Source of the DNA: Thermococcus sp. SY098
GTDB lineage: Archaea > Methanobacteriota_B > Thermococci > Thermococcales > Thermococcaceae
Length of the DNA: 64,000 nucleotides
Direction of reading: 5' to 3'
NCBI RefSeq assembly: GCF_035621495.1
Contig: NZ_CP141821.1
Span: 1,330,760 to 1,394,759 of the forward strand
The notes under the pieces: generated by a model
The model's input: only the letters and a program-made list of their open reading frames with translations
Told to the model about the DNA's origin: nothing
Databases searched by the model: none
Position numbers and translations under genes: made by a program
Shown here: positions 1-64,000 of the stretch, piece after piece
Layout of the letters: the number at the start of each line of letters is the position of its first letter
Position numbering within the stretch: the stretch's first letter is position 1

Positions 1-642
1 AAATTCATAAGTTGGAAATTGGACTAAAATAGGAGACGTGGAATTGTTGATGTATGTGAGTTTCATTCTGAGCGTTCTCCCATCCCACGTAACTCCTGAG
101 AACTTTACCAAAGGATACTGAAGCCTATAATACCCAACATTTTCTTCTCTTCCCAAAAACTCTCTATTGATGATTTCAGCAAATGGATTTGAAGACACTT
201 CTTTGATCTTTGAATGAACGTAGATAGGAGCCTTTACTGGTCCAAATTGAACAACAATTCTCCCTTTTATATAGAGTTCGGAACGCCATCCACGGGCTGC
301 ATGATAGTAAAACCATTGTTTTAATGCTTCCATAGGAATCTTCCCTTCATATATAATTGTATTTTTAGAACCCCCAGCCAATACTCCAGAAGATGTATTG
401 ACAACAGCCAAGAGATGGTCATCATAGTATAAACCGAGATTATGGGAAGCATATTTGACATCCAGAGTTATGGGATTAGGAACAATTACAGCAACCGTAA
501 AAACAAGGGAATCATCAGAGACTTCAATAAGATTTAACTTAGCTCCTAAAACATAAGCTGACCCTATGTACTCCCCGACTTTGTGGTATATTCCAAAGGA
601 CATCACCAGCAAAAAGATAAGCACCATCGCTACCTTCTTCAT
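1..642 (-). CDS. WHy/LEA14-like exported protein (3' end outside window)
   Basis: Reading leftward from ATG at 642, the frame stays open for all 214 codons to the window edge, so the C-terminus is missing. Residues 4-17 are a hydrophobic signal or anchor segment after MKK. From about residue 30 there is a beta-rich domain with the pattern VPNPITLDVKYASHNLGLYY, the N-P-N/P then alternating hydrophobic pattern of the LEA14/WHy (water stress and hypersensitive response) fold. Proteins of this family in archaea are usually exported or membrane-anchored and their function is not established. The family call is inferred from the pattern only. It is divergent from the XTP pyrophosphatase gene, with about 58 bp between the starts. 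Confidence 0.6.
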   Translation of the reverse strand, partial: MKKVAMVLIFLLVMSFGIYHKVGEYIGSAYVLGAKLNLIEVSDDSLVFTVAVIVPNPITLDVKYASHNLGLYYDDHLLAVVNTSSGVLAGGSKNTIIYEGKIPMEALKQWFYYHAARGWRSELYIKGRIVVQFGPVKAPIYVHSKIKEVSSNPFAEIINREFLGREENVGYYRLQYPLVKFSGVTWDGRTLRMKLTYINNSTSPILVQFPTYEF

Positions 643-700
643 TTTAATACCCAAACTTTTATTTTGGAATTAGGATATTTAATCGTTATTGGTGGTAGGG

Positions 701-1255
701 GTGGAGATAATATTCATAACATCAAACAGCGGAAAACTCAAGGAGGCCCAAGGATATTTTGCTCCTATGGGAGTTAAAATTATCCAGCAAAAAATTGGGT
801 ATCCAGAAATTCAGGCAAAAGAGCTGGAAGAAGTCGTCAAATTTGCCATTGAATGGCTCAAAGACAAGATTGACAAACCCTTCTTCATAGATGACTCGGG
901 GCTATTTATTGAAGCATTGAACGGATTTCCAGGAGTTTACTCCGCGTATGTCTTCAAAACTCTCGGAAATGAGGGTATTTTAAAGCTTATGGCGGGAGTT
1001 AAAAACAGAAAAGCGTACTTTAAAAGTGTTATCGGATATTATGATGGGGAGATACACATTTTTAAGGGAGTAGTAAACGGGAGAATTGGATATACAAAAA
1101 GAGGAAATCTCGGTTTTGGATTTGACCCAATATTTATTCCCGAAGGATTCACTAAAACTTTTGCCGAAATGACAACAGAAGAAAAAAATAAAATATCCCA
1201 CAGGGGCAGAGCATTAGAGGCATTTTCAAAATGGCTAAAGGAAAACCTTATATAA
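701..1255 (+). CDS. XTP/dITP diphosphatase (RdgB/HAM1 family)
   Basis: House-cleaning nucleotide pyrophosphatase that hydrolyses XTP, dITP and ITP to the monophosphate and PPi, keeping deaminated purines out of nucleic acids. The N-terminus [15 protein letters not shown] is the family phosphate/base-binding motif (S/T-N-x-x-K). [19 protein letters not shown] and the C-terminal SHRGRAL are also diagnostic. The length, about 184 residues, is normal for archaeal members. I chose GTG at 701 because a GGTGG Shine-Dalgarno ends 5 nt upstream and this puts the first beta strand at the N-terminus; a TTG at 689 would add four residues. It probably shares a transcript with the Lrp gene 60 bp downstream. 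Confidence 0.93.
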
Positions 1256-1318
1256 TGGTTAAACGACAAATGGAATAGCTCATGAGTTGAAGAAATGACA
1301 ATACTGCGAGGGGTTAGG

Positions 1319-1771
1319 ATGGGGGAGGTTTTGGACAAAATAGATTTGAAACTTTTGGAAGAATTAAAAAAGAACGCAAGAGAAAACATAGCGGCACTGA
1401 GTAAAAAGCTTGGAATACCCAGAACAACTGTCCACTATCGCATAAAGAAACTCGTTGAAGAAGGAGTTATAGAGAAGTTCACTATAAAACCAAATTACAA
1501 AAAGCTTAACTTAGGAACAACAGCTTTCATTCTGGCACGCTATGATCCAGATTCTGGACTCACCCAGCGAGAGGTAGCTGAAAGAGTTGCAACCATTAAT
1601 GGAGTTTATGAAGTCCATATAATTGCCGGAGAGTGGGATCTATTAATAAAGGTTAGAGCGGCATCAGCTGAAGACATCGGAAAAATAGTAATCGACAAAT
1701 TGCGGGAGATAAAGGGGATAGATCAAACAGTTACAATGGTTTCATTCGTTACAGTAAAAGAAGATGTATGA
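1319..1771 (+). CDS. Lrp/AsnC-family transcriptional regulator
   Basis: About 150 residues with an N-terminal winged helix-turn-helix (residues about 8-60, including IAALSKKLGIPRTTVHYRIK and the turn VEEGVIEKFT) followed by an alpha-beta RAM/AsnC ligand-binding domain (GVYEVHIIAGEWDLLIKVRA). Such proteins form dimers to octamers and regulate amino-acid or energy metabolism genes; the effector here cannot be told. ATG at 1319 is preferred because GAGGGG lies 5 nt upstream; ATG at 1295 would add eight unusual residues. Neighbours give no clear target, and self-regulation is common in the family. Confidence 0.9.
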   Translation: MGEVLDKIDLKLLEELKKNARENIAALSKKLGIPRTTVHYRIKKLVEEGVIEKFTIKPNYKKLNLGTTAFILARYDPDSGLTQREVAERVATINGVYEVHIIAGEWDLLIKVRAASAEDIGKIVIDKLREIKGIDQTVTMVSFVTVKEDV

Positions 1772-1898
1772 GGGCGATGATTAGCGTTCTCCTTTCTGAT
1801 TTTATGATGATGCGAGGAATTGTATGAGCCCTATACAAACTTGGTTAACAAACTCATAAAAGCGTGTAACTTTGTCAGTAAAGCTTCTATTAAAATTG

Positions 1899-2038
1899 TG
1901 GTGGGGGCGCGGGGATTTGAACCCCGGTCCGCGGGTTTCTCCGGGTCAGAGCTCCAAAGGCTCATCCCCAATCAGCAAACCCGCCTGTCTTCACACCTCT
2001 GGAGCCCGCGATGATGGACCAGGCTACACCACGCCCCC
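1899..2038 (-). tRNA. tRNA-Trp (CCA anticodon) with intron, CCA encoded
   Basis: On the minus strand GGGGGCG (2038-2032) pairs with CGCCCCC (1909-1903), followed by discriminator A (1902) and encoded CCA (1901-1899). The T arm has GTTCAAAT. The anticodon stem GCGGG pairs with CCCGC and the loop reads C-T-CCA-G-A, so the anticodon CCA is at 2002-2000. The anticodon loop is interrupted after position 37 by an intron. The spliced tRNA is about 75 nt plus CCA. A TATA-like CTTATAAG (2069-2076) lies about 31 bp upstream. The cognate TrpRS gene is also in this window (43293-44447). Confidence 0.96.
1937..1998 (-). ncRNA. tRNA-Trp intron with box C/D guide elements
   Basis: About 62 nt; exact splice sites depend on the bulge-helix-bulge and could shift by a nucleotide. 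Within the intron, in transcript order, are box C-like GTGAAGA, D' CTGA, C'-like GGGATGA and D CTGA. The guide before D (TTTGGAGCT) pairs with the anticodon loop so that the fifth base upstream of D faces C34. The guide before D' (GCGGGTTT) pairs with the 3' anticodon stem so that the fifth base faces C39. This matches the known archaeal pre-tRNA-Trp intron that guides 2'-O-methylation of nucleotides 34 and 39. Confidence 0.88.
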
Positions 2039-2068
2039 ATGTTCAATACTCCTTTACCAGTGTACCAA

Positions 2069-2076
2069 CTTATAAG
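2069..2076 (-). promoter_or_regulatory. TATA element of tRNA-Trp gene
   Basis: Palindromic CTTATAAG 31 bp before the tRNA 5' end, the normal distance for an archaeal tRNA promoter with a short leader. Confidence 0.55.
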
Positions 2077-2135
2077 CTTTATGCCTGGGCGGAAATTTTA
2101 TTAACTTCAACTTACAAAAATATTTGGTGGATACC

Positions 2136-2369
2136 ATGAGTGCCATAATGATTGGTCAAGACAAATTTAAGATCAGCGAGGATGAGGTAGCAAAGAGAGA
2201 GCTTAAAGTCATTAAGGTCAGTGACGACGTTATACAAGTACAGGAAGAGATTCATGGGATCATAGCTCTTGTGGGCGCAACAAGCACCGTTAATATCAAG
2301 AAAGAAGAGCTCAAAAACCTGATCAAAGTAGTGAAAGAAGAATTTGGATGGACTGATATATGCGAGTAA
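2136..2369 (+). CDS. Small conserved protein of unknown function
   Basis: 77 residues, mixed charged and hydrophobic, with no membrane segment, cysteines or signal peptide. The sequence alternates short beta-type stretches (LKVIKVSDDVIQVQEE, IIALVGATSTVNI) with a C-terminal helix (EELKNLIKVVKEEFG), suggesting a small alpha-beta fold. ATG at 2136 follows a GGTGG Shine-Dalgarno with 5 nt spacing; the TTG at 2124 precedes that site and is unlikely. I do not recognise the family. It is monocistronic, between the tRNA-Trp promoter and the fbp control region. Confidence 0.75.
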   Translation: MSAIMIGQDKFKISEDEVAKRELKVIKVSDDVIQVQEEIHGIIALVGATSTVNIKKEELKNLIKVVKEEFGWTDICE

Positions 2370-2449
2370 AGCGTTGTAAAAATATCTATTATGTTTTTGT
2401 TTTTCTAAATTATATCTTGCTGAATATCCTGTTTTTTACTGATTCTTTG

Positions 2450-2466
2450 TATCATTTGTAGTGATA
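2450..2466 (+). promoter_or_regulatory. Thermococcales glycolytic motif (TGM) upstream of fbp
   Basis: TATCAT-N5-GTGATA matches the TGM consensus TATCAC-N5-GTGATA at 11 of 12 arm positions. It lies upstream of the fbp TATA element (TTTATAAG, 2487-2494). TrmBL1/Tgr is known to activate gluconeogenic genes from this position when glycolytic sugars are absent. Confidence 0.82.
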
Positions 2467-2528
2467 CATGTTTGCATTAACAAAATTTTATAAGCTTAAA
2501 ATAACTTATAAATTACTTGGTGATGAAA

Positions 2529-3653
2529 GTGGCAGTTGGAGAAAAGATAACAATTAGCGTAATAAAAGCAGATATTGGGGGATGGCCAGGACACCACAAG
2601 GTTCATCCAGCATTGATAGAGAAAGCCAGAGAAATATTATCCAAAGCAAAAGAAGATGGAACAATCATAGACTTCCACGTCACATACTGTGGCGATGATC
2701 TACAACTGATAATGACGCACAAAAAAGGAACCGACAGCCCAGATATCCATGGACTTGCATGGGAAACATTTAAAGAGGCAACAAAGACAGCCAAAGAACT
2801 CGGTCTTTATGGAGCTGGCCAAGATTTGCTTAAAGATGCATTCAGTGGAAACATCAGGGGGATGGGACCTGGAGCGGCAGAAATGGAGATAACAATAAGG
2901 AAAAGCGAGCCAATAGTAACTTTCCACATGGATAAAACTGAACCAGGAGCATTTAACCTCCCAATATTCAGAATGTTTGCAGATCCTTTCAACACTGCAG
3001 GACTTGTGATCGATCCAAACATGCATATGGGCTTCAGATTTGAAATTTGGGACATCAGAGAGCACAAAAGAGTAATAATGAATTCTCCAGAGGAAATGTA
3101 TGACATTCTGGCATTGATTGGGGCAAAATCCAGATATGTAATAAAAAGGGTATTCCCCAAGGAGGGACATAAACTCCCGAAGGATGAACCGGTTGCTGTT
3201 GTTTCTACAGAGAAGCTTTATGAAATTGCCGGCGAGTATGTGGGAAAAGACGATCCCGTCGCAATAGTGAGAGCACAGAGTGGTTTGCCAGCTCTTGGAG
3301 AGGTTCTTGAGCCCTTTGCATTTCCGCACTTGGTAAGTGGCTGGATGCGTGGAAGTCACAACGGACCAATAATGCCCGTACCCCTCAAATACGCAACCCC
3401 CTCAAGGTTCGATGGACCTCCAAGAGCTGTAGCTTTGGGGTGGCAGATAAGCCCAGAAGGAAAGCTGATCGGCCCAGTTGATCTCTTTGACGATCCAGCA
3501 TTTGACTGGGCAAGACAAAAAGCATTGGAGATCACTGAATACATGAGAAGGCATGGACCCTTTGAACCGCACCGCTTACCTCTCGAGGAGATGGAATACA
3601 CCACATTGCCAGGAGTTCTTGAAAAGCTCAAAGACAGATTTGAACCCCTTTAA
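2529..3653 (+). CDS. fbp: Fructose-1,6-bisphosphate aldolase/phosphatase
   Basis: Bifunctional gluconeogenic enzyme of archaea and deep-branching bacteria. It condenses DHAP and glyceraldehyde-3-phosphate, then removes the C1 phosphate to give fructose-6-phosphate, using Mg2+. The 374-residue protein is full length. Family signatures are ISVIKADIGGWPGH near the N-terminus (metal-binding Asp and His), YCGDDLQLIMTH, GAGQDLLKDAFSGNIRGMGP, FHMDKTEPGAFN and the C-terminal EMEYTTLPGVLEKL. GTG at 2529 is preferred: GGTGAT at 2519-2524 is a Shine-Dalgarno with 4 nt spacing, and orthologues begin MAVGxKITISVIKAD. ATG at 2523 overlaps that site. It has its own promoter with an upstream TGM. Confidence 0.96.
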   Translation: MAVGEKITISVIKADIGGWPGHHKVHPALIEKAREILSKAKEDGTIIDFHVTYCGDDLQLIMTHKKGTDSPDIHGLAWETFKEATKTAKELGLYGAGQDLLKDAFSGNIRGMGPGAAEMEITIRKSEPIVTFHMDKTEPGAFNLPIFRMFADPFNTAGLVIDPNMHMGFRFEIWDIREHKRVIMNSPEEMYDILALIGAKSRYVIKRVFPKEGHKLPKDEPVAVVSTEKLYEIAGEYVGKDDPVAIVRAQSGLPALGEVLEPFAFPHLVSGWMRGSHNGPIMPVPLKYATPSRFDGPPRAVALGWQISPEGKLIGPVDLFDDPAFDWARQKALEITEYMRRHGPFEPHRLPLEEMEYTTLPGVLEKLKDRFEPL

Positions 3654-3665
3654 GGCTCTTGCCGC

Positions 3666-3676
3666 TTTTTTATTTT
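3666..3676 (+). terminator. T-rich termination signal after fbp
   Basis: A T-rich tract (TTTTTTATTTT) begins 12 nt after the fbp stop on the coding strand, the usual archaeal intrinsic terminator form. It has no supporting hairpin. Confidence 0.4.
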
Positions 3677-3746
3677 ACGTACTTATCTGTACATGCTCCC
3701 AGAATCTTTTTTATGACAAAAACCTTAAATAACTCTTTTTTTAAAT

Positions 3747-3763
3747 TAACACCCAGAGTGATA
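3747..3763 (+). promoter_or_regulatory. TGM downstream of the gor TATA element
   Basis: TAACAC-N5-GTGATA matches the TGM at 11 of 12 arm positions. The likely TATA (CTTAAATAA, 3724-3732) is upstream, so the TGM covers the expected transcription start. In Thermococcales this arrangement gives TrmBL1/Tgr repression of glycolytic genes during gluconeogenesis. Confidence 0.82.
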
Positions 3764-3776
3764 CGGAGGGATAAGA

Positions 3777-5735
3777 ATGAAATTCACAACCCTCAAAATT
3801 AACCTGAAAACCAAAGAAATCAGCATGAATGAAATACAGCAGGAAGGAATCTACGGAATAATTGACTATGCCCTCTATCTTCATGATGAAGTCTATAAAA
3901 CATATGAACTCGATCCCTACGACCCAAAAAATGTTACCGTCTTTGGGAAAGGGCCATTCGCAGGATCAGTTTTGCCTGGAGCCCACAGACTTGTATTCAT
4001 CTTCAGATCACCACTCTATGGAGCCCTCTTCCCATCAACAATGGGCGGGGCAGCATACATTTTTCAGAGAGTTGGTGTGGACTTCGTAGTTCTTGAAGGA
4101 AAAAGAGAGAAACCAACCATTATCCTGTTGCAGGGTGATGGAAAAAACGTTAGCGTTGAGCTTCATGAGATGGAGCTTGAAAAGCTCTTACAAATCTGGC
4201 GTAGCTATAAAGGGGAAGAGGGAGTCTATGCACTAACTGAATACCTTATTGAAAACTTCAAAGACAAATTTGACGAAGAATTTAGAATCGCCTGTGTAGG
4301 ACCGGCATCTCTTAACACCAACTTTGGAGCAATATTCTCACAGACTTTAAAAAATGGAAAGCGTGTAGAGGGAAGCGAAGACTGGGCAGCTCGCGGCGGT
4401 CCTGGAAGTGTTCTGCTCAGGGCACATAATGTTGTGGCAATAATCTTTGGAGGAAAAGCCAAGAAAAAGTTCCCAGGTGAGAACATAGGAGATATAAAAG
4501 TTGCAAGACCCATAGTTGAAGGAGTTCATAAAAAGCCCATGTTTCAAATTATCGGAGAAAAAACAACCAAGTATCGCTATAATCCAAAGCTGAAAACCGG
4601 CGGAACGTTTGGAGGAAACTATCCAGCTGAAGGGGACTTTGTCCCAATTTTAAACTGGCAGATGCCCTACATTAACAAAGAGGATAGGATTAAAATCCAC
4701 GAGAACATAATGAAGCACTACTGGGAGCCTTTCAACAAGGAAGCAATAGAAACCAAAAACTGGACAACCTGTGGAGAACCGTGTCCAGTTGTATGTAAGA
4801 AGTTCCGCAGAGGCCACCACGTTGAATATGAGCCGTATGAAGCCAATGGACCATTAAGCGGGAGCATTTACATCTATGCAAGCGATATAAGTGTCCATGC
4901 GGTCGATGCTATGGGTTTTGATGCCATCGAGTTTGGTGGCTTAGCCTCATGGGTGCTTGAGCTTGTCTATAGGGGGCTACTCAAGCCAGAGGAAGTGGGA
5001 TTAAGCGGCAAACCAGACTTTACAAAAGATGATCTGATTCTAAAGCCCGTTGAAGCCAGTGAAAAGAACGCAAGACTTGTTGCAGAATTGGCTCATAAGG
5101 TAGCTTTTGCAGAAACAGAAATTGCCAAAATCCTCGGCTTAGGAAAGAGGAAAGCAAGTGCAATACTTGATGAGAAGTTCAAAGATAGGCTGAAATATGG
5201 GGAAAGCTTCAAGGACTATGCAGTCTTTACACCTCTTGGCGAAGATGGAGAAATCTGCCCGACAATGTATTGGGCTATAGGAAATTACATTCCACTGCCA
5301 ATCCAAGGGAGGTACTGGACATTTTATCAGTTTGGCGTTTTCCTTGAGCCAGAAGAGTTAGCAAGCAAAATAGTGGCAAGTGCCCTGTATGAGTTCTGGT
5401 ATGACAATGTTGGATGGTGCAGATTCCACAGGGGATGGATGAAGCCAGTTCTTAAAGCTCTCTTCCTCGAAGCCTATGGCGAGAATGTTGACATGGAGGA
5501 ACACGCAAAGAAAGTCATAAGAAAGCTCATAAACTATGCAAAGAAAGCTGGTTATGAGCCTGTATTCTGGGACAGCATGAGGGTCGTTGATTTGGTTGCC
5601 GCTGGTGCTGAAGAGTTTGGAAACGAAAAGTGGGCAGAAAAGTTCAAAGAAGACAAAGTTGGCACTGCAAAAGAATACCTCAAGAGAGTGCTTGACACTT
5701 ACAGTGAAATTTTGGGAGTTGATTGGACGATTTAA
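3777..5735 (+). CDS. gor: Glyceraldehyde-3-phosphate:ferredoxin oxidoreductase (tungsten)
   Basis: GAPOR oxidises glyceraldehyde-3-phosphate directly to 3-phosphoglycerate and reduces ferredoxin, replacing GAPDH and phosphoglycerate kinase in the modified glycolysis of Thermococcales. The 652-residue sequence aligns in memory along its length with Pyrococcus GOR: GPFAGSVLPGAHRLVF and STMGGAAYIF in the tungstopterin-binding N-terminal part, EDWAARGGPGSVLLRAHNVV, and the [4Fe-4S] ligands C332, C336 and C340 (CGEPCPVVC) with C548 (GWCRFHRGW) as the probable fourth. ATG at 3777 follows GGAGGGATAAG. It lies directly after fbp with an oppositely acting regulatory site, giving a glycolysis/gluconeogenesis switch pair. 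Confidence 0.96.
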   Translation: MKFTTLKINLKTKEISMNEIQQEGIYGIIDYALYLHDEVYKTYELDPYDPKNVTVFGKGPFAGSVLPGAHRLVFIFRSPLYGALFPSTMGGAAYIFQRVGVDFVVLEGKREKPTIILLQGDGKNVSVELHEMELEKLLQIWRSYKGEEGVYALTEYLIENFKDKFDEEFRIACVGPASLNTNFGAIFSQTLKNGKRVEGSEDWAARGGPGSVLLRAHNVVAIIFGGKAKKKFPGENIGDIKVARPIVEGVHKKPMFQIIGEKTTKYRYNPKLKTGGTFGGNYPAEGDFVPILNWQMPYINKEDRIKIHENIMKHYWEPFNKEAIETKNWTTCGEPCPVVCKKFRRGHHVEYEPYEANGPLSGSIYIYASDISVHAVDAMGFDAIEFGGLASWVLELVYRGLLKPEEVGLSGKPDFTKDDLILKPVEASEKNARLVAELAHKVAFAETEIAKILGLGKRKASAILDEKFKDRLKYGESFKDYAVFTPLGEDGEICPTMYWAIGNYIPLPIQGRYWTFYQFGVFLEPEELASKIVASALYEFWYDNVGWCRFHRGWMKPVLKALFLEAYGENVDMEEHAKKVIRKLINYAKKAGYEPVFWDSMRVVDLVAAGAEEFGNEKWAEKFKEDKVGTAKEYLKRVLDTYSEILGVDWTI

Positions 5736-5748
5736 GGTTCCTTATTTC

Positions 5749-6927
5749 TTATTTTACCCTCAGGATACTTATGAGGTTTTGCTCCTCTAATTTATAAGCC
5801 ACCACTATATAATTTCTATAAACTCCAATTTTGAGAGTTTGTACATTAAGAGCCTTTTGCTCGTCAATAAGGCTAATGCAGTTAATTCTCTTGGTTTTGT
5901 AATTCAAAACACATATTCCATAGATTGTTGACGGATTTTCTTGACCTATGCAGGGATTTGTACCTTTATAGGCAAATGTAAAGAAATGTTCATTTCCATT
6001 TCCTTTCACACTTTCAATGAACAAGCAGCTACTCATGTTCCAAATTGGGATCCTTCCCAAGATTGAGCCATTATAGGAGATTTCTACTATGTCAAAATTC
6101 GTTAGACCATAAATTATGCCATTTGATACGGCAATTCCATGAAAACCAGATTTTCCAACATGATAGAAGTTTCTGTTATCGGGGAGTCTCCAGACAACTG
6201 AATCATTTTTGAGAGCCATTATGTACCCACCTGTAGGGTAGTAGTGGACTTCTTTGATTTTCCACTGCTTGTTATCTCTCACAACCCGCTTGTAATCACC
6301 AACACTTACAATCACTGTATCGTTAACAACCGCGATTCCGCTTATTGTTCCGTTAATTTGGAACACCCTTATTCTGTCCGTAAGACTGATCAATTTAGAG
6401 GTATTTTTACTAGTATGCCCGAATATAAGGAATTCCTTATCTGTTTTCAAAATGTGGGGTGTCTCACTAAAAGAGAACCTCAAGTTATTGAGGAGTATAA
6501 CAGTCGAATTCTGTAGTTCCATCTTCCATCCGTTGAATTCAAACACAGGTGCCGATAATCTAATGAGTTCTCCACTGGGACATTTAACTTTATAATACTC
6601 CTCATTGATCCTTAGAAACATGAAATTGTCTAAGAAGTAATATCCAGAAACTGTCAGCTGTTTCTCAACGGTACCGTTCCCCATACTTAAAAATTTCACC
6701 ATAGAATCTTCAAGGACAAGGAGTGAGCTATTACAATAGAAAAAGTTTTCTCCTTTTGCAGTCCACGTTAAGGAAATGTTCCCATGAAAATTCGCTAATG
6801 ACTCGTTGGTATTTTCCAAGAACCTCTTTTGATTCCTTTCATGAGTATGATTAATGCCTATAATTAATGTTAGCACAACAAAAATAATAAATACATGGGG
6901 GAAAATGTGCTTCATATTTAAGGTCAT
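5749..6927 (-). CDS. Membrane-anchored exported protein, probable beta-propeller
   Basis: About 392 residues. A signal/anchor helix near residues 10-25 (IFPHVFIIFVVLTLIIGI) precedes a long beta-rich region with many N-x-S/T glycosylation sequons. Repeated short strands such as FEFNGWKMELQNSTVILL and NGIIYGLTNFDIVEISYNGS suggest a divergent propeller, but the blades are weaker than in the upstream gene. ATG at 6927 overlaps the upstream TGA as ATGA, indicating translational coupling; a second ATG at 6915 would also keep the signal segment. The function is unknown. The coupling suggests it works at the cell surface with the propeller protein upstream. Confidence 0.75.
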   Translation of the reverse strand: MTLNMKHIFPHVFIIFVVLTLIIGINHTHERNQKRFLENTNESLANFHGNISLTWTAKGENFFYCNSSLLVLEDSMVKFLSMGNGTVEKQLTVSGYYFLDNFMFLRINEEYYKVKCPSGELIRLSAPVFEFNGWKMELQNSTVILLNNLRFSFSETPHILKTDKEFLIFGHTSKNTSKLISLTDRIRVFQINGTISGIAVVNDTVIVSVGDYKRVVRDNKQWKIKEVHYYPTGGYIMALKNDSVVWRLPDNRNFYHVGKSGFHGIAVSNGIIYGLTNFDIVEISYNGSILGRIPIWNMSSCLFIESVKGNGNEHFFTFAYKGTNPCIGQENPSTIYGICVLNYKTKRINCISLIDEQKALNVQTLKIGVYRNYIVVAYKLEEQNLISILRVK

Positions 6928-8171
6928 GATGCCGTCCCCCGCCTTCTCGTTAGGATTATAAGAGAAAGTAAAATTATAAACCCATCCCCGCATATGACCC
7001 TCCTTGTAACGCTCTTTGTTTCAGTTACAGTTACTGTACTTGTTTTCGTTTTAACTATGGTTTTGGTTACTGTTTCAGTTTTTGTCAAAGTTCTTGCATA
7101 CTTATTAAAAAGGAGCTTAATTTCACCATTTTGTGAACCAATCACGATATATTTTCCATCTCTTGAAATTTCAACACTTGACCATTCTCCAACTTCAGAT
7201 TCCCAGAGAATTTTGCCCTCGTTATTAAAAAGATAAACCCTGCTTCCAACGACAGCTACAACGAATTCACCATTTTGAGATGTCGAAACATCAAAATAAT
7301 AAAACACTCCACTTGCATCACTAATTCCACTACCAAAAGAATAGTACGAGATCGGACTTAAAACTTGAGACCACAGAACATTCCCACTCTTATCAAAAAG
7401 ATACACATGGGTTGTTCCAACTGTTGTACTCCCCAAAACTTCTCCAGTCTCAACAGATTCAACAGCTATATAGTTGTTACTTTCAGATATCCCCACGTCC
7501 AATATGTTACCCTCTACAGAATAACTCCAGAGCAACTTCCCATTATTTTCAAAAACGTGTAGCTTTGAGCCCACACCGACGACGACATAGTTTCCATCAG
7601 CTGACACAGAGAGAGGATAAATCCTCCCGCTGAGCCTTTGAGTCCATATTAGTTTCTCATCTTCAAAGAAATACAGAATTCCGTTTTCTGTACCTACCGC
7701 TATGTAGCAACCACAAGAAGATACTGACGCCCCAATTGATTCATTAAACATCAATCGGGCGATTAATTTTCCATTTCTATCAAGGATGTAGAGTTCTTTC
7801 TTCCCTACTCCGATAACTTTTTCCCCATATTCTGAAATTAAAATTCTCTCTATATTCGATATATTTTTGTACTCCCACAAAAGTTCTCCATCTCCAGCAA
7901 GCAGGGCAATATCCTTTCCTCCCACAGCTACATAATTGTTCTTTGAGAAGGACAGGGAAGACATGCCTTCACGTTTCCAAAGCAAGCTCCCATTTCTATT
8001 AAACACATAAACTCTTTCTCCGTTAGATGTTCCAATTGCAGCTATGTAAGAACCATCAGGTGACATTTTCACTCTATCAATAAAGTCCTTTGTGTTGTAC
8101 ATCCATTGAGATTCAAGTTGAACCAGAGACATAAAAACGAGAAACAAAATGATAGAGGAAAAAGCCTTCAT
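6924..8171 (-). CDS. Surface seven-bladed PQQ-like beta-propeller with Thr/Val stalk and C-terminal anchor
   Basis: 415 residues. A signal peptide (residues 1-20) is followed by seven repeats of a strand motif of the form V/L-F-x-x-x-G-x-L-L-W (VFNRNGSLLW, LLAGDGELLW, ILDRNGKLIA, FFEDEKLIW, VFENNGKLLW, LFDKSGNVLW, LFNNEGKILW), each preceded by SxDGxYIxVG-like strands. This is the hallmark of a PQQ-like/YncE seven-bladed propeller. A low-complexity Thr/Val/Lys stalk (about residues 357-385) leads to a hydrophobic C-terminal segment and an RRR stop-transfer. The layout is that of an S-layer-spanning surface protein with an extracellular propeller. No catalytic or PQQ ligands can be assigned. 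It is operonic with the genes on both sides. Confidence 0.85.
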   Translation of the reverse strand: MKAFSSIILFLVFMSLVQLESQWMYNTKDFIDRVKMSPDGSYIAAIGTSNGERVYVFNRNGSLLWKREGMSSLSFSKNNYVAVGGKDIALLAGDGELLWEYKNISNIERILISEYGEKVIGVGKKELYILDRNGKLIARLMFNESIGASVSSCGCYIAVGTENGILYFFEDEKLIWTQRLSGRIYPLSVSADGNYVVVGVGSKLHVFENNGKLLWSYSVEGNILDVGISESNNYIAVESVETGEVLGSTTVGTTHVYLFDKSGNVLWSQVLSPISYYSFGSGISDASGVFYYFDVSTSQNGEFVVAVVGSRVYLFNNEGKILWESEVGEWSSVEISRDGKYIVIGSQNGEIKLLFNKYARTLTKTETVTKTIVKTKTSTVTVTETKSVTRRVICGDGFIILLSLIILTRRRGTAS

Positions 8172-8182
8172 TTAAAATCCCC

Positions 8183-9576
8183 CTATTTTTTTGCAAAATA
8201 TTGAGATGCAGTGTCATCTGGTGCAAAACATCCTCTACAATGTGCATTCGCCCATTCACATGCCAAGCCACAATCCCCCCTATATTTGCATGCTAGTACG
8301 TAAGGCCATACCATTAAATTAGTTACCATCGAATATGGTGGATTCTGTGGATTTGTAGGTAGCTCTCTAAGCCAACTTTTTGAGGGATGACAGTAACCTG
8401 TGCTCATATAACAGTTATACTGAAAGATTAGATGAGTTTGTTGGTAGGTATGGGCCTCTCTATTATATGCGGTAGCAGTATAAAAGAATTTTATTTGGAT
8501 TGATCTTATATTGAGGTTGTATTTTCTGCTCATATAATCAACGTAAGGTTTATATGTTTCGAAAATCGCACTTGGGCTATTACTAGAGGGGAATTTGTAT
8601 AAACAGTAGTCCGCAACATGGGAGCTTCCACTGGGATATGTATCGGAATACATTCCTATCCATACCACAGCAGGTCTAAGATTTACAAAACGAGTTCCAT
8701 CACCTAATGGATGCCCAAGGGGATCTGGACAACAGCTCACTACTTCACCCTTTCTAATTTCTCTACAAACATACACAATATTGCCGTTCTCAGTCTTTTT
8801 CCAACATTCCCACGGAGAAGGCGTGGATCCTAAGGGAGCTATGCCAAACATTGTACTATAGAGTATTTGCTTCTGTCTGGTTCTCTCCAGCGCCTCATAT
8901 GTGTACAGTTCATCTCTTTTCCTTAAATATTGATAAATCTCGTTCCAAAGTTTTCTTTTTTCCTTGATTATTTGTAGAACATTATTGATCGAAGCTTGGT
9001 TGTTCTTAATTTTTTTGAATGTTGTTTGAAGCTCATATTCTAAGTCCATTATTTTATTAAACGTATCTTCCGCTAGATACCAGTATAGTTCAGCTATGTC
9101 ACTTGGAGTTTTTATCTTTCTATTTATTCTATTTGTTGGTAACAATCTCTGAATATCCATAGTATAATTATTAACAATTGCTTCAGTGTCGTAAGTAGTG
9201 TAAAGGCTTCTCTGATACCTCTTTAGAATCTCCTTTACAGTTTTTCGTCTCTTGTAGAACTCAAGTTCACTCTTTAAAAGCTGAACTTCATCCTCAAGCT
9301 TAACAATCTTCTCAAGAGTTTCAATGCTCTTAGTCCTGTTGAGTTCAGCGTAAAGCTTCTGCAATTCCTCTTCTTTTTGATTAATCACTTTGGTTAAATT
9401 CTCTATCTTTGCATTAACTTCACTTAAAGCTTTATCAACATCAAAACTCTGACAGCAAGAATCACACTTCTCAGTCTTAACTTGCAAATCCCTGACTTCT
9501 TGGAAGTTCTCTTGAGCAAAAACTAAATTCCCAAAAACCAACAACACAAGGATGCCCAAAACTACCCACTTCCGCA
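8183..9576 (-). CDS. Exported coiled-coil, cysteine-rich protein of unknown function
   Basis: 464 residues. After MRK there is a signal peptide (about residues 4-21, cleavage near VFAQ). Residues 40-115 form a strong coiled coil, with a second helical region to about 250. The C-terminal third is globular and cysteine-rich, with at least a dozen Cys including CWKK, SCCPDP, YCHPSKSW and a terminal CKYRGDCGLACEWANAHCRGC-like cluster; this suggests disulfides or metal binding outside the cell. ATG at 9576 follows a G-rich Shine-Dalgarno. A TATA-like GTATAAATAC lies at 9625-9634. It is the first gene of the three-gene surface operon. I do not recognise a family. Confidence 0.75.
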
Positions 9577-9810
9577 TTCTGCCCCCCCCAAACAAGATCA
9601 TCAATAATACCATATGCAGAAGTAGTATAAATACTTTTCCAATTACGAACTAAACAAAAAACAAATTACAACCACCAACATCAAAATACAAAATTCCCAA
9701 AACAACAAAGTAAAAACAAATTACTCAAAACTTTTGATTGGATATTTTTAGCAAGAACTTAGGGACTTAGATTGTTAAGATAGACAAAACCATTTAAACC
9801 TCAAGAACAT

Positions 9811-10508
<698 letters not shown>

Positions 10509-10546
10509 ATCTTCTCTGTTTTTAATGCTTATTTCCTTGAAACAGG

Positions 10547-11572
10547 TTATGTTCCTTCAATAACTATCAAATCAGCCTCAATATCTTCAAGAGAGGAATT
10601 CCAGCCACCAACCACATACCTTTTCCCATCTTCAGTTTCAACTGTGATATTGGAAATAACCTTAGCCTTGTCCTCATAATAATCCACGATCCTGCCTTCA
10701 ATCTCTACAGGCTCCTTGCTTTTAACAAACTTTCCTATGATTCTAACTTTTGAGTTCACTAAGTTGAAGAGTCGTATATCCCTGACCAATTTTCTTATGT
10801 GAATGTATTCCCTTGGAAGGATGAGCTTTCTTTCTTCTTCATACACTGTCCTTCCAGTGGGCCAGAGAGCATGGTAAAAGTACCTGTCAAACATGAACAG
10901 CAAATTCTCGTCTTTGATTATCATGGCATAGCCATGGAGGCCAGAAGTTTTTGAGTTTAATGCTTCACTTGGAGCATAAATCCCAGTTTCCTTATCTTGG
11001 ATCAGGATAAAGGGATCCGGAACTTCTCTAATCTTAATTTTATGAGCAACTGGGGGTACTTCACCAACGCCGTATACAAATAGATCTATCTCAACCCCCA
11101 TTTTTTTCTTTTTTATTAGATCGTCTTGAATTCTCTTCAGGAAAGGAAGAGGGAGAGCAAGAGAAATGTGTCTCTTAGCGTTTTTGATCGCATCCTTTAC
11201 ATATTTTTCAAATGTTATCTTGCTTTTTACAACGATTATATTGCCTATTTCCCCATCCCTCGGATTGTAAATCTCTTTCAACATTTCTTTTACCAGGCTA
11301 ACTTTTCTGACATATTTACGTTCAATTTCGGAGAAGACCTTTTCCGGATTAACTGCAACCACTTTTTTAGGTCTCCCACCGATTGTTATCACAAATCCCT
11401 TCCCCATAAGAGTTCTAATCACGTCGTATATCCTCGGCTGGGGAACTTTTGATAGAGTTGCAAGCTCCCCAGCCGTTAATGGACCTTCCTTTATCAGAGT
11501 AAGGTATGCACTAACCTCATACTCGCTGAATCCAAGTTCTCTGAGGAGTCCTTTAAGCTCCTTTTCGCTCAT
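10547..11572 (-). CDS. TrmB-family sugar-responsive transcriptional regulator
   Basis: 341 residues. The N-terminal winged helix (residues about 1-75; LRELGFSEYEVSAYLTLI, AGELATLSKVPQPRIYDVI) is typical of TrmB/TrmBL proteins. It is followed by a coiled-coil dimerisation segment and a C-terminal sugar-binding domain of the TrmB type (FGLHGYAMIIKDENLL-like core, VETEDGKRYVVGGW near the end). It is the last gene of the sugar ABC operon, 8 nt after the ATPase, so it is the obvious local regulator. It is not demonstrably TrmB or TrmBL1 itself. The AACCA-N7-TGGTT sites at 15787 and 17931 are candidate operators, by inference. Confidence 0.88.
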   Translation of the reverse strand: MSEKELKGLLRELGFSEYEVSAYLTLIKEGPLTAGELATLSKVPQPRIYDVIRTLMGKGFVITIGGRPKKVVAVNPEKVFSEIERKYVRKVSLVKEMLKEIYNPRDGEIGNIIVVKSKITFEKYVKDAIKNAKRHISLALPLPFLKRIQDDLIKKKKMGVEIDLFVYGVGEVPPVAHKIKIREVPDPFILIQDKETGIYAPSEALNSKTSGLHGYAMIIKDENLLFMFDRYFYHALWPTGRTVYEEERKLILPREYIHIRKLVRDIRLFNLVNSKVRIIGKFVKSKEPVEIEGRIVDYYEDKAKVISNITVETEDGKRYVVGGWNSSLEDIEADLIVIEGT

Positions 11573-11580
11573 AGTATCCC

Positions 11581-12687
11581 TCAGATTATCGCTTTTTCAG
11601 TGCTCTTATCAAAAACATGAATGTTGTCAAGGTCGATGATTATATCAACAGGCCTTCCAAGCTCAATTGGTACATGTCCTGGTATTTTAATTTTTATAAT
11701 TTTCCCTCCAACTTTAGCATGAATTATTGTGTCTGTTCCCAATGCCTCAACAAAGTCAACTGTACCTTTAATCTTAGCTTTCCGTTTAACATGAAGGACC
11801 TCTGAAATTCCCTCAACGGTCATGTGTTCGGGCCTTATTCCAAATACGACCGTTTTATTCACATAATCCTTCAAAAATTCTCCCAAGTCCTCTGGAAGCA
11901 GAATTTCAAACCCTTCCCCTTCAAGGGCAATGCCCTTGTCAGTTTCTTTAACAGTTACATCCATTAAGTTCATCTCTGGAGCTCCGATAAAAGTCGCAAC
12001 AAATATTGAATTAGGCTTAGAATAAACCTCAACAGGAGGTCCAACCTGGAGGAGCTGTCCTTTGTTCATAACCGCAATTCTGTCTCCCATTGTCATTGCT
12101 TCAACCTGATCGTGGGTAACATAGATAGTTGTGACCTTAAGCTTCTCTTGAAGCTTTTTGATTTCAGCACGCATCATGACCCTAAGCTTTGCATCCAAGT
12201 TCGAAAGAGGCTCATCCATTAAGAGAACATCGGGCTCAACAACGATTGCCCTTGCAACTGCAACCCTCTGCCTCTGACCACCACTTAGCTGTGCCGGATA
12301 CCTGTCCAAAAGTTCCTCTATTTGAAGAAGCTCGGCAGCCCATTTTACTCTCTTGTCGATTTCTTCCTTTGGATACTTCTTTATCTTCAAGGGGAAAGCG
12401 ATGTTATCATAAACAGTCATGTGTGGCCACACAGCATAGCTCTGGAAGACCATTGAGATGTTCCTGTCCTTGGGTGGCAAATATGTAACGTCTCTATCCC
12501 CAAACCATATTTTGCCGCTTGTGGGTGTTTCAAGACCCGAAATCATCCTGAGTGTTGTGGTCTTACCACAGCCACTTGGTCCCAATAAAACCAAAAATTC
12601 TCCATCTTTTATCGTTAGGGTTAACTCATTTACTGCCGTGAAATCTCCAAACTTCTTCGTTATTTTTTCCAACCTTACTTCAACCAT
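11581..12687 (-). CDS. Sugar ABC transporter ATP-binding protein (MalK/UgpC type)
   Basis: 368 residues, energising the CUT1-type importer encoded upstream. Visible are Walker A GPSGCGKTT, Q-loop VFQSYAVWPHMTV, signature LSGGQRQRVAVARA, Walker B VLLMDEPLSNLD, the H-loop in YVTHDQVEAM, and the C-terminal OB/TOBE regulatory domain with GIRPEHM. It closely resembles the Pyrococcus horikoshii multi-sugar ATPase PH0022 as I recall it. Spacing to the permease upstream is 9 nt and to the regulator downstream 8 nt. The substrate is not identified by the ATPase, since such ATPases are often shared. Confidence 0.95.
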   Translation of the reverse strand: MVEVRLEKITKKFGDFTAVNELTLTIKDGEFLVLLGPSGCGKTTTLRMISGLETPTSGKIWFGDRDVTYLPPKDRNISMVFQSYAVWPHMTVYDNIAFPLKIKKYPKEEIDKRVKWAAELLQIEELLDRYPAQLSGGQRQRVAVARAIVVEPDVLLMDEPLSNLDAKLRVMMRAEIKKLQEKLKVTTIYVTHDQVEAMTMGDRIAVMNKGQLLQVGPPVEVYSKPNSIFVATFIGAPEMNLMDVTVKETDKGIALEGEGFEILLPEDLGEFLKDYVNKTVVFGIRPEHMTVEGISEVLHVKRKAKIKGTVDFVEALGTDTIIHAKVGGKIIKIKIPGHVPIELGRPVDIIIDLDNIHVFDKSTEKAII

Positions 12688-12696
12688 GGTAACACC

Positions 12697-13530
12697 TCAC
12701 TTGAGCGTTATACCCCACATGCTTACGAGGTATTTTCTTGCGAAGAATATGAATATCATGGCTGGAAGGGTCATTATGAAGGCTGCAGCGAATTTATAAT
12801 ACGGAGGTGCCGCCCCTCCACTCGAACCCGCCATTATTGACAGTATCTGAGCAGGCAAAGTCCTGTTTTTAAGAGTTAATATCGACGCAACAAAAACCTC
12901 GTTCCAGCTCATCACAAATGTAAACATTGCAGCGGCTGCCAAGCCGGGAAGTGCTAATGGTAGTGTAATCCGGAAAAAAGCACCAAGCCTTGTCACACCA
13001 AAGACCATTGCTGCCTCCTCAAGCTCTTTGGAAACACCTGCAAATATGCTTGAGGTTATCAGCACAACGAAAGGCAATGCCATTGCAGTGTGAGCCAATG
13101 CAACCCCAAGGAGAGTATCTATAAGATTGAGCTTTATGTAAAGCACAACCAATGGAATTGCCATAACCGGAATTGGAAACATTCTGAGGGCTATTATTGA
13201 CAGCTTTATTGTATCTTTTCCTGGAAAGATGAACTTTGCTATTGCATAGCCAGCGGGTATACCGAGGGAGAAGCTTATGATGATGGTTAATATGGCAACT
13301 ATAACGCTATTTTTAATCCCATCCCATGCTCCAAGAGTAAAGAGCAGGGTCTTGACCCACTGGGTTGTGTAATGCGTTGGAATAACTTTGTGGGGATCAT
13401 AATAGTCAAGTTTTGAAGAAAAGGCATAGAGGATTGACACAATTATTGGAAGGACTATCCATATAACGACTGTAAACAGGAAAGAGTATAAGAGCAGTTT
13501 CTTCAGCATAAATCTTGTTTTGTCGTTCAT
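12697..13530 (-). CDS. Sugar ABC transporter permease (MalG type)
   Basis: 277 residues with six predicted membrane helices. The cytoplasmic EAA loop is EEAAMVFGVTRLGAFFRITL followed by PLALPGL, which contacts the ATPase. The C-terminal end (FFARKYLVSMWGITLK) is typical of the MalG branch, whose members insert their tail near the substrate site. The start overlaps the stop of the other permease by 4 nt (ATGA), so the two are translationally coupled. Confidence 0.93.
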   Translation of the reverse strand: MNDKTRFMLKKLLLYSFLFTVVIWIVLPIIVSILYAFSSKLDYYDPHKVIPTHYTTQWVKTLLFTLGAWDGIKNSVIVAILTIIISFSLGIPAGYAIAKFIFPGKDTIKLSIIALRMFPIPVMAIPLVVLYIKLNLIDTLLGVALAHTAMALPFVVLITSSIFAGVSKELEEAAMVFGVTRLGAFFRITLPLALPGLAAAAMFTFVMSWNEVFVASILTLKNRTLPAQILSIMAGSSGGAAPPYYKFAAAFIMTLPAMIFIFFARKYLVSMWGITLK

Positions 13531-14372
13531 GTTCTCACCTCCAAGTACTCAGCCTTGAGGAACTTAACGTACATGGCACCCAAGAGGATTGAGAGAGCCG
13601 CTATAGTAAGGGCATATATTGATGCCACCCCGTAGTCTTTTATGAAAGTGAGCTGATAGAATCCTTCTCCTGCTAAAACCGGTATGTCTCTGCCCGCAAG
13701 TATCCATACTACACCGAACACCTGCATTGCGAAGAGGGTTCTTATGATCAGAGCACTCTGAATTGAAGGTTTAAGTAAGGGAATTACTATTTTTCTCATT
13801 CTTGTCCAGTAATCAGCACCAAAGACTTCTGCTGCCTCCAAGTATTCCTTGCTTATCATTTGCAGACCCGCAAGGATAATAACGAAGACAATTGCCGTTG
13901 CCCTCCATAACTCCTCAATAACTATTGCAAGGAACTCCATATTTCTATATTCATATCCAAAAAAGTGTATGGGCTGGGTTATTAAACCAAGATTAAGAAG
14001 AAGTTTGTTCAAAAATCCAGCATCGGTAAGCATGGTATACCAAATCAGACCCCCCGCAACATCACTTATTGTGAGGGGGATTATCAAAGCATAAAGGGCA
14101 AGATCTTTACCCTTAAATGTCCTATTCATAACAACAGCCAATATAAGAGCCAAAAAGAGCTGAATAGGTATGATCACAACAGCAAGGGCGATTGTATACT
14201 TTAAAGCTTGCCAGAAATAGGGATCACCGATGGTTCGTCTAACATTGTCAAGGGTAAAATGTCCATTTTGAGTAAACGCCAAATACAACGCCTGAACAAG
14301 CGGATATCCAATGAAAAAAACGAGATACAAAACGGCAGGCAAAAGTAAAAGATAGGGGAGGCGGAGCTTCAT
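13527..14372 (-). CDS. Sugar ABC transporter permease (MalF type)
   Basis: 281 residues with six membrane helices and the EAA loop KEYLEAAEVFGADYWTRMRK, the pairing partner of the MalG-type permease. It lacks the long periplasmic insert of enterobacterial MalF, as in most CUT1 importers. It starts 9 nt after the binding-protein stop and overlaps the next permease by 4 nt. Confidence 0.93.
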   Translation of the reverse strand: MKLRLPYLLLLPAVLYLVFFIGYPLVQALYLAFTQNGHFTLDNVRRTIGDPYFWQALKYTIALAVVIIPIQLFLALILAVVMNRTFKGKDLALYALIIPLTISDVAGGLIWYTMLTDAGFLNKLLLNLGLITQPIHFFGYEYRNMEFLAIVIEELWRATAIVFVIILAGLQMISKEYLEAAEVFGADYWTRMRKIVIPLLKPSIQSALIIRTLFAMQVFGVVWILAGRDIPVLAGEGFYQLTFIKDYGVASIYALTIAALSILLGAMYVKFLKAEYLEVRT

Positions 14373-14381
14373 GCCAACACC

Positions 14382-15719
14382 TCACGGCACTTCTATTCCT
14401 TTCTCCTTAAATAACTGCAACAATTTTGGTCCAAGTTCGCTGATAACTTTCTGTGGGTCTTCTCCCTGGAGGACGATTCTTCTGAAAGCTTCTTTATAGA
14501 TGTTCTTGAATTCACCGCCCTTGTCTCCAAGGTTCGGTATCATCACAATCAGTGCATCTGGAGTTGATGATTGGGCAGTAACACCTTCTGCAAGTATCTT
14601 AAGTGGGCCTTCCGGAATTGCATTCGTTGCTTCCTTAACGGTTGGGAAGAACCCAACATTCTTAAGTACTTCAACTTGAGTTTCTGGCTTTGTTAGGTAG
14701 TCAATTAACTTCCATGCAGCATCTGGGTTTGGAGCACCTTTTGGAATCGCAAGACCAGCAAGAACAACTATGAATCCTCTTCCCTTCGGTCCTCTTGGCA
14801 CTGGAACAACCACAAATTCATCGGGTTTTGTCTGGATTGCGTTCTTAATTCTCGCAGTGTGATCCCATGCAATCAAGACTTGTCCTGTCAGCAGTGGATC
14901 GCTCATTGCATCCCAAGTTGTGGATGCTGGGTTAACGTATTTCCACAGCTCCTTGAGGTAGTTCCACATTGTTACTGCTTCTGGGCTGTCAAATGCCTTA
15001 GCCTCATATCCAGTGAAACTTGGATACAGGTAACCGTGCAGGAATCTAACAAAGAGACCATTTGGCCCTGCTGGGAAACCAACCTGTGGCTTTCCGGTCT
15101 TTTCATAGAGGTTCTTTGCCCATGCAAGGAATGCATCGTAAGTCCATTTGTCAGTCCCCTTAATGACATCGTCCTTTGTTAAGCCAGCAGGAAGATAGTC
15201 GAAGGCTTTCTTATTGACTACCATAACGTATGTGGCACTCATCCAGGGAACATAGACCTTCTTTCCGTTAATTGTTGCATACTTTTCAAAGCTTGTGATA
15301 AATGTTCTGCCTTCAAGCTTTGGCATTTTACTGAGATCCATGAGCCAGCCTTGGGAGTTGAAGTAGTCAAGTCCACCGTGTAGGTCTCCAATTACATCAA
15401 TAGTAACTTTTCCAGTTTTTTCTTCACCAGCAAGCCTTGTTGAAAGATCAGTGTAACTCATTGGGATGAAGTCAACATCAATCCCATACTGCTTTTTAAA
15501 GTTCGCAAGAAGTGTTTCCTTAACAAAAGCCCTTTCTTCAGGAGGTGCCAATTGAGTTGAGACCCAAACAATCTTAGCGGGAGTTGTTGATTGTGTCGGT
15601 GTTGTTTGGGTTCCAGTAGGTGTGGTCGTTTTTTCTCCCCCAATACAGCCGCTTGCTGCTACTGCAAAAACTATCAAGCCAACCAAAAACAAACCAAACA
15701 TTGTTTTTACTTTTTTCAT
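14382..15719 (-). CDS. Sugar ABC transporter substrate-binding lipoprotein
   Basis: 445 residues. The signal peptide ends in the lipobox-like ASGC (Cys at about 25), so the protein is probably lipid-anchored to the outer face of the membrane. A Thr/Pro-rich linker (about residues 29-48) follows, then an extracellular binding protein family 1 fold (LLANFKKQYGIDVDFIPMSYTDL, VPWMSATYVMVVNKKAFDYL, AIPKGAPNPDAAWKLIDYL). It is the first gene of the importer operon, with TATA around 15768-15775 and a candidate operator at 15787-15803. The ligand is probably a mono- or oligosaccharide or polyol; its identity cannot be read from sequence. Confidence 0.93.
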   Translation of the reverse strand: MKKVKTMFGLFLVGLIVFAVAASGCIGGEKTTTPTGTQTTPTQSTTPAKIVWVSTQLAPPEERAFVKETLLANFKKQYGIDVDFIPMSYTDLSTRLAGEEKTGKVTIDVIGDLHGGLDYFNSQGWLMDLSKMPKLEGRTFITSFEKYATINGKKVYVPWMSATYVMVVNKKAFDYLPAGLTKDDVIKGTDKWTYDAFLAWAKNLYEKTGKPQVGFPAGPNGLFVRFLHGYLYPSFTGYEAKAFDSPEAVTMWNYLKELWKYVNPASTTWDAMSDPLLTGQVLIAWDHTARIKNAIQTKPDEFVVVPVPRGPKGRGFIVVLAGLAIPKGAPNPDAAWKLIDYLTKPETQVEVLKNVGFFPTVKEATNAIPEGPLKILAEGVTAQSSTPDALIVMIPNLGDKGGEFKNIYKEAFRRIVLQGEDPQKVISELGPKLLQLFKEKGIEVP

Positions 15720-15786
15720 TAGCCCCCACCTCAGTACGCTAAGTCACTAAAATTTACTTAAAGGAGATATATAAACGTTATGATAA

Positions 15787-15803
15787 AACCACTTTTAGTT
15801 GTT
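15787..15803. promoter_or_regulatory. Candidate operator upstream of the sugar ABC operon
   Basis: AACCA-N7-TTGTT, an imperfect form of the palindrome found at 17931-17947. It sits about 11 bp upstream of the TATA of the leftward ABC operon, with an AACGTT hexamer (15774-15779) between them, as at the second site. It does not match the TGM. Confidence 0.6.
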
Positions 15804-15846
15804 GTATTTTGTAAAGAGAAAAGAGAAGAAAATTAGAAAATTTATG

Positions 15847-16851
15847 CTATAGCCGCACTATCTTCCCAGTTTTTGAAGATTCATAAGCAGCCAAAACTAT
15901 CTCCAAGTTTTTCCTGGCATCTTCTCCAGTTATTGGGGGTTCCTTATCCTCAAGTATAGCTTCGATGAAATACTTAACTATACTTTCGACGTCAGGCCTC
16001 TCCCAGTATATCTTCTCAGCCCTATCCTGATAGACTGTGAAATCCGGATAGGCTGTCCTTACGTCCAAAAAGCCGTCCTTACCGAGAATGTAGTATTTCA
16101 TCTCCAACCCATATGAATACCCCTTTGGATTGCCCCAGCCAGCATTCAGAACAGCAGTGACACCATTTTTAAATTCAAGAACTGCGGTTCCAATGTCATC
16201 CACGGGGAAACCGTAGATCTTAGATCCAATATCCGCATAGACTTTCTCAACGTCACTCTCCGTCAGCCAGAGAAGTGAATCAATGCCATGGGGGGCTGTA
16301 TCCATGAAGCCTCCTCCACCTGCTTTATCTTTGTCTAAAAACCAGCTCATATCAAGACCTTCAAGGAATATTGGCGGTTTAACGTATTCTGAGATTGCAT
16401 AGACGTATTCAAGAGTTCCAATTTCCCCATTTTCAATCATGCTCTTTGCCTTTCTGAGAGGAATTGTAAATCTTGGATTGAAAGGCACCATCAGTTTAAC
16501 TCCAGCTTTTTTAGCTGCTTTAATTATCTCATCGGCATCCTCAAGCGTCAGAGCAATTGGTTTTTCCAAGAGAAGATGTTTGCCTTCTTCAATAACTCTA
16601 AGGGCAACCTCTTTATGGCGATAGGTTTCAATTGCAACATAAACCGCATCGATTTTTTTGTCTTTTAACAGCTCATCATATGTCTTGTAAAACTTCGCCT
16701 TAAACCTCTGAGCTTCCCTCTTTGCAACATCAGAATTCGAGCCATCTCCAGAAATTGCATGGAGCTTAACCTTGGGATTAGAGGCAAAAGTCGAGCCATA
16801 CCTTAAGGCATGGGGATGAGCATAGCTTATAATCCCTACATTAATCTTCAT
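15847..16851 (-). CDS. Gfo/Idh/MocA-family NAD(P)-dependent oxidoreductase
   Basis: 334 residues. The N-terminal Rossmann domain has a degenerate nucleotide-binding turn (GIISYAHPHA in place of the canonical GxGxxG), and the conserved LLEKPIAL motif (about residues 94-101) supplies the catalytic Lys. The second domain has GGGFMDTAPHGIDSLLWL with the family His. The fold oxidises or reduces sugars, inositols or sugar derivatives. Its start overlaps the stop of the second oxidoreductase by 4 nt, so the two are co-translated. The degenerate glycine motif could mean altered cofactor binding. Confidence 0.9.
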   Translation of the reverse strand: MKINVGIISYAHPHALRYGSTFASNPKVKLHAISGDGSNSDVAKREAQRFKAKFYKTYDELLKDKKIDAVYVAIETYRHKEVALRVIEEGKHLLLEKPIALTLEDADEIIKAAKKAGVKLMVPFNPRFTIPLRKAKSMIENGEIGTLEYVYAISEYVKPPIFLEGLDMSWFLDKDKAGGGGFMDTAPHGIDSLLWLTESDVEKVYADIGSKIYGFPVDDIGTAVLEFKNGVTAVLNAGWGNPKGYSYGLEMKYYILGKDGFLDVRTAYPDFTVYQDRAEKIYWERPDVESIVKYFIEAILEDKEPPITGEDARKNLEIVLAAYESSKTGKIVRL

Positions 16852-17876
16852 GAGACCACCCCCAGCTCAATGGGCTCTCCTTTTTGGGCAGATTTTATTG
16901 CCGTTTCAGCAATTTGAAGTGCAATGAGAGCATCTTTTGCAGTTATCACTGGTTCTTCCTTGCCAAGAATCACATTGAAAAAGTGCCTCAGCTCTCTTTC
17001 AAAGGCATCTGGGAACGTTGAAAGCATTGGTGAAAAGCGGGGCATTTCAAAGTGGCTTTTGACAACACCAACAACAGGAGTATCCATTGGCGTGAACCTT
17101 ATCCGTCCATTTTTGCCGAGGATGTCTAAGTGATGATAGAACACTCCATAGCGCGCTGGATAGGAGTAAGCCCAGCTTACTTCAGCAATTCCGGTTTTAC
17201 CCCCATCGAACTGGATCATCATGACAAAGTGATCGTAAGTGTTGTTAACTTTTGCCTCCTTCCTTATTGCTTTCCCGATTCCCAAGACTTTAACCGCTTC
17301 ACTTTCAAAGAACCATCTCAGGAAATCTGTAACGTGAACTCCTAAGTCAATTGCAACGCCACCACCTTTGTGGGGCTTCCAGTACCATGCTGTCTCCGGG
17401 AAGGGGAGCCTCTGGACTTCAGCTTTTCTTATTTGCATGGGCAGTATATTTCTCTTTTTGATAATCTCCTTAATCTGCATCCACCGCTTATCAAATCTTC
17501 TTGTATGTCCAACTAAAAGCCACAATCCCTCTTTCTCCGCAACCTTAATCATTTTTTCCGCTTCCTCGCTCCTCAATGCAATTGGCTTTTCAACTATAAC
17601 ATGCTTTCCAGCTTTTAGGGCTTTGATTGCAATATCAGCATGAGTGTAAGTAGGGGTCAATATTTCAACCACATCCAAGTCAAAATCAAGAAACTCATCC
17701 AAGCTTGTAAAATACTTGGCGTTAAATTCTTTTGCTGCCTCTTTTGCTTTTTTTATCCTAATATCCATAAAAGCAACGGGCTTTACTGTTTCAAGGTTCT
17801 TAAGAGCGTTTTTGTGTGCTAAATTGAATATATTTCCGCAACCTACAACGCCTACCCTTAATTTGCGGTCTGGCAT
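16848..17876 (-). CDS. Gfo/Idh/MocA-family NAD(P)-dependent oxidoreductase
   Basis: 342 residues with a canonical nucleotide-binding GVVGCGNIF at the N-terminus, VIVEKPIAL with the catalytic Lys, and GGGVAIDLGVHVTDFLRWF with the active-site His. It is a paralogue of the following gene, with which it overlaps by 4 nt. It is the first gene of a two-gene leftward unit whose promoter (TTATATAC, 17909-17916) lies in the divergent region facing the glycosyltransferase. The substrate is probably a sugar or polyol imported by the adjacent ABC system, by inference from shared operator-like sites. Confidence 0.92.
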   Translation of the reverse strand: MPDRKLRVGVVGCGNIFNLAHKNALKNLETVKPVAFMDIRIKKAKEAAKEFNAKYFTSLDEFLDFDLDVVEILTPTYTHADIAIKALKAGKHVIVEKPIALRSEEAEKMIKVAEKEGLWLLVGHTRRFDKRWMQIKEIIKKRNILPMQIRKAEVQRLPFPETAWYWKPHKGGGVAIDLGVHVTDFLRWFFESEAVKVLGIGKAIRKEAKVNNTYDHFVMMIQFDGGKTGIAEVSWAYSYPARYGVFYHHLDILGKNGRIRFTPMDTPVVGVVKSHFEMPRFSPMLSTFPDAFERELRHFFNVILGKEEPVITAKDALIALQIAETAIKSAQKGEPIELGVVS

Positions 17877-17930
17877 AGGGCATCACTATTAAGGGGAGGG
17901 AACAAAAAGTATATAACGTTTTTCATTATA

Positions 17931-17947
17931 AACCACTTTAGATGGTT
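17931..17947. promoter_or_regulatory. Candidate operator in the oxidoreductase/glycosyltransferase divergon
   Basis: Perfect dyad AACCA-N7-TGGTT. For the leftward oxidoreductases it is upstream of TATA, as at the ABC operon. For the rightward glycosyltransferase it immediately follows a TATA-like ATTATAAA (17925-17932). The downstream GTATTTTT is shared with the 15787 site as well. Confidence 0.65.
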
Positions 17948-17966
17948 GTATTTTTGGGTGATAAAA

Positions 17967-19109
17967 ATGAAGGTTATGGTGGGGATACCAAGCTACAACA
18001 ACGCCGACACAATAGGCTTTGTAGTCAAACAAGCAGCTGAAGGATTGAAAAAGTACTTCGGGGGAGGAATAATAGCCAATGCTGACGGTGGAAGCAGCGA
18101 TGGAACAAGAGAAGTTGTTATGGAAACCAGAGTTCCAGAAGGAGTGGAAGTAATGAGCTTCGTTTACAAGTGGCCAATTCCCGGCAAAGGTAGCGCAATG
18201 AAAGAGCTCATGGAGCTCGCAAAGGAAAAAGATGTTGATGTTCTGGTTTTTGTTGACAGCGATTTGAGGAGCATAACCCCCGAGTGGATTTACAAATTCG
18301 CCAAGCCAGTTGAAGATGGATATGATTTTGTTGCTCCGCTCTACATAAGACACAAATATGATGGCACGATAACAAATAACATCGCTTATCCAATGACAGC
18401 ATCCCTCTATGGATACAATGTTAGACAGCCAATTGGGGGGGACTTTGGAATCAGTGCGAAGCTGATTGATGTTTACTTAGCGGATGAAGAGGTTTGGAAA
18501 ACAGACGTTGCAAGATTTGGTGTTGATATATTTTTAACAACAACAGCCTTAGCTGAGGGGTTCAGGGTAGTTCAAACAGCTTTGGGCTTAAAGATTCACA
18601 ATCCGAAGGATCCAGCTGCCTCTCTCGGTCCAATGTTCAACCAAGTCGTTGGCACTTTGTTCATGTTGATGAAAAAATATGAAGAGAAATGGAAGCCAGT
18701 TAAAAACATTAGAGACGTTGAAGTATTTGGGGAGATACAATGGAAAGAACCAGAAGAAGTGAAGGTTACACTTGAGCTTTTGAAGCAAAAAGCCAAGGAA
18801 CTTTTCAAAGAAAATGAGGGCACTTTAAAGAAGGCTTTAAGTGAAGAAACATTTACCCAAGTCACAAAAGCCCTTGAGACCTTTGAACTTGATGATGTTC
18901 TCTGGAGTCATATCCTATTTGATGGAGCAGTTGCATACAAGAGGGGAATCCTCAAGAACGCTGAACCACTGATTCCGCTCTACTTTGCAAAGACCGCCGA
19001 TTTCGTTGAAAAGACAAAGGAGTTAACAACAGCAGAGGCAGAGAAGATAATCCAAGAGAGGGCAAAGATCTTCTTAGAGGAAAAAGACTATCTGCTTGAG
19101 AAGTGGTGA
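17967..19109 (+). CDS. GT-A fold glycosyltransferase (mannosylglycerate synthase / glucosyl-3-phosphoglycerate synthase-like)
   Basis: 380 residues. The N-terminal GT-A domain has VGIPSYNNADTIG, DGGSSDGT (nucleotide-sugar site), PGKGSAMKEL, the metal-binding DxD-like FVDSDLRSITPEW, the acceptor motif RQPIGGDFGIS and FGVDIF. The PGKG, S-x-x-P-x-W and QP-GG series is shared with retaining enzymes that glycosylate glycerate or 3-phosphoglycerate (GT78/GT81). The C-terminal 150 residues are helical. Such enzymes make compatible solutes in thermophiles, but acceptor and donor here are not known. ATG at 17967 follows GGGTGAT with 4 nt spacing. It is divergent from the oxidoreductase pair with a shared operator-like site. 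Confidence 0.8.
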   Translation: MKVMVGIPSYNNADTIGFVVKQAAEGLKKYFGGGIIANADGGSSDGTREVVMETRVPEGVEVMSFVYKWPIPGKGSAMKELMELAKEKDVDVLVFVDSDLRSITPEWIYKFAKPVEDGYDFVAPLYIRHKYDGTITNNIAYPMTASLYGYNVRQPIGGDFGISAKLIDVYLADEEVWKTDVARFGVDIFLTTTALAEGFRVVQTALGLKIHNPKDPAASLGPMFNQVVGTLFMLMKKYEEKWKPVKNIRDVEVFGEIQWKEPEEVKVTLELLKQKAKELFKENEGTLKKALSEETFTQVTKALETFELDDVLWSHILFDGAVAYKRGILKNAEPLIPLYFAKTADFVEKTKELTTAEAEKIIQERAKIFLEEKDYLLEKW

Positions 19110-19172
19110 GCTTTTGTTCATTCATCTTTTTCTTGAAGTTTTCAAGAGAAGAGAAGCTGGAGCCCGTTTGTG

Positions 19173-19248
19173 TGGTAGCCCCGCGGGGATTCGAACCCCG
19201 GTCGCGGGATCCAAAGTCCCGCATGCTTGGCCGCTACACCACGGGGCT
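19173..19248 (-). tRNA. tRNA-Gln (TTG anticodon), CCA encoded
   Basis: Minus strand: AGCCCCG (19248-19242) pairs with CGGGGCT (19183-19177), discriminator A at 19176, CCA at 19175-19173. The anticodon stem CGGGA/TCCCG holds the loop CTTTGGA, so the anticodon is TTG. The T loop is GTTCGAAT. There is no intron. A TATA element (TTTATAAAT on the minus strand) lies about 26 bp upstream. Confidence 0.96.
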
Positions 19249-19273
19249 GCCCGATAGATTGAAGTGAGGGTGA

Positions 19274-19282
19274 ATTTATAAA
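19274..19282 (-). promoter_or_regulatory. TATA element of tRNA-Gln
   Basis: TTTATAAAT on the minus strand, 26 bp before the tRNA 5' end. Confidence 0.6.
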
Positions 19283-19330
19283 CCTTACCTTTATCCTTAT
19301 TCCAAAAAGTTTACGACAAAACTCCCGAGA

Positions 19331-20014
19331 TCAAAAGATAATCTCTTCCTCCCCAACCCCCAAAGAGAACTCCGAAAGTACTTTATCAAAGTCGCCCTCC
19401 GCTGTAAATATGAATCCGCAAGTGTCGCACTTTAATGCAGGACCTTCCACTCTGAGCGGAGAAAAGCATATGGGACATCTGTACTCCTTCTCCTCCAGCT
19501 CTCCAAAAACTTCATCAAGCATAACCAAAATTTTCAGCTCATTTTCCCAATCTTCATGAACCATTCCCCAGTAAGGGATTGATATTGGAACCCTATCCTC
19601 CAAAATCAATGCATTTATTCCAATACTCCTAATCCTTGGAGGCAGTTTCTGTGCAGGCTCAATTGAAACAACATCTTGGTCATAAAACTCAATGTGCTGG
19701 GCTCGAATTGTTATACCAGAAGAGAGCCTTTTGTTCAGAGGATAAAGCTGGACAAATAGAGCATTCTCTGGCTCAAAGTAAGCGGTTAAGCCGAGGTTTT
19801 TCTTCGTGAAAAAATAGACATAGGTTTCATCGTCAACACTTTCTCCAGCCAATGAGAATCCAAGCTTAGCCAAGGCCCTTTTCAAGAAGAGAGGCTTAGG
19901 AAAAGAACCTCTAATCAAGAGATGCTCTCCTATCCAGCCGGCTAAAGGCATTGAGTATCCTATAAAATACTGCCTCTGCACGCGAAGATAAGCAATGCTT
20001 GGAATTAGCTTCAT
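19331..20014 (-). CDS. Zinc-ribbon protein of unknown function
   Basis: 227 residues. The first 150 or so look like an alpha-beta globular domain without motifs I recognise. Residues about 178-205 form a C4 zinc ribbon (CPIC and CDTCGFIF). No membrane segments are present. It follows DP2 in the same direction with a 39-bp gap and probably lies on the tail of the replication operon or has its own weak promoter. The function is unknown; the zinc ribbon allows nucleic-acid or protein binding but does not prove it. Confidence 0.78.
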   Translation of the reverse strand: MKLIPSIAYLRVQRQYFIGYSMPLAGWIGEHLLIRGSFPKPLFLKRALAKLGFSLAGESVDDETYVYFFTKKNLGLTAYFEPENALFVQLYPLNKRLSSGITIRAQHIEFYDQDVVSIEPAQKLPPRIRSIGINALILEDRVPISIPYWGMVHEDWENELKILVMLDEVFGELEEKEYRCPICFSPLRVEGPALKCDTCGFIFTAEGDFDKVLSEFSLGVGEEEIIF

Positions 20015-20053
20015 AACAAAAATAAAAAGGTGTTAAACTTTATAGCACTTTCG

Positions 20054-23000
20054 CTAAGCTCCAAAGAACTCATCCAAACTGACGACCTTCTTTTTCTTCT
20101 TGGGTTTATGCTTCTCGGACTTTTCGAATTTATGGGTCTGTATTTTAGTAGGTTCCGCCTTCTTCTCAACTTTTTTAGGAGCTTCTACTTTCTTTTGGAC
20201 TTTTCTCCCATTTCCATGGAACTCATCAAGATAACCATTCTTGGTAACAATTTTTCCTGTCCTCTCAGCAATCATTCTGTCGCAGATGTCATTCGTGTTC
20301 AACGCCAACAGAGTTCTCTGGGTTTCAGGGAAGACATTTGCAAATAAACTCTTAATGTCCTTTTCCGTTAAGCATATACGCTGTCTCGTGTATGTAAGGA
20401 CATCGTAATTAGTAACTAACAATTTTGCTGTGGGAAGGTACTTTTCAATTGCCCCCTTGCTGACCGTCAGTACTATCTTTCCCCCACACTTTGGACACTT
20501 CCCACTTAAAGGCGGTCTTCTGTACTTAGTGTTGCACTTCACACATCTAAACTCCTGCCTTGTGAAGCTCCTTAAGTTGCCTCTCAAATCTGGAATTAGA
20601 TGAGAGTTAATTATCGTCTCAGCGACATGATGCTCGTTAACTGCTCTGATTTTTTCAGCTAAAGCCAACTGCTGCCTAACTTTTTCCTCCATATCTCCCA
20701 ACTGTTTGTATTTGCTCAGCTTTGGCCCGAGAGCTATGTCATCGGTGTCATGGGTGAACTTTAAGCCTTCATACATCCCCGGCTTCCCTAATCTGTCCTC
20801 AACCCTCTCAATAACTCCGATAAGTTCCTTCGGAGATTTGAGTTCATATGTTGCTTCGTAGAATTCGAGCGGATAATAACGGGCAATGTCCATATTGTGG
20901 ACTTCGCTGTCAACTTCTCTTGGGTCAAGCCTCGTAGTTACAACGAGAGGAGCATCCATTTTTCCTCCACGCTTCTCGGGCAGATAATAACGGGAGAAGT
21001 TCAATAATGCATCAAGCAGGAGCATGACAGCGTCCTCGTCGCCATCGCACTGATGTGTTACAATATTTTCATTTATTATGACGTTATGATATATTTTAGC
21101 GTTTAAAGAGAACACAAACTCTTCTTTTGGTTTGATATATTCAACATGCTTAACTTTCACGTTAAGAGGTTTTTCATCCACATCAGAGATAACTATCATT
21201 ACATCGCCTTCCTTTACTTCAAAAGCTCTCTTCTTAATGAACCTCCCATTTTCGTAGACGAGCACTGGATGGTCAACCGTTGTTTCAAAACTCCTGCCCA
21301 GCTCAAGCTCGAACCTTATGAGGTGATCAGTCGAAGGCAGTTTAACCACGTCTTCAATGTCAGTTAAAACTACTTTTCCGCTCTCTTCGTCAAAGGAATA
21401 AACTTTGATATCTACTTTTGGCTTCTTTCTTACATATGCCATGTTTTCATAACTTTCTTCTTCAAATAGCTCATACAGCTCTCTGAGCGTTATTCTCTGA
21501 GGCATTCCGTTGATCTGAACAAATATTCTGGTATCACCGGGGAAGCAGTTCCTCCTCTTTGCAGCATGATAATACGGATGGGCATAGCCTACAAGAGCAT
21601 CAACAAAACCTATAATCCTTCCAATGATTCCAGCGGATGTGTGGGGAGCTAAGCCTATGACAAGATGCCCAATCAAATCTTCCATCTTCTCGACATTGTA
21701 GAACCTTGGCAATCCATAGAATCTCTCAAGCAAATCGTCTATGAACTTTGCAACCCTTACAAGATACTTTCCAGCCTCTTTAGAAAGGATAACATCCTGA
21801 ACTTTGAGCTCAACTATTTGATCTTCACTCACTAAAGGCTTTCCTTCAAAGTCATGAGTATATCCGAGCTCTCTTAACTTCTCAACGCTTACTCCAATCT
21901 CTCTCGGCTTGAAGTGAGTTATTGGGGCATCTGTTGCATCAAAACGAATCGTACCATCCTTGAACACGTAAACATCGTTCTTAGCCCTTAAAATCCCCTT
22001 CTCCAAGGGCTCTGGCACCTTATGTGCCGAGGTCATACCCATGACGCCCTTGAGCTTATCAAGAGTATTCACTCTCACATTCTGCATTGCCTGTTTTACA
22101 AGATTGGACGGATTTATGGTCTTTTTGACATAGGCCCTCATCTCAATGCCGCACTTTGGACAGATCGTTTCCTCAGTTGAGCTATAGTTACATTTTGGAC
22201 ACCTGTACAGCAGTTTAGCCTCAGCTCCACATACTGGACAGGTTGGGAAAATATCAATATGACCACAGTTGATGCACTTGAACTGGGCGATTTCAACCTC
22301 AGCAAGCTTCCCTTCCTGTGCCGCTTTGTAGATGTCTCTTGAGCTACCCCCAGCCAAACCAATCGGGAAGAGGACGTGAACCGGTGGCTTCATCTTTCTC
22401 TCTTTAGCCTTTTCAGGCCTTCCCATTCTCGCACCAATCCAGCTTATCCCTCTGTCCCTGAGCTTTACTTCACTGACCTCATTGATTATGTCTATGGTAG
22501 TGTGGAATTCCTTCGGCTCAAATTTCTTCTCCAAGTTAGCCAATGGAGTAAGCAGAGCAGCACTCCAAGGATACTCAATGATCACTCTTTTATCTTCAAT
22601 TCTGTGGGGCAGGCCGAGCAGTTCAAGATAGCGCTTTCCTTTCCTTCCAAGCACTTCAAGGCTTATCACAACCTTTTTAGCATACTTTGTTCCAAGGTAC
22701 TTATCCCACTCAATCTCAGCATTGACAAGAAGGCTTTGAAGTTCAGAAACTTCCTCTGGCTTGAGGGTGTTCCAGTAGAGGGTGTAGTATGGATGGAGGG
22801 GAATGTCAAGAACCTTTGAGAGGTGTATTGCCTCCTCGACTTTAGGTCTGATTTTCAGAGGGTCTTTCAGAAGCTCTGCCAAGAATTCTGGTTTTAAATC
22901 GAGATAATCAGCGGCTTCTTCAACTGCCTCGTTATCATTTTCAGCAAAGGGCTTGAGGGGAACTTCATATATATCTTCAACTGCTTTCACAAACTCCTGA

Positions 23001-24400
23001 ATCCACCATTCTTCAACATAATTAGCTGGAAGTAAAGTTTGATTGTTCTCCACAAAGTCTCCAAATGCTATAACTGCATCGCCCAAGTAGAGTATTTCTT
23101 CAACCTGATCCCTAATTTGTAAAGCAAGATAGTAATCATCAACCCTAATGACGGAGCCATCCTTGAGCTTAACTATTGGACCTTCAGCTGTTGTAGCAGG
23201 GGTAACGATACAGCCCTTTCCGGGCCTCTCGGTCTTCATCTGTGTACCCACAGCCAAGAATTCATCAACAAGAATCATGACGGCAGGATTTATGCTCCAA
23301 GTCGCAAATCCGCTCACCCTCGAACGACCATATCTTAAACGGAAGCCACCATTCTCTGATGGCTCTGCAAATAGCGGTCTTCCACCAATAATTTCCTTTG
23401 TGTATTTGTTGTTTGGAGCAATATTGGTCTTGAATTTTTCGTAAAGTTCATAGTAAAAGCCTTTTTTGACCTTTACAGAAGTTCGTACCTCAGCCTCTTC
23501 CCCCTTTGATTTTTCAGATTTCTCTTCTGTCCCTTCCTCTGTTTTGCCCTTCTCCTTTGCCTCAACGAACTCCTTGAGCCAGCCCCAGCCTTCAATGCCC
23601 ATTTTATCAATGTATTTAACCAGCTTCTTCGCTTTTTGAAGTACACCTTCAGCTAAAACGAGAATTGCTCCACCCCTTAGCTGGTTCGTCTCAACTCCCG
23701 GAACATCTCTGTGAGAAACTTCAACATCATCAGTCGCTTCACCGGTTATCTCGACTGGAATATTCTGCATAGCTAATCTTACCTCATCTGCCGAAGGGTG
23801 ATATTGCAAACGAGTAACTGCTCTGTGATACAAATCAACTTCTTCAACCATTCTCTCTATGTGTTTCTCTGTGGGTTTAAACCTATCCAATCCAAGCTTT
23901 TTCCTAACATAATCACCAACGAGAACACTCAACGCCTGAGCGGTTCCACCAGAACTTCTGATTGGCCCAGCGTAATAGAGAGCTAAATACTCCGTCCCAT
24001 CTGGATTCTTCTTGATCTTAACCTGAGCTATACCTTCAATCGGAGCAGAAACTATACCTTCTGTCAGAATAGCCAATGCAGTTCTAACAGCCTGCTCCGC
24101 CAGCTTTTCTTTACTTTCAAACTCCCCAAATTTACCTTCAATGATTTCATCAACAATTTTAAGGGCGGCAAGCTCTTTACCATACTCTCTTGCAAGCTCC
24201 CTAATTCTCTCGGCAACGCCTTTTGGACCAACCAAGCTTTCAACACGACCAGCCATGTCCGTTGCTTGAGGAATCTCAACATCCCTAACAGGATCTTTTC
24301 CCTGGGCTCTTGCCTTCTTAGCTATCTCATAAGCCTTATCAATTTCTTTCTGCAACATTTCAAAATAAGCCTTCATCTCTTCGCTGTAAAGCTCGCTCAT
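20054..24400 (-). CDS. polC: DNA polymerase D (Pol II) large subunit DP2, intein-containing
   Basis: Catalytic subunit of the archaeal replicative family D polymerase. The precursor of 1448 residues gives a 1282-residue mature protein after intein removal. Visible are the conserved N-terminal region to about residue 290, a charged linker near 290-310, a two-C4 zinc module near 705-755 (CINCGHIDIFPTCPVCG, CPKCNYSS, CPKCGIEM), the catalytic NCDGDED motif interrupted by the intein, a second zinc ribbon near 1280 (CVKCNTKYRRPPLSGKCPKC), and a C-terminal Lys-rich tail ending VVSLDEFFGA, which resembles a PCNA-binding PIP motif. ATG at 24400 uses the GAGGTGA Shine-Dalgarno that contains the restriction-gene stop. 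It is the last gene of the cdc6 operon. Confidence 0.97.
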   Translation of the reverse strand: MSELYSEEMKAYFEMLQKEIDKAYEIAKKARAQGKDPVRDVEIPQATDMAGRVESLVGPKGVAERIRELAREYGKELAALKIVDEIIEGKFGEFESKEKLAEQAVRTALAILTEGIVSAPIEGIAQVKIKKNPDGTEYLALYYAGPIRSSGGTAQALSVLVGDYVRKKLGLDRFKPTEKHIERMVEEVDLYHRAVTRLQYHPSADEVRLAMQNIPVEITGEATDDVEVSHRDVPGVETNQLRGGAILVLAEGVLQKAKKLVKYIDKMGIEGWGWLKEFVEAKEKGKTEEGTEEKSEKSKGEEAEVRTSVKVKKGFYYELYEKFKTNIAPNNKYTKEIIGGRPLFAEPSENGGFRLRYGRSRVSGFATWSINPAVMILVDEFLAVGTQMKTERPGKGCIVTPATTAEGPIVKLKDGSVIRVDDYYLALQIRDQVEEILYLGDAVIAFGDFVENNQTLLPANYVEEWWIQEFVKAVEDIYEVPLKPFAENDNEAVEEAADYLDLKPEFLAELLKDPLKIRPKVEEAIHLSKVLDIPLHPYYTLYWNTLKPEEVSELQSLLVNAEIEWDKYLGTKYAKKVVISLEVLGRKGKRYLELLGLPHRIEDKRVIIEYPWSAALLTPLANLEKKFEPKEFHTTIDIINEVSEVKLRDRGISWIGARMGRPEKAKERKMKPPVHVLFPIGLAGGSSRDIYKAAQEGKLAEVEIAQFKCINCGHIDIFPTCPVCGAEAKLLYRCPKCNYSSTEETICPKCGIEMRAYVKKTINPSNLVKQAMQNVRVNTLDKLKGVMGMTSAHKVPEPLEKGILRAKNDVYVFKDGTIRFDATDAPITHFKPREIGVSVEKLRELGYTHDFEGKPLVSEDQIVELKVQDVILSKEAGKYLVRVAKFIDDLLERFYGLPRFYNVEKMEDLIGHLVIGLAPHTSAGIIGRIIGFVDALVGYAHPYYHAAKRRNCFPGDTRIFVQINGMPQRITLRELYELFEEESYENMAYVRKKPKVDIKVYSFDEESGKVVLTDIEDVVKLPSTDHLIRFELELGRSFETTVDHPVLVYENGRFIKKRAFEVKEGDVMIVISDVDEKPLNVKVKHVEYIKPKEEFVFSLNAKIYHNVIINENIVTHQCDGDEDAVMLLLDALLNFSRYYLPEKRGGKMDAPLVVTTRLDPREVDSEVHNMDIARYYPLEFYEATYELKSPKELIGVIERVEDRLGKPGMYEGLKFTHDTDDIALGPKLSKYKQLGDMEEKVRQQLALAEKIRAVNEHHVAETIINSHLIPDLRGNLRSFTRQEFRCVKCNTKYRRPPLSGKCPKCGGKIVLTVSKGAIEKYLPTAKLLVTNYDVLTYTRQRICLTEKDIKSLFANVFPETQRTLLALNTNDICDRMIAERTGKIVTKNGYLDEFHGNGRKVQKKVEAPKKVEKKAEPTKIQTHKFEKSEKHKPKKKKKVVSLDEFFGA
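21050..21547 (-). mobile_element. PolII mini-intein in DP2 (166 residues)
   Basis: In-frame insertion after KRRN and before CDGDED. It begins with Cys in block A (CFPGDTRIFVQ), has block B with T-x-x-H (FETTVDHPVLV) and block F (VFSLNAKIYHNVIINENIV), and ends in His-Gln before Cys+1. No dodecapeptide endonuclease motifs are present, so it is a splicing-only mini-intein. The terminal Gln in place of Asn is a known feature of Pyrococcus PolII inteins. Cys1 is residue 952 of the precursor. Confidence 0.95.
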
Positions 24401-24406
24401 TCATGT

Positions 24407-25195
24407 TCACCTCTCTCCAGTAATTAATCTCTTTGTGATTTCCTTGCCTCTCTTCTCGCCAAATTCTCTAAACAGATCGAGTAACTCGTTATATGTGCCC
24501 TCCCCACCAATAAAGTCCCAGAATTCTGAACCTATTAGGACCTCATTGTTTAAATCAAAATACATTTTAGTGAAGCTCCACTTATAATTCGATTTTTCTT
24601 CACCATAGGGGTTATATGGAAAAGCGTAATAAGTCTTAGCATTTTCATATGTTGCAAGTAGGTAAAGGAACTTCTCCTTAGTTCTACGTGTTTGATCCTT
24701 GTTCGGCTTTGGTGATTTGATTTCAATAAAGTAATGAATCTCACCATCATAAAGATACAAATCAACAACTATCGTCTTTTTTGCATTGTTCATTGGTTTC
24801 GGAAGGGAAATAGGATACGGAGGAACTTTTTTAAAAATCACATCCTCTAAAAATTTATCAACGAAAGATTGAACATTTGAAGATGCCGTTGCCTTGAATC
24901 TTGCATTTCTTAGAACTTTCTCCCATTTTCCACTGTCTTCTGCTATTATCTTCGCTATATACTCAAAAACTCCCTGTCCTAAAGAAGTTGAAAATGATCT
25001 GAAAAAGCTTTGCATCCTAAGCAATTCTTTTGGAATTAATGCCATATGAAATGGTTTATAATTTCCCTGTTTTGGATCAAATAGTATTTTTTCTAAGACT
25101 TCATCTTTCAATACTTTGGGATCATACTTATTTATTAAGCCTTGCATAAACCCCTCAAGATATGTCCATATCTTCTCCTTTGTTGATTTCTTCAT
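24407..25195 (-). CDS. Type II restriction endonuclease, TdeIII family
   Basis: 262 residues. The PD-(D/E)xK core is seen as VVDLYLYDG (Asp about 145) and YFIEIKSPKPNKDQ (Glu about 159, Lys about 161), with helical N-terminal recognition/dimer region. The overall pattern fits TdeIII-type endonucleases (family members recognise GGNCC), but the specificity of this enzyme is not proven by sequence. It follows the methyltransferase by 10 nt, and its TGA stop lies inside the Shine-Dalgarno of DP2. Both catalytic motifs look intact, so the enzyme may be active. Confidence 0.8.
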   Translation of the reverse strand: MKKSTKEKIWTYLEGFMQGLINKYDPKVLKDEVLEKILFDPKQGNYKPFHMALIPKELLRMQSFFRSFSTSLGQGVFEYIAKIIAEDSGKWEKVLRNARFKATASSNVQSFVDKFLEDVIFKKVPPYPISLPKPMNNAKKTIVVDLYLYDGEIHYFIEIKSPKPNKDQTRRTKEKFLYLLATYENAKTYYAFPYNPYGEEKSNYKWSFTKMYFDLNNEVLIGSEFWDFIGGEGTYNELLDLFREFGEKRGKEITKRLITGER

Positions 25196-25205
25196 TGGTC
25201 ATCCC

Positions 25206-26501
25206 TCATTTCTGAAGGAAAATCAGATATTCAAATCTTAATCTAGCAAATCCTCCCAAAATTGCCCTTTCGAGAGCAAAGGTTTCCTGACATCCGAGTT
25301 CCTTACCCCAATTCAGAATCTTTTCTTTAAAGTTAGTTCTCGTGCCGTTTATGCTTATATCGCCAAGGACTATAATTGCCCATCCTCCAGGTTTAAGGAC
25401 ACGAATCATTTCCTCAATGCTCTTTTTTAAATCCTTCTCGTACAAAATTAGCTTTTCCTTACCTTTCCCTTTCAACCCAATCATTTGATCCCTCAAAGCG
25501 CTTATATCAATTCCAAAATACGTAAGCAGGTGCTCATCGTTTTTTATGTAATCCAAAGCGATGCTATACGGGGGAGAGGTAACTATCGCTTTGACAGTGT
25601 TATCCCTGTAAGGAAGGCTGAGCGTGGAACCTATTATTACTTCATACTTTCCAAGCCTTATTCCAAGACGGTTTATAATTTCATAAGCTCCGTTGAGAGT
25701 TTTTAAATAGTCTTTAAGATTTTGATGGAAAAACTCTTGGAGTGTTTTTTCTTTCCGTGTTCCTTTTAGATAAGTATAGTCGGAGAGTGCATGAAGGTAA
25801 ATCAGCATTAAGATGTTTCTCCATTCTACTGGTAAATCATGAAGAAGTGATTTTGGAAAGTATGAGTCCCACAACAATTCCAAGAGCTCCTTAGCGTGCA
25901 TATGTTCCTCAACCGTTGGCTTTATGGAGTTCTTAGGAACTTTCAGATTTTTGAAGTATTTAAAGGCTTCGTTTATCAAATTAGGAGTTAAAACCTTTGA
26001 AAACTCCGGATAATCAATTTTAAGGGCATCTAACTTTATCTGCGATATAACAGCCAATGCAGGATTAATCTCAACTCCCCACCCTGGCAATTCCAGTAAG
26101 GTACTCTCAATTAGAGTTGTTCCCGAGCCAAGATAGGGATCAAGAACTACATCACCATTGCGAGCATTTGCAAAGTTTATTAATGCTTTAATCATCTGCC
26201 CATGAAACTTACCTTTGTACGGGTAAAACCAGTGCGTCATGTACTGATTTGTATGCCCAATCTGGCCCTTTCCTTTAACAGAGCTGATGTAGTAGTGCCA
26301 GCTTTTTCTTCCGAAAATTTCTTCGAAATATGCTGCCCTTTTTACAAATTCATCCAAATCGGATGAGAAATTGAGGAACTCCATTTTAGCTAACTGAAGT
26401 TCATAAAGTTGTTTGGCATCATCAAAAAGCCTAAGCTCATTTGATGAGTATACCCCCTCCGTAATCCATTTCATTATGTCAATTTTGCTGTATATAGACA
26501 T
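25206..26501 (-). CDS. DNA amino-methyltransferase of the R-M pair
   Basis: 431 residues. The SAM-binding motif I is DPYLGSGTTLIES (about residues 118-130) with GVEINPALAVIS after it, and the catalytic motif IV is TSPPYS (about 317-322), followed by GGWAIIVLGD. SPPY favours N4-cytosine methylation, though N6-adenine cannot be excluded. It should protect host DNA against the adjacent endonuclease. ATG at 26501 has GGAGGTG with 6 nt spacing; the longer GTG start at 26510 would destroy that site. It begins only 15 nt after the DP1 stop. Confidence 0.9.
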   Translation of the reverse strand: MSIYSKIDIMKWITEGVYSSNELRLFDDAKQLYELQLAKMEFLNFSSDLDEFVKRAAYFEEIFGRKSWHYYISSVKGKGQIGHTNQYMTHWFYPYKGKFHGQMIKALINFANARNGDVVLDPYLGSGTTLIESTLLELPGWGVEINPALAVISQIKLDALKIDYPEFSKVLTPNLINEAFKYFKNLKVPKNSIKPTVEEHMHAKELLELLWDSYFPKSLLHDLPVEWRNILMLIYLHALSDYTYLKGTRKEKTLQEFFHQNLKDYLKTLNGAYEIINRLGIRLGKYEVIIGSTLSLPYRDNTVKAIVTSPPYSIALDYIKNDEHLLTYFGIDISALRDQMIGLKGKGKEKLILYEKDLKKSIEEMIRVLKPGGWAIIVLGDISINGTRTNFKEKILNWGKELGCQETFALERAILGGFARLRFEYLIFLQK

Positions 26502-26516
26502 CTTTAACACCTCCCA

Positions 26517-28550
26517 TCATTCACACCACCTGCTGAAGTCAACAATGGTCTTTAACCTTGCAGTTTCAATATCAATTATCGGAACTCTCGCTGGAGTTGG
26601 AACGATATTGACCATCTTCTGGAACTCAGTCTGAGCTTGCCAAGTGGCCGAGTTAATCAAAAACACACCGCGATAGATCTGGTAATCAAGAACATGAACA
26701 TGTCCCATCTGCACCAAATCCGGTACCCCCTCGATGACAAGCAGATCTTCCGGGTCTGGTGCAATTGGAACTTTTCCGCCAAATGTAGGGGCGACGTGCC
26801 TGAGCTTTAGCAGTTCAATCATCGGCTCAACAGGGCGGAGATGACTCTTACCGGGAATGTAGCTCACAACATCCTCAATGCCCCTCCCATGGACAATTAA
26901 AAAGTCCCTGCCGTGGAGGTTGATAACGGCTGGATTGCTTATGATCACTGCATTTTTTAGCTCATAGAGGGGTTTTGCATATTCTCTGTAGAATTCGGGC
27001 TGAGGTAAAGCAGTTCTTGCAGCATCGTGATTGCCTGGACCAATGAACATGGTTATATGATCCGGAACATTTGCCAAGAGGTTTGCCAAAGCTTCATACT
27101 GGTCAAATATATCGGGAATTGCAAGCTCATTGTACTGACCCGGATAGATACCAATACCATCAACAACATCGCCAGCAATTATCATGTACTTTATTCTGCT
27201 CACAATTTCCTCTTCTTCTCTGCTTTCAACGTTGCCATTGAGCCATTCAAGGAACTTCATGAAAGCTTTTTCACAGAATTTTGTGCTTCCAACGTGGATA
27301 TCGCTGATCAAAACAGCATAAACCTTTTCCTCAAGGGGAGGTTTTTCTCGCTTGTAGAGTGGAACATCAGGCAAATAAAGCTTGCTTGCAAATAAGATTC
27401 CGCGTTTTGAATAATATCCTCTAAAAGCGACGACGCTGTCTGGAAGGACTTCAAATGCTTTCGTATAATCTTCGTTATCACGTCCCAAGAAAACCTTAAC
27501 AATGCCAGTCATATCCTCAACTTCAAAGATAAATCCCTTTTTAGTTTCCCTCTTTGAGTTGACAAGGCCGATGATCGTAACTTCCCCATCGGGATTAATG
27601 TAGCTAAGCTTTCCAATATCTATTACCCCACTAACCTCCGGATTTTCCCGCAGAATTCTTCTCAATTTCTTTAATCTACTTTTGAAGTAGTTCTCATAGA
27701 CCTTGACTACTATCTCTCCTTCTTTACCATTTGCATTCTTAGCTTTTGGGGGTTTTAGCTTAACATTTCTTACGTCGAATTTAATCTCATACTCTGCCTT
27801 TATCCTCTTTGCAACAAACTCAAAGCTTTCATTTGGTTCAACCTTAAAATCCTCATAAATCGAATATGCCCTCTTTTCTTCAGCTGAAATCTCTTCCTCT
27901 TCCAGTGGAACCAAGACTCCATAGTCCCCATAAACTGCCTTCATTTTGACACCATTTTCTTCATCACCGACACCATTGTACTCTTCAAGAGAAGGAGCTC
28001 CAGTGGAAATGAAACTCTCCTCCCCCCCAATTGTGGATTCTTCTTCCACTATTTCCATAGAGATGGTTTCAGAAACCATATTTTCCATGGGTTCTCCAGT
28101 GGAAATAGAGGTTCCATTTTCTGATGATAGTTCTTGGATATCATGGGTTATTTCAGCCTGATCAGATGCTTGAGGGGGAATTTCTACCATTTTGCCAAGT
28201 TTTGCCGTCTTTTCACCACTCACAGCACTCTGAATTGAGACTTCTTTTGAGCCCCTGGGGATGCCAATTTCCATTGGAACCTCAGGTATAGAGGGAAGGG
28301 TTTCTGCTTTAGTTTCCACTGAAGCTTTCGGAATGTATTTTGCAAAATTCTCCAGTGGAGATAACAACCCCTTAGATTCAAGAAACTCTTTGGCAAGCCT
28401 TTCGTCAATTACAAATGTATTTTTCGTTCGTGCAAATTTTATGAGCTCCGCCAAAGTAAAGTTCTTCTTATAATATTCTGAAAGAATAAAGTAAGCGGGT
28501 GGAGTGATGAGATAGCGATTAGAAAGCAGGTCCTTCACCAGCCCATTCAT
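26517..28550 (-). CDS. polB: DNA polymerase D small subunit DP1 (3'-5' exonuclease)
   Basis: 677 residues. N-terminal helical domain (1-70), a long acidic low-complexity linker (about 75-260), an OB domain (about 265-400) and a C-terminal calcineurin-like phosphodiesterase domain with metal ligands in ISDIHVGS, AGDVVDGIG, GPGNHD, VHGRG and MGHVH. The phosphodiesterase gives Pol D its proofreading activity and binds DP2. ATG at 28550 overlaps the cdc6 TGA by 1 nt (TGATG). The linker coding sequence carries several mini-ORB dyads, which read as S-T-G or P-L-E in the protein. Confidence 0.97.
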   Translation of the reverse strand: MNGLVKDLLSNRYLITPPAYFILSEYYKKNFTLAELIKFARTKNTFVIDERLAKEFLESKGLLSPLENFAKYIPKASVETKAETLPSIPEVPMEIGIPRGSKEVSIQSAVSGEKTAKLGKMVEIPPQASDQAEITHDIQELSSENGTSISTGEPMENMVSETISMEIVEEESTIGGEESFISTGAPSLEEYNGVGDEENGVKMKAVYGDYGVLVPLEEEEISAEEKRAYSIYEDFKVEPNESFEFVAKRIKAEYEIKFDVRNVKLKPPKAKNANGKEGEIVVKVYENYFKSRLKKLRRILRENPEVSGVIDIGKLSYINPDGEVTIIGLVNSKRETKKGFIFEVEDMTGIVKVFLGRDNEDYTKAFEVLPDSVVAFRGYYSKRGILFASKLYLPDVPLYKREKPPLEEKVYAVLISDIHVGSTKFCEKAFMKFLEWLNGNVESREEEEIVSRIKYMIIAGDVVDGIGIYPGQYNELAIPDIFDQYEALANLLANVPDHITMFIGPGNHDAARTALPQPEFYREYAKPLYELKNAVIISNPAVINLHGRDFLIVHGRGIEDVVSYIPGKSHLRPVEPMIELLKLRHVAPTFGGKVPIAPDPEDLLVIEGVPDLVQMGHVHVLDYQIYRGVFLINSATWQAQTEFQKMVNIVPTPARVPIIDIETARLKTIVDFSRWCE
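27900..27911. repeat. mini-ORB in polB coding sequence
   Basis: TTCCAGTGGAAC, the Thermococcales ORB dyad core without a G-string. Confidence 0.55.
27998..28010. repeat. mini-ORB in polB coding sequence
   Basis: CTCCAGTGGAAAT, ORB dyad core. Confidence 0.6.
28094..28106. repeat. mini-ORB in polB coding sequence
   Basis: CTCCAGTGGAAAT, identical over 13 nt to the copy at 27998. Confidence 0.6.
28350..28360. repeat. mini-ORB in polB coding sequence
   Basis: CTCCAGTGGAG, a perfect dyad about the central base. Confidence 0.55.
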
Positions 28551-29815
28551 CAAAACAACCTCCTCTGCCGAGCAATGCTTACAGTGAGGAGAGGCTGAAG
28601 GGAATAATCAAAGCGATAGATGTTCTTAACTTTATATGGAGTGACGTTTAGTCTTATTTCTTTTGTCCGCCCATATCTCCCCTTGCTGACCACTTTAGCA
28701 TTGATGATGCCTAACATGTCGAGCTCATTTATTAGATCACTGACCCTTCTCTGGGTTAAGGGCTCAATATCCATGTAATCACAGAGCTCCTTATACACAG
28801 CATAGACATCACCGGTGTTTGCTGGTAATTCTCCATTTTCATCAAGAAGAACTATGGCATAAAGAAGAATTTTTGAGTGTAGTGGGAGAGTCTTAATAAC
28901 TTCTTCCATGGTGTCCTGCTCAATCTTCTCCTGAGCCTTCCATACATGCTTTTCAGTAACTTTTGAAGCCCCTTCCCTCTCAGCAATTTCGCCACTCACT
29001 CTAAGCAAATCCAAAGCTCTCCTCGCATCCCCGTGTTCTCTTGCTGCTAAAGCTGCACAGAGAGGAACAACAGCTTCATCAAGGACATCTGGATAAAATG
29101 CCTCTTGGGCTCTCTGCATCAATATATCCCTAAGCTGGTTTGCATCATATGGGGGAAAAACAACCTCCTCCTCGCTTAGGCTCGAAAGAACCCTTGGATC
29201 AAGGTAGTCCTTAAATTTCAGATCATTTGAAATACCAACAATGCTGACTTTTGCATTTTTTAACTCACTGTTTATTCTGGTCAGCGAATATAAAACATCA
29301 TCTCCACTTTTTTTGATGAGCTTATCAATCTCATCAAGAACTATTATAACAAATCTCTCCTTTGCATCGATAATTTGCTTTAGCTTTGCGTACACCTCAT
29401 CTGTTGGCCATCCAACCAATGGAACCTCAAAACCACTTTCATGCTTGAAATGATTAACTATGTTTGCAAGAACCCGATACTGGGTATCGACAATCTCACA
29501 GTTGAGATATATAACGTCCACAGGAACGTTATACTTGCGAGATATTCTCTTTAGTTCTTCAGTTACAAATTTTACGGTAACTGTTTTACCAGTGCCTGTT
29601 TTCCCATAGACAAAAACATTGGAGGGTGTTTCTCCCCTCAACACCGGAACCAGTATATGTGCCAATGCCTCTATCTGTTCCCTTCTGTGCGGCAGTTCTT
29701 TTGGGGTATAGCTATGTCTAAGGACTTCTTTATTTTTGAAAATCTTTTTTGCATTCAAATATTTTTCAAAAATCGAATCAAGATACGTCTGTTCATTTTC
29801 CCTTCTTTTTTCCAT
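28550..29815 (-). CDS. cdc6: Orc1/Cdc6 replication initiator
   Basis: 421 residues. It binds ORB elements at the origin and is thought to load the MCM helicase. Walker A is GKTGTGKT (71-78), Walker B is VIIVLDEID (about 156-164), sensor 1 is in VSIVGISND, and arginine-rich sensor 2 HGDARRALDLLR. A C-terminal winged helix (about 325-421) provides dyad DNA recognition. It is the first gene of the operon with polB, the R-M genes and polC. The start is preceded by GGGAG. Its own promoter carries an ORB dyad at the probable transcription start. Confidence 0.97.
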   Translation of the reverse strand: MEKRRENEQTYLDSIFEKYLNAKKIFKNKEVLRHSYTPKELPHRREQIEALAHILVPVLRGETPSNVFVYGKTGTGKTVTVKFVTEELKRISRKYNVPVDVIYLNCEIVDTQYRVLANIVNHFKHESGFEVPLVGWPTDEVYAKLKQIIDAKERFVIIVLDEIDKLIKKSGDDVLYSLTRINSELKNAKVSIVGISNDLKFKDYLDPRVLSSLSEEEVVFPPYDANQLRDILMQRAQEAFYPDVLDEAVVPLCAALAAREHGDARRALDLLRVSGEIAEREGASKVTEKHVWKAQEKIEQDTMEEVIKTLPLHSKILLYAIVLLDENGELPANTGDVYAVYKELCDYMDIEPLTQRRVSDLINELDMLGIINAKVVSKGRYGRTKEIRLNVTPYKVKNIYRFDYSLQPLLTVSIARQRRLF

Positions 29816-29825
29816 CTCCCTGACC

Positions 29826-29838
29826 CTCCAGTGGAAAC
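29826..29838. promoter_or_regulatory. ORB dyad at the cdc6 transcription start
   Basis: CTCCAGTGGAAAC between the cdc6 TATA (29848-29858) and ATG (29815), centred about where transcription should begin. Initiator binding here would block its own promoter. Confidence 0.7.
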
Positions 29839-29847
29839 ATAGCCCCC

Positions 29848-29858
29848 ATTTATAAAGG
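29848..29858 (-). promoter_or_regulatory. TATA element of cdc6 operon
   Basis: Minus strand CCTTTATAAAT, 33 bp upstream of the ATG. Confidence 0.6.
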
Positions 29859-29963
29859 CACTCCTCATTTAATGCATTTATACATTACATTATGTTATAT
29901 TATTGCTGATTTTTAGCTTATTCTGGAACATTTCATTTCCAAATGTGTTCTCATGAAAGCATT

Positions 29964-29976
29964 TTCCAGAGGAAAC
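29964..29976. repeat. mini-ORB upstream of cdc6
   Basis: TTCCAGAGGAAAC, an ORB dyad with A at the centre, like the crenarchaeal form. The surrounding 29859-30106 is otherwise non-coding and A+T-rich, with a TTTTGGGGGT string near 30010. Confidence 0.55.
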
Positions 29977-30106
29977 ATAAGATGCAGAGGAAGCAATACG
30001 ATAATATCTTTTGGGGGTATATATGCTTTATTGGGCAAGTTTTTGTAAAAGCCCATTAAAAGTCCACCAAAATATTAATGAACAAGTAAATTAGAAAATG
30101 TAAAAT

Positions 30107-30721
30107 TCAGATATAGCCAATATCCATCCCTTTCTTTTTAGATATGCCTTGAGATCTGAGTATCTCATCAATAAACTTCTCTGCTTCTTCTTTTGACATC
30201 CCGACTTTGATAACCAAGAACTTAATTAAATCATCCCTTGTTGCACCACGTTGGATTCTGTCAATAAGCATCAGGACTATTCTTTCAAAAACAGCTTGAG
30301 CAAAGTCTTCTTCCACTTTAAGTGCTCTTACAAGTTCATTTATTCCAATGAGTAAAGCAGTCAGAGCATCGTTAAACTCTGCTTTCCCAAGGGTTTTTCT
30401 GTCAAGATCAACCCTAAGGATAATTTCATCATTAATGCCACTTAGCGTGAATTTCAATAAATTTATTTTGTCATTTAGGACAAGCATTGCATGATATATC
30501 TTTAACCGTTCCTCCAAAGGAAGTGCCGTTGTTTCCAAGCCAAATGGCACCATCAAATGAACGAACTCCTCACTGAACAGTATATTGAGGACAAAAGGCA
30601 TTTTTGGGTATTCTGCAATATAAAAATGCTCTTCAATTTTCTTAACATTCCACGGCAGATCCACAATGTCCTGAGCATCATCTCTTCCTTCCCTCAGCCA
30701 CTGAATGACTTGTTCTTCCAC
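30107..30721 (-). CDS. Origin-adjacent protein of unknown function
   Basis: 204 residues, soluble, no cysteines. Residues about 20-135 form an alpha-beta unit (FYIAEYPKMPFVLNILFSE, LNDKINLLKFTLSG, NDEIILRVDLDRKTL) whose strand/helix pattern recalls the YbjN/type III chaperone-like fold; this is only inference. Residues 155-195 are helical (RGATRDDLIKFLVIKVGMS, KEEAEKFIDEIL). The start is GTG at 30721, and it lies inside a mini-ORB (30716-30728). The gene lies between cdc6 and the candidate oriC core. I do not recognise a function. Confidence 0.78.
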   Translation of the reverse strand: MEEQVIQWLREGRDDAQDIVDLPWNVKKIEEHFYIAEYPKMPFVLNILFSEEFVHLMVPFGLETTALPLEERLKIYHAMLVLNDKINLLKFTLSGINDEIILRVDLDRKTLGKAEFNDALTALLIGINELVRALKVEEDFAQAVFERIVLMLIDRIQRGATRDDLIKFLVIKVGMSKEEAEKFIDEILRSQGISKKKGMDIGYI

Positions 30722-30728
30722 AGGAAAT
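30716..30728. repeat. mini-ORB over the start codon of the origin-adjacent gene
   Basis: TTCCACAGGAAAT. The GTG start codon of the leftward gene is read from its left half. Confidence 0.55.
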
Positions 30729-30769
30729 CACCAAGGAAATATTAGCATTTGTCCTTTAAAACATGATCG

Positions 30770-30781
30770 TTCCACAGGAAA
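30770..30781. repeat. mini-ORB
   Basis: TTCCACAGGAAA, 54 bp from the previous copy. Confidence 0.5.
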
Positions 30782-30871
30782 GGAAACTGTTAGATGCGCA
30801 ATTTTGGACATTGAGTATTGATATTCGCAAACGATTAGATGGCAACAGCTGTACATTTCAAATGGAGAAAG

Positions 30872-30891
30872 AATGAACATTACTGTTCATT
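30872..30891. repeat. TGAACA inverted repeat 1 in oriC
   Basis: Perfect 8-bp arms AATGAACA and TGTTCATT separated by TTAC. It is unrelated to the ORB sequence. Confidence 0.7.
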
Positions 30892-30975
30892 AAAACTTGT
30901 GCATTAGTGAAAATATGCGGACATCATGTTAAATAAAAGTTTTTAACAATCATTTAAGAAATTAACAGAATATAT

Positions 30976-31005
30976 CCCCCAGGGAGTTGTATTTCCAGTG
31001 GAGAC
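30976..31005 (-). repeat. Full ORB (leftward orientation)
   Basis: On the minus strand TCCACTGGAAAT is followed by ACAACTCCCT and the G-string GGGGG. The order dyad, AACTC, G-string is the same as in the plus-strand ORB at 31256. Confidence 0.82.
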
Positions 31006-31087
31006 GGGCGCAACACCTCTGTCACATTTATTGTTTTGGTGATAAACACTCCCACTTTCTATACGCATCATAGTATATAAATTTGTC

Positions 31088-31104
31088 TATGAACATTGTT
31101 CATA
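31088..31104. repeat. TGAACA inverted repeat 2 in oriC
   Basis: Perfect 8-bp arms TATGAACA and TGTTCATA around a single T. It lies in the A+T-rich core between the two full ORBs. Confidence 0.7.
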
Positions 31105-31255
31105 AATTATGATAAAAATTAGTACATTAATGTGAACATGTTACCAATGCTTAAAAATAACATAGACACATGATCAATGTATTATGTAAAAACCTTTTTT
31201 AGAATTTGTTGACATTGTATGTATCCGTTGTGACTGCTGAACTCCCAAAAGTGAG

Positions 31256-31282
31256 TTCCAGTGGAAATAAAACTCTGGGGGG
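31256..31282 (+). repeat. Full ORB (rightward orientation)
   Basis: TTCCAGTGGAAAT followed by AAAACTCT and GGGGGG. It is inverted relative to the ORB at 30976-31005, with dyads facing the A+T-rich core. Confidence 0.85.
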
Positions 31283-31313
31283 TCATTTCGATAACCATCT
31301 TAAGAGACTTTTA

Positions 31314-31326
31314 TTTCCACTGGAAC
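31314..31326. repeat. mini-ORB
   Basis: TTTCCACTGGAAC, 32 bp right of the full ORB. Confidence 0.6.
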
Positions 31327-31382
31327 TACTTTGGCATTCAATGTTCAATGATATTCACTGTTCATCAATACCTGACTAAAAG

Positions 31383-31391
31383 CTTATAAAT
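31383..31391 (+). promoter_or_regulatory. TATA element of the K+ channel gene
   Basis: CTTATAAAT about 25 bp before the cluster of ATG codons, implying a leaderless or nearly leaderless transcript. Confidence 0.5.
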
Positions 31392-31407
31392 AAGATACTA
31401 ATCAAAA

Positions 31408-31418
31408 ATGATGAACAT
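31408..31418 (+). other. Alternative starts of the K+ channel gene
   Basis: ATG codons occur in frame at 31408, 31411 and 31417 with no Shine-Dalgarno. The TATA position would put transcription start near 31413, so 31417 (MIPVPLVRHL) is possible as the real start. Confidence 0.35.
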
Positions 31419-32418
31419 GATACCCGTACCCCTGGTTAGACACCTAATGAAACTTAGAATTAAATTAAGAAGAAACAAAGTTATTGTTCTTGCCGCTGTA
31501 GTGTTTTTACTGGCACTGATGTTTTCTATAATGTTCATGTATTTTGAAAAGGTTGGATTCTTTACGGCATTTTACTGGGCAATAATAACCATGGCGACCA
31601 TTGGTTATGGAGATGTAACCCCCAGCACATATGGCGGCAGGATTGTTGCAATAGTTGCCGCAATTGCAGGTATTTCAACTTTTACTGCTCTGGTTTCAAT
31701 TCTTGCCGAGTATTTTATTGAATCATCAATGAGGAGGATGATGGGTATGCACAAGATAAAGTACAAGGGACATTATCTTATTATTGGTCAAGGAGGAAGC
31801 GTTCTAAGCTGTTTGGATGAGCTCAAAAGAGCCATTTCCACGGGACAAGCTGAAGATAACCCAATTGTTGTTGTCTTACCGAGTGAGGAAGAAAAAAAGA
31901 GGCTTCCTTTGGAGGATGTTGAAGTTCTTGTGGGTGATCCAACGAATAAAGATACTTTACAAAGGGCAAGAGTTGCAGAAGCATCTTATGTTCTTTTAAC
32001 ACTTGAAGATGACTCAAAATCCGTCTTTTTGACTCTGATGGTTAAGCAGATGTCTAACGCCAAAGTGTTTGTGGAAGCCCTTAAGCGGGAAAGCTTCTCC
32101 CTATTAAAGCAAGCCGGGGCTGATAGGGTAATATTGAGTAGAACTTTAGCGGGTCGGTTACTGGCAAGTTCAATTTTCGAGCCAGAAGTTGTTGATGTAA
32201 TTGATGATTTGACCACTTCCACAGGAAATTATGATGTTACAGTATTGACTTTCCCAGAACTTAGTGGGCTTAAATTTGGTGAGGCGTGGCAAATATTGTA
32301 TGAAAAAGGATATTTGCCAATCGGGTATGTTGATGATGGCATCAAACTTATGCCTCCTCTGGATTCTCAGCTTCCACAAAACCCCAAAGTAATAGTGATC
32401 ACAAGGGTTTCTTCATAG
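31408..32418 (+). CDS. Two-TM potassium channel with RCK (TrkA-N) domain
   Basis: 336 residues. TM1 is about residues 27-47 (IVLAAVVFLLALMFSIMFMY), then a pore helix and the selectivity filter TIGYGD (about 67-72), TM2 about 82-102, and a cytoplasmic RCK domain from about 118 (HYLIIGQGGSVLSCLDEL) to the C-terminus. The plan is that of MthK-like ligand-gated K+ channels; the Rossmann glycine motif of the RCK domain is degenerate, so the ligand is uncertain. It is the first gene to the right of the origin and its 3' part carries a mini-ORB (32217). Confidence 0.92.
   Translation: MMNMIPVPLVRHLMKLRIKLRRNKVIVLAAVVFLLALMFSIMFMYFEKVGFFTAFYWAIITMATIGYGDVTPSTYGGRIVAIVAAIAGISTFTALVSILAEYFIESSMRRMMGMHKIKYKGHYLIIGQGGSVLSCLDELKRAISTGQAEDNPIVVVLPSEEEKKRLPLEDVEVLVGDPTNKDTLQRARVAEASYVLLTLEDDSKSVFLTLMVKQMSNAKVFVEALKRESFSLLKQAGADRVILSRTLAGRLLASSIFEPEVVDVIDDLTTSTGNYDVTVLTFPELSGLKFGEAWQILYEKGYLPIGYVDDGIKLMPPLDSQLPQNPKVIVITRVSS
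32217..32229. repeat. mini-ORB inside the K+ channel gene
   Basis: TTCCACAGGAAAT, identical over 13 nt to the copy at 30716. Confidence 0.5.
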
Positions 32419-32437
32419 CATTGATGGATGGAGTTTC

Positions 32438-32452
32438 ATTTCCACTGGAAAT
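32438..32452. repeat. mini-ORB upstream of radA
   Basis: ATTTCCACTGGAAAT, a perfect 7-bp dyad around one base, in the radA upstream region about 100 bp before its TATA. Confidence 0.62.
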
Positions 32453-32548
32453 TTAGCTGTTTAGGAATTCATTCGCTCAAAATCAACTTTACTTCTTTTG
32501 TATTTTTTATTTTGGAATATATGGGGCTTTTTTTGGAAAAAGAGAAAA

Positions 32549-32558
32549 GTATATAACC
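32549..32558 (+). promoter_or_regulatory. TATA element of radA
   Basis: GTATATAACC after an A-rich BRE-like stretch, about 50 bp before the ATG. Confidence 0.6.
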
Positions 32559-32604
32559 TCTTACATCTTACACCTACCAGTGATCATGCTTATGGGTGGT
32601 AATG

Positions 32605-33672
32605 ATGGCGAGAAAGAAAAAGGTTGAGACTGTTGACGATGAAATAAAAGAGCTTGAAGAGTTTGAGGAGCTTTCAATTGATGCTGAAGTTGCCAAAGCT
32701 TCAAAGAAAAAGAAAAAAGAAATCAAAACGCTCGAAGACTTGCCCGGCGTTGGTCCTGCAACTGCTGAAAAGCTTAGAGAAGCGGGATATGATAGCTTAG
32801 AAGCTATTGCCGTTGCATCACCAATAGAGCTCAAAGAAATTGCTGGAATAAGTGAAGGCGCTGCTTTAAAGATAATTCAGGCTGCAAGAGAAGCAGCTAA
32901 TATCGGAACATTCATAAGGGCTGATGAATACTTCCAACGGAGACAGACAATAGGTAGAATTTCCACTGGAAGCAAATCTCTTGACAAGCTACTTGGTGGG
33001 GGAATAGAGACCCAAGCAATCACCGAAGTTTTTGGAGAGTTTGGCAGTGGAAAGACCCAGATAGCTCATACTTTAGCTGTCATGGTTCAATTGCCACCTG
33101 AAGAAGGCGGTTTAAATGGAAGCGTCATCTGGATTGACACTGAGAACACTTTCAGACCAGAAAGAATAAGGCAGATTGCTGAAAATAGGGGTTTGGATCC
33201 AGATGAGGTTCTCAAGAATATATATGTCGCAAGGGCATACAATACAAACCATCAAATGCTTCTTGTTGAAAAAGCAGAGGAGATAATCAAAGAGAAGCTC
33301 AACACTGATAGACCAGTCAAGCTTATGGTTGTTGACTCCTTGACAAGTCATTTCCGTTCTGAATACGTTGGTAGGGGGGCTTTAGCAGAGAGACAGCAAA
33401 AGTTAGGGAAGCATTTGGCTGATCTACACCGATTGGCAAACTTATATGATATTGCAATATTTGTTACAAACCAAGTTCAGGCAAGGCCAGATGCATTCTT
33501 TGGCGACCCAACGAGACCAATTGGTGGACACATCTTGGCGCACTCAGCCACACTTAGAATATACCTCAGAAAAGGCAAAGCTGGAAAGAGAATTGCAAGG
33601 CTCATTGATTCACCCCATCTACCAGAAGGGGAAGCAGCCTTCAGAATCACAGATAAAGGAATTGAGGATTAA
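32605..33672 (+). CDS. radA: DNA repair and recombination protein RadA
   Basis: Archaeal RecA/Rad51-family strand-exchange ATPase, 355 residues. A charged N-terminal tail is followed by a helix-hairpin-helix domain ([17 protein letters not shown], about 46-62), the subunit-interaction FIRA motif (103-106), Walker A GEFGSGKT (144-151), Walker [11 protein letters not shown], and L1/L2 region with [17 protein letters not shown]. No intein is present. ATG at 32605 has GGGTGGT 4 nt upstream; ATG at 32602 would add one Met. It leads a rightward repair pair with nucS. Confidence 0.97.
32959..32973. repeat. mini-ORB-like dyad in radA
   Basis: ATTTCCACTGGAAGC, encoding the conserved ISTGS of RadA, so the match may be a by-product of protein constraint. 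Confidence 0.35.
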
Positions 33673-33720
33673 TTCCTTCCTTTCTTAATCCTTTTAAATG
33701 GTGCGATTTATTCTTAGTTG

Positions 33721-34488
33721 ATGAGCATGAAAGTTGAAGCTAAGGTTGAACCCTCTCACGAAGAAATAATTGAAATTTTGGACAAAGCCCTCTCTGTTGA
33801 GGCTATTGTAACCCTTTTTGCTTATTGTAGGGTATTCTATGAGGGGAGAGCCAAGAGTGAACTTGGTCCAGGAGATAGGGTCATTATAATCAAGCCAGAT
33901 GGCTCTTTTTTAATTCACCAGAAGAACAAGAGAGAACCTGTTAACTGGCAGCCGCCGGGAAGTGTTGTCAGCATCGTTCTTGAGGATGGGAGGATAATGC
34001 TGAGAAGTGTTAGGAGAAAACCGAAAGAAACTCTTGAAGTTGAGCTCATTAAAACTTATCTTGTAAGTTATTTTCAGGCTGAGGATTATGAGGAGCTGAC
34101 ATTAACTGGAAGTGAAGCAGAGATGGCTGATTTGATCTTTGAGAATCCCTCATTAATTGAGGAAGGGTTTAAACCGCTCTTTAAGGAAAAGCCAATTAAA
34201 CATGGAATAGTTGATGTGCTTGGAAAAGACAAACATGGCAATTTGGTTGTCCTTGAGCTTAAGCGCAGGAGAGCAGATCTGCATGCGGTCAGTCAGCTTA
34301 AAAGATATGTGGATGCCCTGAGGGAGGAGCATAAAAATGTTCGTGGGATTTTGGTTGCCCCTTCTCTCACGGCTGGGGCTAAAAAATTACTTGAAAAAGA
34401 AGGGCTGGAATTTAAAAAGCTGAATCCACCAAAGCGTGAAAAGGGGAAAAAAGGCAAGCAGAAAACCCTTGATTTTCTCAGCCCATAG
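33721..34488 (+). CDS. nucS: Mismatch endonuclease NucS/EndoMS
   Basis: 255 residues. It cuts both strands at mismatches and is recruited by PCNA. The N-terminal DNA-binding and dimer domain has GPGDRVIIIKPDGSFLIHQ and EPVNWQPPGS. The C-terminal RecB-like nuclease has GIVDVLGKDKHGNLVVLELKRRRAD (metal-binding Asp and Glu-x-Lys). The tail QKTLDFLSP is a PIP-like PCNA motif. Starts at 33721 or 33727 are equally possible; there is no strong Shine-Dalgarno and TTTTAAATGG near 33690 may be TATA. It sits 48 bp after radA and overlaps the convergent DUF473-like gene by 11 bp. Confidence 0.95.
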   Translation: MSMKVEAKVEPSHEEIIEILDKALSVEAIVTLFAYCRVFYEGRAKSELGPGDRVIIIKPDGSFLIHQKNKREPVNWQPPGSVVSIVLEDGRIMLRSVRRKPKETLEVELIKTYLVSYFQAEDYEELTLTGSEAEMADLIFENPSLIEEGFKPLFKEKPIKHGIVDVLGKDKHGNLVVLELKRRRADLHAVSQLKRYVDALREEHKNVRGILVAPSLTAGAKKLLEKEGLEFKKLNPPKREKGKKGKQKTLDFLSP

Positions 34489-34858
34489 CCATTTCGTGAG
34501 GAAGCATCTCTCTGACTCTTGCTTTGATTAAATCTCCCTCTCTTCTGATTTCGATAACTTTTCCAAGCCCTACCAAGCGAAGCTGAACTCTGCACACCAT
34601 CTGCTCTCTCTCATCACTCTCCTCCCATAAAATCCTCTGCTCCATCTTCTCCATCCTTAATATCTGGGCTATTATTCCCTCAGTCCCTTTTGTTATGTCT
34701 TGCAAGGTTTCGTATGTTAGAAATACCCTATCACCCTCCTTAAGGTGCTCAAGAACGAATACATTGCTTGCACTCCTAATTTCCAATGTGCGGTATGGAT
34801 TCCTCAGTAATTGATCAAGGGTTCGCCTTGTAATTCCCGCCAAAATTAGGACTTCCAT
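34478..34858 (-). CDS. DUF473-like conserved archaeal protein
   Basis: 126 residues. The start MEVLILAGITRRTLDQLL with NPYRTLEIRSASNVFVLE fits, from memory, the archaeal DUF473 family of unknown function. It is mostly beta with no membrane segment. ATG at 34858 has GAGGTGGTG upstream. It starts 10 nt after the PAC2 gene and forms an operon with it; such pairing with a proteasome chaperone-like gene could hint at a common role but is not evidence. It is convergent with and overlaps nucS. Confidence 0.8.
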   Translation of the reverse strand: MEVLILAGITRRTLDQLLRNPYRTLEIRSASNVFVLEHLKEGDRVFLTYETLQDITKGTEGIIAQILRMEKMEQRILWEESDEREQMVCRVQLRLVGLGKVIEIRREGDLIKARVREMLPHEMAMG

Positions 34859-34868
34859 AGGCACCACC

Positions 34869-35591
34869 TCACAGATAAATGCTCTCATATTGCTTCTCTG
34901 CCTTCTTTCTTGCCATTTCCATCTGTTCATGCATCTTTCTGAGCTGCTCTTCAATCATCTCTGCCTCCTTTATGAGGGGCTCTGTGGATATCTCAATCGG
35001 TGTGAGCTTCTTGATGACCTCAATAACGTTTGCCGCTGCTCTTGGATCGGGTCTGTCTCCAAAGGTTTCCCCAAGCAGCACATATCCGTTAATCTTTTCT
35101 TTTGAAGCCTCCCATAAGAGTTTCCCGCTCATGCCCATTATTGAGCCATACTGGAGTATTTTAACTCCCAAACCTTCAAGCTCTCTGTTGAGCTCCTCGT
35201 TTGCCCCAACACCCCACACTTCCATCTGTTCCTTGAAAAAGCCAATCCCCATCCCGCCAATGGAAATGAGCTTTTGGGCATTTGTTTCTTTCAAATAACT
35301 GATAATTTCTTTGGCTATTTCATTTACAAGGGTTGGTGGAACATAAATGTCAGCGACGGCTATGATAATGTTATTTTTCCCGTAGAATCTTAAAGGTGGG
35401 TTGGGTTTTCCTTCGAGGATTAAGCTCATTGGCGGTATGAACGGACTCTCGATGTATCCAATCATCTCCATGTTGAGCTCTTTTGCCAAGAAGTTAGCGG
35501 CAATGTGTCCGACAAGCCCAATTCCCGGGTAACCTTCGATGAAAATGGGGTTTTCTATCTTTGGTAGAACTAATCTCACTGGCTTTTCCAT
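34869..35591 (-). CDS. PAC2-family proteasome assembly chaperone-like protein (PbaB-like)
   Basis: 240 residues. FIEGYPGIGLVGHIAANFL, LISIGGMGIGF and YVLLGETFGDRPDPRAA are hallmarks of the PAC2 / ATP-grasp-like proteasome assembly chaperone family. In Pyrococcus furiosus the member next to MTA phosphorylase (PF0015, PbaB) is an archaeal homologue of proteasome assembly chaperones, and the same neighbour (MTAP) is present here. The C-terminal 40 residues are helical and charged. The C-terminus lacks a clear HbYX motif (it ends SIYL). The chaperone role is inferred by homology. Confidence 0.87.
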   Translation of the reverse strand: MEKPVRLVLPKIENPIFIEGYPGIGLVGHIAANFLAKELNMEMIGYIESPFIPPMSLILEGKPNPPLRFYGKNNIIIAVADIYVPPTLVNEIAKEIISYLKETNAQKLISIGGMGIGFFKEQMEVWGVGANEELNRELEGLGVKILQYGSIMGMSGKLLWEASKEKINGYVLLGETFGDRPDPRAAANVIEVIKKLTPIEISTEPLIKEAEMIEEQLRKMHEQMEMARKKAEKQYESIYL

Positions 35592-35709
35592 CCTCTCACC
35601 TCAAGGCTTAGTTTGGCTTTCAAAGGTAATTAAGTTTTTGCCGCTAACTTGTAAATGCCGAAGTTAAAGTTTAAATAAACATAAATCGAAGATTAACAAG
35701 GTGATGTCC

Positions 35710-36483
35710 ATGCCAAAGATTGGAATTATCGGCGGTTCTGGTGTTTATGGTGTCTTTGAGCCAAAAGAGACGATAAAGGTTCACACACCTTATGGAAGAC
35801 CATCAGCACCTGTGGAGATAGGAGATGTTGAAGGCGTTGAAGTAGCTTTCATTCCAAGACACGGCAAAAACCATGAGTTCCCACCGCATGAAGTGCCGTA
35901 TAGGGCAAACATTTGGGCTCTTCACGAGCTTGGTGTTGAAAGGGTCATAGGAATCACAGCCGTTGGCTCCCTCAGGGAGGAGTACAAACCTGGAGACATT
36001 GTAATTACCGATCAGTTCATTGACTTCACGAAGAAGAGGGAATACACATTCTACAATGGTCCGAGAGTTGCTCACATAGGCATGGCTGATCCCTTCTGTC
36101 CAGAAATGAGAAAGATATTCTATGAAACTGCCAAAGAGCTTGGCTTCTCAGTTCATGAGAAGGGAACATATGTTTGCATCGAAGGGCCTCGCTTTTCTAC
36201 AAGGGCTGAGTCTGCAATGTTTAGACAATTTGCCCACATAATTGGAATGACTCTCGTTCCTGAAGTGGTCTTGGCGAGAGAACTCGGAATGTGCTATGTC
36301 AACATCGCAACGATTACGGACTATGATGTCTGGGCTGACAAGCCTGTTGATGCTCAGGAAGTGCTTAGAGTTATGAAGGAGAACAACTACAAAGTGCAGG
36401 AAATCCTCAAGAAGGGTATTCCAAGGATTCCTGGAGAGAGGAAGTGCGGCTGTGCCGATGTGCTTAAGACGATGTTTGTTTGA
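35710..36483 (+). CDS. mtnP: 5'-methylthioadenosine phosphorylase
   Basis: 257 residues. It cleaves MTA with phosphate to adenine and methylthioribose-1-phosphate. Family motifs are [66 protein letters not shown], and the [13 protein letters not shown] base-site segment. A paired-Cys C-terminus (CGCADV) resembles the CXC stabilising motif of hyperthermophilic MTAPs. ATG at 35710 follows AGGTGAT with 4 nt spacing and gives the length of the Pyrococcus enzyme. It is divergent from the PAC2 gene and followed by the MTA/SAH deaminase. Confidence 0.95.
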
Positions 36484-36563
36484 CTTCTTTTCTCTTTCCT
36501 TGTTGGCAAAAACCTTATAATTCTCCATTTATTAGACCCGTTTTAAAAAGAGAAGGTGATACC

Positions 36564-37841
36564 ATGAGCATATTGATCAAAAATGGCTACGTGATTTATG
36601 GCGAGAATCTTGATGTCATGAAAGCTGATATCTACATTGAGGACAACAGGATAACTAAAATTGGTAAGAATCTCAACATTTCAGCAGATTATGTAATAGA
36701 TGCAAAGGGAAAAGTTATCTCTCCCGGGTTCATAAATTTGCACACTCATTCCCCAATGGGACTCTTCAGAGGGTTGGCTGATGATCTGCCCCTCATGGAC
36801 TGGCTTAAACACCACATATGGCCAATGGAAGCGAAGCTTACAAGAGAATACACAAAAGCCGGAGCATATCTTGGAGCATTGGAGATGATTAAAACGGGAA
36901 CTACGGCGTTTTTGGATATGTACTTTTACATGGATGCTGTTGCTGAGGTCGTTCTTGAGTCGGGTCTTAGGGGATACCTCAGCTATGGAATGATAGATTT
37001 GGGGGAGCCTGACAAGACGGAAAAAGAGGTTAAAGTGGCTTTAGAAACAATGGAATTCATTGAAAAGCTGAAGTCTGAGAGAGTTGAGTTTGTATTTGGT
37101 CCCCACGCACCTTACACCTGCTCAATAGCTCTTCTCAAAAAGGTTAGAGAGCTTGCTAATGAACACAAAAAGCTCATAACAATTCACGTAGCTGAGACGA
37201 TGACTGAAATAGGTCAAATAACATCTCGCTATGGAAAGAGCCCTGTTGTTCTGCTCGATGATATTGGCTTTTTGGCTGATGATGTTATAATAGCTCACGG
37301 CGTATGGCTTGACAGCAAAGATATACACATTTTGGCAAGGCATCGCGTGAGCATCGCCCACAACCCAGCCTCGAACATGAAGCTTGCAAGCGGTGTCATG
37401 CCCATTGAGAGACTTTTGAATGCTGGGGTAAACATAGGTCTTGGCACTGATGGAAGTGCAAGCAACAACAACTTGGACATGCTTGAAGAGATGAAAATCG
37501 CCGCATTGCTTCACAAAGTTCACAACTTGGCTCCAACGGTTGCAGATGCAGAGACAGTTTTTAAAATGGCAACTCAGAACGGTGCAAAGGCTTTGCGCTT
37601 GGATGCTGGGGTAATAAAAGAAGGTGCTTTGGCTGATTTGGTGATTATAGACTTTAACCAGCCGCACTTGAGGCCAATTAACAACGTTATAAGCCACCTC
37701 GTTTATTCTGCAAACGGCAACGATGTGGAAACAACGATAGTTGATGGAAAGATTTTGATGCTCGATAGAGAAGTTCTCACATTGGACGAGGAGAAGATTC
37801 TGGAAAAAGCTGAAGAGGTCGTGGAGAAGCTTGCGGGGTGA
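36564..37841 (+). CDS. mtaD: 5'-methylthioadenosine/S-adenosylhomocysteine deaminase
   Basis: 425 residues of the amidohydrolase superfamily. It deaminates MTA and SAH to the inosine forms, an alternative salvage entry. The metal-binding motif GFINLHTHSPMGLFRG, the ITIHVAET and SIAHNPASNMKLASG segments and GLGTDGSASNNNLDM with the catalytic Asp are intact. ATG at 36564 has AGGTGAT upstream; the frame is open further upstream but without a start signal. It forms a salvage pair with MTAP 80 bp upstream and touches the macrodomain gene downstream. Confidence 0.93.
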   Translation: MSILIKNGYVIYGENLDVMKADIYIEDNRITKIGKNLNISADYVIDAKGKVISPGFINLHTHSPMGLFRGLADDLPLMDWLKHHIWPMEAKLTREYTKAGAYLGALEMIKTGTTAFLDMYFYMDAVAEVVLESGLRGYLSYGMIDLGEPDKTEKEVKVALETMEFIEKLKSERVEFVFGPHAPYTCSIALLKKVRELANEHKKLITIHVAETMTEIGQITSRYGKSPVVLLDDIGFLADDVIIAHGVWLDSKDIHILARHRVSIAHNPASNMKLASGVMPIERLLNAGVNIGLGTDGSASNNNLDMLEEMKIAALLHKVHNLAPTVADAETVFKMATQNGAKALRLDAGVIKEGALADLVIIDFNQPHLRPINNVISHLVYSANGNDVETTIVDGKILMLDREVLTLDEEKILEKAEEVVEKLAG

Positions 37842-37845
37842 GGTT

Positions 37846-38427
37846 ATGGAACTCCGCTTTGGGAATTTAATTTTTAAGATTGCTCAAGGGGATATAACAA
37901 AGTTCCCTGCTGAAGCAATTGTAAATGCTGCCAACAAGTATCTGGAGCATGGCGGCGGGGTTGCTTATGCCATAGCAAGAGCCGCCGCTGGAAACGTTCG
38001 GGAGTATATAAGGATAAGCAAGGAAGCTACGAGGGAGCAAATTGGAAGAGATTGGATTGAGCATGGCGAAGTCGTTGTAACTCCAGCTTTAAGGTTGGAG
38101 CAGTATGGGATTAAATACGTCATCCACACAGTGGGTCCCTACTGCGGCGGCAGGTGGGATGAGGATAAGAAGGAGAAGCTCAAGAAAGCCATTCTCGGAG
38201 CTTTGAGAAAAGCCGATGAATTAAAAGTTAAAAGCATAGCTTTTCCAGCCATAAGTGCTGGAATTTATGGCTGTCCTTTTGGGGAAGTTGTGAGAACTTT
38301 CCTTGAGACAGTTGAAGAGTTTTCAAGGGAAGCCAAGAACGTGAAGGAAGTCTATTTGGTGCTTTATTCGAGGGGGGATTATGAGAGGGCTTTGGAGGTG
38401 CTGGAAGTTGGGAGACAATTTAAATGA
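37846..38427 (+). CDS. Macrodomain protein (ADP-ribose binding / hydrolase)
   Basis: 193 residues. DITKFPAEAIVNAANKYLEHGGGVAYAI and FPAISAGIYGCPFGEV are the ADP-ribose binding loops of MacroD-type macrodomains (Asn of NAAN and the GGGVA loop are present). These proteins remove ADP-ribose or hydrolyse O-acetyl-ADP-ribose; which is done here is not known. ATG at 37846 lies 4 nt after the deaminase stop with GGGGTGAGG overlapping it, so coupling is likely. Confidence 0.92.
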   Translation: MELRFGNLIFKIAQGDITKFPAEAIVNAANKYLEHGGGVAYAIARAAAGNVREYIRISKEATREQIGRDWIEHGEVVVTPALRLEQYGIKYVIHTVGPYCGGRWDEDKKEKLKKAILGALRKADELKVKSIAFPAISAGIYGCPFGEVVRTFLETVEEFSREAKNVKEVYLVLYSRGDYERALEVLEVGRQFK

Positions 38428-38590
38428 ACTTAAAAAGTCAATCTACATTGTGGGTGGTGTCCTATCCCTCCTTATAATTGGAGGAGTGCTTTCTGTTTAT
38501 TCTAACAGTGCCTTTGTTATAGCCTCTTATGTATTTTTTGGCCTGGTATTGACTTTGCTCCTGTTCACGTCTGCTTTCCAGAAAAGTTAG
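38408..38590 (+). CDS. Small two-helix membrane protein
   Basis: 60 residues starting at TTG (38408), which has a GGAGGTG Shine-Dalgarno at 38394-38400 with 7 nt spacing, inside the end of the macrodomain gene (20-nt overlap). Two membrane helices are clear (about residues 12-31 and 35-55). The unusual start is supported by the strong Shine-Dalgarno and the coherent membrane topology. No family is recognised. It probably shares the transcript of the macrodomain gene. Confidence 0.55.
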   Translation: MGDNLNELKKSIYIVGGVLSLLIIGGVLSVYSNSAFVIASYVFFGLVLTLLLFTSAFQKS

Positions 38591-38650
38591 CTTATTATAT
38601 TAAGGAAAAGGTCTTAACCTTCTTTTCCCAATTTTCTCATGGTGATGCTT

Positions 38651-40093
38651 ATGAAAATTGAAGATGTCTACATTTGGGATATCAACGCTAAGTGGCTCGC
38701 CATCTCACCGTTTCAGCTTATGGAAAACGCTGGTGCTGGAGTGGCAAGAGCAATAGAAGAAAAGTTTGGAAAAGGACTTAAAGTGGCGATATTCTGTGGA
38801 ACTGGAAACAACGGTGGAGATGGCTTTGTTGTTGCCAGGCATCTTAGCTTTGAGAATGATGTAACGGTTTTTTTGGTTGGTGATGAAATAAAAATCAGAA
38901 GTGAGGAAGCTAAGCACAACTGGGAGATTCTCAAAAAGCTTGACTTTGTAAAAATTAAAATCCTTAAGGACTCAAGCCAGATAAAGGGTCTCAATCTTGA
39001 AGAGTATGATGTCATTGTTGATGCCCTTCTTGGCGCTGGAACTAAAGGAGAGCCGAGAGAGCCTATACGCTCAGCGATTGAAAAAATCAATGAATATTCT
39101 GGAAAGGCTAAGATTGTGAGCGTTGACTTGCCAAGTGGTTATCCTTCGAAAGTTCAAGTCAAATGTAACTTTGCCGTAACTTTTCAGTGGGACAAAGAAG
39201 AGTTTGAAGGTTTTGAAAGAATTGTTGCCAAAATTGGTTATCCAAAGGAGCTTTATCACTTAGTGGGTCCAGGAGATGCAAAGTTCGCTCTGAGAAAGAA
39301 AGGTGAGCATAAAGGACAGAACGGAAGGCTTTTGATAATTGGTGGAAGTGAGGACTACTTTGGTGCTCCCTACTTAGCAGCAAAAGCTGCCTCATACCTT
39401 GTAGACTTAGTTTATTTGGTGATGCCGGAATATTCAGCGAAGCGCATAACTGACCCAGACATGATTTTGAGGCCTGTTGAAGGAAAGAACTTCACAAAAG
39501 AGGATCTTGAAGAAGTTTTGGCATTGGCGGAAAAGGTTGATGCCGTCATCATAGGTCCAGGTATTGGACTCAAGGAAGAAACTGCAGAGTTCGTTAGAGA
39601 ATTTGTAAAGCGCTGTGAAAAGCCTTTAGTTATAGATGCTGACGGATTAAAAGCCATAGCCGAAGATTTAAGCGTCCTCAATGGTAAAACATTCGTCTTA
39701 ACGCCGCATGCTGGAGAATTCAAAACGCTCTTTGGAAAGAAACCAGAAGGCTCGCTGAAGGAGAAAGCTGGGCTTGTCATGAAGAAAGCAGAAGAAATTA
39801 ACGGTGTAATTCTCCTTAAGGGGGTTTACGACATCATCAGCGATGGAAAAGTCTGGAAGTACAATAAAACAGGAAATAGAGGAATGACAACTGGGGGAAC
39901 TGGAGATGTTTTGGCTGGTATTATTGGAGCATTGCTTGCTCTTGGAAATTCGCCGCTTAGAGCAGCTTCCGTTGGAGCATTCCTCAATGGATTAGCTGGA
40001 GACATGGTCAAAGAAGAGCTTGGCGAGAACTTCACAGCACTGGATGTTGCTAAAAAAGTCCCCCATGCAGTTAAGTGGGCTTTGGAGTTTTAA
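38651..40093 (+). CDS. nnr: Bifunctional NAD(P)HX epimerase / ADP-dependent dehydratase
   Basis: 480 residues. It repairs hydrated NAD(P)H, which forms quickly at high temperature. The N-terminal YjeF_N epimerase domain (1-210) has FQLMENAG and CGTGNNGGDGFVVARHL. The C-terminal ribokinase-like dehydratase domain has LLIIGGSEDYFGAPYLAA, PHAGEF and the anion hole GMTTGGTGDVLAG. ATG at 38651 follows GGTGAT with 4 nt spacing; upstream ATGs at 38639 and 38645 overlap that site. Confidence 0.95.
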   Translation: MKIEDVYIWDINAKWLAISPFQLMENAGAGVARAIEEKFGKGLKVAIFCGTGNNGGDGFVVARHLSFENDVTVFLVGDEIKIRSEEAKHNWEILKKLDFVKIKILKDSSQIKGLNLEEYDVIVDALLGAGTKGEPREPIRSAIEKINEYSGKAKIVSVDLPSGYPSKVQVKCNFAVTFQWDKEEFEGFERIVAKIGYPKELYHLVGPGDAKFALRKKGEHKGQNGRLLIIGGSEDYFGAPYLAAKAASYLVDLVYLVMPEYSAKRITDPDMILRPVEGKNFTKEDLEEVLALAEKVDAVIIGPGIGLKEETAEFVREFVKRCEKPLVIDADGLKAIAEDLSVLNGKTFVLTPHAGEFKTLFGKKPEGSLKEKAGLVMKKAEEINGVILLKGVYDIISDGKVWKYNKTGNRGMTTGGTGDVLAGIIGALLALGNSPLRAASVGAFLNGLAGDMVKEELGENFTALDVAKKVPHAVKWALEF

Positions 40094-40100
40094 TTTATTG

Positions 40101-40658
40101 TTATAGCTCCAGTAAATTCTTCATCTTTTCTGCTTTTTCGCAGAACTCACATGATTGAAGAAACACAAGCAAATTTAGCAGGTGGAAAAGTTCGATCTCT
40201 TTCAGGTCTAAATCTGCTTGGGATACTTTTTGAATAATTGGTCTTGAGTTGTCTTCTATCTCTTTTAAAATCTGGGCGGTTAATCTGAGAAATTCAGTCT
40301 CATTCTTTATCTTGATCCCAGATTTTTTGAGAATTTCAAGGAGTCTTGATGCTTCTATCCGGAGATACTGCTTTCTAAATTCCTCGATGCTTTCATCTGG
40401 CTCAACTTTGAGAAGGAAGAGTCTTGCTGTTCGGGCATAAATTCTTTCGTTTCCTTCTTGTCCTATTTCTTCAACAAAGCCTGCATTTTCAAGAACTTTG
40501 ATGTGTCTGTATACTGTCGAGCGATCTTTTTTTAAAAACGAACTCAGCTCAGCGATGCTCATTGGGTGCCTTCTAAGAAGCTCAAGAATTTTAAAACGGG
40601 TAGGCTCTGCAAGTACCTTCATTTTGTCTATTTCTGTTATTATGAGAACTTCCCTCAT
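40101..40658 (-). CDS. ArsR-type winged-helix regulator
   Basis: 185 residues. The N-terminal winged helix (about 8-85) reads KVLAEPTRFKILELLRRHPM, IAELSSFLKKDRSTVYRHIKVL and a wing ending in GNERIYARTA. A helical C-terminal half ends with LQSCEFCEKAEK, a CxxC pair that could bind metal or sense redox. ATG at 40658 follows GTGAT. It starts 8 nt after the DUF211 stop, so the pair is co-transcribed. The ligand and targets are unknown. Confidence 0.87.
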   Translation of the reverse strand: MREVLIITEIDKMKVLAEPTRFKILELLRRHPMSIAELSSFLKKDRSTVYRHIKVLENAGFVEEIGQEGNERIYARTARLFLLKVEPDESIEEFRKQYLRIEASRLLEILKKSGIKIKNETEFLRLTAQILKEIEDNSRPIIQKVSQADLDLKEIELFHLLNLLVFLQSCEFCEKAEKMKNLLEL

Positions 40659-40666
40659 AGTCATCA

Positions 40667-40972
40667 CTAAAATTCGTCTAATTTGTCTTGTGGGGTTTCA
40701 CTTTCTTCAATTATCCTTTTTCCTGCAGCAACCATGTCTATGCTGTGCACAACGCCACCAAATTCCTCTATTGTCCTGACTATTTCGTCGTAGTCTAAGT
40801 TATCGCCAACTATTGTTATTTTTATATTCTCCGTTTCTTTGTCAATTTCTACGAGTGTTATGTTAACCCCTTCAACTCCACGAATTTCGCTCAGTCCCAA
40901 AGCTAATTCCGTGACCATGGGTTGATGTGGTTTAAGCACATCAAGGACGAGAAGTCTGATACCTCTTGCCAT
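40667..40972 (-). CDS. DUF211 family protein
   Basis: 101 residues with the DUF211 signature GIRLLVLDVLKPHQPMVTEL, GVEGVNITLVEIDKETENIKI and the GGVVHSIDMVAAGKRI end. The family has a ferredoxin-like fold and may act as a small ligand-binding or dimerising module; its function is not established. It lies between two ArsR-type regulators transcribed in the same direction, with gaps of 28 and 8 nt. Confidence 0.93.
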   Translation of the reverse strand: MARGIRLLVLDVLKPHQPMVTELALGLSEIRGVEGVNITLVEIDKETENIKITIVGDNLDYDEIVRTIEEFGGVVHSIDMVAAGKRIIEESETPQDKLDEF

Positions 40973-41000
40973 TTTCTCTTCCCCTTCTCACCTCAAGTAT

Positions 41001-41579
41001 TCACTTTTTAAGGATTTCCCCAAGTTTTTTCAGCAACTTTAATGCTTCTTCATCTCTTCCTATCTCTGCCATGCTGAGCCATTCAATGGCATGGATTATG
41101 TCCTCATTTGAAAAGTCCTTAAGTAGCTCTTCGTTTTCTTCGATCTCCTTGGAGATTTTCATTTTGTACTCATGTTCCTTTTCAAGTATCCTGTCCATTA
41201 TGTTGAGCAGCTCTTCTTCATCGAATTCGTACCCAAGAGCTTTGAATATATCAAGCTTTGTTTTTAATCTTGATCTTGCAAAATACCTCAGCTCTTCATC
41301 ACCAAGGTAGAGGTTTATGTAAAATGCGTCGGCTGTTCTGCCGTAATACTTTTCAACGAGGTTCCCTTTCATCTCTGTTCTTTTAACCTCAACCAGTCCA
41401 GCTTCTTTAAGCTTTTCAATGTGGTGATACACTGTCTGTGGTGTTTTGCCGAGAATTTCAGAAAGCTGGGAAATCGTCATTTCCCTGTTCCTTAGGAGTT
41501 GAAGTATTTTCCTTCTTGTGTCTTCAAGCATAAGCTTGATGACCTTTGGATCGGTAATCACTTTGACTTTCTTACTCAT
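41001..41579 (-). CDS. ArsR-type winged-helix regulator (PH1932-like)
   Basis: 192 residues. The winged helix ITDPKVIKLMLEDTRRKILQ, ISQLSEILGKTPQTVYHHIEKL and the wing VEKYYGRTADAFYINLYLG match, as I recall it, the Pyrococcus horikoshii regulator of known structure PH1932 over the full length. The C-terminal half is helical and acidic and serves dimerisation. ATG at 41579 has GGTGG upstream. No target can be assigned. Confidence 0.9.
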   Translation of the reverse strand: MSKKVKVITDPKVIKLMLEDTRRKILQLLRNREMTISQLSEILGKTPQTVYHHIEKLKEAGLVEVKRTEMKGNLVEKYYGRTADAFYINLYLGDEELRYFARSRLKTKLDIFKALGYEFDEEELLNIMDRILEKEHEYKMKISKEIEENEELLKDFSNEDIIHAIEWLSMAEIGRDEEALKLLKKLGEILKK

Positions 41580-41742
41580 TTCGACCACCTAATTTTAACG
41601 TTCTAATTTTTGTTTGAACGTTTCTGCAATATAACCTTTTCGGGTTTTCACATCCAACGAGTTTGCTAACCACTAAAGACTATATTTTGACTTAGGTAAA
41701 ATTTAAATTTAAAGTGAGAGAAAGCAGAACGGAGGTGGAAAA

Positions 41743-43134
41743 ATGAACTTAGAATTTCTATTTTATCCTAAGAGTGTTGCTGTGATAGGAGCGTCGCATG
41801 TTCCGGGCAAGATAGGAAATGCGATAATGAAGTCAGTAACACGGCAGTTCAATGGAAAGATTTATGCTGTTAACGTTAAGGGAGGAGAAATTGAAATTAA
41901 TGGACGAAGATTCAAGGTCTACAGAAGTATTCTTGAGATTCCAGATGAAGTTGATGTTGCTGTCATAGCTGTTCCAGCCAAGTTTGTTCCTGATGTCATA
42001 GACGAGTGTGGGCAGAAGGGAGTTAAGGGGGCAATAGTTATCTCGGCTGGATTTAAAGAAGCTGGTAGGGCGGATTTGGAAGAGGAGCTTGTAAAGAGAG
42101 CAAGAAAATGGGGTATTCGTGTGGTAGGTCCCAACTGTCTTGGAGTTACAAACCTTGAGAACGGCTTTGACTGTAACTTCAATCCACCAGAGAGACAGGC
42201 AAGGCCAAAATTTGGTGGTATTGCTTTTATGAGCCAAAGCGGTGCTTTTGGTGCTGCAATTCTTGACTGGGCTGCAAAGCACAATGTGGGAATGAGCAAG
42301 TTCATCAGCTTAGGGAACATGGCTGATTTAGATGAGAGCGACTTTATGAGCTATTTAAAGGATGATCCCAAGACAAAAGTCATAACTGCCTATCTTGAAG
42401 GTGTTAAAGACGGTAGGAAATTCTTCAAAATCGCAAAGGAAACAACCAAAACTAAGCCCGTAATAGTTTTAAAGGCTGGAAGAACTGAGGCTGGAGCTAA
42501 GGCAGCTGCTTCTCATACTGGCTCACTTGCGGGAAGTTATGCAATATATGAGGCGGCATTTGAACAGACTGGTGTTTTATCAGCTAAGAGTATGAGACAG
42601 CTCTTCAACTATGCAAAAGCCTTGACCATGCAGAAGCCAGCAAAAGGGGACAGAGTTGCCATAGTCACAAACGGCGGCGGTGCTGGGGTTATGATGAGTG
42701 ATGGTTTGCTTGAGAAAGGGCTTAAGCTCGCTCAGCTCAGCGATGAAACTAATGAGAAGTTTGCAAAAGCCATAGCGGAAGGAAAGCTGCCTCACCACAT
42801 GAGCTACAAGAACCCAATTGACGTCATTGGGGATGCTCCATCAAAGAGATATGAGTTGGCAATGCGCTATGCTTTGGAGGATCCAAATGTTGATGTCCTC
42901 GTCGTAATCGCTCTGTTCCAGAGCCCAGCATTGGATGAAGGTATCGTTGACGTCATGGAGAAGGTGCAGGAGTATGGAAAGCCAATAGTCTTTGTTGCTC
43001 CTGGTGGAGATTATCCAGAGAAAATGGCGCGCAGAATTGAGGAGAAAGGAGTTCCAGTGTTTGAGACTGTCGGGGATGGAGTAGATGCAGTTTATGCCCT
43101 GGTTAAATATGGAAAGTATTTGAGTGAGGTTTGA
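41743..43134 (+). CDS. ADP-forming acyl-CoA synthetase alpha subunit
   Basis: 463 residues. With a separate beta subunit it converts acyl-CoA, ADP and phosphate to acid, CoA and ATP, the energy-yielding last step of sugar and peptide fermentation. The CoA-binding domain (1-130; VAVIGASHVPGKIGNAIM), the succinyl-CoA ligase-like domains and the phosphohistidine site AASHTGSLAGSYA (His about 258) are visible. No beta-subunit gene is adjacent. Which isoenzyme (acetyl, aryl or other) is not resolved. GGAGGTGG lies before ATG 41743, and ATTTAAATTTAAAG near 41701 may be the promoter. Confidence 0.92.
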   Translation: MNLEFLFYPKSVAVIGASHVPGKIGNAIMKSVTRQFNGKIYAVNVKGGEIEINGRRFKVYRSILEIPDEVDVAVIAVPAKFVPDVIDECGQKGVKGAIVISAGFKEAGRADLEEELVKRARKWGIRVVGPNCLGVTNLENGFDCNFNPPERQARPKFGGIAFMSQSGAFGAAILDWAAKHNVGMSKFISLGNMADLDESDFMSYLKDDPKTKVITAYLEGVKDGRKFFKIAKETTKTKPVIVLKAGRTEAGAKAAASHTGSLAGSYAIYEAAFEQTGVLSAKSMRQLFNYAKALTMQKPAKGDRVAIVTNGGGAGVMMSDGLLEKGLKLAQLSDETNEKFAKAIAEGKLPHHMSYKNPIDVIGDAPSKRYELAMRYALEDPNVDVLVVIALFQSPALDEGIVDVMEKVQEYGKPIVFVAPGGDYPEKMARRIEEKGVPVFETVGDGVDAVYALVKYGKYLSEV

Positions 43135-43292
43135 CTTTTTATCCTTTCTTAACAGATAACAGAAAACTTTAAATTCTCCTCTTGCATTTTTTAAACCATG
43201 TTCGGTGATTGTTTTTGGCTCAGCTGATGCTGAAATCAAAACTCTTTTACTTGGGTTAGTCTATTTTACCAAAGCTTTTGGAGGTGCTTTTG

Positions 43293-44447
43293 ATGGCTGA
43301 ATTCAAGGTTACACCATGGGATGTCGAAGGAATGGTGGATTACGACAAGCTGATAAAGGAATTTGGAACACAACCGTTAACAGATGACCTTTTGGAAAAG
43401 ACAGCCGTGTTAACAAAGAGCGAACTGCCGCTCTACTTTAGGAGAAGATTCTTCTTCTCCCACAGGGATTACGACTTAGTCCTTAAAGACTACGAAGAGG
43501 GGAAGGGCTTTTTCCTATATACGGGGAGGGGTCCAAGCGGGCCAATGCATATCGGACATATCATTCCTTTCTTCGCAACAAAATGGCTTCAGGAGAAGTT
43601 TGGAGTCAATTTGTATGTTCAAATCACGGATGATGAGAAGTTCCTATTTAAGCCAAACCTAAGCTTTGAAGACACCAAGAGATGGGCATATGAAAACATT
43701 TTGGACATAATTGCGGTTGGCTTTGATCCGGATAAGACTTTCATATTCCAAGACAGCGAATTCACGAAGATTTATGAAATGGCTATTCCAATAGCGAAAA
43801 AAGTGACGTATTCAATGGCAAAAGCCGTTTTTGGCTTCACGGAGCAGAGCAAAATTGGGATGATTTTTTACCCAGCAATTCAAGCTGCTCCAACGTTCTT
43901 TGAAAAGAGGAGATGCTTAATTCCAGCTGCTATAGACCAAGACCCGTACTGGAGAATTCAGCGAGACTTTGCCGAGAGCTTGGGATACTACAAGACGGCC
44001 GCACTCCACAGCAAGTTCGTTCCTCCTTTGACCGGATTGGAAGGTAAAATGAGCGCATCAAAGCCCGAAACAGCTGTTTATTTAACAGATGATCCAGAAG
44101 AGGCAGGCAAAAAGATTTGGAAGTTTGCCTTAACTGGCGGTCAGCCAACGGTAAAAGAGCAGAGGGAAAAAGGTGGAAATCCTGAAAAATGTGTGGTCTT
44201 CAAATGGCTCGAGATATTCTTTGAGCCGGATGATAAGGCTCTGCTTGAGAGGTATCATGCATGCAAGAGCGGAGCGTTGCTTTGTGGAGAGTGTAAGCGC
44301 TACCTCATAAAGAAAGTTCAGGAGTTCCTTAAAGAGCACCAGAAGAGAAGGGAGAAGGCTAAAGATGAGATTGAGAAGTTTAAATATACTGGAAAATTAG
44401 CTCAGGAGAAGTGGAACGAGGCAATCCCAGAGCCTTTGAGGATGTGA
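43293..44447 (+). CDS. trpS: Tryptophanyl-tRNA synthetase
   Basis: 384 residues, archaeal/eukaryotic-type class I synthetase. The HIGH motif is PMHIGHI (86-89), the KMSKS motif is GKMSASKP, and the eukaryote-like N-terminal extension is short. CKSGALLCGECKRY near the C-terminus is typical of archaeal TrpRS. ATG at 43293 follows GGAGGTG with 6 nt spacing. The gap 43135-43292 before it shows only the promoter region. Its substrate tRNA-Trp is at 1899-2038. Confidence 0.96.
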   Translation: MAEFKVTPWDVEGMVDYDKLIKEFGTQPLTDDLLEKTAVLTKSELPLYFRRRFFFSHRDYDLVLKDYEEGKGFFLYTGRGPSGPMHIGHIIPFFATKWLQEKFGVNLYVQITDDEKFLFKPNLSFEDTKRWAYENILDIIAVGFDPDKTFIFQDSEFTKIYEMAIPIAKKVTYSMAKAVFGFTEQSKIGMIFYPAIQAAPTFFEKRRCLIPAAIDQDPYWRIQRDFAESLGYYKTAALHSKFVPPLTGLEGKMSASKPETAVYLTDDPEEAGKKIWKFALTGGQPTVKEQREKGGNPEKCVVFKWLEIFFEPDDKALLERYHACKSGALLCGECKRYLIKKVQEFLKEHQKRREKAKDEIEKFKYTGKLAQEKWNEAIPEPLRM

Positions 44448-44463
44448 TTTTTTCTTTTGTTTT
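44448..44463 (+). terminator. T-rich terminator after trpS
   Basis: A T-rich run with only single C and G interruptions starts right after the trpS stop. Confidence 0.4.
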
Positions 44464-44470
44464 AACGTAG

Positions 44471-44572
44471 TTTATAACAGCATGAGAATTTTAAGTTCTC
44501 AAGGTTTATAAATCTTTGAGAAATATAAATTCGCAATCTTTATAAATATATGAGAACTAAAAATTCTCATGA
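44471..44572. repeat. Three 34-bp tandem promoter/operator units
   Basis: Units at 44471-44504, 44505-44538 and 44539-44572 each begin TTTATAA and contain the dyad TGAGAA-N7-TTCTCA (44483-44501, 44517-44535 with two changes in the right arm, 44551-44569). Both TATA-like parts and dyads repeat with an exact 34-bp period. The last dyad overlaps the ATG of the AAA ATPase gene. Confidence 0.85.
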
Positions 44573-45726
44573 TTGAGGAAGTTGCCAAATTTAACCCATG
44601 GTGGCAAGATAGAGAAGATTATCACGTCAGGCTGTGGAGGACTCAAAGGTATAGATGGAGACCAAACTGGATTGATGAGCTTTCTTTGGAGCCTTTTTCC
44701 CTCAATTTTGTCCTTGGGCCGAGGCAAGTTGGAAAGACGACAGGGATAAAAATCCTGATTTCAGAGCTTATTAAAAAAATTGAGCCTGAGAGGATCCTTT
44801 ATCTCAACTGCGAAATTTTTCCTGACTTTATAACACTTAGAAAGCTCATTGAAGAATTCCTCAAAGGGGAAAAAGAACCCTTTATATTCCTTGATGAGGT
44901 CACAAGCCTAAGAGAATGGTGGAAAGCAGTCAAACCATTGATAGACGCTGGTGAGCTTGAAAATGCCGTTATTACAGTGACTGGTTCAAGTGCTTTGAAG
45001 GTTAGGCGAGATATGGAACTGTTTCCGGGGCGGAGAGGGAAAGGGAAGACTCTTGAAGTCCTGCCCCTCACCTTTAGGGAGTTTGTTGAGGTTTATGGAA
45101 TTAAAAAGTGGAGACTCCACTATGATAAAGTGCTGGAGCTTTTTAATAAGTATCTTGAAATTGGTGGCTTTCCTGGAAGCATAAATGGCATGCCAGTTGA
45201 TGACATTCTGGGTTCATATGTAGGGGAATTTGTTCGCTTTGATAAGAGCTTGGAAATAATGAAAGAAGTGTTCTCCTCTTTAATGCTTACTATTCCCTCT
45301 GCAACGAGCTTTCGTTCTTTGGCTGAAAAAACCTCAGGATACTCATACAAAGTCGTGCAGGATTATCTCGAATTTCTCAGAGATTTATATGTTCTTGAGT
45401 TTGCTTATCTCAAAGAAGGTTCTCGGGTTCTGTACAAAAGAGAAAAGAAGATATTCTTCAGAGACCCTCTTCTCCTAAGACTGTTTTCTTTATGGGGTGG
45501 AACTAAGCCTGTAGAATCTGCGATCTATGAAAATGTCGTTCAGGAACATCTATACAGAAAATTTGGTGAAATTTACTATTACAGAAATAGGTATGAGATT
45601 GATGCCATTGCCGATGGGGTCAGGATTGAGGTCAAGGCTGGAAAAGCCCACCGCAGGTATCCACGAAACGTCGTTGTGCTTGAGAAAGAGGACATTCCAA
45701 GATTCTTGATTGAACTTTTCTCCTGA
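44569..45726 (+). CDS. AAA ATPase with DUF4143-type C-terminal domain
   Basis: 385 residues. The P-loop is VLGPRQVGKTTGIK (about 49-62), Walker B PFIFLDEVTSLREWW (about 104-118) and VTGSSALKVRRD is sensor-like. The C-terminal part has the restriction-like motif EIDAIADGVRIEVKAGKA (Asp, Glu-x-Lys), as in DUF4143 proteins. These are common in archaea and are often linked with mobile or defence functions, but their role is unknown. ATG at 44569 has no Shine-Dalgarno, suggesting a leaderless or very short leader mRNA; the ATG is inside the third operator dyad. Confidence 0.85.
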   Translation: MIEEVAKFNPWWQDREDYHVRLWRTQRYRWRPNWIDELSLEPFSLNFVLGPRQVGKTTGIKILISELIKKIEPERILYLNCEIFPDFITLRKLIEEFLKGEKEPFIFLDEVTSLREWWKAVKPLIDAGELENAVITVTGSSALKVRRDMELFPGRRGKGKTLEVLPLTFREFVEVYGIKKWRLHYDKVLELFNKYLEIGGFPGSINGMPVDDILGSYVGEFVRFDKSLEIMKEVFSSLMLTIPSATSFRSLAEKTSGYSYKVVQDYLEFLRDLYVLEFAYLKEGSRVLYKREKKIFFRDPLLLRLFSLWGGTKPVESAIYENVVQEHLYRKFGEIYYYRNRYEIDAIADGVRIEVKAGKAHRRYPRNVVVLEKEDIPRFLIELFS

Positions 45727-45776
45727 GCAAAAACTTTTTATTTTTGTGAACTTCTTTATTATCTTGGAGAGTAACG

Positions 45777-47126
45777 ATGAAGAAGCTTCTTTTTGTTCTC
45801 ATACTTCTTGTTCTTCCCTTAGCTTCAGCTGATTATTATGTCATCTTAGATGAAGACTTGGCATATTTAAAGCCCTATGCTCAAAACATTGCAAATTTCC
45901 ACAATGGAACACTCATTATTTCGGACTTTTCAAATCTTGATTTTCTTCAGGCTGACGATTATGTCCTTTTTGTTGTAAATTACTCAAAATTTAATGCAGG
46001 CTTTGTTTATTCGCTCTACAAAACACTTGATTTTGATGGTGATGGAGTTTATAATCCAATTATTGGTTTTTACCCCATGAAAAATGAAAAACAGTTTAAA
46101 CTGTGGGTCGATGCTCTTGTGCACTCTACCTTTAACCACAAAGCTCTGATAGTGGAACAAGGAACAATGAACTATGAAGAGTACTTGAGATTATCAAAAA
46201 ACGCCACTTTAATTTGGATTTCTGGACATGGAGATCCATACGGAGTTAATTTGCTCGGCTGGAACTTTGATTCAAACCACATGGGCAATCTAAAGGGGAA
46301 AATCTTCATCTTTGAATCCTGCAGTGTGGGACAGATATGGGAAGCTGAGAGTCCTTTGGTTCTGAATCTTTTAAATAATGGTTCTCTTGCTGTGGTTGCA
46401 TCAATTGACATGGGTGGCGTTTCCTATTTGCCGGCTGAATTCTGGTTTTCCAACTACTCCATTGGAAAGCTTGCCCAGATAAGCAACGCTTACTTAGTTA
46501 AGGTTGGGGTAAAACCTAAGGTCGTCCTTTTTGGAGACCCTGCATCGAAGGCTGGGAATAAAAGCTACATAATAAAGACACCCGCAAAGGGATTCTATGC
46601 TTCTCTATTCCCAATAGTCAACGGCTGGCTCTACACTCCCGGAAAGCCAAGCCTGCTTTTGGCATTGAAAGTTTACGGTCAAATTTTCAATCCTATGGAT
46701 TTATGGAAGAGCATAGTGACTGAAAGCGGAATGATGACTCTTCTACTTGCAGTCCTCTTTCTTCTACTCTTAAAGCATCAGAGGGACATAACGAAGCGCA
46801 GGATTTGGATTTCTCTCGTTTCATCTCTCGCCTCATTTCTCCTTCTTGGTTTTCTGACCTACCCTCCTCCAATCAGAATCTCAGTATTTATTTTCGTTAT
46901 ATGGTTCTCAGTTGCCTTGTTCATGCACATTAACAGAAAGCTTGCATTTCTGCTCCTTTTCATTCCTCCATTTGCTTTTGCTTCCATGGCTCTGTTGCTT
47001 GGGTTTTCAAGCTTCACTTACTGGAAGTTTGCGGTCTTTGCGATACTACTAAGTTCAGTGCTTGTTTTTCTGATGCTTCTGGTCTTTACCGAGGCATTGA
47101 ACAGAGTTATAAATGCTGAATCCTAA
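45777..47126 (+). CDS. Membrane-anchored exported protein with caspase/gingipain-like His-Cys pair
   Basis: 449 residues. Signal peptide (1-18, ending ASA). Residues 19-300 are an extracellular alpha-beta domain with LIWISGHGDPYG (H151) and IFIFESCSVGQ (C182). Hydrophobic strands ending in HG and C, about 30 residues apart, are the pattern of clan CD cysteine peptidases. GDGVYNPIIGFYP and LFGDPASKAG also fit C25-like proteins. Five membrane helices occupy about 318-440. Peptidase activity is inferred only. It follows the AAA ATPase by 50 bp; its TAA overlaps the next possible ATG by 1 nt. Confidence 0.75.
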   Translation: MKKLLFVLILLVLPLASADYYVILDEDLAYLKPYAQNIANFHNGTLIISDFSNLDFLQADDYVLFVVNYSKFNAGFVYSLYKTLDFDGDGVYNPIIGFYPMKNEKQFKLWVDALVHSTFNHKALIVEQGTMNYEEYLRLSKNATLIWISGHGDPYGVNLLGWNFDSNHMGNLKGKIFIFESCSVGQIWEAESPLVLNLLNNGSLAVVASIDMGGVSYLPAEFWFSNYSIGKLAQISNAYLVKVGVKPKVVLFGDPASKAGNKSYIIKTPAKGFYASLFPIVNGWLYTPGKPSLLLALKVYGQIFNPMDLWKSIVTESGMMTLLLAVLFLLLLKHQRDITKRRIWISLVSSLASFLLLGFLTYPPPIRISVFIFVIWFSVALFMHINRKLAFLLLFIPPFAFASMALLLGFSSFTYWKFAVFAILLSSVLVFLMLLVFTEALNRVINAES

Positions 47127-47143
47127 TGTATCACGGTGGTTAC

Positions 47144-47821
47144 ATGCTCCGCTTACCATTTAGAGATGGCTTTTATGAGATCAATCCGAGCAAAATAATA
47201 TGCCTCGGGAGGAACTATGCTGAACACGCAAAGGAGTTAGGTCATGAGGTTCCAAAAGAGCCCGTAATTTTTCTTAAACCTCCTTCCGCTTTGATCGGGC
47301 CAAATCAGACAATAATTCTACCAAAAAAGAGCAGAGAAGTTCACCATGAAGTTGAGCTTGCCGTTATTATGGGGAAGAGAGGAAAGAACATCCCGAGAGA
47401 AAGAGCTATGGATTATGTGCTGGGCTATACAATTCTGCTCGACATCACCGCCAGAGACCTGCAGTGGAAAGCTAAGAGAAAGGGTCTTCCTTGGACAGTT
47501 GCTAAAGGCTTTGACACCTTTGCACCTATTGGGCCAAGAATTGTCCCAAAAGAAGAGCTTGATCCGAGTGACCTTGAAATAGGGCTGAAGGTTAACGGAG
47601 AAGTCAGGCAGCTCTCAAGGACAAGCAAGATGATTTTTAAGATTCCTGAAATAATTGAATACATCTCAAGTATAATGACCATTGAGAAGGGCGACATAAT
47701 TGCAACGGGAACTCCAGAAGGTGTTGGCCCTCTAAGGCACGGCGACACAGTTGAGGCGTGGATTGAAGGGATCGGAGTTTTAAAGGAAAATGTGCTGGCG
47801 GAGAGATCAATACTGTGCTGA
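47144..47821 (+). CDS. Fumarylacetoacetate hydrolase (FAH) family protein
   Basis: 225 residues. CLGRNYAEHAKELG, PVIFLKPPSALIGP, VHHEVELAVIMG (metal-binding E-x-E) and IATGTPEGVGPL are the FAH-fold hydrolase/decarboxylase motifs. Possible substrates are acylpyruvates, oxaloacetate or 2-hydroxyhepta-dienedioate-like acids. ATG at 47144 has CGGTGGT upstream; an ATG at 47126, overlapping the previous stop, would add six residues. The 3' end overlaps the convergent gene by 15 bp. Confidence 0.92.
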   Translation: MLRLPFRDGFYEINPSKIICLGRNYAEHAKELGHEVPKEPVIFLKPPSALIGPNQTIILPKKSREVHHEVELAVIMGKRGKNIPRERAMDYVLGYTILLDITARDLQWKAKRKGLPWTVAKGFDTFAPIGPRIVPKEELDPSDLEIGLKVNGEVRQLSRTSKMIFKIPEIIEYISSIMTIEKGDIIATGTPEGVGPLRHGDTVEAWIEGIGVLKENVLAERSILC

Positions 47822-48199
47822 TTTCTTTTCTCTTAGCTTTACAGAAATCCACTGCATCTTATTCTCTTCATTTTTGATAACTAAAATGTAATCTCCCTTT
47901 GGAATCTTGACATTGTTGAACTCAACACCTTTTACGTGTTCCCAAGCCTTATAGTATTCGAAGTGCTCTCCCCGCTCCATTTTTTCAAAGTTTTCTCTGG
48001 TTAAAATGTAAACGCTTACCTCCCCATCAGCTTTTATGTACCCACTTAGTGTTGAATCCTCTAAAAGATGATACATTTTGTATTCATTGAGATTTGTTTT
48101 CCACTGGTATGTATAGCTCCCGTAGTGGGAAATTAGACCATAAACTGCAATCCCGATTATGATTAGCATTGCTAATGTTGCTACAATACCTCTTCTCAT
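47807..48199 (-). CDS. Membrane-anchored small exported protein
   Basis: 130 residues. One N-terminal membrane helix (about 5-24) and an extracellular beta-rich domain (YIKADGEVSVYILTRENFEKM, FNNVKIPKGDYILVIKNEEN) of a type seen in many archaeal anchored proteins. I do not recognise the family. It starts 40 bp from the divergent-free end of the trm14 gene on the same strand, and its 3' end overlaps that of the FAH gene by 15 bp. Confidence 0.75.
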   Translation of the reverse strand: MRRGIVATLAMLIIIGIAVYGLISHYGSYTYQWKTNLNEYKMYHLLEDSTLSGYIKADGEVSVYILTRENFEKMERGEHFEYYKAWEHVKGVEFNNVKIPKGDYILVIKNEENKMQWISVKLREKKSAQY

Positions 48200-48239
48200 T
48201 CTATCACCGAAAAGAGTAAAGAAAATCGGCTTAAAAGTT

Positions 48240-50413
<2,174 letters not shown>

Positions 50414-50803
50414 CTTTCACCACCGTTATCTCGAAAATTACAGTTCCACCCTCAGTATATGGGGGTCCGGGATCGAGACACTGCACGTAGGCTTTATCTT
50501 TCTTTCCCAGTCCAAGTTCACTTGGTTTAATACCTTTTCTCAGTGCCACGATATAAGGGATTAGGGAAGCAAATGCATGGGTACATATTGCATCTGTTTC
50601 TTCTAACTTCACTTGGGGTCCTTCAATAACTATTCTGTCACCCACTTTGAACACTGGGCATTTTCCTCTAATTTCTATGACATTTATAATCAGTTTCCCC
50701 ATGATACCACCGAAATGTAAATAAGGCTTTAAGTTCAAAAGATTAATTCAGATGTGGATGGCCGACTGTAATTTTAACGATAATTCTCATGGTGGTGCTC
50801 AAG

Positions 50804-52219
50804 GTGTCAGAGGATATTGAAGCGAAAATTAGAAGGTTGAGAGAGTTAGGAAAGGCAACTGCCGAGCAGGAAACTAGGCCTTCCAAGCCTGCTGTGACAA
50901 GACCTCCGAGAAGAGTTTCTAAAATTGGAAGTCTTAGAGAAAGAGAAAGAAAAAGAAGAATTATAATTGGAGCTGCAATCGTGATTATAATACTCTTGGC
51001 GATTTCATTTGCCGCTTATACTTATTACCAGAATAGAACCCTCAGGGAGTTAGAGAAAGCGAAACAGCAAAAAATTGCTGAGGTCAATAGGTATTTTACA
51101 GGGGAACTTGCCAATGATACTGCCAAATTTGAGCTGATCAAACAAATTCAAGCTGCTAAAAGTATTGAGGAGCTTAACAAGATTGATGTGAAGAAAGTCT
51201 ATGAGGAACGTTTGGCTGAGTTGCAGAGAAGAAAAGAGGAAGAAGCCAAGAAAAAAGCTCTTGAAGAGCTAAACAAAGCCAAAGCTCAGCAAATATCTGC
51301 AATTGAGCAAGCATTTGAACCGCTGTTGGCTCAGCCTCTTCCGGAAGATTTGAAAAATAAGGCAATTAAGAAATTAAATCAACTTAAACAGGAAGTTGAG
51401 AATGCTCAAAGTAAGGAACAAGTTCTCGCCGTTGATCCCACCCCATATCTGATGGACTTATGGAAAGAATACTATTATTACTTAATTGATTCTATTCCAA
51501 CTCAAAAGGTAATTCTGAAGAAGGGTGAGGAGAAGAGAATATATACAAAAATTGAAGCCAAATACGTAATCAGTAAAATAACAGATCTCGGAGAGCTCCT
51601 TCAATATACAATTGAAAAAGCGGAAATGGTGCAAATTGCCCTTGTGTTAACAAGAGACAGGATAAACGGGGCATTTCTTTCACCGGGTGATAAGATCAAA
51701 ATTTATGCTAAAAATGGTACAAAAGGCCAATACATTAAGATTGCAGATGAGGGGTATGTTGATTTGGTGCTCCTCCCTACTACAGCGGGTCAAATTTCAC
51801 TGAGCGAATCTCAGAGTGAGGGAAGTACGGTTTCGACGTCATCAACTACATCCTATTCAGAATCGCACTCAACAAGCTACACTCCCGGAGATACTACAAT
51901 AACAAATGCTCAAAATACAAATAACCAATATTCTACAACTCAATCAAGCAGTGACAGCTCCAGTGCATATTATAATTATAATGTCAACTTGGCTGAAGTT
52001 CTGAAAGCAATTGCAGCTGGAAAAATCGAAGCTCCAGAGGATGTTAAGGAACAACTCTCACAGTATGGATGGAAAATTATTGATCTCGAAAAAGACTCAG
52101 GCATGCTTGTGCTCGATCCTACGGCCAGATTCCTTGTAATAATCGAAGTTCCGGCTGAATTTGTTACGGACATATTAAACCATAAGGACATGATCTATAT
52201 TGCAAAAATCACGGGGTGA
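50804..52219 (+). CDS. DUF515-like membrane protein of the secretion operon
   Basis: 471 residues. A basic cytoplasmic N-terminus (RERERKRR), one membrane helix (about 54-75), a coiled-coil Glu/Lys stalk (about 80-210), an extracellular beta-rich domain (about 215-320), a Ser/Thr-rich linker (about 325-395), and a C-terminal globular domain. This layout matches DUF515 proteins found beside archaeal pilus-type secretion genes. GTG at 50804 follows GGTGGT at 7 nt; ATG at 50789 would add five residues and overlap that signal. It is probably an envelope-spanning part of the apparatus. Confidence 0.8.
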   Translation: MSEDIEAKIRRLRELGKATAEQETRPSKPAVTRPPRRVSKIGSLRERERKRRIIIGAAIVIIILLAISFAAYTYYQNRTLRELEKAKQQKIAEVNRYFTGELANDTAKFELIKQIQAAKSIEELNKIDVKKVYEERLAELQRRKEEEAKKKALEELNKAKAQQISAIEQAFEPLLAQPLPEDLKNKAIKKLNQLKQEVENAQSKEQVLAVDPTPYLMDLWKEYYYYLIDSIPTQKVILKKGEEKRIYTKIEAKYVISKITDLGELLQYTIEKAEMVQIALVLTRDRINGAFLSPGDKIKIYAKNGTKGQYIKIADEGYVDLVLLPTTAGQISLSESQSEGSTVSTSSTTSYSESHSTSYTPGDTTITNAQNTNNQYSTTQSSSDSSSAYYNYNVNLAEVLKAIAAGKIEAPEDVKEQLSQYGWKIIDLEKDSGMLVLDPTARFLVIIEVPAEFVTDILNHKDMIYIAKITG

Positions 52220-52225
52220 CAGACA

Positions 52226-53266
52226 ATGAAAAGGTCTCTCCTTTCATTTTTCCTTGTTTTTTGGTTATTTGGAGCATTCTTAAATGTCTCTGTAACTGGT
52301 GAGGATTATCCTCTTCCTGGAGGAGACTACAATAATATTGGGATTAAGGCAAGTCTTTATATTGATCTAAACATAACATTGGTTAATACCGCCCCATTTC
52401 CAAAATTTGTAATCGTTAACCCATATTACGATTACATAATATACAGAGAAAATGGGGAAGTTTTAAGGGAAATTGGAAATGTGTCTTATATAACTCCTGC
52501 TTTGAACACTCTCAACTACCTTCCAGGCTTTTGGGTCAATCCGTATGAGACTCTGAAAGTTGAAGTAATGGTTAGAGATGATAACGTTATTGATCTACCA
52601 TTAAAAGAGTACAAATCTGCGTTTCCACATAGCATAACTATTGTTTATCCAAACACGACTTCTGTGGTGTATTATGTTAAGACAGAGAAAGATGTGCAAA
52701 ACTTTTTTTATGGCACTGTATACCCTCAATTGTTATTAACTCCTCGCTACTATTTCAATGTCCAAACTTCTTTCTTTGGAAGAGACGGGGATATTAAAAT
52801 ACTGAAATATGATGGGGAAGTAACTTTAGTTCTCCAAAATATTCCCAACAAGTATGGACTATTCAAGACATTATTTGCCGTTGGATTGCCGGCTGTTTTT
52901 GAGAATGCTAATCATTATGGATTTAGTCCAGAATACACCATGAGGTACAGTGAGTATGTTTCTGAATTTCTACCAAGCTTTTTAGGAGTGAAAGAGGAGC
53001 CTAAAACACAAAATGTCTCCAAAAAAGAATTTAATTTATACCCTCTATCAAACAAGCTTTTGAGTGGGAAAAAGATTGAAAACATAAAACAACCAAAAAC
53101 TAAATTGGAGAGCTTTGATTACCCTGTATGGATTGTGTGGCTTGGAAGTAGTCCCCTTGAAATAAAATATCACGTATCTTGGAACAATGATGAAAAGGTG
53201 AATGCAATTGAAAGACAAAAAGAGAAAGCACTCTGGTTTGTCTTGGATAGAAGAAATCCTGAGTAA
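52226..53266 (+). CDS. Exported protein of the secretion operon, function unknown
   Basis: 346 residues. Signal peptide (about 1-25, cleavage near TGED) and a beta-rich extracellular domain with aromatic-rich stretches (YYDYIIYRENGEVL, LNYLPGFWVNPYETLKVEV). No C-terminal anchor. It begins 6 nt after the DUF515 gene and its end overlaps the ATPase start by about 60 bp. No family is recognised; its place in the operon suggests a surface component. Confidence 0.78.
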   Translation: MKRSLLSFFLVFWLFGAFLNVSVTGEDYPLPGGDYNNIGIKASLYIDLNITLVNTAPFPKFVIVNPYYDYIIYRENGEVLREIGNVSYITPALNTLNYLPGFWVNPYETLKVEVMVRDDNVIDLPLKEYKSAFPHSITIVYPNTTSVVYYVKTEKDVQNFFYGTVYPQLLLTPRYYFNVQTSFFGRDGDIKILKYDGEVTLVLQNIPNKYGLFKTLFAVGLPAVFENANHYGFSPEYTMRYSEYVSEFLPSFLGVKEEPKTQNVSKKEFNLYPLSNKLLSGKKIENIKQPKTKLESFDYPVWIVWLGSSPLEIKYHVSWNNDEKVNAIERQKEKALWFVLDRRNPE

Positions 53267-55097
53267 AGATGCCGCTCCTTTAGAGAATATTTTGGGAGAA
53301 TCAGACAAAAAGAAGGAGTATAAATCCCGAGAAGCGGCATTTCCATTTGGGGGTGGAGGAGGGTTAGACAGTATTCTATCTGAGAAATCCACAAAAGAAG
53401 AAAAAACAAAACCTCCATTTCCATTTTTGAAAGAAGAAAAGAGTGGAGTTAAATTGGAGGATATTCTGGGAGTTCCCGAAAAGAAGCCTGTGGAACAGAC
53501 ATTTCCAAAGGAGGAGAAGAAAGAAACGCCCTTAACACTTCAGGATATTTTAGGAGCACCCCACAAGAGAGGTATAGTTCCTCCTTATGTTGGAGAGGTT
53601 AAAGTTCTGGATGCATATGGAAATGTACGCATTCTCAAAGTTAAAGGGGAGCCAGTACCGATATATGAACTCAGGCTTCCCGAGCTTAGTAAAGATGAAG
53701 AGAAACTTCTCAAGATGGTGAGAGATAGAGCAGTTGTTGAGATTCAGATTGATCCAGAGAGCATACCAGACATAGAAGAGAGACGGAGAATTTTCCTTAA
53801 AGCTGTGAAAAATATGGTAAGAGAGATGGCTCCTACTTTATCTGAGGGGAGAATAGAGATTCTTACTGAGCTTGTTGTTCAAAATATGATAGGGTATGGC
53901 AGACTTGACCCATTGGTGAGGGATGATAATCTTGAAGAAATAATGGTCATTGGAACTAACAAGCCGGTCTATGTGTGGCACAGAAGGTTTAACATGTGTA
54001 AAACTAATATTGTATTTAAGGATGATAGGGAGATTTTAAACATAATTGAGCGTATCGCAAGGGAAGTTGGAAGAAGGATTGATCAGCAAAGTCCACTTTT
54101 AGATGCCCGTTTGCCTGATGGAAGCAGAGTAAATGCTACCATTCCACCAATCAGCTTAGATGGCCCAACAATTACAATTAGAAAGTTTAAAAAGGATCCA
54201 CTGACGATAATTGATCTTATAAAGTATGGTACACTCAATACTGATGTTGCGGCTCTATTATGGATATTTGTTGATGGATTGGGCATTAAGCCTGCAAATA
54301 TCCTTGTTGCTGGTGGAACTGGTTCGGGTAAAACAACAACGCTGAATTCTCTTGCAATGTTTATTCCACCAAGTGAAAGAGTTATCTCCATTGAAGACAC
54401 TGCAGAACTTCAGCTGCCAATAGAACATTGGGTCAGGTTAGAAACAAGACCCCCAAATGTTGAGGGAAAAGGAGAAATTACGATGGATGATCTTGTTAAG
54501 AACACGTTGCGTATGAGACCTGATAGAATTATTGTCGGTGAGGTCAGAGGGCCAGAGGCGAGAACAATGTTTACTGCAATGAATACGGGACATGATGGTT
54601 GTATGGGCACAATCCACTCCAACTCAGCAAGAGAAACGATTGTCAGGCTTGAGAGCCCACCAATGAACGTTCCAAGAATTATGATACCTGCTTTGGATAT
54701 TATCATCATGCAGATCAGGTACCATAGTAGAAAAAAGGGAACAATAAGAAGAATCACAGAAATTGCTGAAGTCTCGGGAATTGAGGGCGAAAGTATTCAG
54801 TTGAACAAGTTGTATAAGTATGACCCGGCTAAGGATGAACTTGTTGCAACAGGGGTTCCAAGCAGGTTTATGAATATTTTGGCTCAGCACACCGGACTAA
54901 GCCTCACTGAGCTCGAAATTGAAAAAGAGAAGAGAAAACTCGTGTTGGAGTGGATGATAGAGAGAGGAATAAGAGGTATTGAGGAAGTCGGACACTATAT
55001 AAGACAGTTCTACATAGATTCAGAAGAGCTTCTTAAGAGAATTGAGAGAGAAAGTACATCTGCTGAACTTGCAAAGAAAGTTAAGAGCTTTATTTAA
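53202..55097 (+). CDS. Type II/IV secretion system ATPase (TadA/GspE/PilB-like)
   Basis: 631 residues. The N-terminal 120 residues are a repetitive linker with five I/L-x-x-I-L motifs (16, 27, 55, 85, 113). The conserved domain has the N-terminal secretion ATPase part (GYGRLDPLVRDDNLEEIMV), Walker A VAGGTGSGKTTTLN, the Asp box SIEDTAEL, Walker B region RPDRIIVGEVRGPEA and the His box GHDGCMGTIHSNS. It powers assembly or secretion through the two TadB/C-like partners downstream. The start is ATG 53202 or TTG 53208 (better Shine-Dalgarno spacing). It overlaps the previous gene by 65 bp. Confidence 0.93.
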   Translation: MQLKDKKRKHSGLSWIEEILSKDAAPLENILGESDKKKEYKSREAAFPFGGGGGLDSILSEKSTKEEKTKPPFPFLKEEKSGVKLEDILGVPEKKPVEQTFPKEEKKETPLTLQDILGAPHKRGIVPPYVGEVKVLDAYGNVRILKVKGEPVPIYELRLPELSKDEEKLLKMVRDRAVVEIQIDPESIPDIEERRRIFLKAVKNMVREMAPTLSEGRIEILTELVVQNMIGYGRLDPLVRDDNLEEIMVIGTNKPVYVWHRRFNMCKTNIVFKDDREILNIIERIAREVGRRIDQQSPLLDARLPDGSRVNATIPPISLDGPTITIRKFKKDPLTIIDLIKYGTLNTDVAALLWIFVDGLGIKPANILVAGGTGSGKTTTLNSLAMFIPPSERVISIEDTAELQLPIEHWVRLETRPPNVEGKGEITMDDLVKNTLRMRPDRIIVGEVRGPEARTMFTAMNTGHDGCMGTIHSNSARETIVRLESPPMNVPRIMIPALDIIIMQIRYHSRKKGTIRRITEIAEVSGIEGESIQLNKLYKYDPAKDELVATGVPSRFMNILAQHTGLSLTELEIEKEKRKLVLEWMIERGIRGIEEVGHYIRQFYIDSEELLKRIERESTSAELAKKVKSFI

Positions 55098-55108
55098 GGT
55101 GGTGGCTG

Positions 55109-56170
55109 TTGGGAATTGGTAAGAAAATAACTGATATCTTCGAAAAAATTGGCGAAAAAACTCTGGAACTTAGTGAGAAACCCATTAGACGAATTCCTCA
55201 AGGAAAAAGTATTCAAGAGAGGCTTCAGGTACTCAAGAAAATGCAGGAGGAAGTCGAAAAAGAAAGAAAAGAAGAGAGGGAAAAAGAAATTGAGGAGCTT
55301 GTAGAATGGAGGGAGAAAGAACTTCAAAAGCCCTTTTCTGAAAGAATTGCAGAAGCAGTATTAAAGTATTTCAGTGGTCCAGTTAGATCTTTGACAAAGT
55401 CGTTAAAGGGATTGGAGTATGACCTGTATAGGGCAAACATTAGGATGAGTAAAGACAAATATGTGGCATTGATGATTGGAGTCAGCATCATTTCAAGTAT
55501 TTTTACATTCTTAGTTGGAGTTCTCCTCATGCTCCCCGTGGATGTTTCAGTGTTATTAGCACTTCTTGGATTCATTGGTGGATTCCTCTATATGAGGAAT
55601 TACCCCAGAATTGTGTGGAAACACAGGGTTGCAGAGGTAGAAAGAGCAATGCCTTATGTTCTTAGGCATTTAGCATCTTTGTTGAGTGCTGGGGTCGGCA
55701 TTGCAGAGGCAATATTATCGGTTGCAAATTCAGATTATGGTGTGATTTCAGAGGAATTTGAGCTTATAATCAGGGATATGCGTGGTGGTGCATCCTTTGA
55801 GGAGGCGTTAACAAGATTTGAAGAGAGAATGGCATCAGAAAATGTGAGCAGAGTTGTGAAGCAAATGCTGAGGGCAGTAAAATTTGGAGGGAATTTATCG
55901 GGAATACTCTACAAGCTGGCCGAGGACTTTTCATTTGAGTACAGAATGAGGCTTGTGGAGTACGTTCAAAAAGTCAATGGGTTAGCATTCGTTTACATGT
56001 TTATAAGTGTCGTTATGCCCACAATGCTTGTGGTTGCCGTATTGGCGGCATCAATAATGAATAAAAGATTGATTATGCCTATTCAAGGATTGGCAGTGGT
56101 ACTGCTTTTTGGCTTTCCAGCAATGGCGTTTCTGATGGTTGTGATGATAAAACGCAGTGAGCCGAGGTGA
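55109..56170 (+). CDS. Type II secretion F-domain membrane protein 1 (TadB/C-like)
   Basis: 353 residues with a charged coiled-coil N-terminus (about 30-75), two central membrane helices (about 113-160), the T2SSF cytoplasmic domain (ERAMPYVLRHLASLLSAGVGI, GGASFEEALTRFEER) and two C-terminal helices. The start is TTG at 55109 with AGGTGGTGG upstream. It follows the ATPase by 11 bp and overlaps the next T2SSF gene. It forms the inner-membrane platform. Confidence 0.92.
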   Translation: MGIGKKITDIFEKIGEKTLELSEKPIRRIPQGKSIQERLQVLKKMQEEVEKERKEEREKEIEELVEWREKELQKPFSERIAEAVLKYFSGPVRSLTKSLKGLEYDLYRANIRMSKDKYVALMIGVSIISSIFTFLVGVLLMLPVDVSVLLALLGFIGGFLYMRNYPRIVWKHRVAEVERAMPYVLRHLASLLSAGVGIAEAILSVANSDYGVISEEFELIIRDMRGGASFEEALTRFEERMASENVSRVVKQMLRAVKFGGNLSGILYKLAEDFSFEYRMRLVEYVQKVNGLAFVYMFISVVMPTMLVVAVLAASIMNKRLIMPIQGLAVVLLFGFPAMAFLMVVMIKRSEPR

Positions 56171-56175
56171 GTAAA

Positions 56176-57084
56176 ATGGCCAGGGTTAAAATTACCCCTT
56201 ATCTCGTTAAAATTACGGAAAAAGTTATCCCCAAGAAGCTCTTAAAAAAATATGATCTGCTTTTATATTCTGCAGGAATAGCTTTTAGAGCAAGTGAATA
56301 CCTGCTGATGTCGTTCCTTATATCTATAATCATTGGGACAGTATTGTCAATGCTTAACTCCATTTATGGAGTTGTAGCTTTTATTGTAACGCTGATTAGC
56401 ACAATTTGGGTATATCCCTATTGGAGAATCGTCAAAAGGATTGAGGATATGGAGCAGATGCTTCCCGATGCTTTCTTCTATTTAGCAAGTTCTCTTAGAG
56501 CTGGCATCTCATTCTCAGAAGCATTGGAAGAGCTCACTACAGCAAAGTTCGGAGCATTAACTGAAGAGTTTAGAAAAACAGTTGCAGAAATCAAAAAGGG
56601 CAGACCAACTGTGGAAGCATTAAAAGCGTTTGCCCTAAGGAACAAAAAATCTTCAGTGATATACAGATCAATGATGATTATAATTGAAGCACTCGAAAGG
56701 GGTGCACCAATGGCTGATGTTCTCGTTTCGGTTGGCAATGATGTTCGTGAAATTTTGAGAATCAAAAAGGAGAGAAAAGCTTCAACTGGAATGCAGACAA
56801 TGTTCTTCATAATCGCGAGTGGCTTTGTGGGTCCATTGATTCTTGGAGTTGTGTCCCAGGTAATTGCTGGACTGAGCGGTGTTGGGGGCTCAGTAATCCT
56901 GCCAATCTCATCTATAAAAAACATACTTTTGATATTTGTTGCTTTGCAAGCAATAATCTCGGGGATAGGAATTGGAGTAATAAGAGAGGGAAAGTTTTTG
57001 GGAGGCTTAAAATACAGTGCAGTGCTGGCAGTTATGGGAGTTATAGTGTTTAACCTTGCTGGCTCTATAAATCTGGGTATTTAG
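56176..57084 (+). CDS. Type II secretion F-domain membrane protein 2 (TadB/C-like)
   Basis: 302 residues, second platform protein. Membrane helices about 40-85 and 205-295 flank the cytoplasmic T2SSF domain (MEQMLPDAFFYLASSLRAGIS, FSEALEELTTAKFG, GAPMADVLVSVGNDV). ATG at 56176 is 5 nt after AGGTGA; a GTG at 56167 overlapping the previous stop is an alternative. It ends the operon, 4 bp before the convergent FKBP stop. Confidence 0.92.
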   Translation: MARVKITPYLVKITEKVIPKKLLKKYDLLLYSAGIAFRASEYLLMSFLISIIIGTVLSMLNSIYGVVAFIVTLISTIWVYPYWRIVKRIEDMEQMLPDAFFYLASSLRAGISFSEALEELTTAKFGALTEEFRKTVAEIKKGRPTVEALKAFALRNKKSSVIYRSMMIIIEALERGAPMADVLVSVGNDVREILRIKKERKASTGMQTMFFIIASGFVGPLILGVVSQVIAGLSGVGGSVILPISSIKNILLIFVALQAIISGIGIGVIREGKFLGGLKYSAVLAVMGVIVFNLAGSINLGI

Positions 57085-57088
57085 GGTT

Positions 57089-57568
57089 TTAGGCTTCCTG
57101 TTTTTCTTCTGCTTTTTGGATGTCGATTATTTCAACTTCAAAGATCAAGATTTTCCCAGCAAGCGGATGGTTGAAGTCCAATGTAACATTTTCTTCGCCC
57201 ACCTCTGCGATTCTTGCTATCCCGCTGTCTGTCATGACATACATGTCCTTAACAGGCTCTATTCCCGCGTTTTCGAAATCTGAGCGGGGCACATTGATGA
57301 TGAGTTCCTCCTTGGGCATTCCATATCCAAGCTCTGGGGGTATTGTTATGGTTTTCTTTTCCCCAACTTCCATTCCAATTAAGGCTTCATCCAGCCCAGG
57401 AATCAGTTCGCCAACTCCAACATTGGCACCTATTGGTTGATATTTGCGATCTTCAACGTAAATGCCAGCTTCCTTAGCGATGTCTTCATAACTTGTATCA
57501 AAAACTTCCCCATTTTCAAATCTTCCAATGTAGTTGAAAACTACAAAGTCTCCTTTTTCAACTTTCAT
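57089..57568 (-). CDS. FKBP-type peptidyl-prolyl isomerase (SlyD-like)
   Basis: 159 residues. The FKBP core VEKGDFVVFNYIGRFENGEVFDTS, GELIPGLDEALIGMEVGEKK and the final LTLDFNHPLAGKILIFEVEI-type segment surround an insert-in-flap chaperone domain (about 85-130), the archaeal long-type FKBP. No signal peptide, so it is cytoplasmic. ATG at 57568 has GGTGA upstream. It assists proline isomerisation and folding. Confidence 0.94.
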   Translation of the reverse strand: MKVEKGDFVVFNYIGRFENGEVFDTSYEDIAKEAGIYVEDRKYQPIGANVGVGELIPGLDEALIGMEVGEKKTITIPPELGYGMPKEELIINVPRSDFENAGIEPVKDMYVMTDSGIARIAEVGEENVTLDFNHPLAGKILIFEVEIIDIQKAEEKQEA

Positions 57569-57697
57569 TTTTTTCACCAAACCTTCTTGATAATCCCCAT
57601 AGTGATAACACCTTTATAACGTTTTTGGTTAATATTATACAAGTTTGGGAAAAGTATATATACAATGCTGATGACTGATATTTGGAGGTTGTATGTT

Positions 57698-57994
57698 ATG
57701 GGATACTTTGCTGAAATGCTTAAAAGAGAGTTTGAAGAGCTCAATGTTGAGGAGATTTACACAACCAAGCTTGGGAACAGGGATATAGAGATTCTGGAAG
57801 TCAGCGTTTATGGAACCAAGTTTCTTGCAATGTTTCAGAGTGAGGAAAAGAAGCACGGACTTTATCTTTGGTCGTTGATAATAACAAGTGCAAACAACAC
57901 AAGGACGATTCAGGGCATGGATAAACTTGATACTTTAAAGATGAGGATCAAAGAGAATGTGAGGGCAATAATGGAAGGCATGGAAAAGAGTTAA
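57698..57994 (+). CDS. Small conserved protein of unknown function
   Basis: 98 residues, soluble. MGYFAEMLKREFEELN starts a helix, followed by beta strands (RDIEILEVSVYGTKFLAMFQ, HGLYLWSLIITS) and a C-terminal helix. ATG at 57698 follows GGAGGT by 8 nt. TATA-like GTATATATAC lies near 57655. The last codons overlap the convergent DUF2118-like gene by 4 bp. I do not recognise the family. Confidence 0.75.
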   Translation: MGYFAEMLKREFEELNVEEIYTTKLGNRDIEILEVSVYGTKFLAMFQSEEKKHGLYLWSLIITSANNTRTIQGMDKLDTLKMRIKENVRAIMEGMEKS

Positions 57995-58488
57995 TCTTCC
58001 GGAAGCAAATAGTAGAGATAATGCGGCCTATTTGTGAACTCATCTATAAAGACCACAACGCCGTTCTTTGGCGGCTTTAGGTAGTGAACCTCACCCTTTT
58101 TTGTTGTTATGGCGGCAAATGCATCACTTCTTCTTACCCTATTACCAACACCTGCGATTAAAGTTGATACATAACCTTCAACGGGCAGGATCATTAACTC
58201 ATCGCCTTTGTACAGTCTAATCTCTGTTCTCCTATCTGGCAAAACAATTATAGCATCGCAGAGCATTTTGTGCTCATATTTATCAACATAAAAGTGAAAT
58301 CTATCATAAACTTCTTTTTTCAAAATTTTTGCCCTTTCTATGTCTATGAACTCTGGAATCCTCTCTCCCTTTTTGAGTCTCACTTCAATGTTTCCCTGAA
58401 TGATTATGCAGTTAACTTTAGCTCTTCCTTCTTTATCAAAGCACTCTTCATACGAGGACTCCACATATAATTGAGGTATCCTTTCCAT
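57991..58488 (-). CDS. DUF2118-like conserved archaeal protein
   Basis: 165 residues. The C-terminal half has IVLPDRRTEIRLYKGDEL, LPVEGYVSTLIAGVGNRVRRSD and TTKKGEVHYLKPPKNGVVVFI, resembling a biotinyl/lipoyl-like barrel as in DUF2118. The N-terminal half has a single Cys pair. No lipoylation Lys can be named. The function is unknown. It is divergent from the DUF4129-like gene with a short promoter region between. Confidence 0.78.
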   Translation of the reverse strand: MERIPQLYVESSYEECFDKEGRAKVNCIIIQGNIEVRLKKGERIPEFIDIERAKILKKEVYDRFHFYVDKYEHKMLCDAIIVLPDRRTEIRLYKGDELMILPVEGYVSTLIAGVGNRVRRSDAFAAITTKKGEVHYLKPPKNGVVVFIDEFTNRPHYLYYLLPED

Positions 58489-58561
58489 ACATTAATCACC
58501 TAACTTTTTCAACAATGTAAAACTTTTTAAGTTTATCCGTCATAACTATTGTTTGGTCAAA

Positions 58562-59401
58562 ATGAAACGAAAAGGCCTAGCATTGTTCTCAGTGCTGTTT
58601 CTCTTGATGGCGCTGATAATGAGCGGCCAGGCCAAAATAGAGGAGATTCCAAAAGGTTCACAAAATTATTATTGGGTTGGTCTGTTTTTTGGAATCACCG
58701 TGATAGCCGCGGGCTTTATTATTATCCAGATACTTCTGAGCTGGCAAGATCTGCCTACAAAAGGGAGAAAGGAGGGAATTAATTGGCAAATAATAGTTGC
58801 AATTTTTGCTGGAACTCTGGTTTTTGGTTCTCCCTTGCTTTTTATGGCATTCAAAATTCAGTTCTCTTCGATAACAGGAAATAATACTACAACACAAGGG
58901 GTGTATGTTGTTAACGGAAGCTATCATGTAACGTATTACGAAAAATACTTTAGAAATCCTGTTTTTCAAGGATCCTCCAATGTGAGAGTTATGCTTTATG
59001 GTGTGTTTGGGGTGGTTTCTGCCACTTTGGTTTATCTCTCAATGGCATTTTACAAAGACTTAAATGCCAAGAGAAAAATAAAGAAGCTTAAAAAGGAAGT
59101 TCAGGAGTTTGATAAAAGGCTTAAAGAAGATGGAATTTCATTCATCGGAAATCCCAAAGATATTGTTGTCAAGCTATACAAAAATGCTGTCATATGGCTT
59201 GAAATTTTGGGAATTCCCTACAGAGAAAGCTGGACCCACTGGGAACATGCGGAGAGAGTAAGATACAAACATGACGCTTATGTTGAGCTTGCACGACTTT
59301 TTGAAAAAGCCAAATATGCTCCAGAAAAAGTGACGATGGAAGATGCCAAAAGGGCTTATGAACTTTACCTAATAATTAAAGGTGAGGGACATGAGAGTTA
59401 G
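58562..59401 (+). CDS. Membrane protein with DUF4129-like C-terminal domain
   Basis: 279 residues. Signal or first helix about 7-24, further helices about 39-60, 78-100 and 145-167, and a cytoplasmic C-terminal domain (about 190-279) with DIVVKLYKNAVIWLEILGIPYRESWTHWE, the DUF4129 pattern. ATG at 58562; the upstream TTG at 58553 has little support. It leads an operon with a small membrane protein, MoxR, DUF58 and another membrane protein. Confidence 0.83.
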   Translation: MKRKGLALFSVLFLLMALIMSGQAKIEEIPKGSQNYYWVGLFFGITVIAAGFIIIQILLSWQDLPTKGRKEGINWQIIVAIFAGTLVFGSPLLFMAFKIQFSSITGNNTTTQGVYVVNGSYHVTYYEKYFRNPVFQGSSNVRVMLYGVFGVVSATLVYLSMAFYKDLNAKRKIKKLKKEVQEFDKRLKEDGISFIGNPKDIVVKLYKNAVIWLEILGIPYRESWTHWEHAERVRYKHDAYVELARLFEKAKYAPEKVTMEDAKRAYELYLIIKGEGHES

Positions 59402-59825
59402 CAAAGCTTTATTCCTTGCAGTTCCCTTTGCTTTAATGGCATTTCTATCTGGTTCTTATTTGGTGAGATGGCTGGGTGTTATAATTGCCGGTGTTATTCT
59501 GAGTGTAGTTCTTTTTGGCTTTGAAATTCAAAGTGAATACATCCCACGAAGAAAGCGAAACTTGATTTCTGGCAAAAGTGATCTTGAAAGGTTGACTTCT
59601 GTTGTTAAAAGAGCAAAAAAAGGGAAAATGGCAAGAGAAATTATTGCTGAGGAGATTAGAGAAATTTATGCTCTCCTCTATGATGAATACACCCATTTTG
59701 ACCTTAAGTCAAATCCTAATGAAGCATTAAGACTTCTCTACTCTGAAGGCGACTTTTATGAAAATTTGAAAAAAGCCTTGGAAATCGTGGAGGCTGATTT
59801 GAATGAAGATAGAAGAAGTGCATGA
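59391..59825 (+). CDS. Small membrane protein of the MoxR operon
   Basis: 144 residues. Two membrane helices (about 5-22, 26-46) and a soluble charged helical tail (about 60-140). ATG at 59391 follows GGTGAGGG. It overlaps the previous gene by 11 bp and the MoxR gene by 23 bp. No domain is recognised; in similar operons small membrane proteins sit between DUF4129 and MoxR. Confidence 0.82.
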
Positions 59826-60756
59826 AAAAGGGAAACTGATATTGAATGAAGTTGGAAAAGCAATAGTTGGCAAAGAGGAAGTTCTTAAGCTCATATTGAC
59901 GACAATCCTTGCAGATGGGCACATTTTGATTGAAGATTTGCCGGGATTGGCAAAAACACTTATGGCAAAGAGCTTTGCAACAGCCTTGGGGGTTAAGTTC
60001 AGAAGAGTTCAGTTTACACCTGATTTATTGCCCTCAGACATTTTGGGTGTAAGCGTCTTCAACCAGAAAACATTGGAATTTGAATTCAGAAAGGGCCCGA
60101 TTTTCACAAACATATTATTAGCTGATGAAATTAACAGAGCTCCGCCAAAGACTCAATCCGCACTATTGGAGGCAATGCAGGAGAGGCAGGTGACGATTGA
60201 GGGTAAAACGTATTATCTGGACAGGCCATTTGTTGTTATTGCAACTCAGAACCCAATAGAGCAGGAGGGGACATATCCATTGCCAGAAGCTCAGCTTGAC
60301 CGTTTTCTTGTCAGACTTAGAGTTGGTTATCCAACAAAGCAGGAAGAAATTGAGATACTTAGGAGAAGAATTGAGAGAAAGAAGGAAGAAGTTGATATTA
60401 ATCCAATAGTGACTCCAGAAGAAGTTGTTGAAATGCAGAGAGCTGTTGAAGATGTTTATGTCAGTGACGCAGTATTAGAATATATAACCGACATCGTAAA
60501 AGCCACAAGGGAAAACAAGAGGGAAATTGATATTGGTGCTTCCCCGAGAGGGAGCTTAGCTTTACTTAAGCTCTCGAGAGCTTACGCTGCTTTGGAAGGA
60601 AGGGACTATGTGATTCCAGACGATGTTAAGAAGGTTGCAGTGCCTGCTCTAAGCCATCGTTTGATACTGAAGAGAGAGCTCTGGTATACAAGGGTTAGTC
60701 AGGAGAGTGTCATGGAGAGGATTTTAGAGAAAGTCCCGGTTCCGAAGTTTGAATGA
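59803..60756 (+). CDS. MoxR-family AAA+ ATPase
   Basis: 317 residues. [20 protein letters not shown] precedes the P-loop [14 protein letters not shown] (residues about 41-54, with GLAKT replacing the usual G-x-G-K-T), Walker [23 protein letters not shown], sensor 1 [22 protein letters not shown] and sensor 2 [18 protein letters not shown]. MoxR proteins act as chaperones with DUF58 partners. The P-loop variant keeps the Lys and Thr, so ATP binding is likely. It is translationally linked on both sides. Confidence 0.94.
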
Positions 60757-60767
60757 AGGGGATTCTT

Positions 60768-62006
60768 ATGGAAAGAAAATTCCAGCCTACAGGAAAGGCA
60801 GAGCAGCTGTTGCTTGCCTTATGGCTTTCAGTGATGGTAGCTTTTTTCATGCTACGCTGGGATATGATTTACCTTACACTACCCATCCTATGGCTTTTCT
60901 TTGTTGCAATGACTTTTTTCAAACCAAGGCTTGACGTTGAAATCAAAAGAATTTTGCCTCATGACAGAATTCTTGAAGGGAGTGAAATAGAGATAAGGCT
61001 GAAGATTAAGGCAAATGAGAGGATCCCAAGCTTAAAAATAGCTGATGACCTGCCAAAGGGTCTTGAGCTCGTTGAAGGCAAAAACGAGTTTTTGCTCTCC
61101 TTTACAAGAGGTGAGGAAAAGGAGGTATCTTATAAAGTCAAAGTCAAACGCGGCATTCATGAGTTTAATTTCATTAAGCTCAGCTATCAAGATCCATTTG
61201 GCTTTTTCAAGATAGAAAAAACAATAGATTTGTACGATGAACTTATAGGTGTTCCGATAGTTGAAGATGTTGTAACGCCGTACTCAACTAAAGGAACAAA
61301 GATTACAGTTGGGCCTCTGCCTTCTCCAAGAATCGGGGAAGGGGTTGAGTTTCACGCGATTAGAGAATACCAGCCCGGTGATCCGTTAAAGATAATCAAC
61401 TGGAAAGCAACTGCAAAGACTGGAAAAATAATGAGCAACGAGTATGAAAGCGAGAGAAAAGTTGATGTAATTTTAATCGTCGATGCAACATATAAGGGGG
61501 AGAGCACCTTTGATCATCTGATAAGAGCTGCTGCTTCATTCATGCTTGACTGCCTCAACAGTGGAACAAGCTTTGGGCTTTTGCTGGCTGAGGACGTTCC
61601 ATTGTGGATTAGAGTAGATTATGGAAAGAGGCACTTCTTCAAGTGCATTGACTTTTTGAGCATGGCAAAGCCAGATAAGAACAACATGATAGCCTACCAG
61701 GTTGAGCATTTGGTTAGGAGCAGATTCCCAGCAAGAGCACAGATCCTATACTTTTCACCGCTTATAACTGAGGAAGGTAGAAAAGCCTTAAATGTGTTGT
61801 ATCGCTACGGCTACAAAGTAGTTGTCATTAGTCCTGATCCATACTCAGCACTTAAGCCTAAGAGTGTGGAAGAAGCTTTAGCCTTAAAGATACTTCAGCT
61901 CAAGAGAAAAGCTCATTTAAGGAAGCTTGCTGCGTATGGTATAATAATAGACTGGGACGTTAATAAACCTCTTAAAACAGCGATGGCGGAGGTAGTTAGG
62001 ATATGA
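60768..62006 (+). CDS. DUF58 membrane protein (MoxR partner)
   Basis: 412 residues. Two N-terminal membrane helices (about 12-50), a beta-sandwich domain (about 55-170), and the DUF58 motif REYQPGDPLKIINWKATAKT (about 215-234) followed by a VWA-like domain with DVILIVDATYKG and metal-site residues. ATG at 60768 follows AAGGGGAT; ATG at 60753 overlapping the MoxR stop as ATGA is the other candidate. It probably presents a vWA domain to MoxR at the membrane. Confidence 0.92.
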   Translation: MERKFQPTGKAEQLLLALWLSVMVAFFMLRWDMIYLTLPILWLFFVAMTFFKPRLDVEIKRILPHDRILEGSEIEIRLKIKANERIPSLKIADDLPKGLELVEGKNEFLLSFTRGEEKEVSYKVKVKRGIHEFNFIKLSYQDPFGFFKIEKTIDLYDELIGVPIVEDVVTPYSTKGTKITVGPLPSPRIGEGVEFHAIREYQPGDPLKIINWKATAKTGKIMSNEYESERKVDVILIVDATYKGESTFDHLIRAAASFMLDCLNSGTSFGLLLAEDVPLWIRVDYGKRHFFKCIDFLSMAKPDKNNMIAYQVEHLVRSRFPARAQILYFSPLITEEGRKALNVLYRYGYKVVVISPDPYSALKPKSVEEALALKILQLKRKAHLRKLAAYGIIIDWDVNKPLKTAMAEVVRI

Positions 62007-62422
62007 AAAAGCCAAGGATAAGATTTTCGCCGATACCTTTGATTATTCTGGCATTCCTCTTGCTCAGCTACCCGAAGATTCTGCCTGTTTTAGTCTTGGC
62101 TTTACCGGCATTTTTGTCCTACTTCCTTGGAGTGCTCTTTTTAGTGTCTTTCATAATTTTGCTCCTTTACTACAAAATTAGGGGAATGTTTGGTGTTCTT
62201 TTAGTTGCTTTAGCTCTGCTCTTTGTGGAATCTGCATATTTGGATAGAGAAAAAGCGCCAAGAGAGCATTATTTAATTTTGACGGTTTCAGTTCTCTTAG
62301 CCCTGCCGACTTATTTGTTCATCAGGACTTTAGCAGTAGCAATGCCCCGTTTGGAGGTTACGGCAGTTGCGATGCTGATACTCCTTACCCTCTATGCCTT
62401 TTCGAAAGTTGTTACTGACTAA
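62003..62422 (+). CDS. Integral membrane protein of the MoxR operon
   Basis: 139 residues with five or so hydrophobic helices (about 10-30, 27-60, 62-80, 90-110, 113-135). ATG at 62003 overlaps the DUF58 stop by 4 nt (ATGA), so the coupling is strong. No transglutaminase gene follows, in contrast with many similar operons. The function is unknown. It overlaps the convergent PfkB gene by 4 bp. Confidence 0.83.
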   Translation: MKKPRIRFSPIPLIILAFLLLSYPKILPVLVLALPAFLSYFLGVLFLVSFIILLLYYKIRGMFGVLLVALALLFVESAYLDREKAPREHYLILTVSVLLALPTYLFIRTLAVAMPRLEVTAVAMLILLTLYAFSKVVTD

Positions 62423-63249
62423 ATGCTCCAACTTCCTTTTTTCTTCAGAACTTCCCTTGCTCTAAAGAGCCCCTGAGCAACGCATTCTTTCAATGACTTT
62501 CCCTTTGCATAATATGCTAAAAATCCACCAGCAAAGGCATCTCCTGCCCCCGTCGGATCAACGATCTCGTTTATGGGCAATGCCTTAAACTCTGCAAACT
62601 TCTCTCCATCATAGACGAGGACGCCTCTTTCTCCTCTCGTTATCACAACAATTTTGGCTCCCCAGTCATGGAGAACTTTCGCTGCTTCTTTGATGTCCTC
62701 GGTTTTTGTTATCACTCCTGCTTCTCTTTCGTTTGGAAAAATTATCTCTGTGTTTTCTACTATCTTTTTCAAAAGCCCGGTTTTTGCTTTATAATCCTCC
62801 ATATAAGTTGGGTTGAAGTCGAGGCTTATCCTTTTGCCCTTTAGGCGTTTAACTAATTTCAGCTGCTCTTCGGGTGGGATTGGTGCTATGTGGAAAACCT
62901 TGGCATTCGTGTATTCTTCGGGAATTTCAATTTCACCCATCCTTTGAGCAACACCCATATCAACGGGAGCATCAACAGTTCCGTCCTCATGATATATCAT
63001 GTAGATGTGAATTGTTCTCCCTTCGAGAATGTAAACTCCCCTAATATCCAAGATTTCGCTCAGCTTTTTTAACCACTCTTCTGGAAAATCCCTGCCAACC
63101 TTAGTAACCAACCCAACTTTTGCACCGCTTAGGGCTGCTGAAGTAGCAACGGCAGCAGCAGCTCCTCCCGGTTGCAGAATCTCTTCTCTTCTGGGAAACC
63201 TGATATGATCTATTGAGACATGACCAATGACAACCAAATCTAACTCCAT
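62419..63249 (-). CDS. PfkB/ribokinase-family sugar or nucleoside kinase
   Basis: 276 residues. GHVSIDHIRFP and PGGAAAAVATSAALSGAKVGLVTKVG form the substrate-binding N-terminus, and DPTGAGDAFAGGFLAYYA is the catalytic PfkB motif with the base Asp. In Thermococcales members of this size phosphorylate inositol, ribose, nucleosides or other polyols; the exact substrate cannot be read off. It is monocistronic, divergent from the carboxypeptidase gene. Confidence 0.92.
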   Translation of the reverse strand: MELDLVVIGHVSIDHIRFPRREEILQPGGAAAAVATSAALSGAKVGLVTKVGRDFPEEWLKKLSEILDIRGVYILEGRTIHIYMIYHEDGTVDAPVDMGVAQRMGEIEIPEEYTNAKVFHIAPIPPEEQLKLVKRLKGKRISLDFNPTYMEDYKAKTGLLKKIVENTEIIFPNEREAGVITKTEDIKEAAKVLHDWGAKIVVITRGERGVLVYDGEKFAEFKALPINEIVDPTGAGDAFAGGFLAYYAKGKSLKECVAQGLFRAREVLKKKGSWSI

Positions 63250-63399
63250 GTTGCCCTCCCCTAACTTGACAGATTGCTTTATTTATCTTTTGGCTGTTGA
63301 GTAACCCTTTTCTACTCCCCTTATTTCGTTCAGATGATCATCGAAAAGATTTAAAAAGGTCAAAAGAATCTTAAAACTAAAACTTAGTGGGTGATTGAG

Positions 63400-64000
63400 A
63401 TGGAAGAAGTCTTCCAAAACGAGGTTATAAAACAAATTTTGCTGAAATACAGAACGATATGGGCAATTGGACACGCTCAAAGTGTTCTCGGCTGGGATAT
63501 GGAGGTAAACATGCCAAAAGAGGGCATAACTGAGAGGAGCGTTGCTCAAGGAGAACTTTCAGTGTTAAATCAGAAGCTAATCTTGGATGAAAAATTCGTT
63601 GAACTCGTTGAGAAAGCAGAAGGAGAAGAGCTTAACGATTATGAAGAGGGAGTTGTGAGGGTTCTCAAGCGCTCAATTAAGATAGCAAAGGCATTCCCTC
63701 CAGAATTTGTCAGAGAGATGAGTGAGGTTAGAAGCAAAGCAACGATGGCATGGGCAGAAGCAAAGCAAAAGAACGATTTCAAACTCTTTGAGCCTTATCT
63801 TGACAAAATCATAGAACTTTCAAGGAAAGCCGCTGACTATCTCGGCTATGATGAGTATCCATATGATGCTTTACTCGACCTGTACGAAGAAGGATTGAGG
63901 ACCAGGGACTTAGACCCAATATTTGAGAAACTCGAAAAAGAGCTCAAGCCAATTCTTGATAAAATTCTCGAGGAAGGGAAATTCCCAAAAGAGCATCCGC
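63400..64000 (+). CDS. M32 metallocarboxypeptidase (N-terminal part; runs off window)
   Basis: The first 200 residues of a thermostable carboxypeptidase Taq/PfuCP-type enzyme. IWAIGHAQSVLGWDMEVNMPKEG and RSVAQGELSVLNQK match the M32 N-terminal region, with YDALLDLYEEGL further on. The HEXXH zinc motif lies beyond the window edge, so catalysis cannot be checked. ATG at 63400 follows GGGTGATTGAG. It would release C-terminal amino acids from peptides in peptide fermentation. Confidence 0.92.
   Translation, partial: MEEVFQNEVIKQILLKYRTIWAIGHAQSVLGWDMEVNMPKEGITERSVAQGELSVLNQKLILDEKFVELVEKAEGEELNDYEEGVVRVLKRSIKIAKAFPPEFVREMSEVRSKATMAWAEAKQKNDFKLFEPYLDKIIELSRKAADYLGYDEYPYDALLDLYEEGLRTRDLDPIFEKLEKELKPILDKILEEGKFPKEHP

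Follow-up and report, generated by a model that had tools for sequence, protein, structure and literature searches.

Organization of the Origin Region

The window analyzed here, a stretch of 64,000 nucleotides from Thermococcus sp. SY098 (NZ_CP141821.1, positions 1,330,760 to 1,394,759 of the forward strand), carries the genes cdc6 and p204, an intergenic replication origin, and the genes kch and radA, in that order. The cumulative GC skew of the profiled stretch reaches its minimum at about 31000-31500. Archaeal origins are usually described as a set of initiator sites (ORBs) together with an AT-rich unwinding region, and at this locus two long ORBs of opposite orientation flank an interval of 250 bp, with mini-ORBs located farther out. 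The genes and the initiator sites, in coordinates of the window, are as follows.

28550-29815, minus strand: cdc6, in the origin region of the window
30107-30721, minus strand: p204, an unnamed gene without a Pfam family
30976-31004, minus strand: left long ORB, G-string leftward, inverted partner of the right ORB
31254-31283, plus strand: right long ORB, G-string rightward, matching the long-ORB pattern
31375-31390, plus strand: promoter of kch itself, the top promoter match of the region at 11.7 bits, 18 bp ahead of the ORF
31408-32418, plus strand: kch, the K+ channel gene, ORF start at 31408
32596-33672, plus strand: radA, intact in the window

p204 is linked to the origin throughout the family, even where cdc6 has been relocated, and structure prediction (mean pLDDT 89) gives it a fold like that of type III secretion chaperones and YbjN rather than that of a helix-turn-helix protein. 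In many relatives (e.g., L097, L100, and L105) radA gives two matches about 1.4 kb apart, an intein-like split.

TGAACA Sites in the Origin and Their Density

A previous sequence-only reading of this DNA had reported eight half-sites of the hexamer TGAACA/TGTTCA, arranged in part as two dyads, one at 30872-30891 (AATGAACAttacTGTTCATT, 4-bp spacer) and the other at 31088-31104 (TATGAACATTGTTCATA, 1-bp spacer). A listing of the sites recovered both dyads and all eight half-sites, at 30874(+), 30884(-), 31090(+), 31097(-), 31133(+), 31342(-), 31359(-), and 31412(+). As had been claimed, these sites are distinct from the ORBs, their sequence being unlike the ORB/mini-ORB core TTCCANNGGAA. They had also been placed in the putative unwinding core and the K+ channel promoter; the main dyad does lie between the long ORBs, but the half-site at 31412 falls within the kch ORF. 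Together with one degenerate site, they are described as follows.

30874-30889, no strand: second dyad, TGAACAttacTGTTCA with a 4-bp spacer, to the left of both long ORBs
31090-31102, no strand: main dyad, TGAACATTGTTCA with a 1-bp spacer, forming the element's conserved core
31133-31138, plus strand: half-site TGAACA, in a few origins only (+40 bin matched in 8 of 56)
31163-31168, plus strand: degenerate half-site TAGACA, corresponding to TGAACA at about +73 in other origins
31342-31347, minus strand: half-site TGTTCA, with genus-level conservation only, also in G087 and G091
31359-31364, minus strand: half-site TGTTCA, upstream of the kch promoter, also in G091
31412-31417, plus strand: TGAACA inside the kch ORF, probably outside the element

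Background density was taken from 800 kb sampled from the same genome, in which 487 matches were found (0.33 per 550 bp on average). The densest 546-bp stretch of this sample held no more than 4, compared with 8 at the origin. The density in ordinary intergenic DNA, a comparison that the sequence-only reading had named as able to refute it, was far lower than at the origin (0.43 per 687 bp in about 82 kb of unmasked intergenic background, against 7 in the 687-bp interval of the origin). Since the window as a whole shows no enrichment of the hexamer (46 found and 47.6 expected), the cluster of half-sites is local. TGAACA had originally been picked post hoc, but in an unbiased ranking of all hexamers over 60 orthologous origins it comes first after the ORB core words, with 261 occurrences seen and 50.7 expected. 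The background density and this ranking both uphold the earlier statement that the hexamer clusters beyond chance.

Conservation across Related Origins

The cdc6/origin regions of relatives were collected together with dyad loci of genus g5 and others, and were aligned on the dyad. Related origins carry the motif at the corresponding position, so that the other refutation named in the sequence-only reading, absence from such origins, did not apply either. The exact 1-bp-spaced dyad is present in 39 of 60 origins and in five of six genera (g1 6/6, g2 2/3, g4 20/32, g5 10/10, g6 1/1, g3 0/8), where g3 is presumably Pyrococcus and the other genera are presumably Thermococcus-like. Even in g3, TGAACA survives as the left half-site in seven of eight origins, with its position and the TATA-like block in front of it unchanged, and in the clade of G018, G022, G025, and G044 the left half-site is kept in three of four origins and the right half-site has been lost. 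In most of 56 origins, the long ORBs start about 112 bp to the left of the dyad and 164-167 bp to its right. No other 13-bp window between them is as well conserved as the dyad (1.58 bits against a background of 0.38), whose identity between genera is 92-100%, compared with 35-43% for the right flank.

Two further positions are strongly conserved along with the dyad at 31090. The site at about -218 (-205 to -223), which corresponds to the 30872 dyad of the SY098 window, carries TGAACA or TGTTCA in 39 of 56 origins, with both halves in 4, and the site at about +73 (+71 to +84), degenerate in the SY098 genome, carries an exact TGAACA in 25 of 56. The half-sites at 31133, 31342, and 31359 are common to a few close relatives only. 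To speak of a second family of inverted repeats makes the sites seem more uniform than they are: one dyad is strictly conserved, the other is for the most part represented by single half-sites, and several of the reported half-sites have only a local distribution.

That the sites cluster by chance in AT-rich DNA could be argued from the post hoc choice of the hexamer and from its ordinary frequency across the whole window. For the main dyad this explanation is refuted by the background density, the unbiased hexamer ranking, and the positional conservation across genera, although chance is a possible origin for 31133, 31342, 31359, and 31412. The motif cluster is real, conserved, and origin-specific.

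A Promoter-like Block Abutting the Dyad

The 16 bp directly to the left of the dyad are also conserved and read leftward approximately as TAGAWA-NN-TWTAWATA, the layout of the BRE-TATA motif of the genome, for which a matrix was learned from 709 upstream regions of the same genome. Two features are placed here on the minus strand.

31074-31089, minus strand: BRE-TATA-like block TAGACAAATTTATATA, abutting the dyad, 6.0 bits, p about 3e-3
31044-31053, minus strand: conserved block AAACACTCCC (minus strand GGGAGTGTTT), at the expected leftward transcription start

In 58 of 60 origins the block scores higher leftward than rightward (means 4.3 vs. -4.3, four of the 60 being misanchored), and a rightward promoter was accordingly rejected. 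When the column order was permuted, one permutation being applied jointly to 56 origins, 2 of 2000 permutations reached the observed mean. The score is moderate in SY098, at 6.0 bits, and lower in genus g5, at 2.5-3.1. A purine block, GGGAG, is the second best conserved between the ORBs, and the spacer joining it to the TATA block is unconserved in sequence and nearly fixed in length. In T. kodakarensis, TATA boxes lie at a median of 23 bp upstream of the start (PMC4247193), and at that distance the expected start falls on the conserved block at 31053-31044. Judged from this sequence layout, it is slightly more likely than not that the inter-ORB interval harbors a leftward promoter whose BRE has the palindrome next to it on the upstream side. 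The gene downstream of such a leftward transcript varies, being either p204 or cdc6, and is about 330 bp away in SY098; cdc6 has, by eye, a TATA box of its own near its start. A search for structured RNA gave no credible Rfam match, and no conserved RNA was seen.

Independence from the Neighboring Genes

The dyad is exact in eight origins that lack an adjacent kch (G087, G088, G089, G093, G015, G035, G055, and G074), and in G075 (L137) and G078 (L140), where kch is reduced to fragments, it is intact beside the remnant. In genus g5, cdc6 has been relocated and the block of p204, origin, and radA is intact and contains the dyad. Since the dyad is retained without kch and with cdc6 moved, it belongs to the origin and not to the channel. 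p204 is absent in G015 and G035 and degraded in G089, and all three have the exact dyad. p204 was rejected as the dyad binder because these three genomes keep the dyad without an intact copy, and its predicted fold is of the type III chaperone/YbjN kind.

The sequence-only reading had proposed that the sites may bind a putative origin factor or a regulator. The origin factor gains support from these data, and another regulatory role, at a leftward origin promoter, is suggested by sequence. A regulator of the K+ channel gains none as far as the dyads are concerned: the half-sites at 31342 and 31359 do lie just upstream of the kch promoter, as an operator of the channel gene might, but the dyads persist in the origins without adjacent kch and beside its remnants, and kch has a strong promoter of its own, so that for the dyads this explanation is largely refuted and deserves hardly any credence.

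In the g5 genomes (L116-L124 and L136-L146), cdc6 is apart from the origin, and p204, the ORB/dyad region, and radA are together. With cdc6 relocated and the origin block next to radA, the origin of a g5 genome should be sought beside radA rather than beside cdc6.

Candidate Binding Protein

The position and conservation of the dyad make it very probable that it is the site of an origin-linked protein. The exact 13-mer dyad occurs once in the SY098 genome, and its seven copies with a single mismatch lie within ORFs or at an ORF start. With one exact copy and near-copies so placed, there is no sign of a regulon, and a genome-wide regulon was rejected on the same ground.

According to Yokoyama and colleagues, the site of an FFRP (Lrp/AsnC) protein reportedly consists, as described in 2009, of a 5-bp arm, a 3-bp A/T center, and a 5-bp arm. 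The form TGAAC-AWT-GTTCA, a 13-bp palindrome with an A/T center, is found in 38 of the 39 exact dyads. FL11 of Pyrococcus likewise binds a 13-bp palindrome, and archaeal activators of the Lrp family sit a few bp upstream of the BRE (PMC2995911), which is where the dyad is found, directly upstream of the BRE-TATA block defined by sequence match. Against this assignment, Lrp targets typically comprise several degenerate sites clustered in phase with the helix (PMC2995911), whereas the origin has sites at -218, 0, and +73 only. The SY098 genome contains 14 AsnC-domain matches, which are candidate binders. Prediction of an FFRP-type binder is tentative, and assignment to the Lrp/AsnC family is offered as a lead, not as a result.

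A Proposed Composite Element within the Origin and Alternative Explanations

We propose that, besides the ORBs, Thermococcaceae origins have a second element made up of the TGAACA sites. Its core would be composite, consisting of the 13-bp palindrome, the leftward BRE-TATA block, and the GGGAG block at the expected start, all between the long ORBs, where helix opening is expected. The occupant of the palindrome, just upstream of the BRE, would be a helix-turn-helix protein binding as a homodimer, perhaps a member of the Lrp/AsnC (FFRP) family, and the bound protein would control transcription initiation, or the occupancy of TBP/TFB together with local melting, within the origin. As an outcome, origin use would be tuned, the natural inputs being nutrient state or growth phase. 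We give this promoter-operator reading as a whole a probability of about 0.5, its protein, family, transcript, and effect on replication all being deduced from the sequence. Weighing against it are the moderate promoter score and its drop in g5, the changing downstream gene, the loss of the right half-site in Pyrococcus and in the G018 clade, the lack of a phased cluster, and the normal growth of T. kodakarensis lacking the origin (PMC5663688). A direct effect on origin use is possible, at rather less than even odds. That a dimeric, FFRP-type regulator at TGAACAWTGTTCA switches leftward transcription in the unwinding region, with the transcription or its open complex licensing opening by nutrient or growth state, seems unlikely; if true, an archaeal chromosomal origin would be activated by transcription, which might go some way toward explaining why the marker-frequency peak of these origins is small or missing in log phase and clear in stationary phase. 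In T. kodakarensis the origin peak is seen in stationary and not in log phase (PMC11005403), and cells without the origin grow normally and survive stationary phase for a shorter time (PMC5663688). An element tuning origin use by growth state would fit these data.

The main rival explanation is architectural. The dyad-bound protein would act directly on replication, through helicase loading or escape or through DNA bending, as UBP does at ucm, and the TATA-like block would merely be AT-rich melting DNA. The location of the dyad between the long ORBs and its near uniqueness in the genome speak for this, as does the case of Sulfolobus, whose origin needs a second motif located between two of its ORBs (PMC12141716). 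However, the base order of the adjoining block follows BRE-TATA in a single direction, more closely than AT content would explain, and conservation extends to the block at the expected start, which leaves a direct role of this kind rather improbable. The composite and the architectural explanation both predict an extra origin protein.

The leftward promoter layout is equally what one would see if the dyad were simply an operator for the left-hand gene (p204, or cdc6 where p204 is missing), having no direct role in origin opening, and one of these two is indeed the left gene in the origins examined. Against such a role in expression only, the element is retained whichever gene lies downstream, the transcript would need a leader of 330-600 nt with an ORB in it, cdc6 has, by eye, the TATA box near its start, and the T. 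kodakarensis origin deletion reportedly keeps the TK1901 and TK1900 promoters (PMC5663688); we regard it as distinctly unlikely. It is very improbable that the dyad serves as a second site for a core replication protein (Cdc6, MCM, GINS, or primase) instead of a dedicated regulator. An origin-specific, nearly unique dyad would be more in keeping with such a protein than with a regulator that has a regulon, but the sequence is unrelated to the ORB/mini-ORB core, and the right half is missing in most Pyrococcus origins. The core replication machinery of Pyrococcus is the same as that of its relatives.

Comparison with Known Systems

The composite element resembles several known systems in part. 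Like the ORB/mini-ORB sites of Thermococcales, the TGAACA sites are repeated palindromic sites at fixed places of the same intergenic region, but the core sequences differ and the dyad has no G-string. In bacteria, transcription near the lambda origin and the binding of IHF and Fis at E. coli oriC also provide cases in which an accessory protein or nearby transcription tunes opening, although the proteins and the machinery are unrelated and the Thermococcaceae promoter is deduced from its sequence. The operators of FFRPs such as FL11, Ptr2, and LysM share the 13-bp palindrome with an A/T center immediately upstream of the BRE; unlike them, the origin dyad has neither a regulon of near-copies nor a phased degenerate cluster, and its putative promoter sits inside a replication origin.

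The nearest precedent is ucm of Sulfolobus with its protein UBP (PMC12141716), a conserved non-ORB motif between two ORBs that, like the dyad, is read as the site of a non-initiator protein. ucm is positioned between ORB2 and ORB3, and firing depends on it (PMC12141716). It is an 11-bp sequence bound by a UBP monomer and has hundreds of genomic copies, whereas the Thermococcaceae motif is an unrelated 13-bp palindrome with about one; the published ucm oligonucleotide (PMC12141716) shares no palindrome resembling TGAACANTGTTCA. UBP has been described as restricted to Desulfurococcales and Sulfolobales, and the same study raises the question of analogous origin proteins elsewhere in the archaea (PMC12141716). 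Accessory origin motifs bound by a dedicated protein are thus known from Sulfolobus, and the Thermococcaceae motif differs in its sequence, its apparent promoter, and its lineage. Text searches for the hexamer and of origin papers found no description of the motif, and an earlier mention in subscription literature is possible.

A second motif that is family-wide and fixed in position implies an extra initiation factor in Thermococcales. In P. abyssi, Orc1/Cdc6 is on the origin in all growth phases and MCM only during growth (PMC5333045), a pattern that suggests missing regulators. Marker-frequency analysis has been done in T. kodakarensis, T. barophilus, and P. furiosus, and origin deletions exist in the first two, so that the motif is directly testable.

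Copies of the Dyad outside the Origin

About 11 exact dyads lie outside origins in 94 genomes, against a chance estimate of about 16. As the total is no more than chance, these copies are treated as a lead, and mobile-element dyads were rejected as proof of a host factor on the same count, the plasmid pTN3 having none. They are often found in intergenic DNA of apparent integrated elements, as near position 4000 in each of L148, L149, and L150 (G018, G021, and G048), L154 (G064), L155 (G093), and L141 (G078). The first three of these represent one shared place in a pTN3-like element, and G093 has two exact non-origin dyads 86 bp apart. When plasmid and phage DNA was searched using the origin or element loci as queries, pTN3 was the only useful match. 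In pTN3 (L196), TGAACA itself occurs 22 times where 10.2 are expected, and no shuffle reached as high a number. Positions 3994-4308 of the plasmid, in the 5′ part of its MCM gene, contain six TGAACA in 315 bp together with an 18-nt perfect inverted repeat, and might be the origin of the element. In L152 (G073), near 4002, an exact dyad lies in a spacer of a CRISPR-like repeat array, and the source of that spacer may therefore carry the motif.
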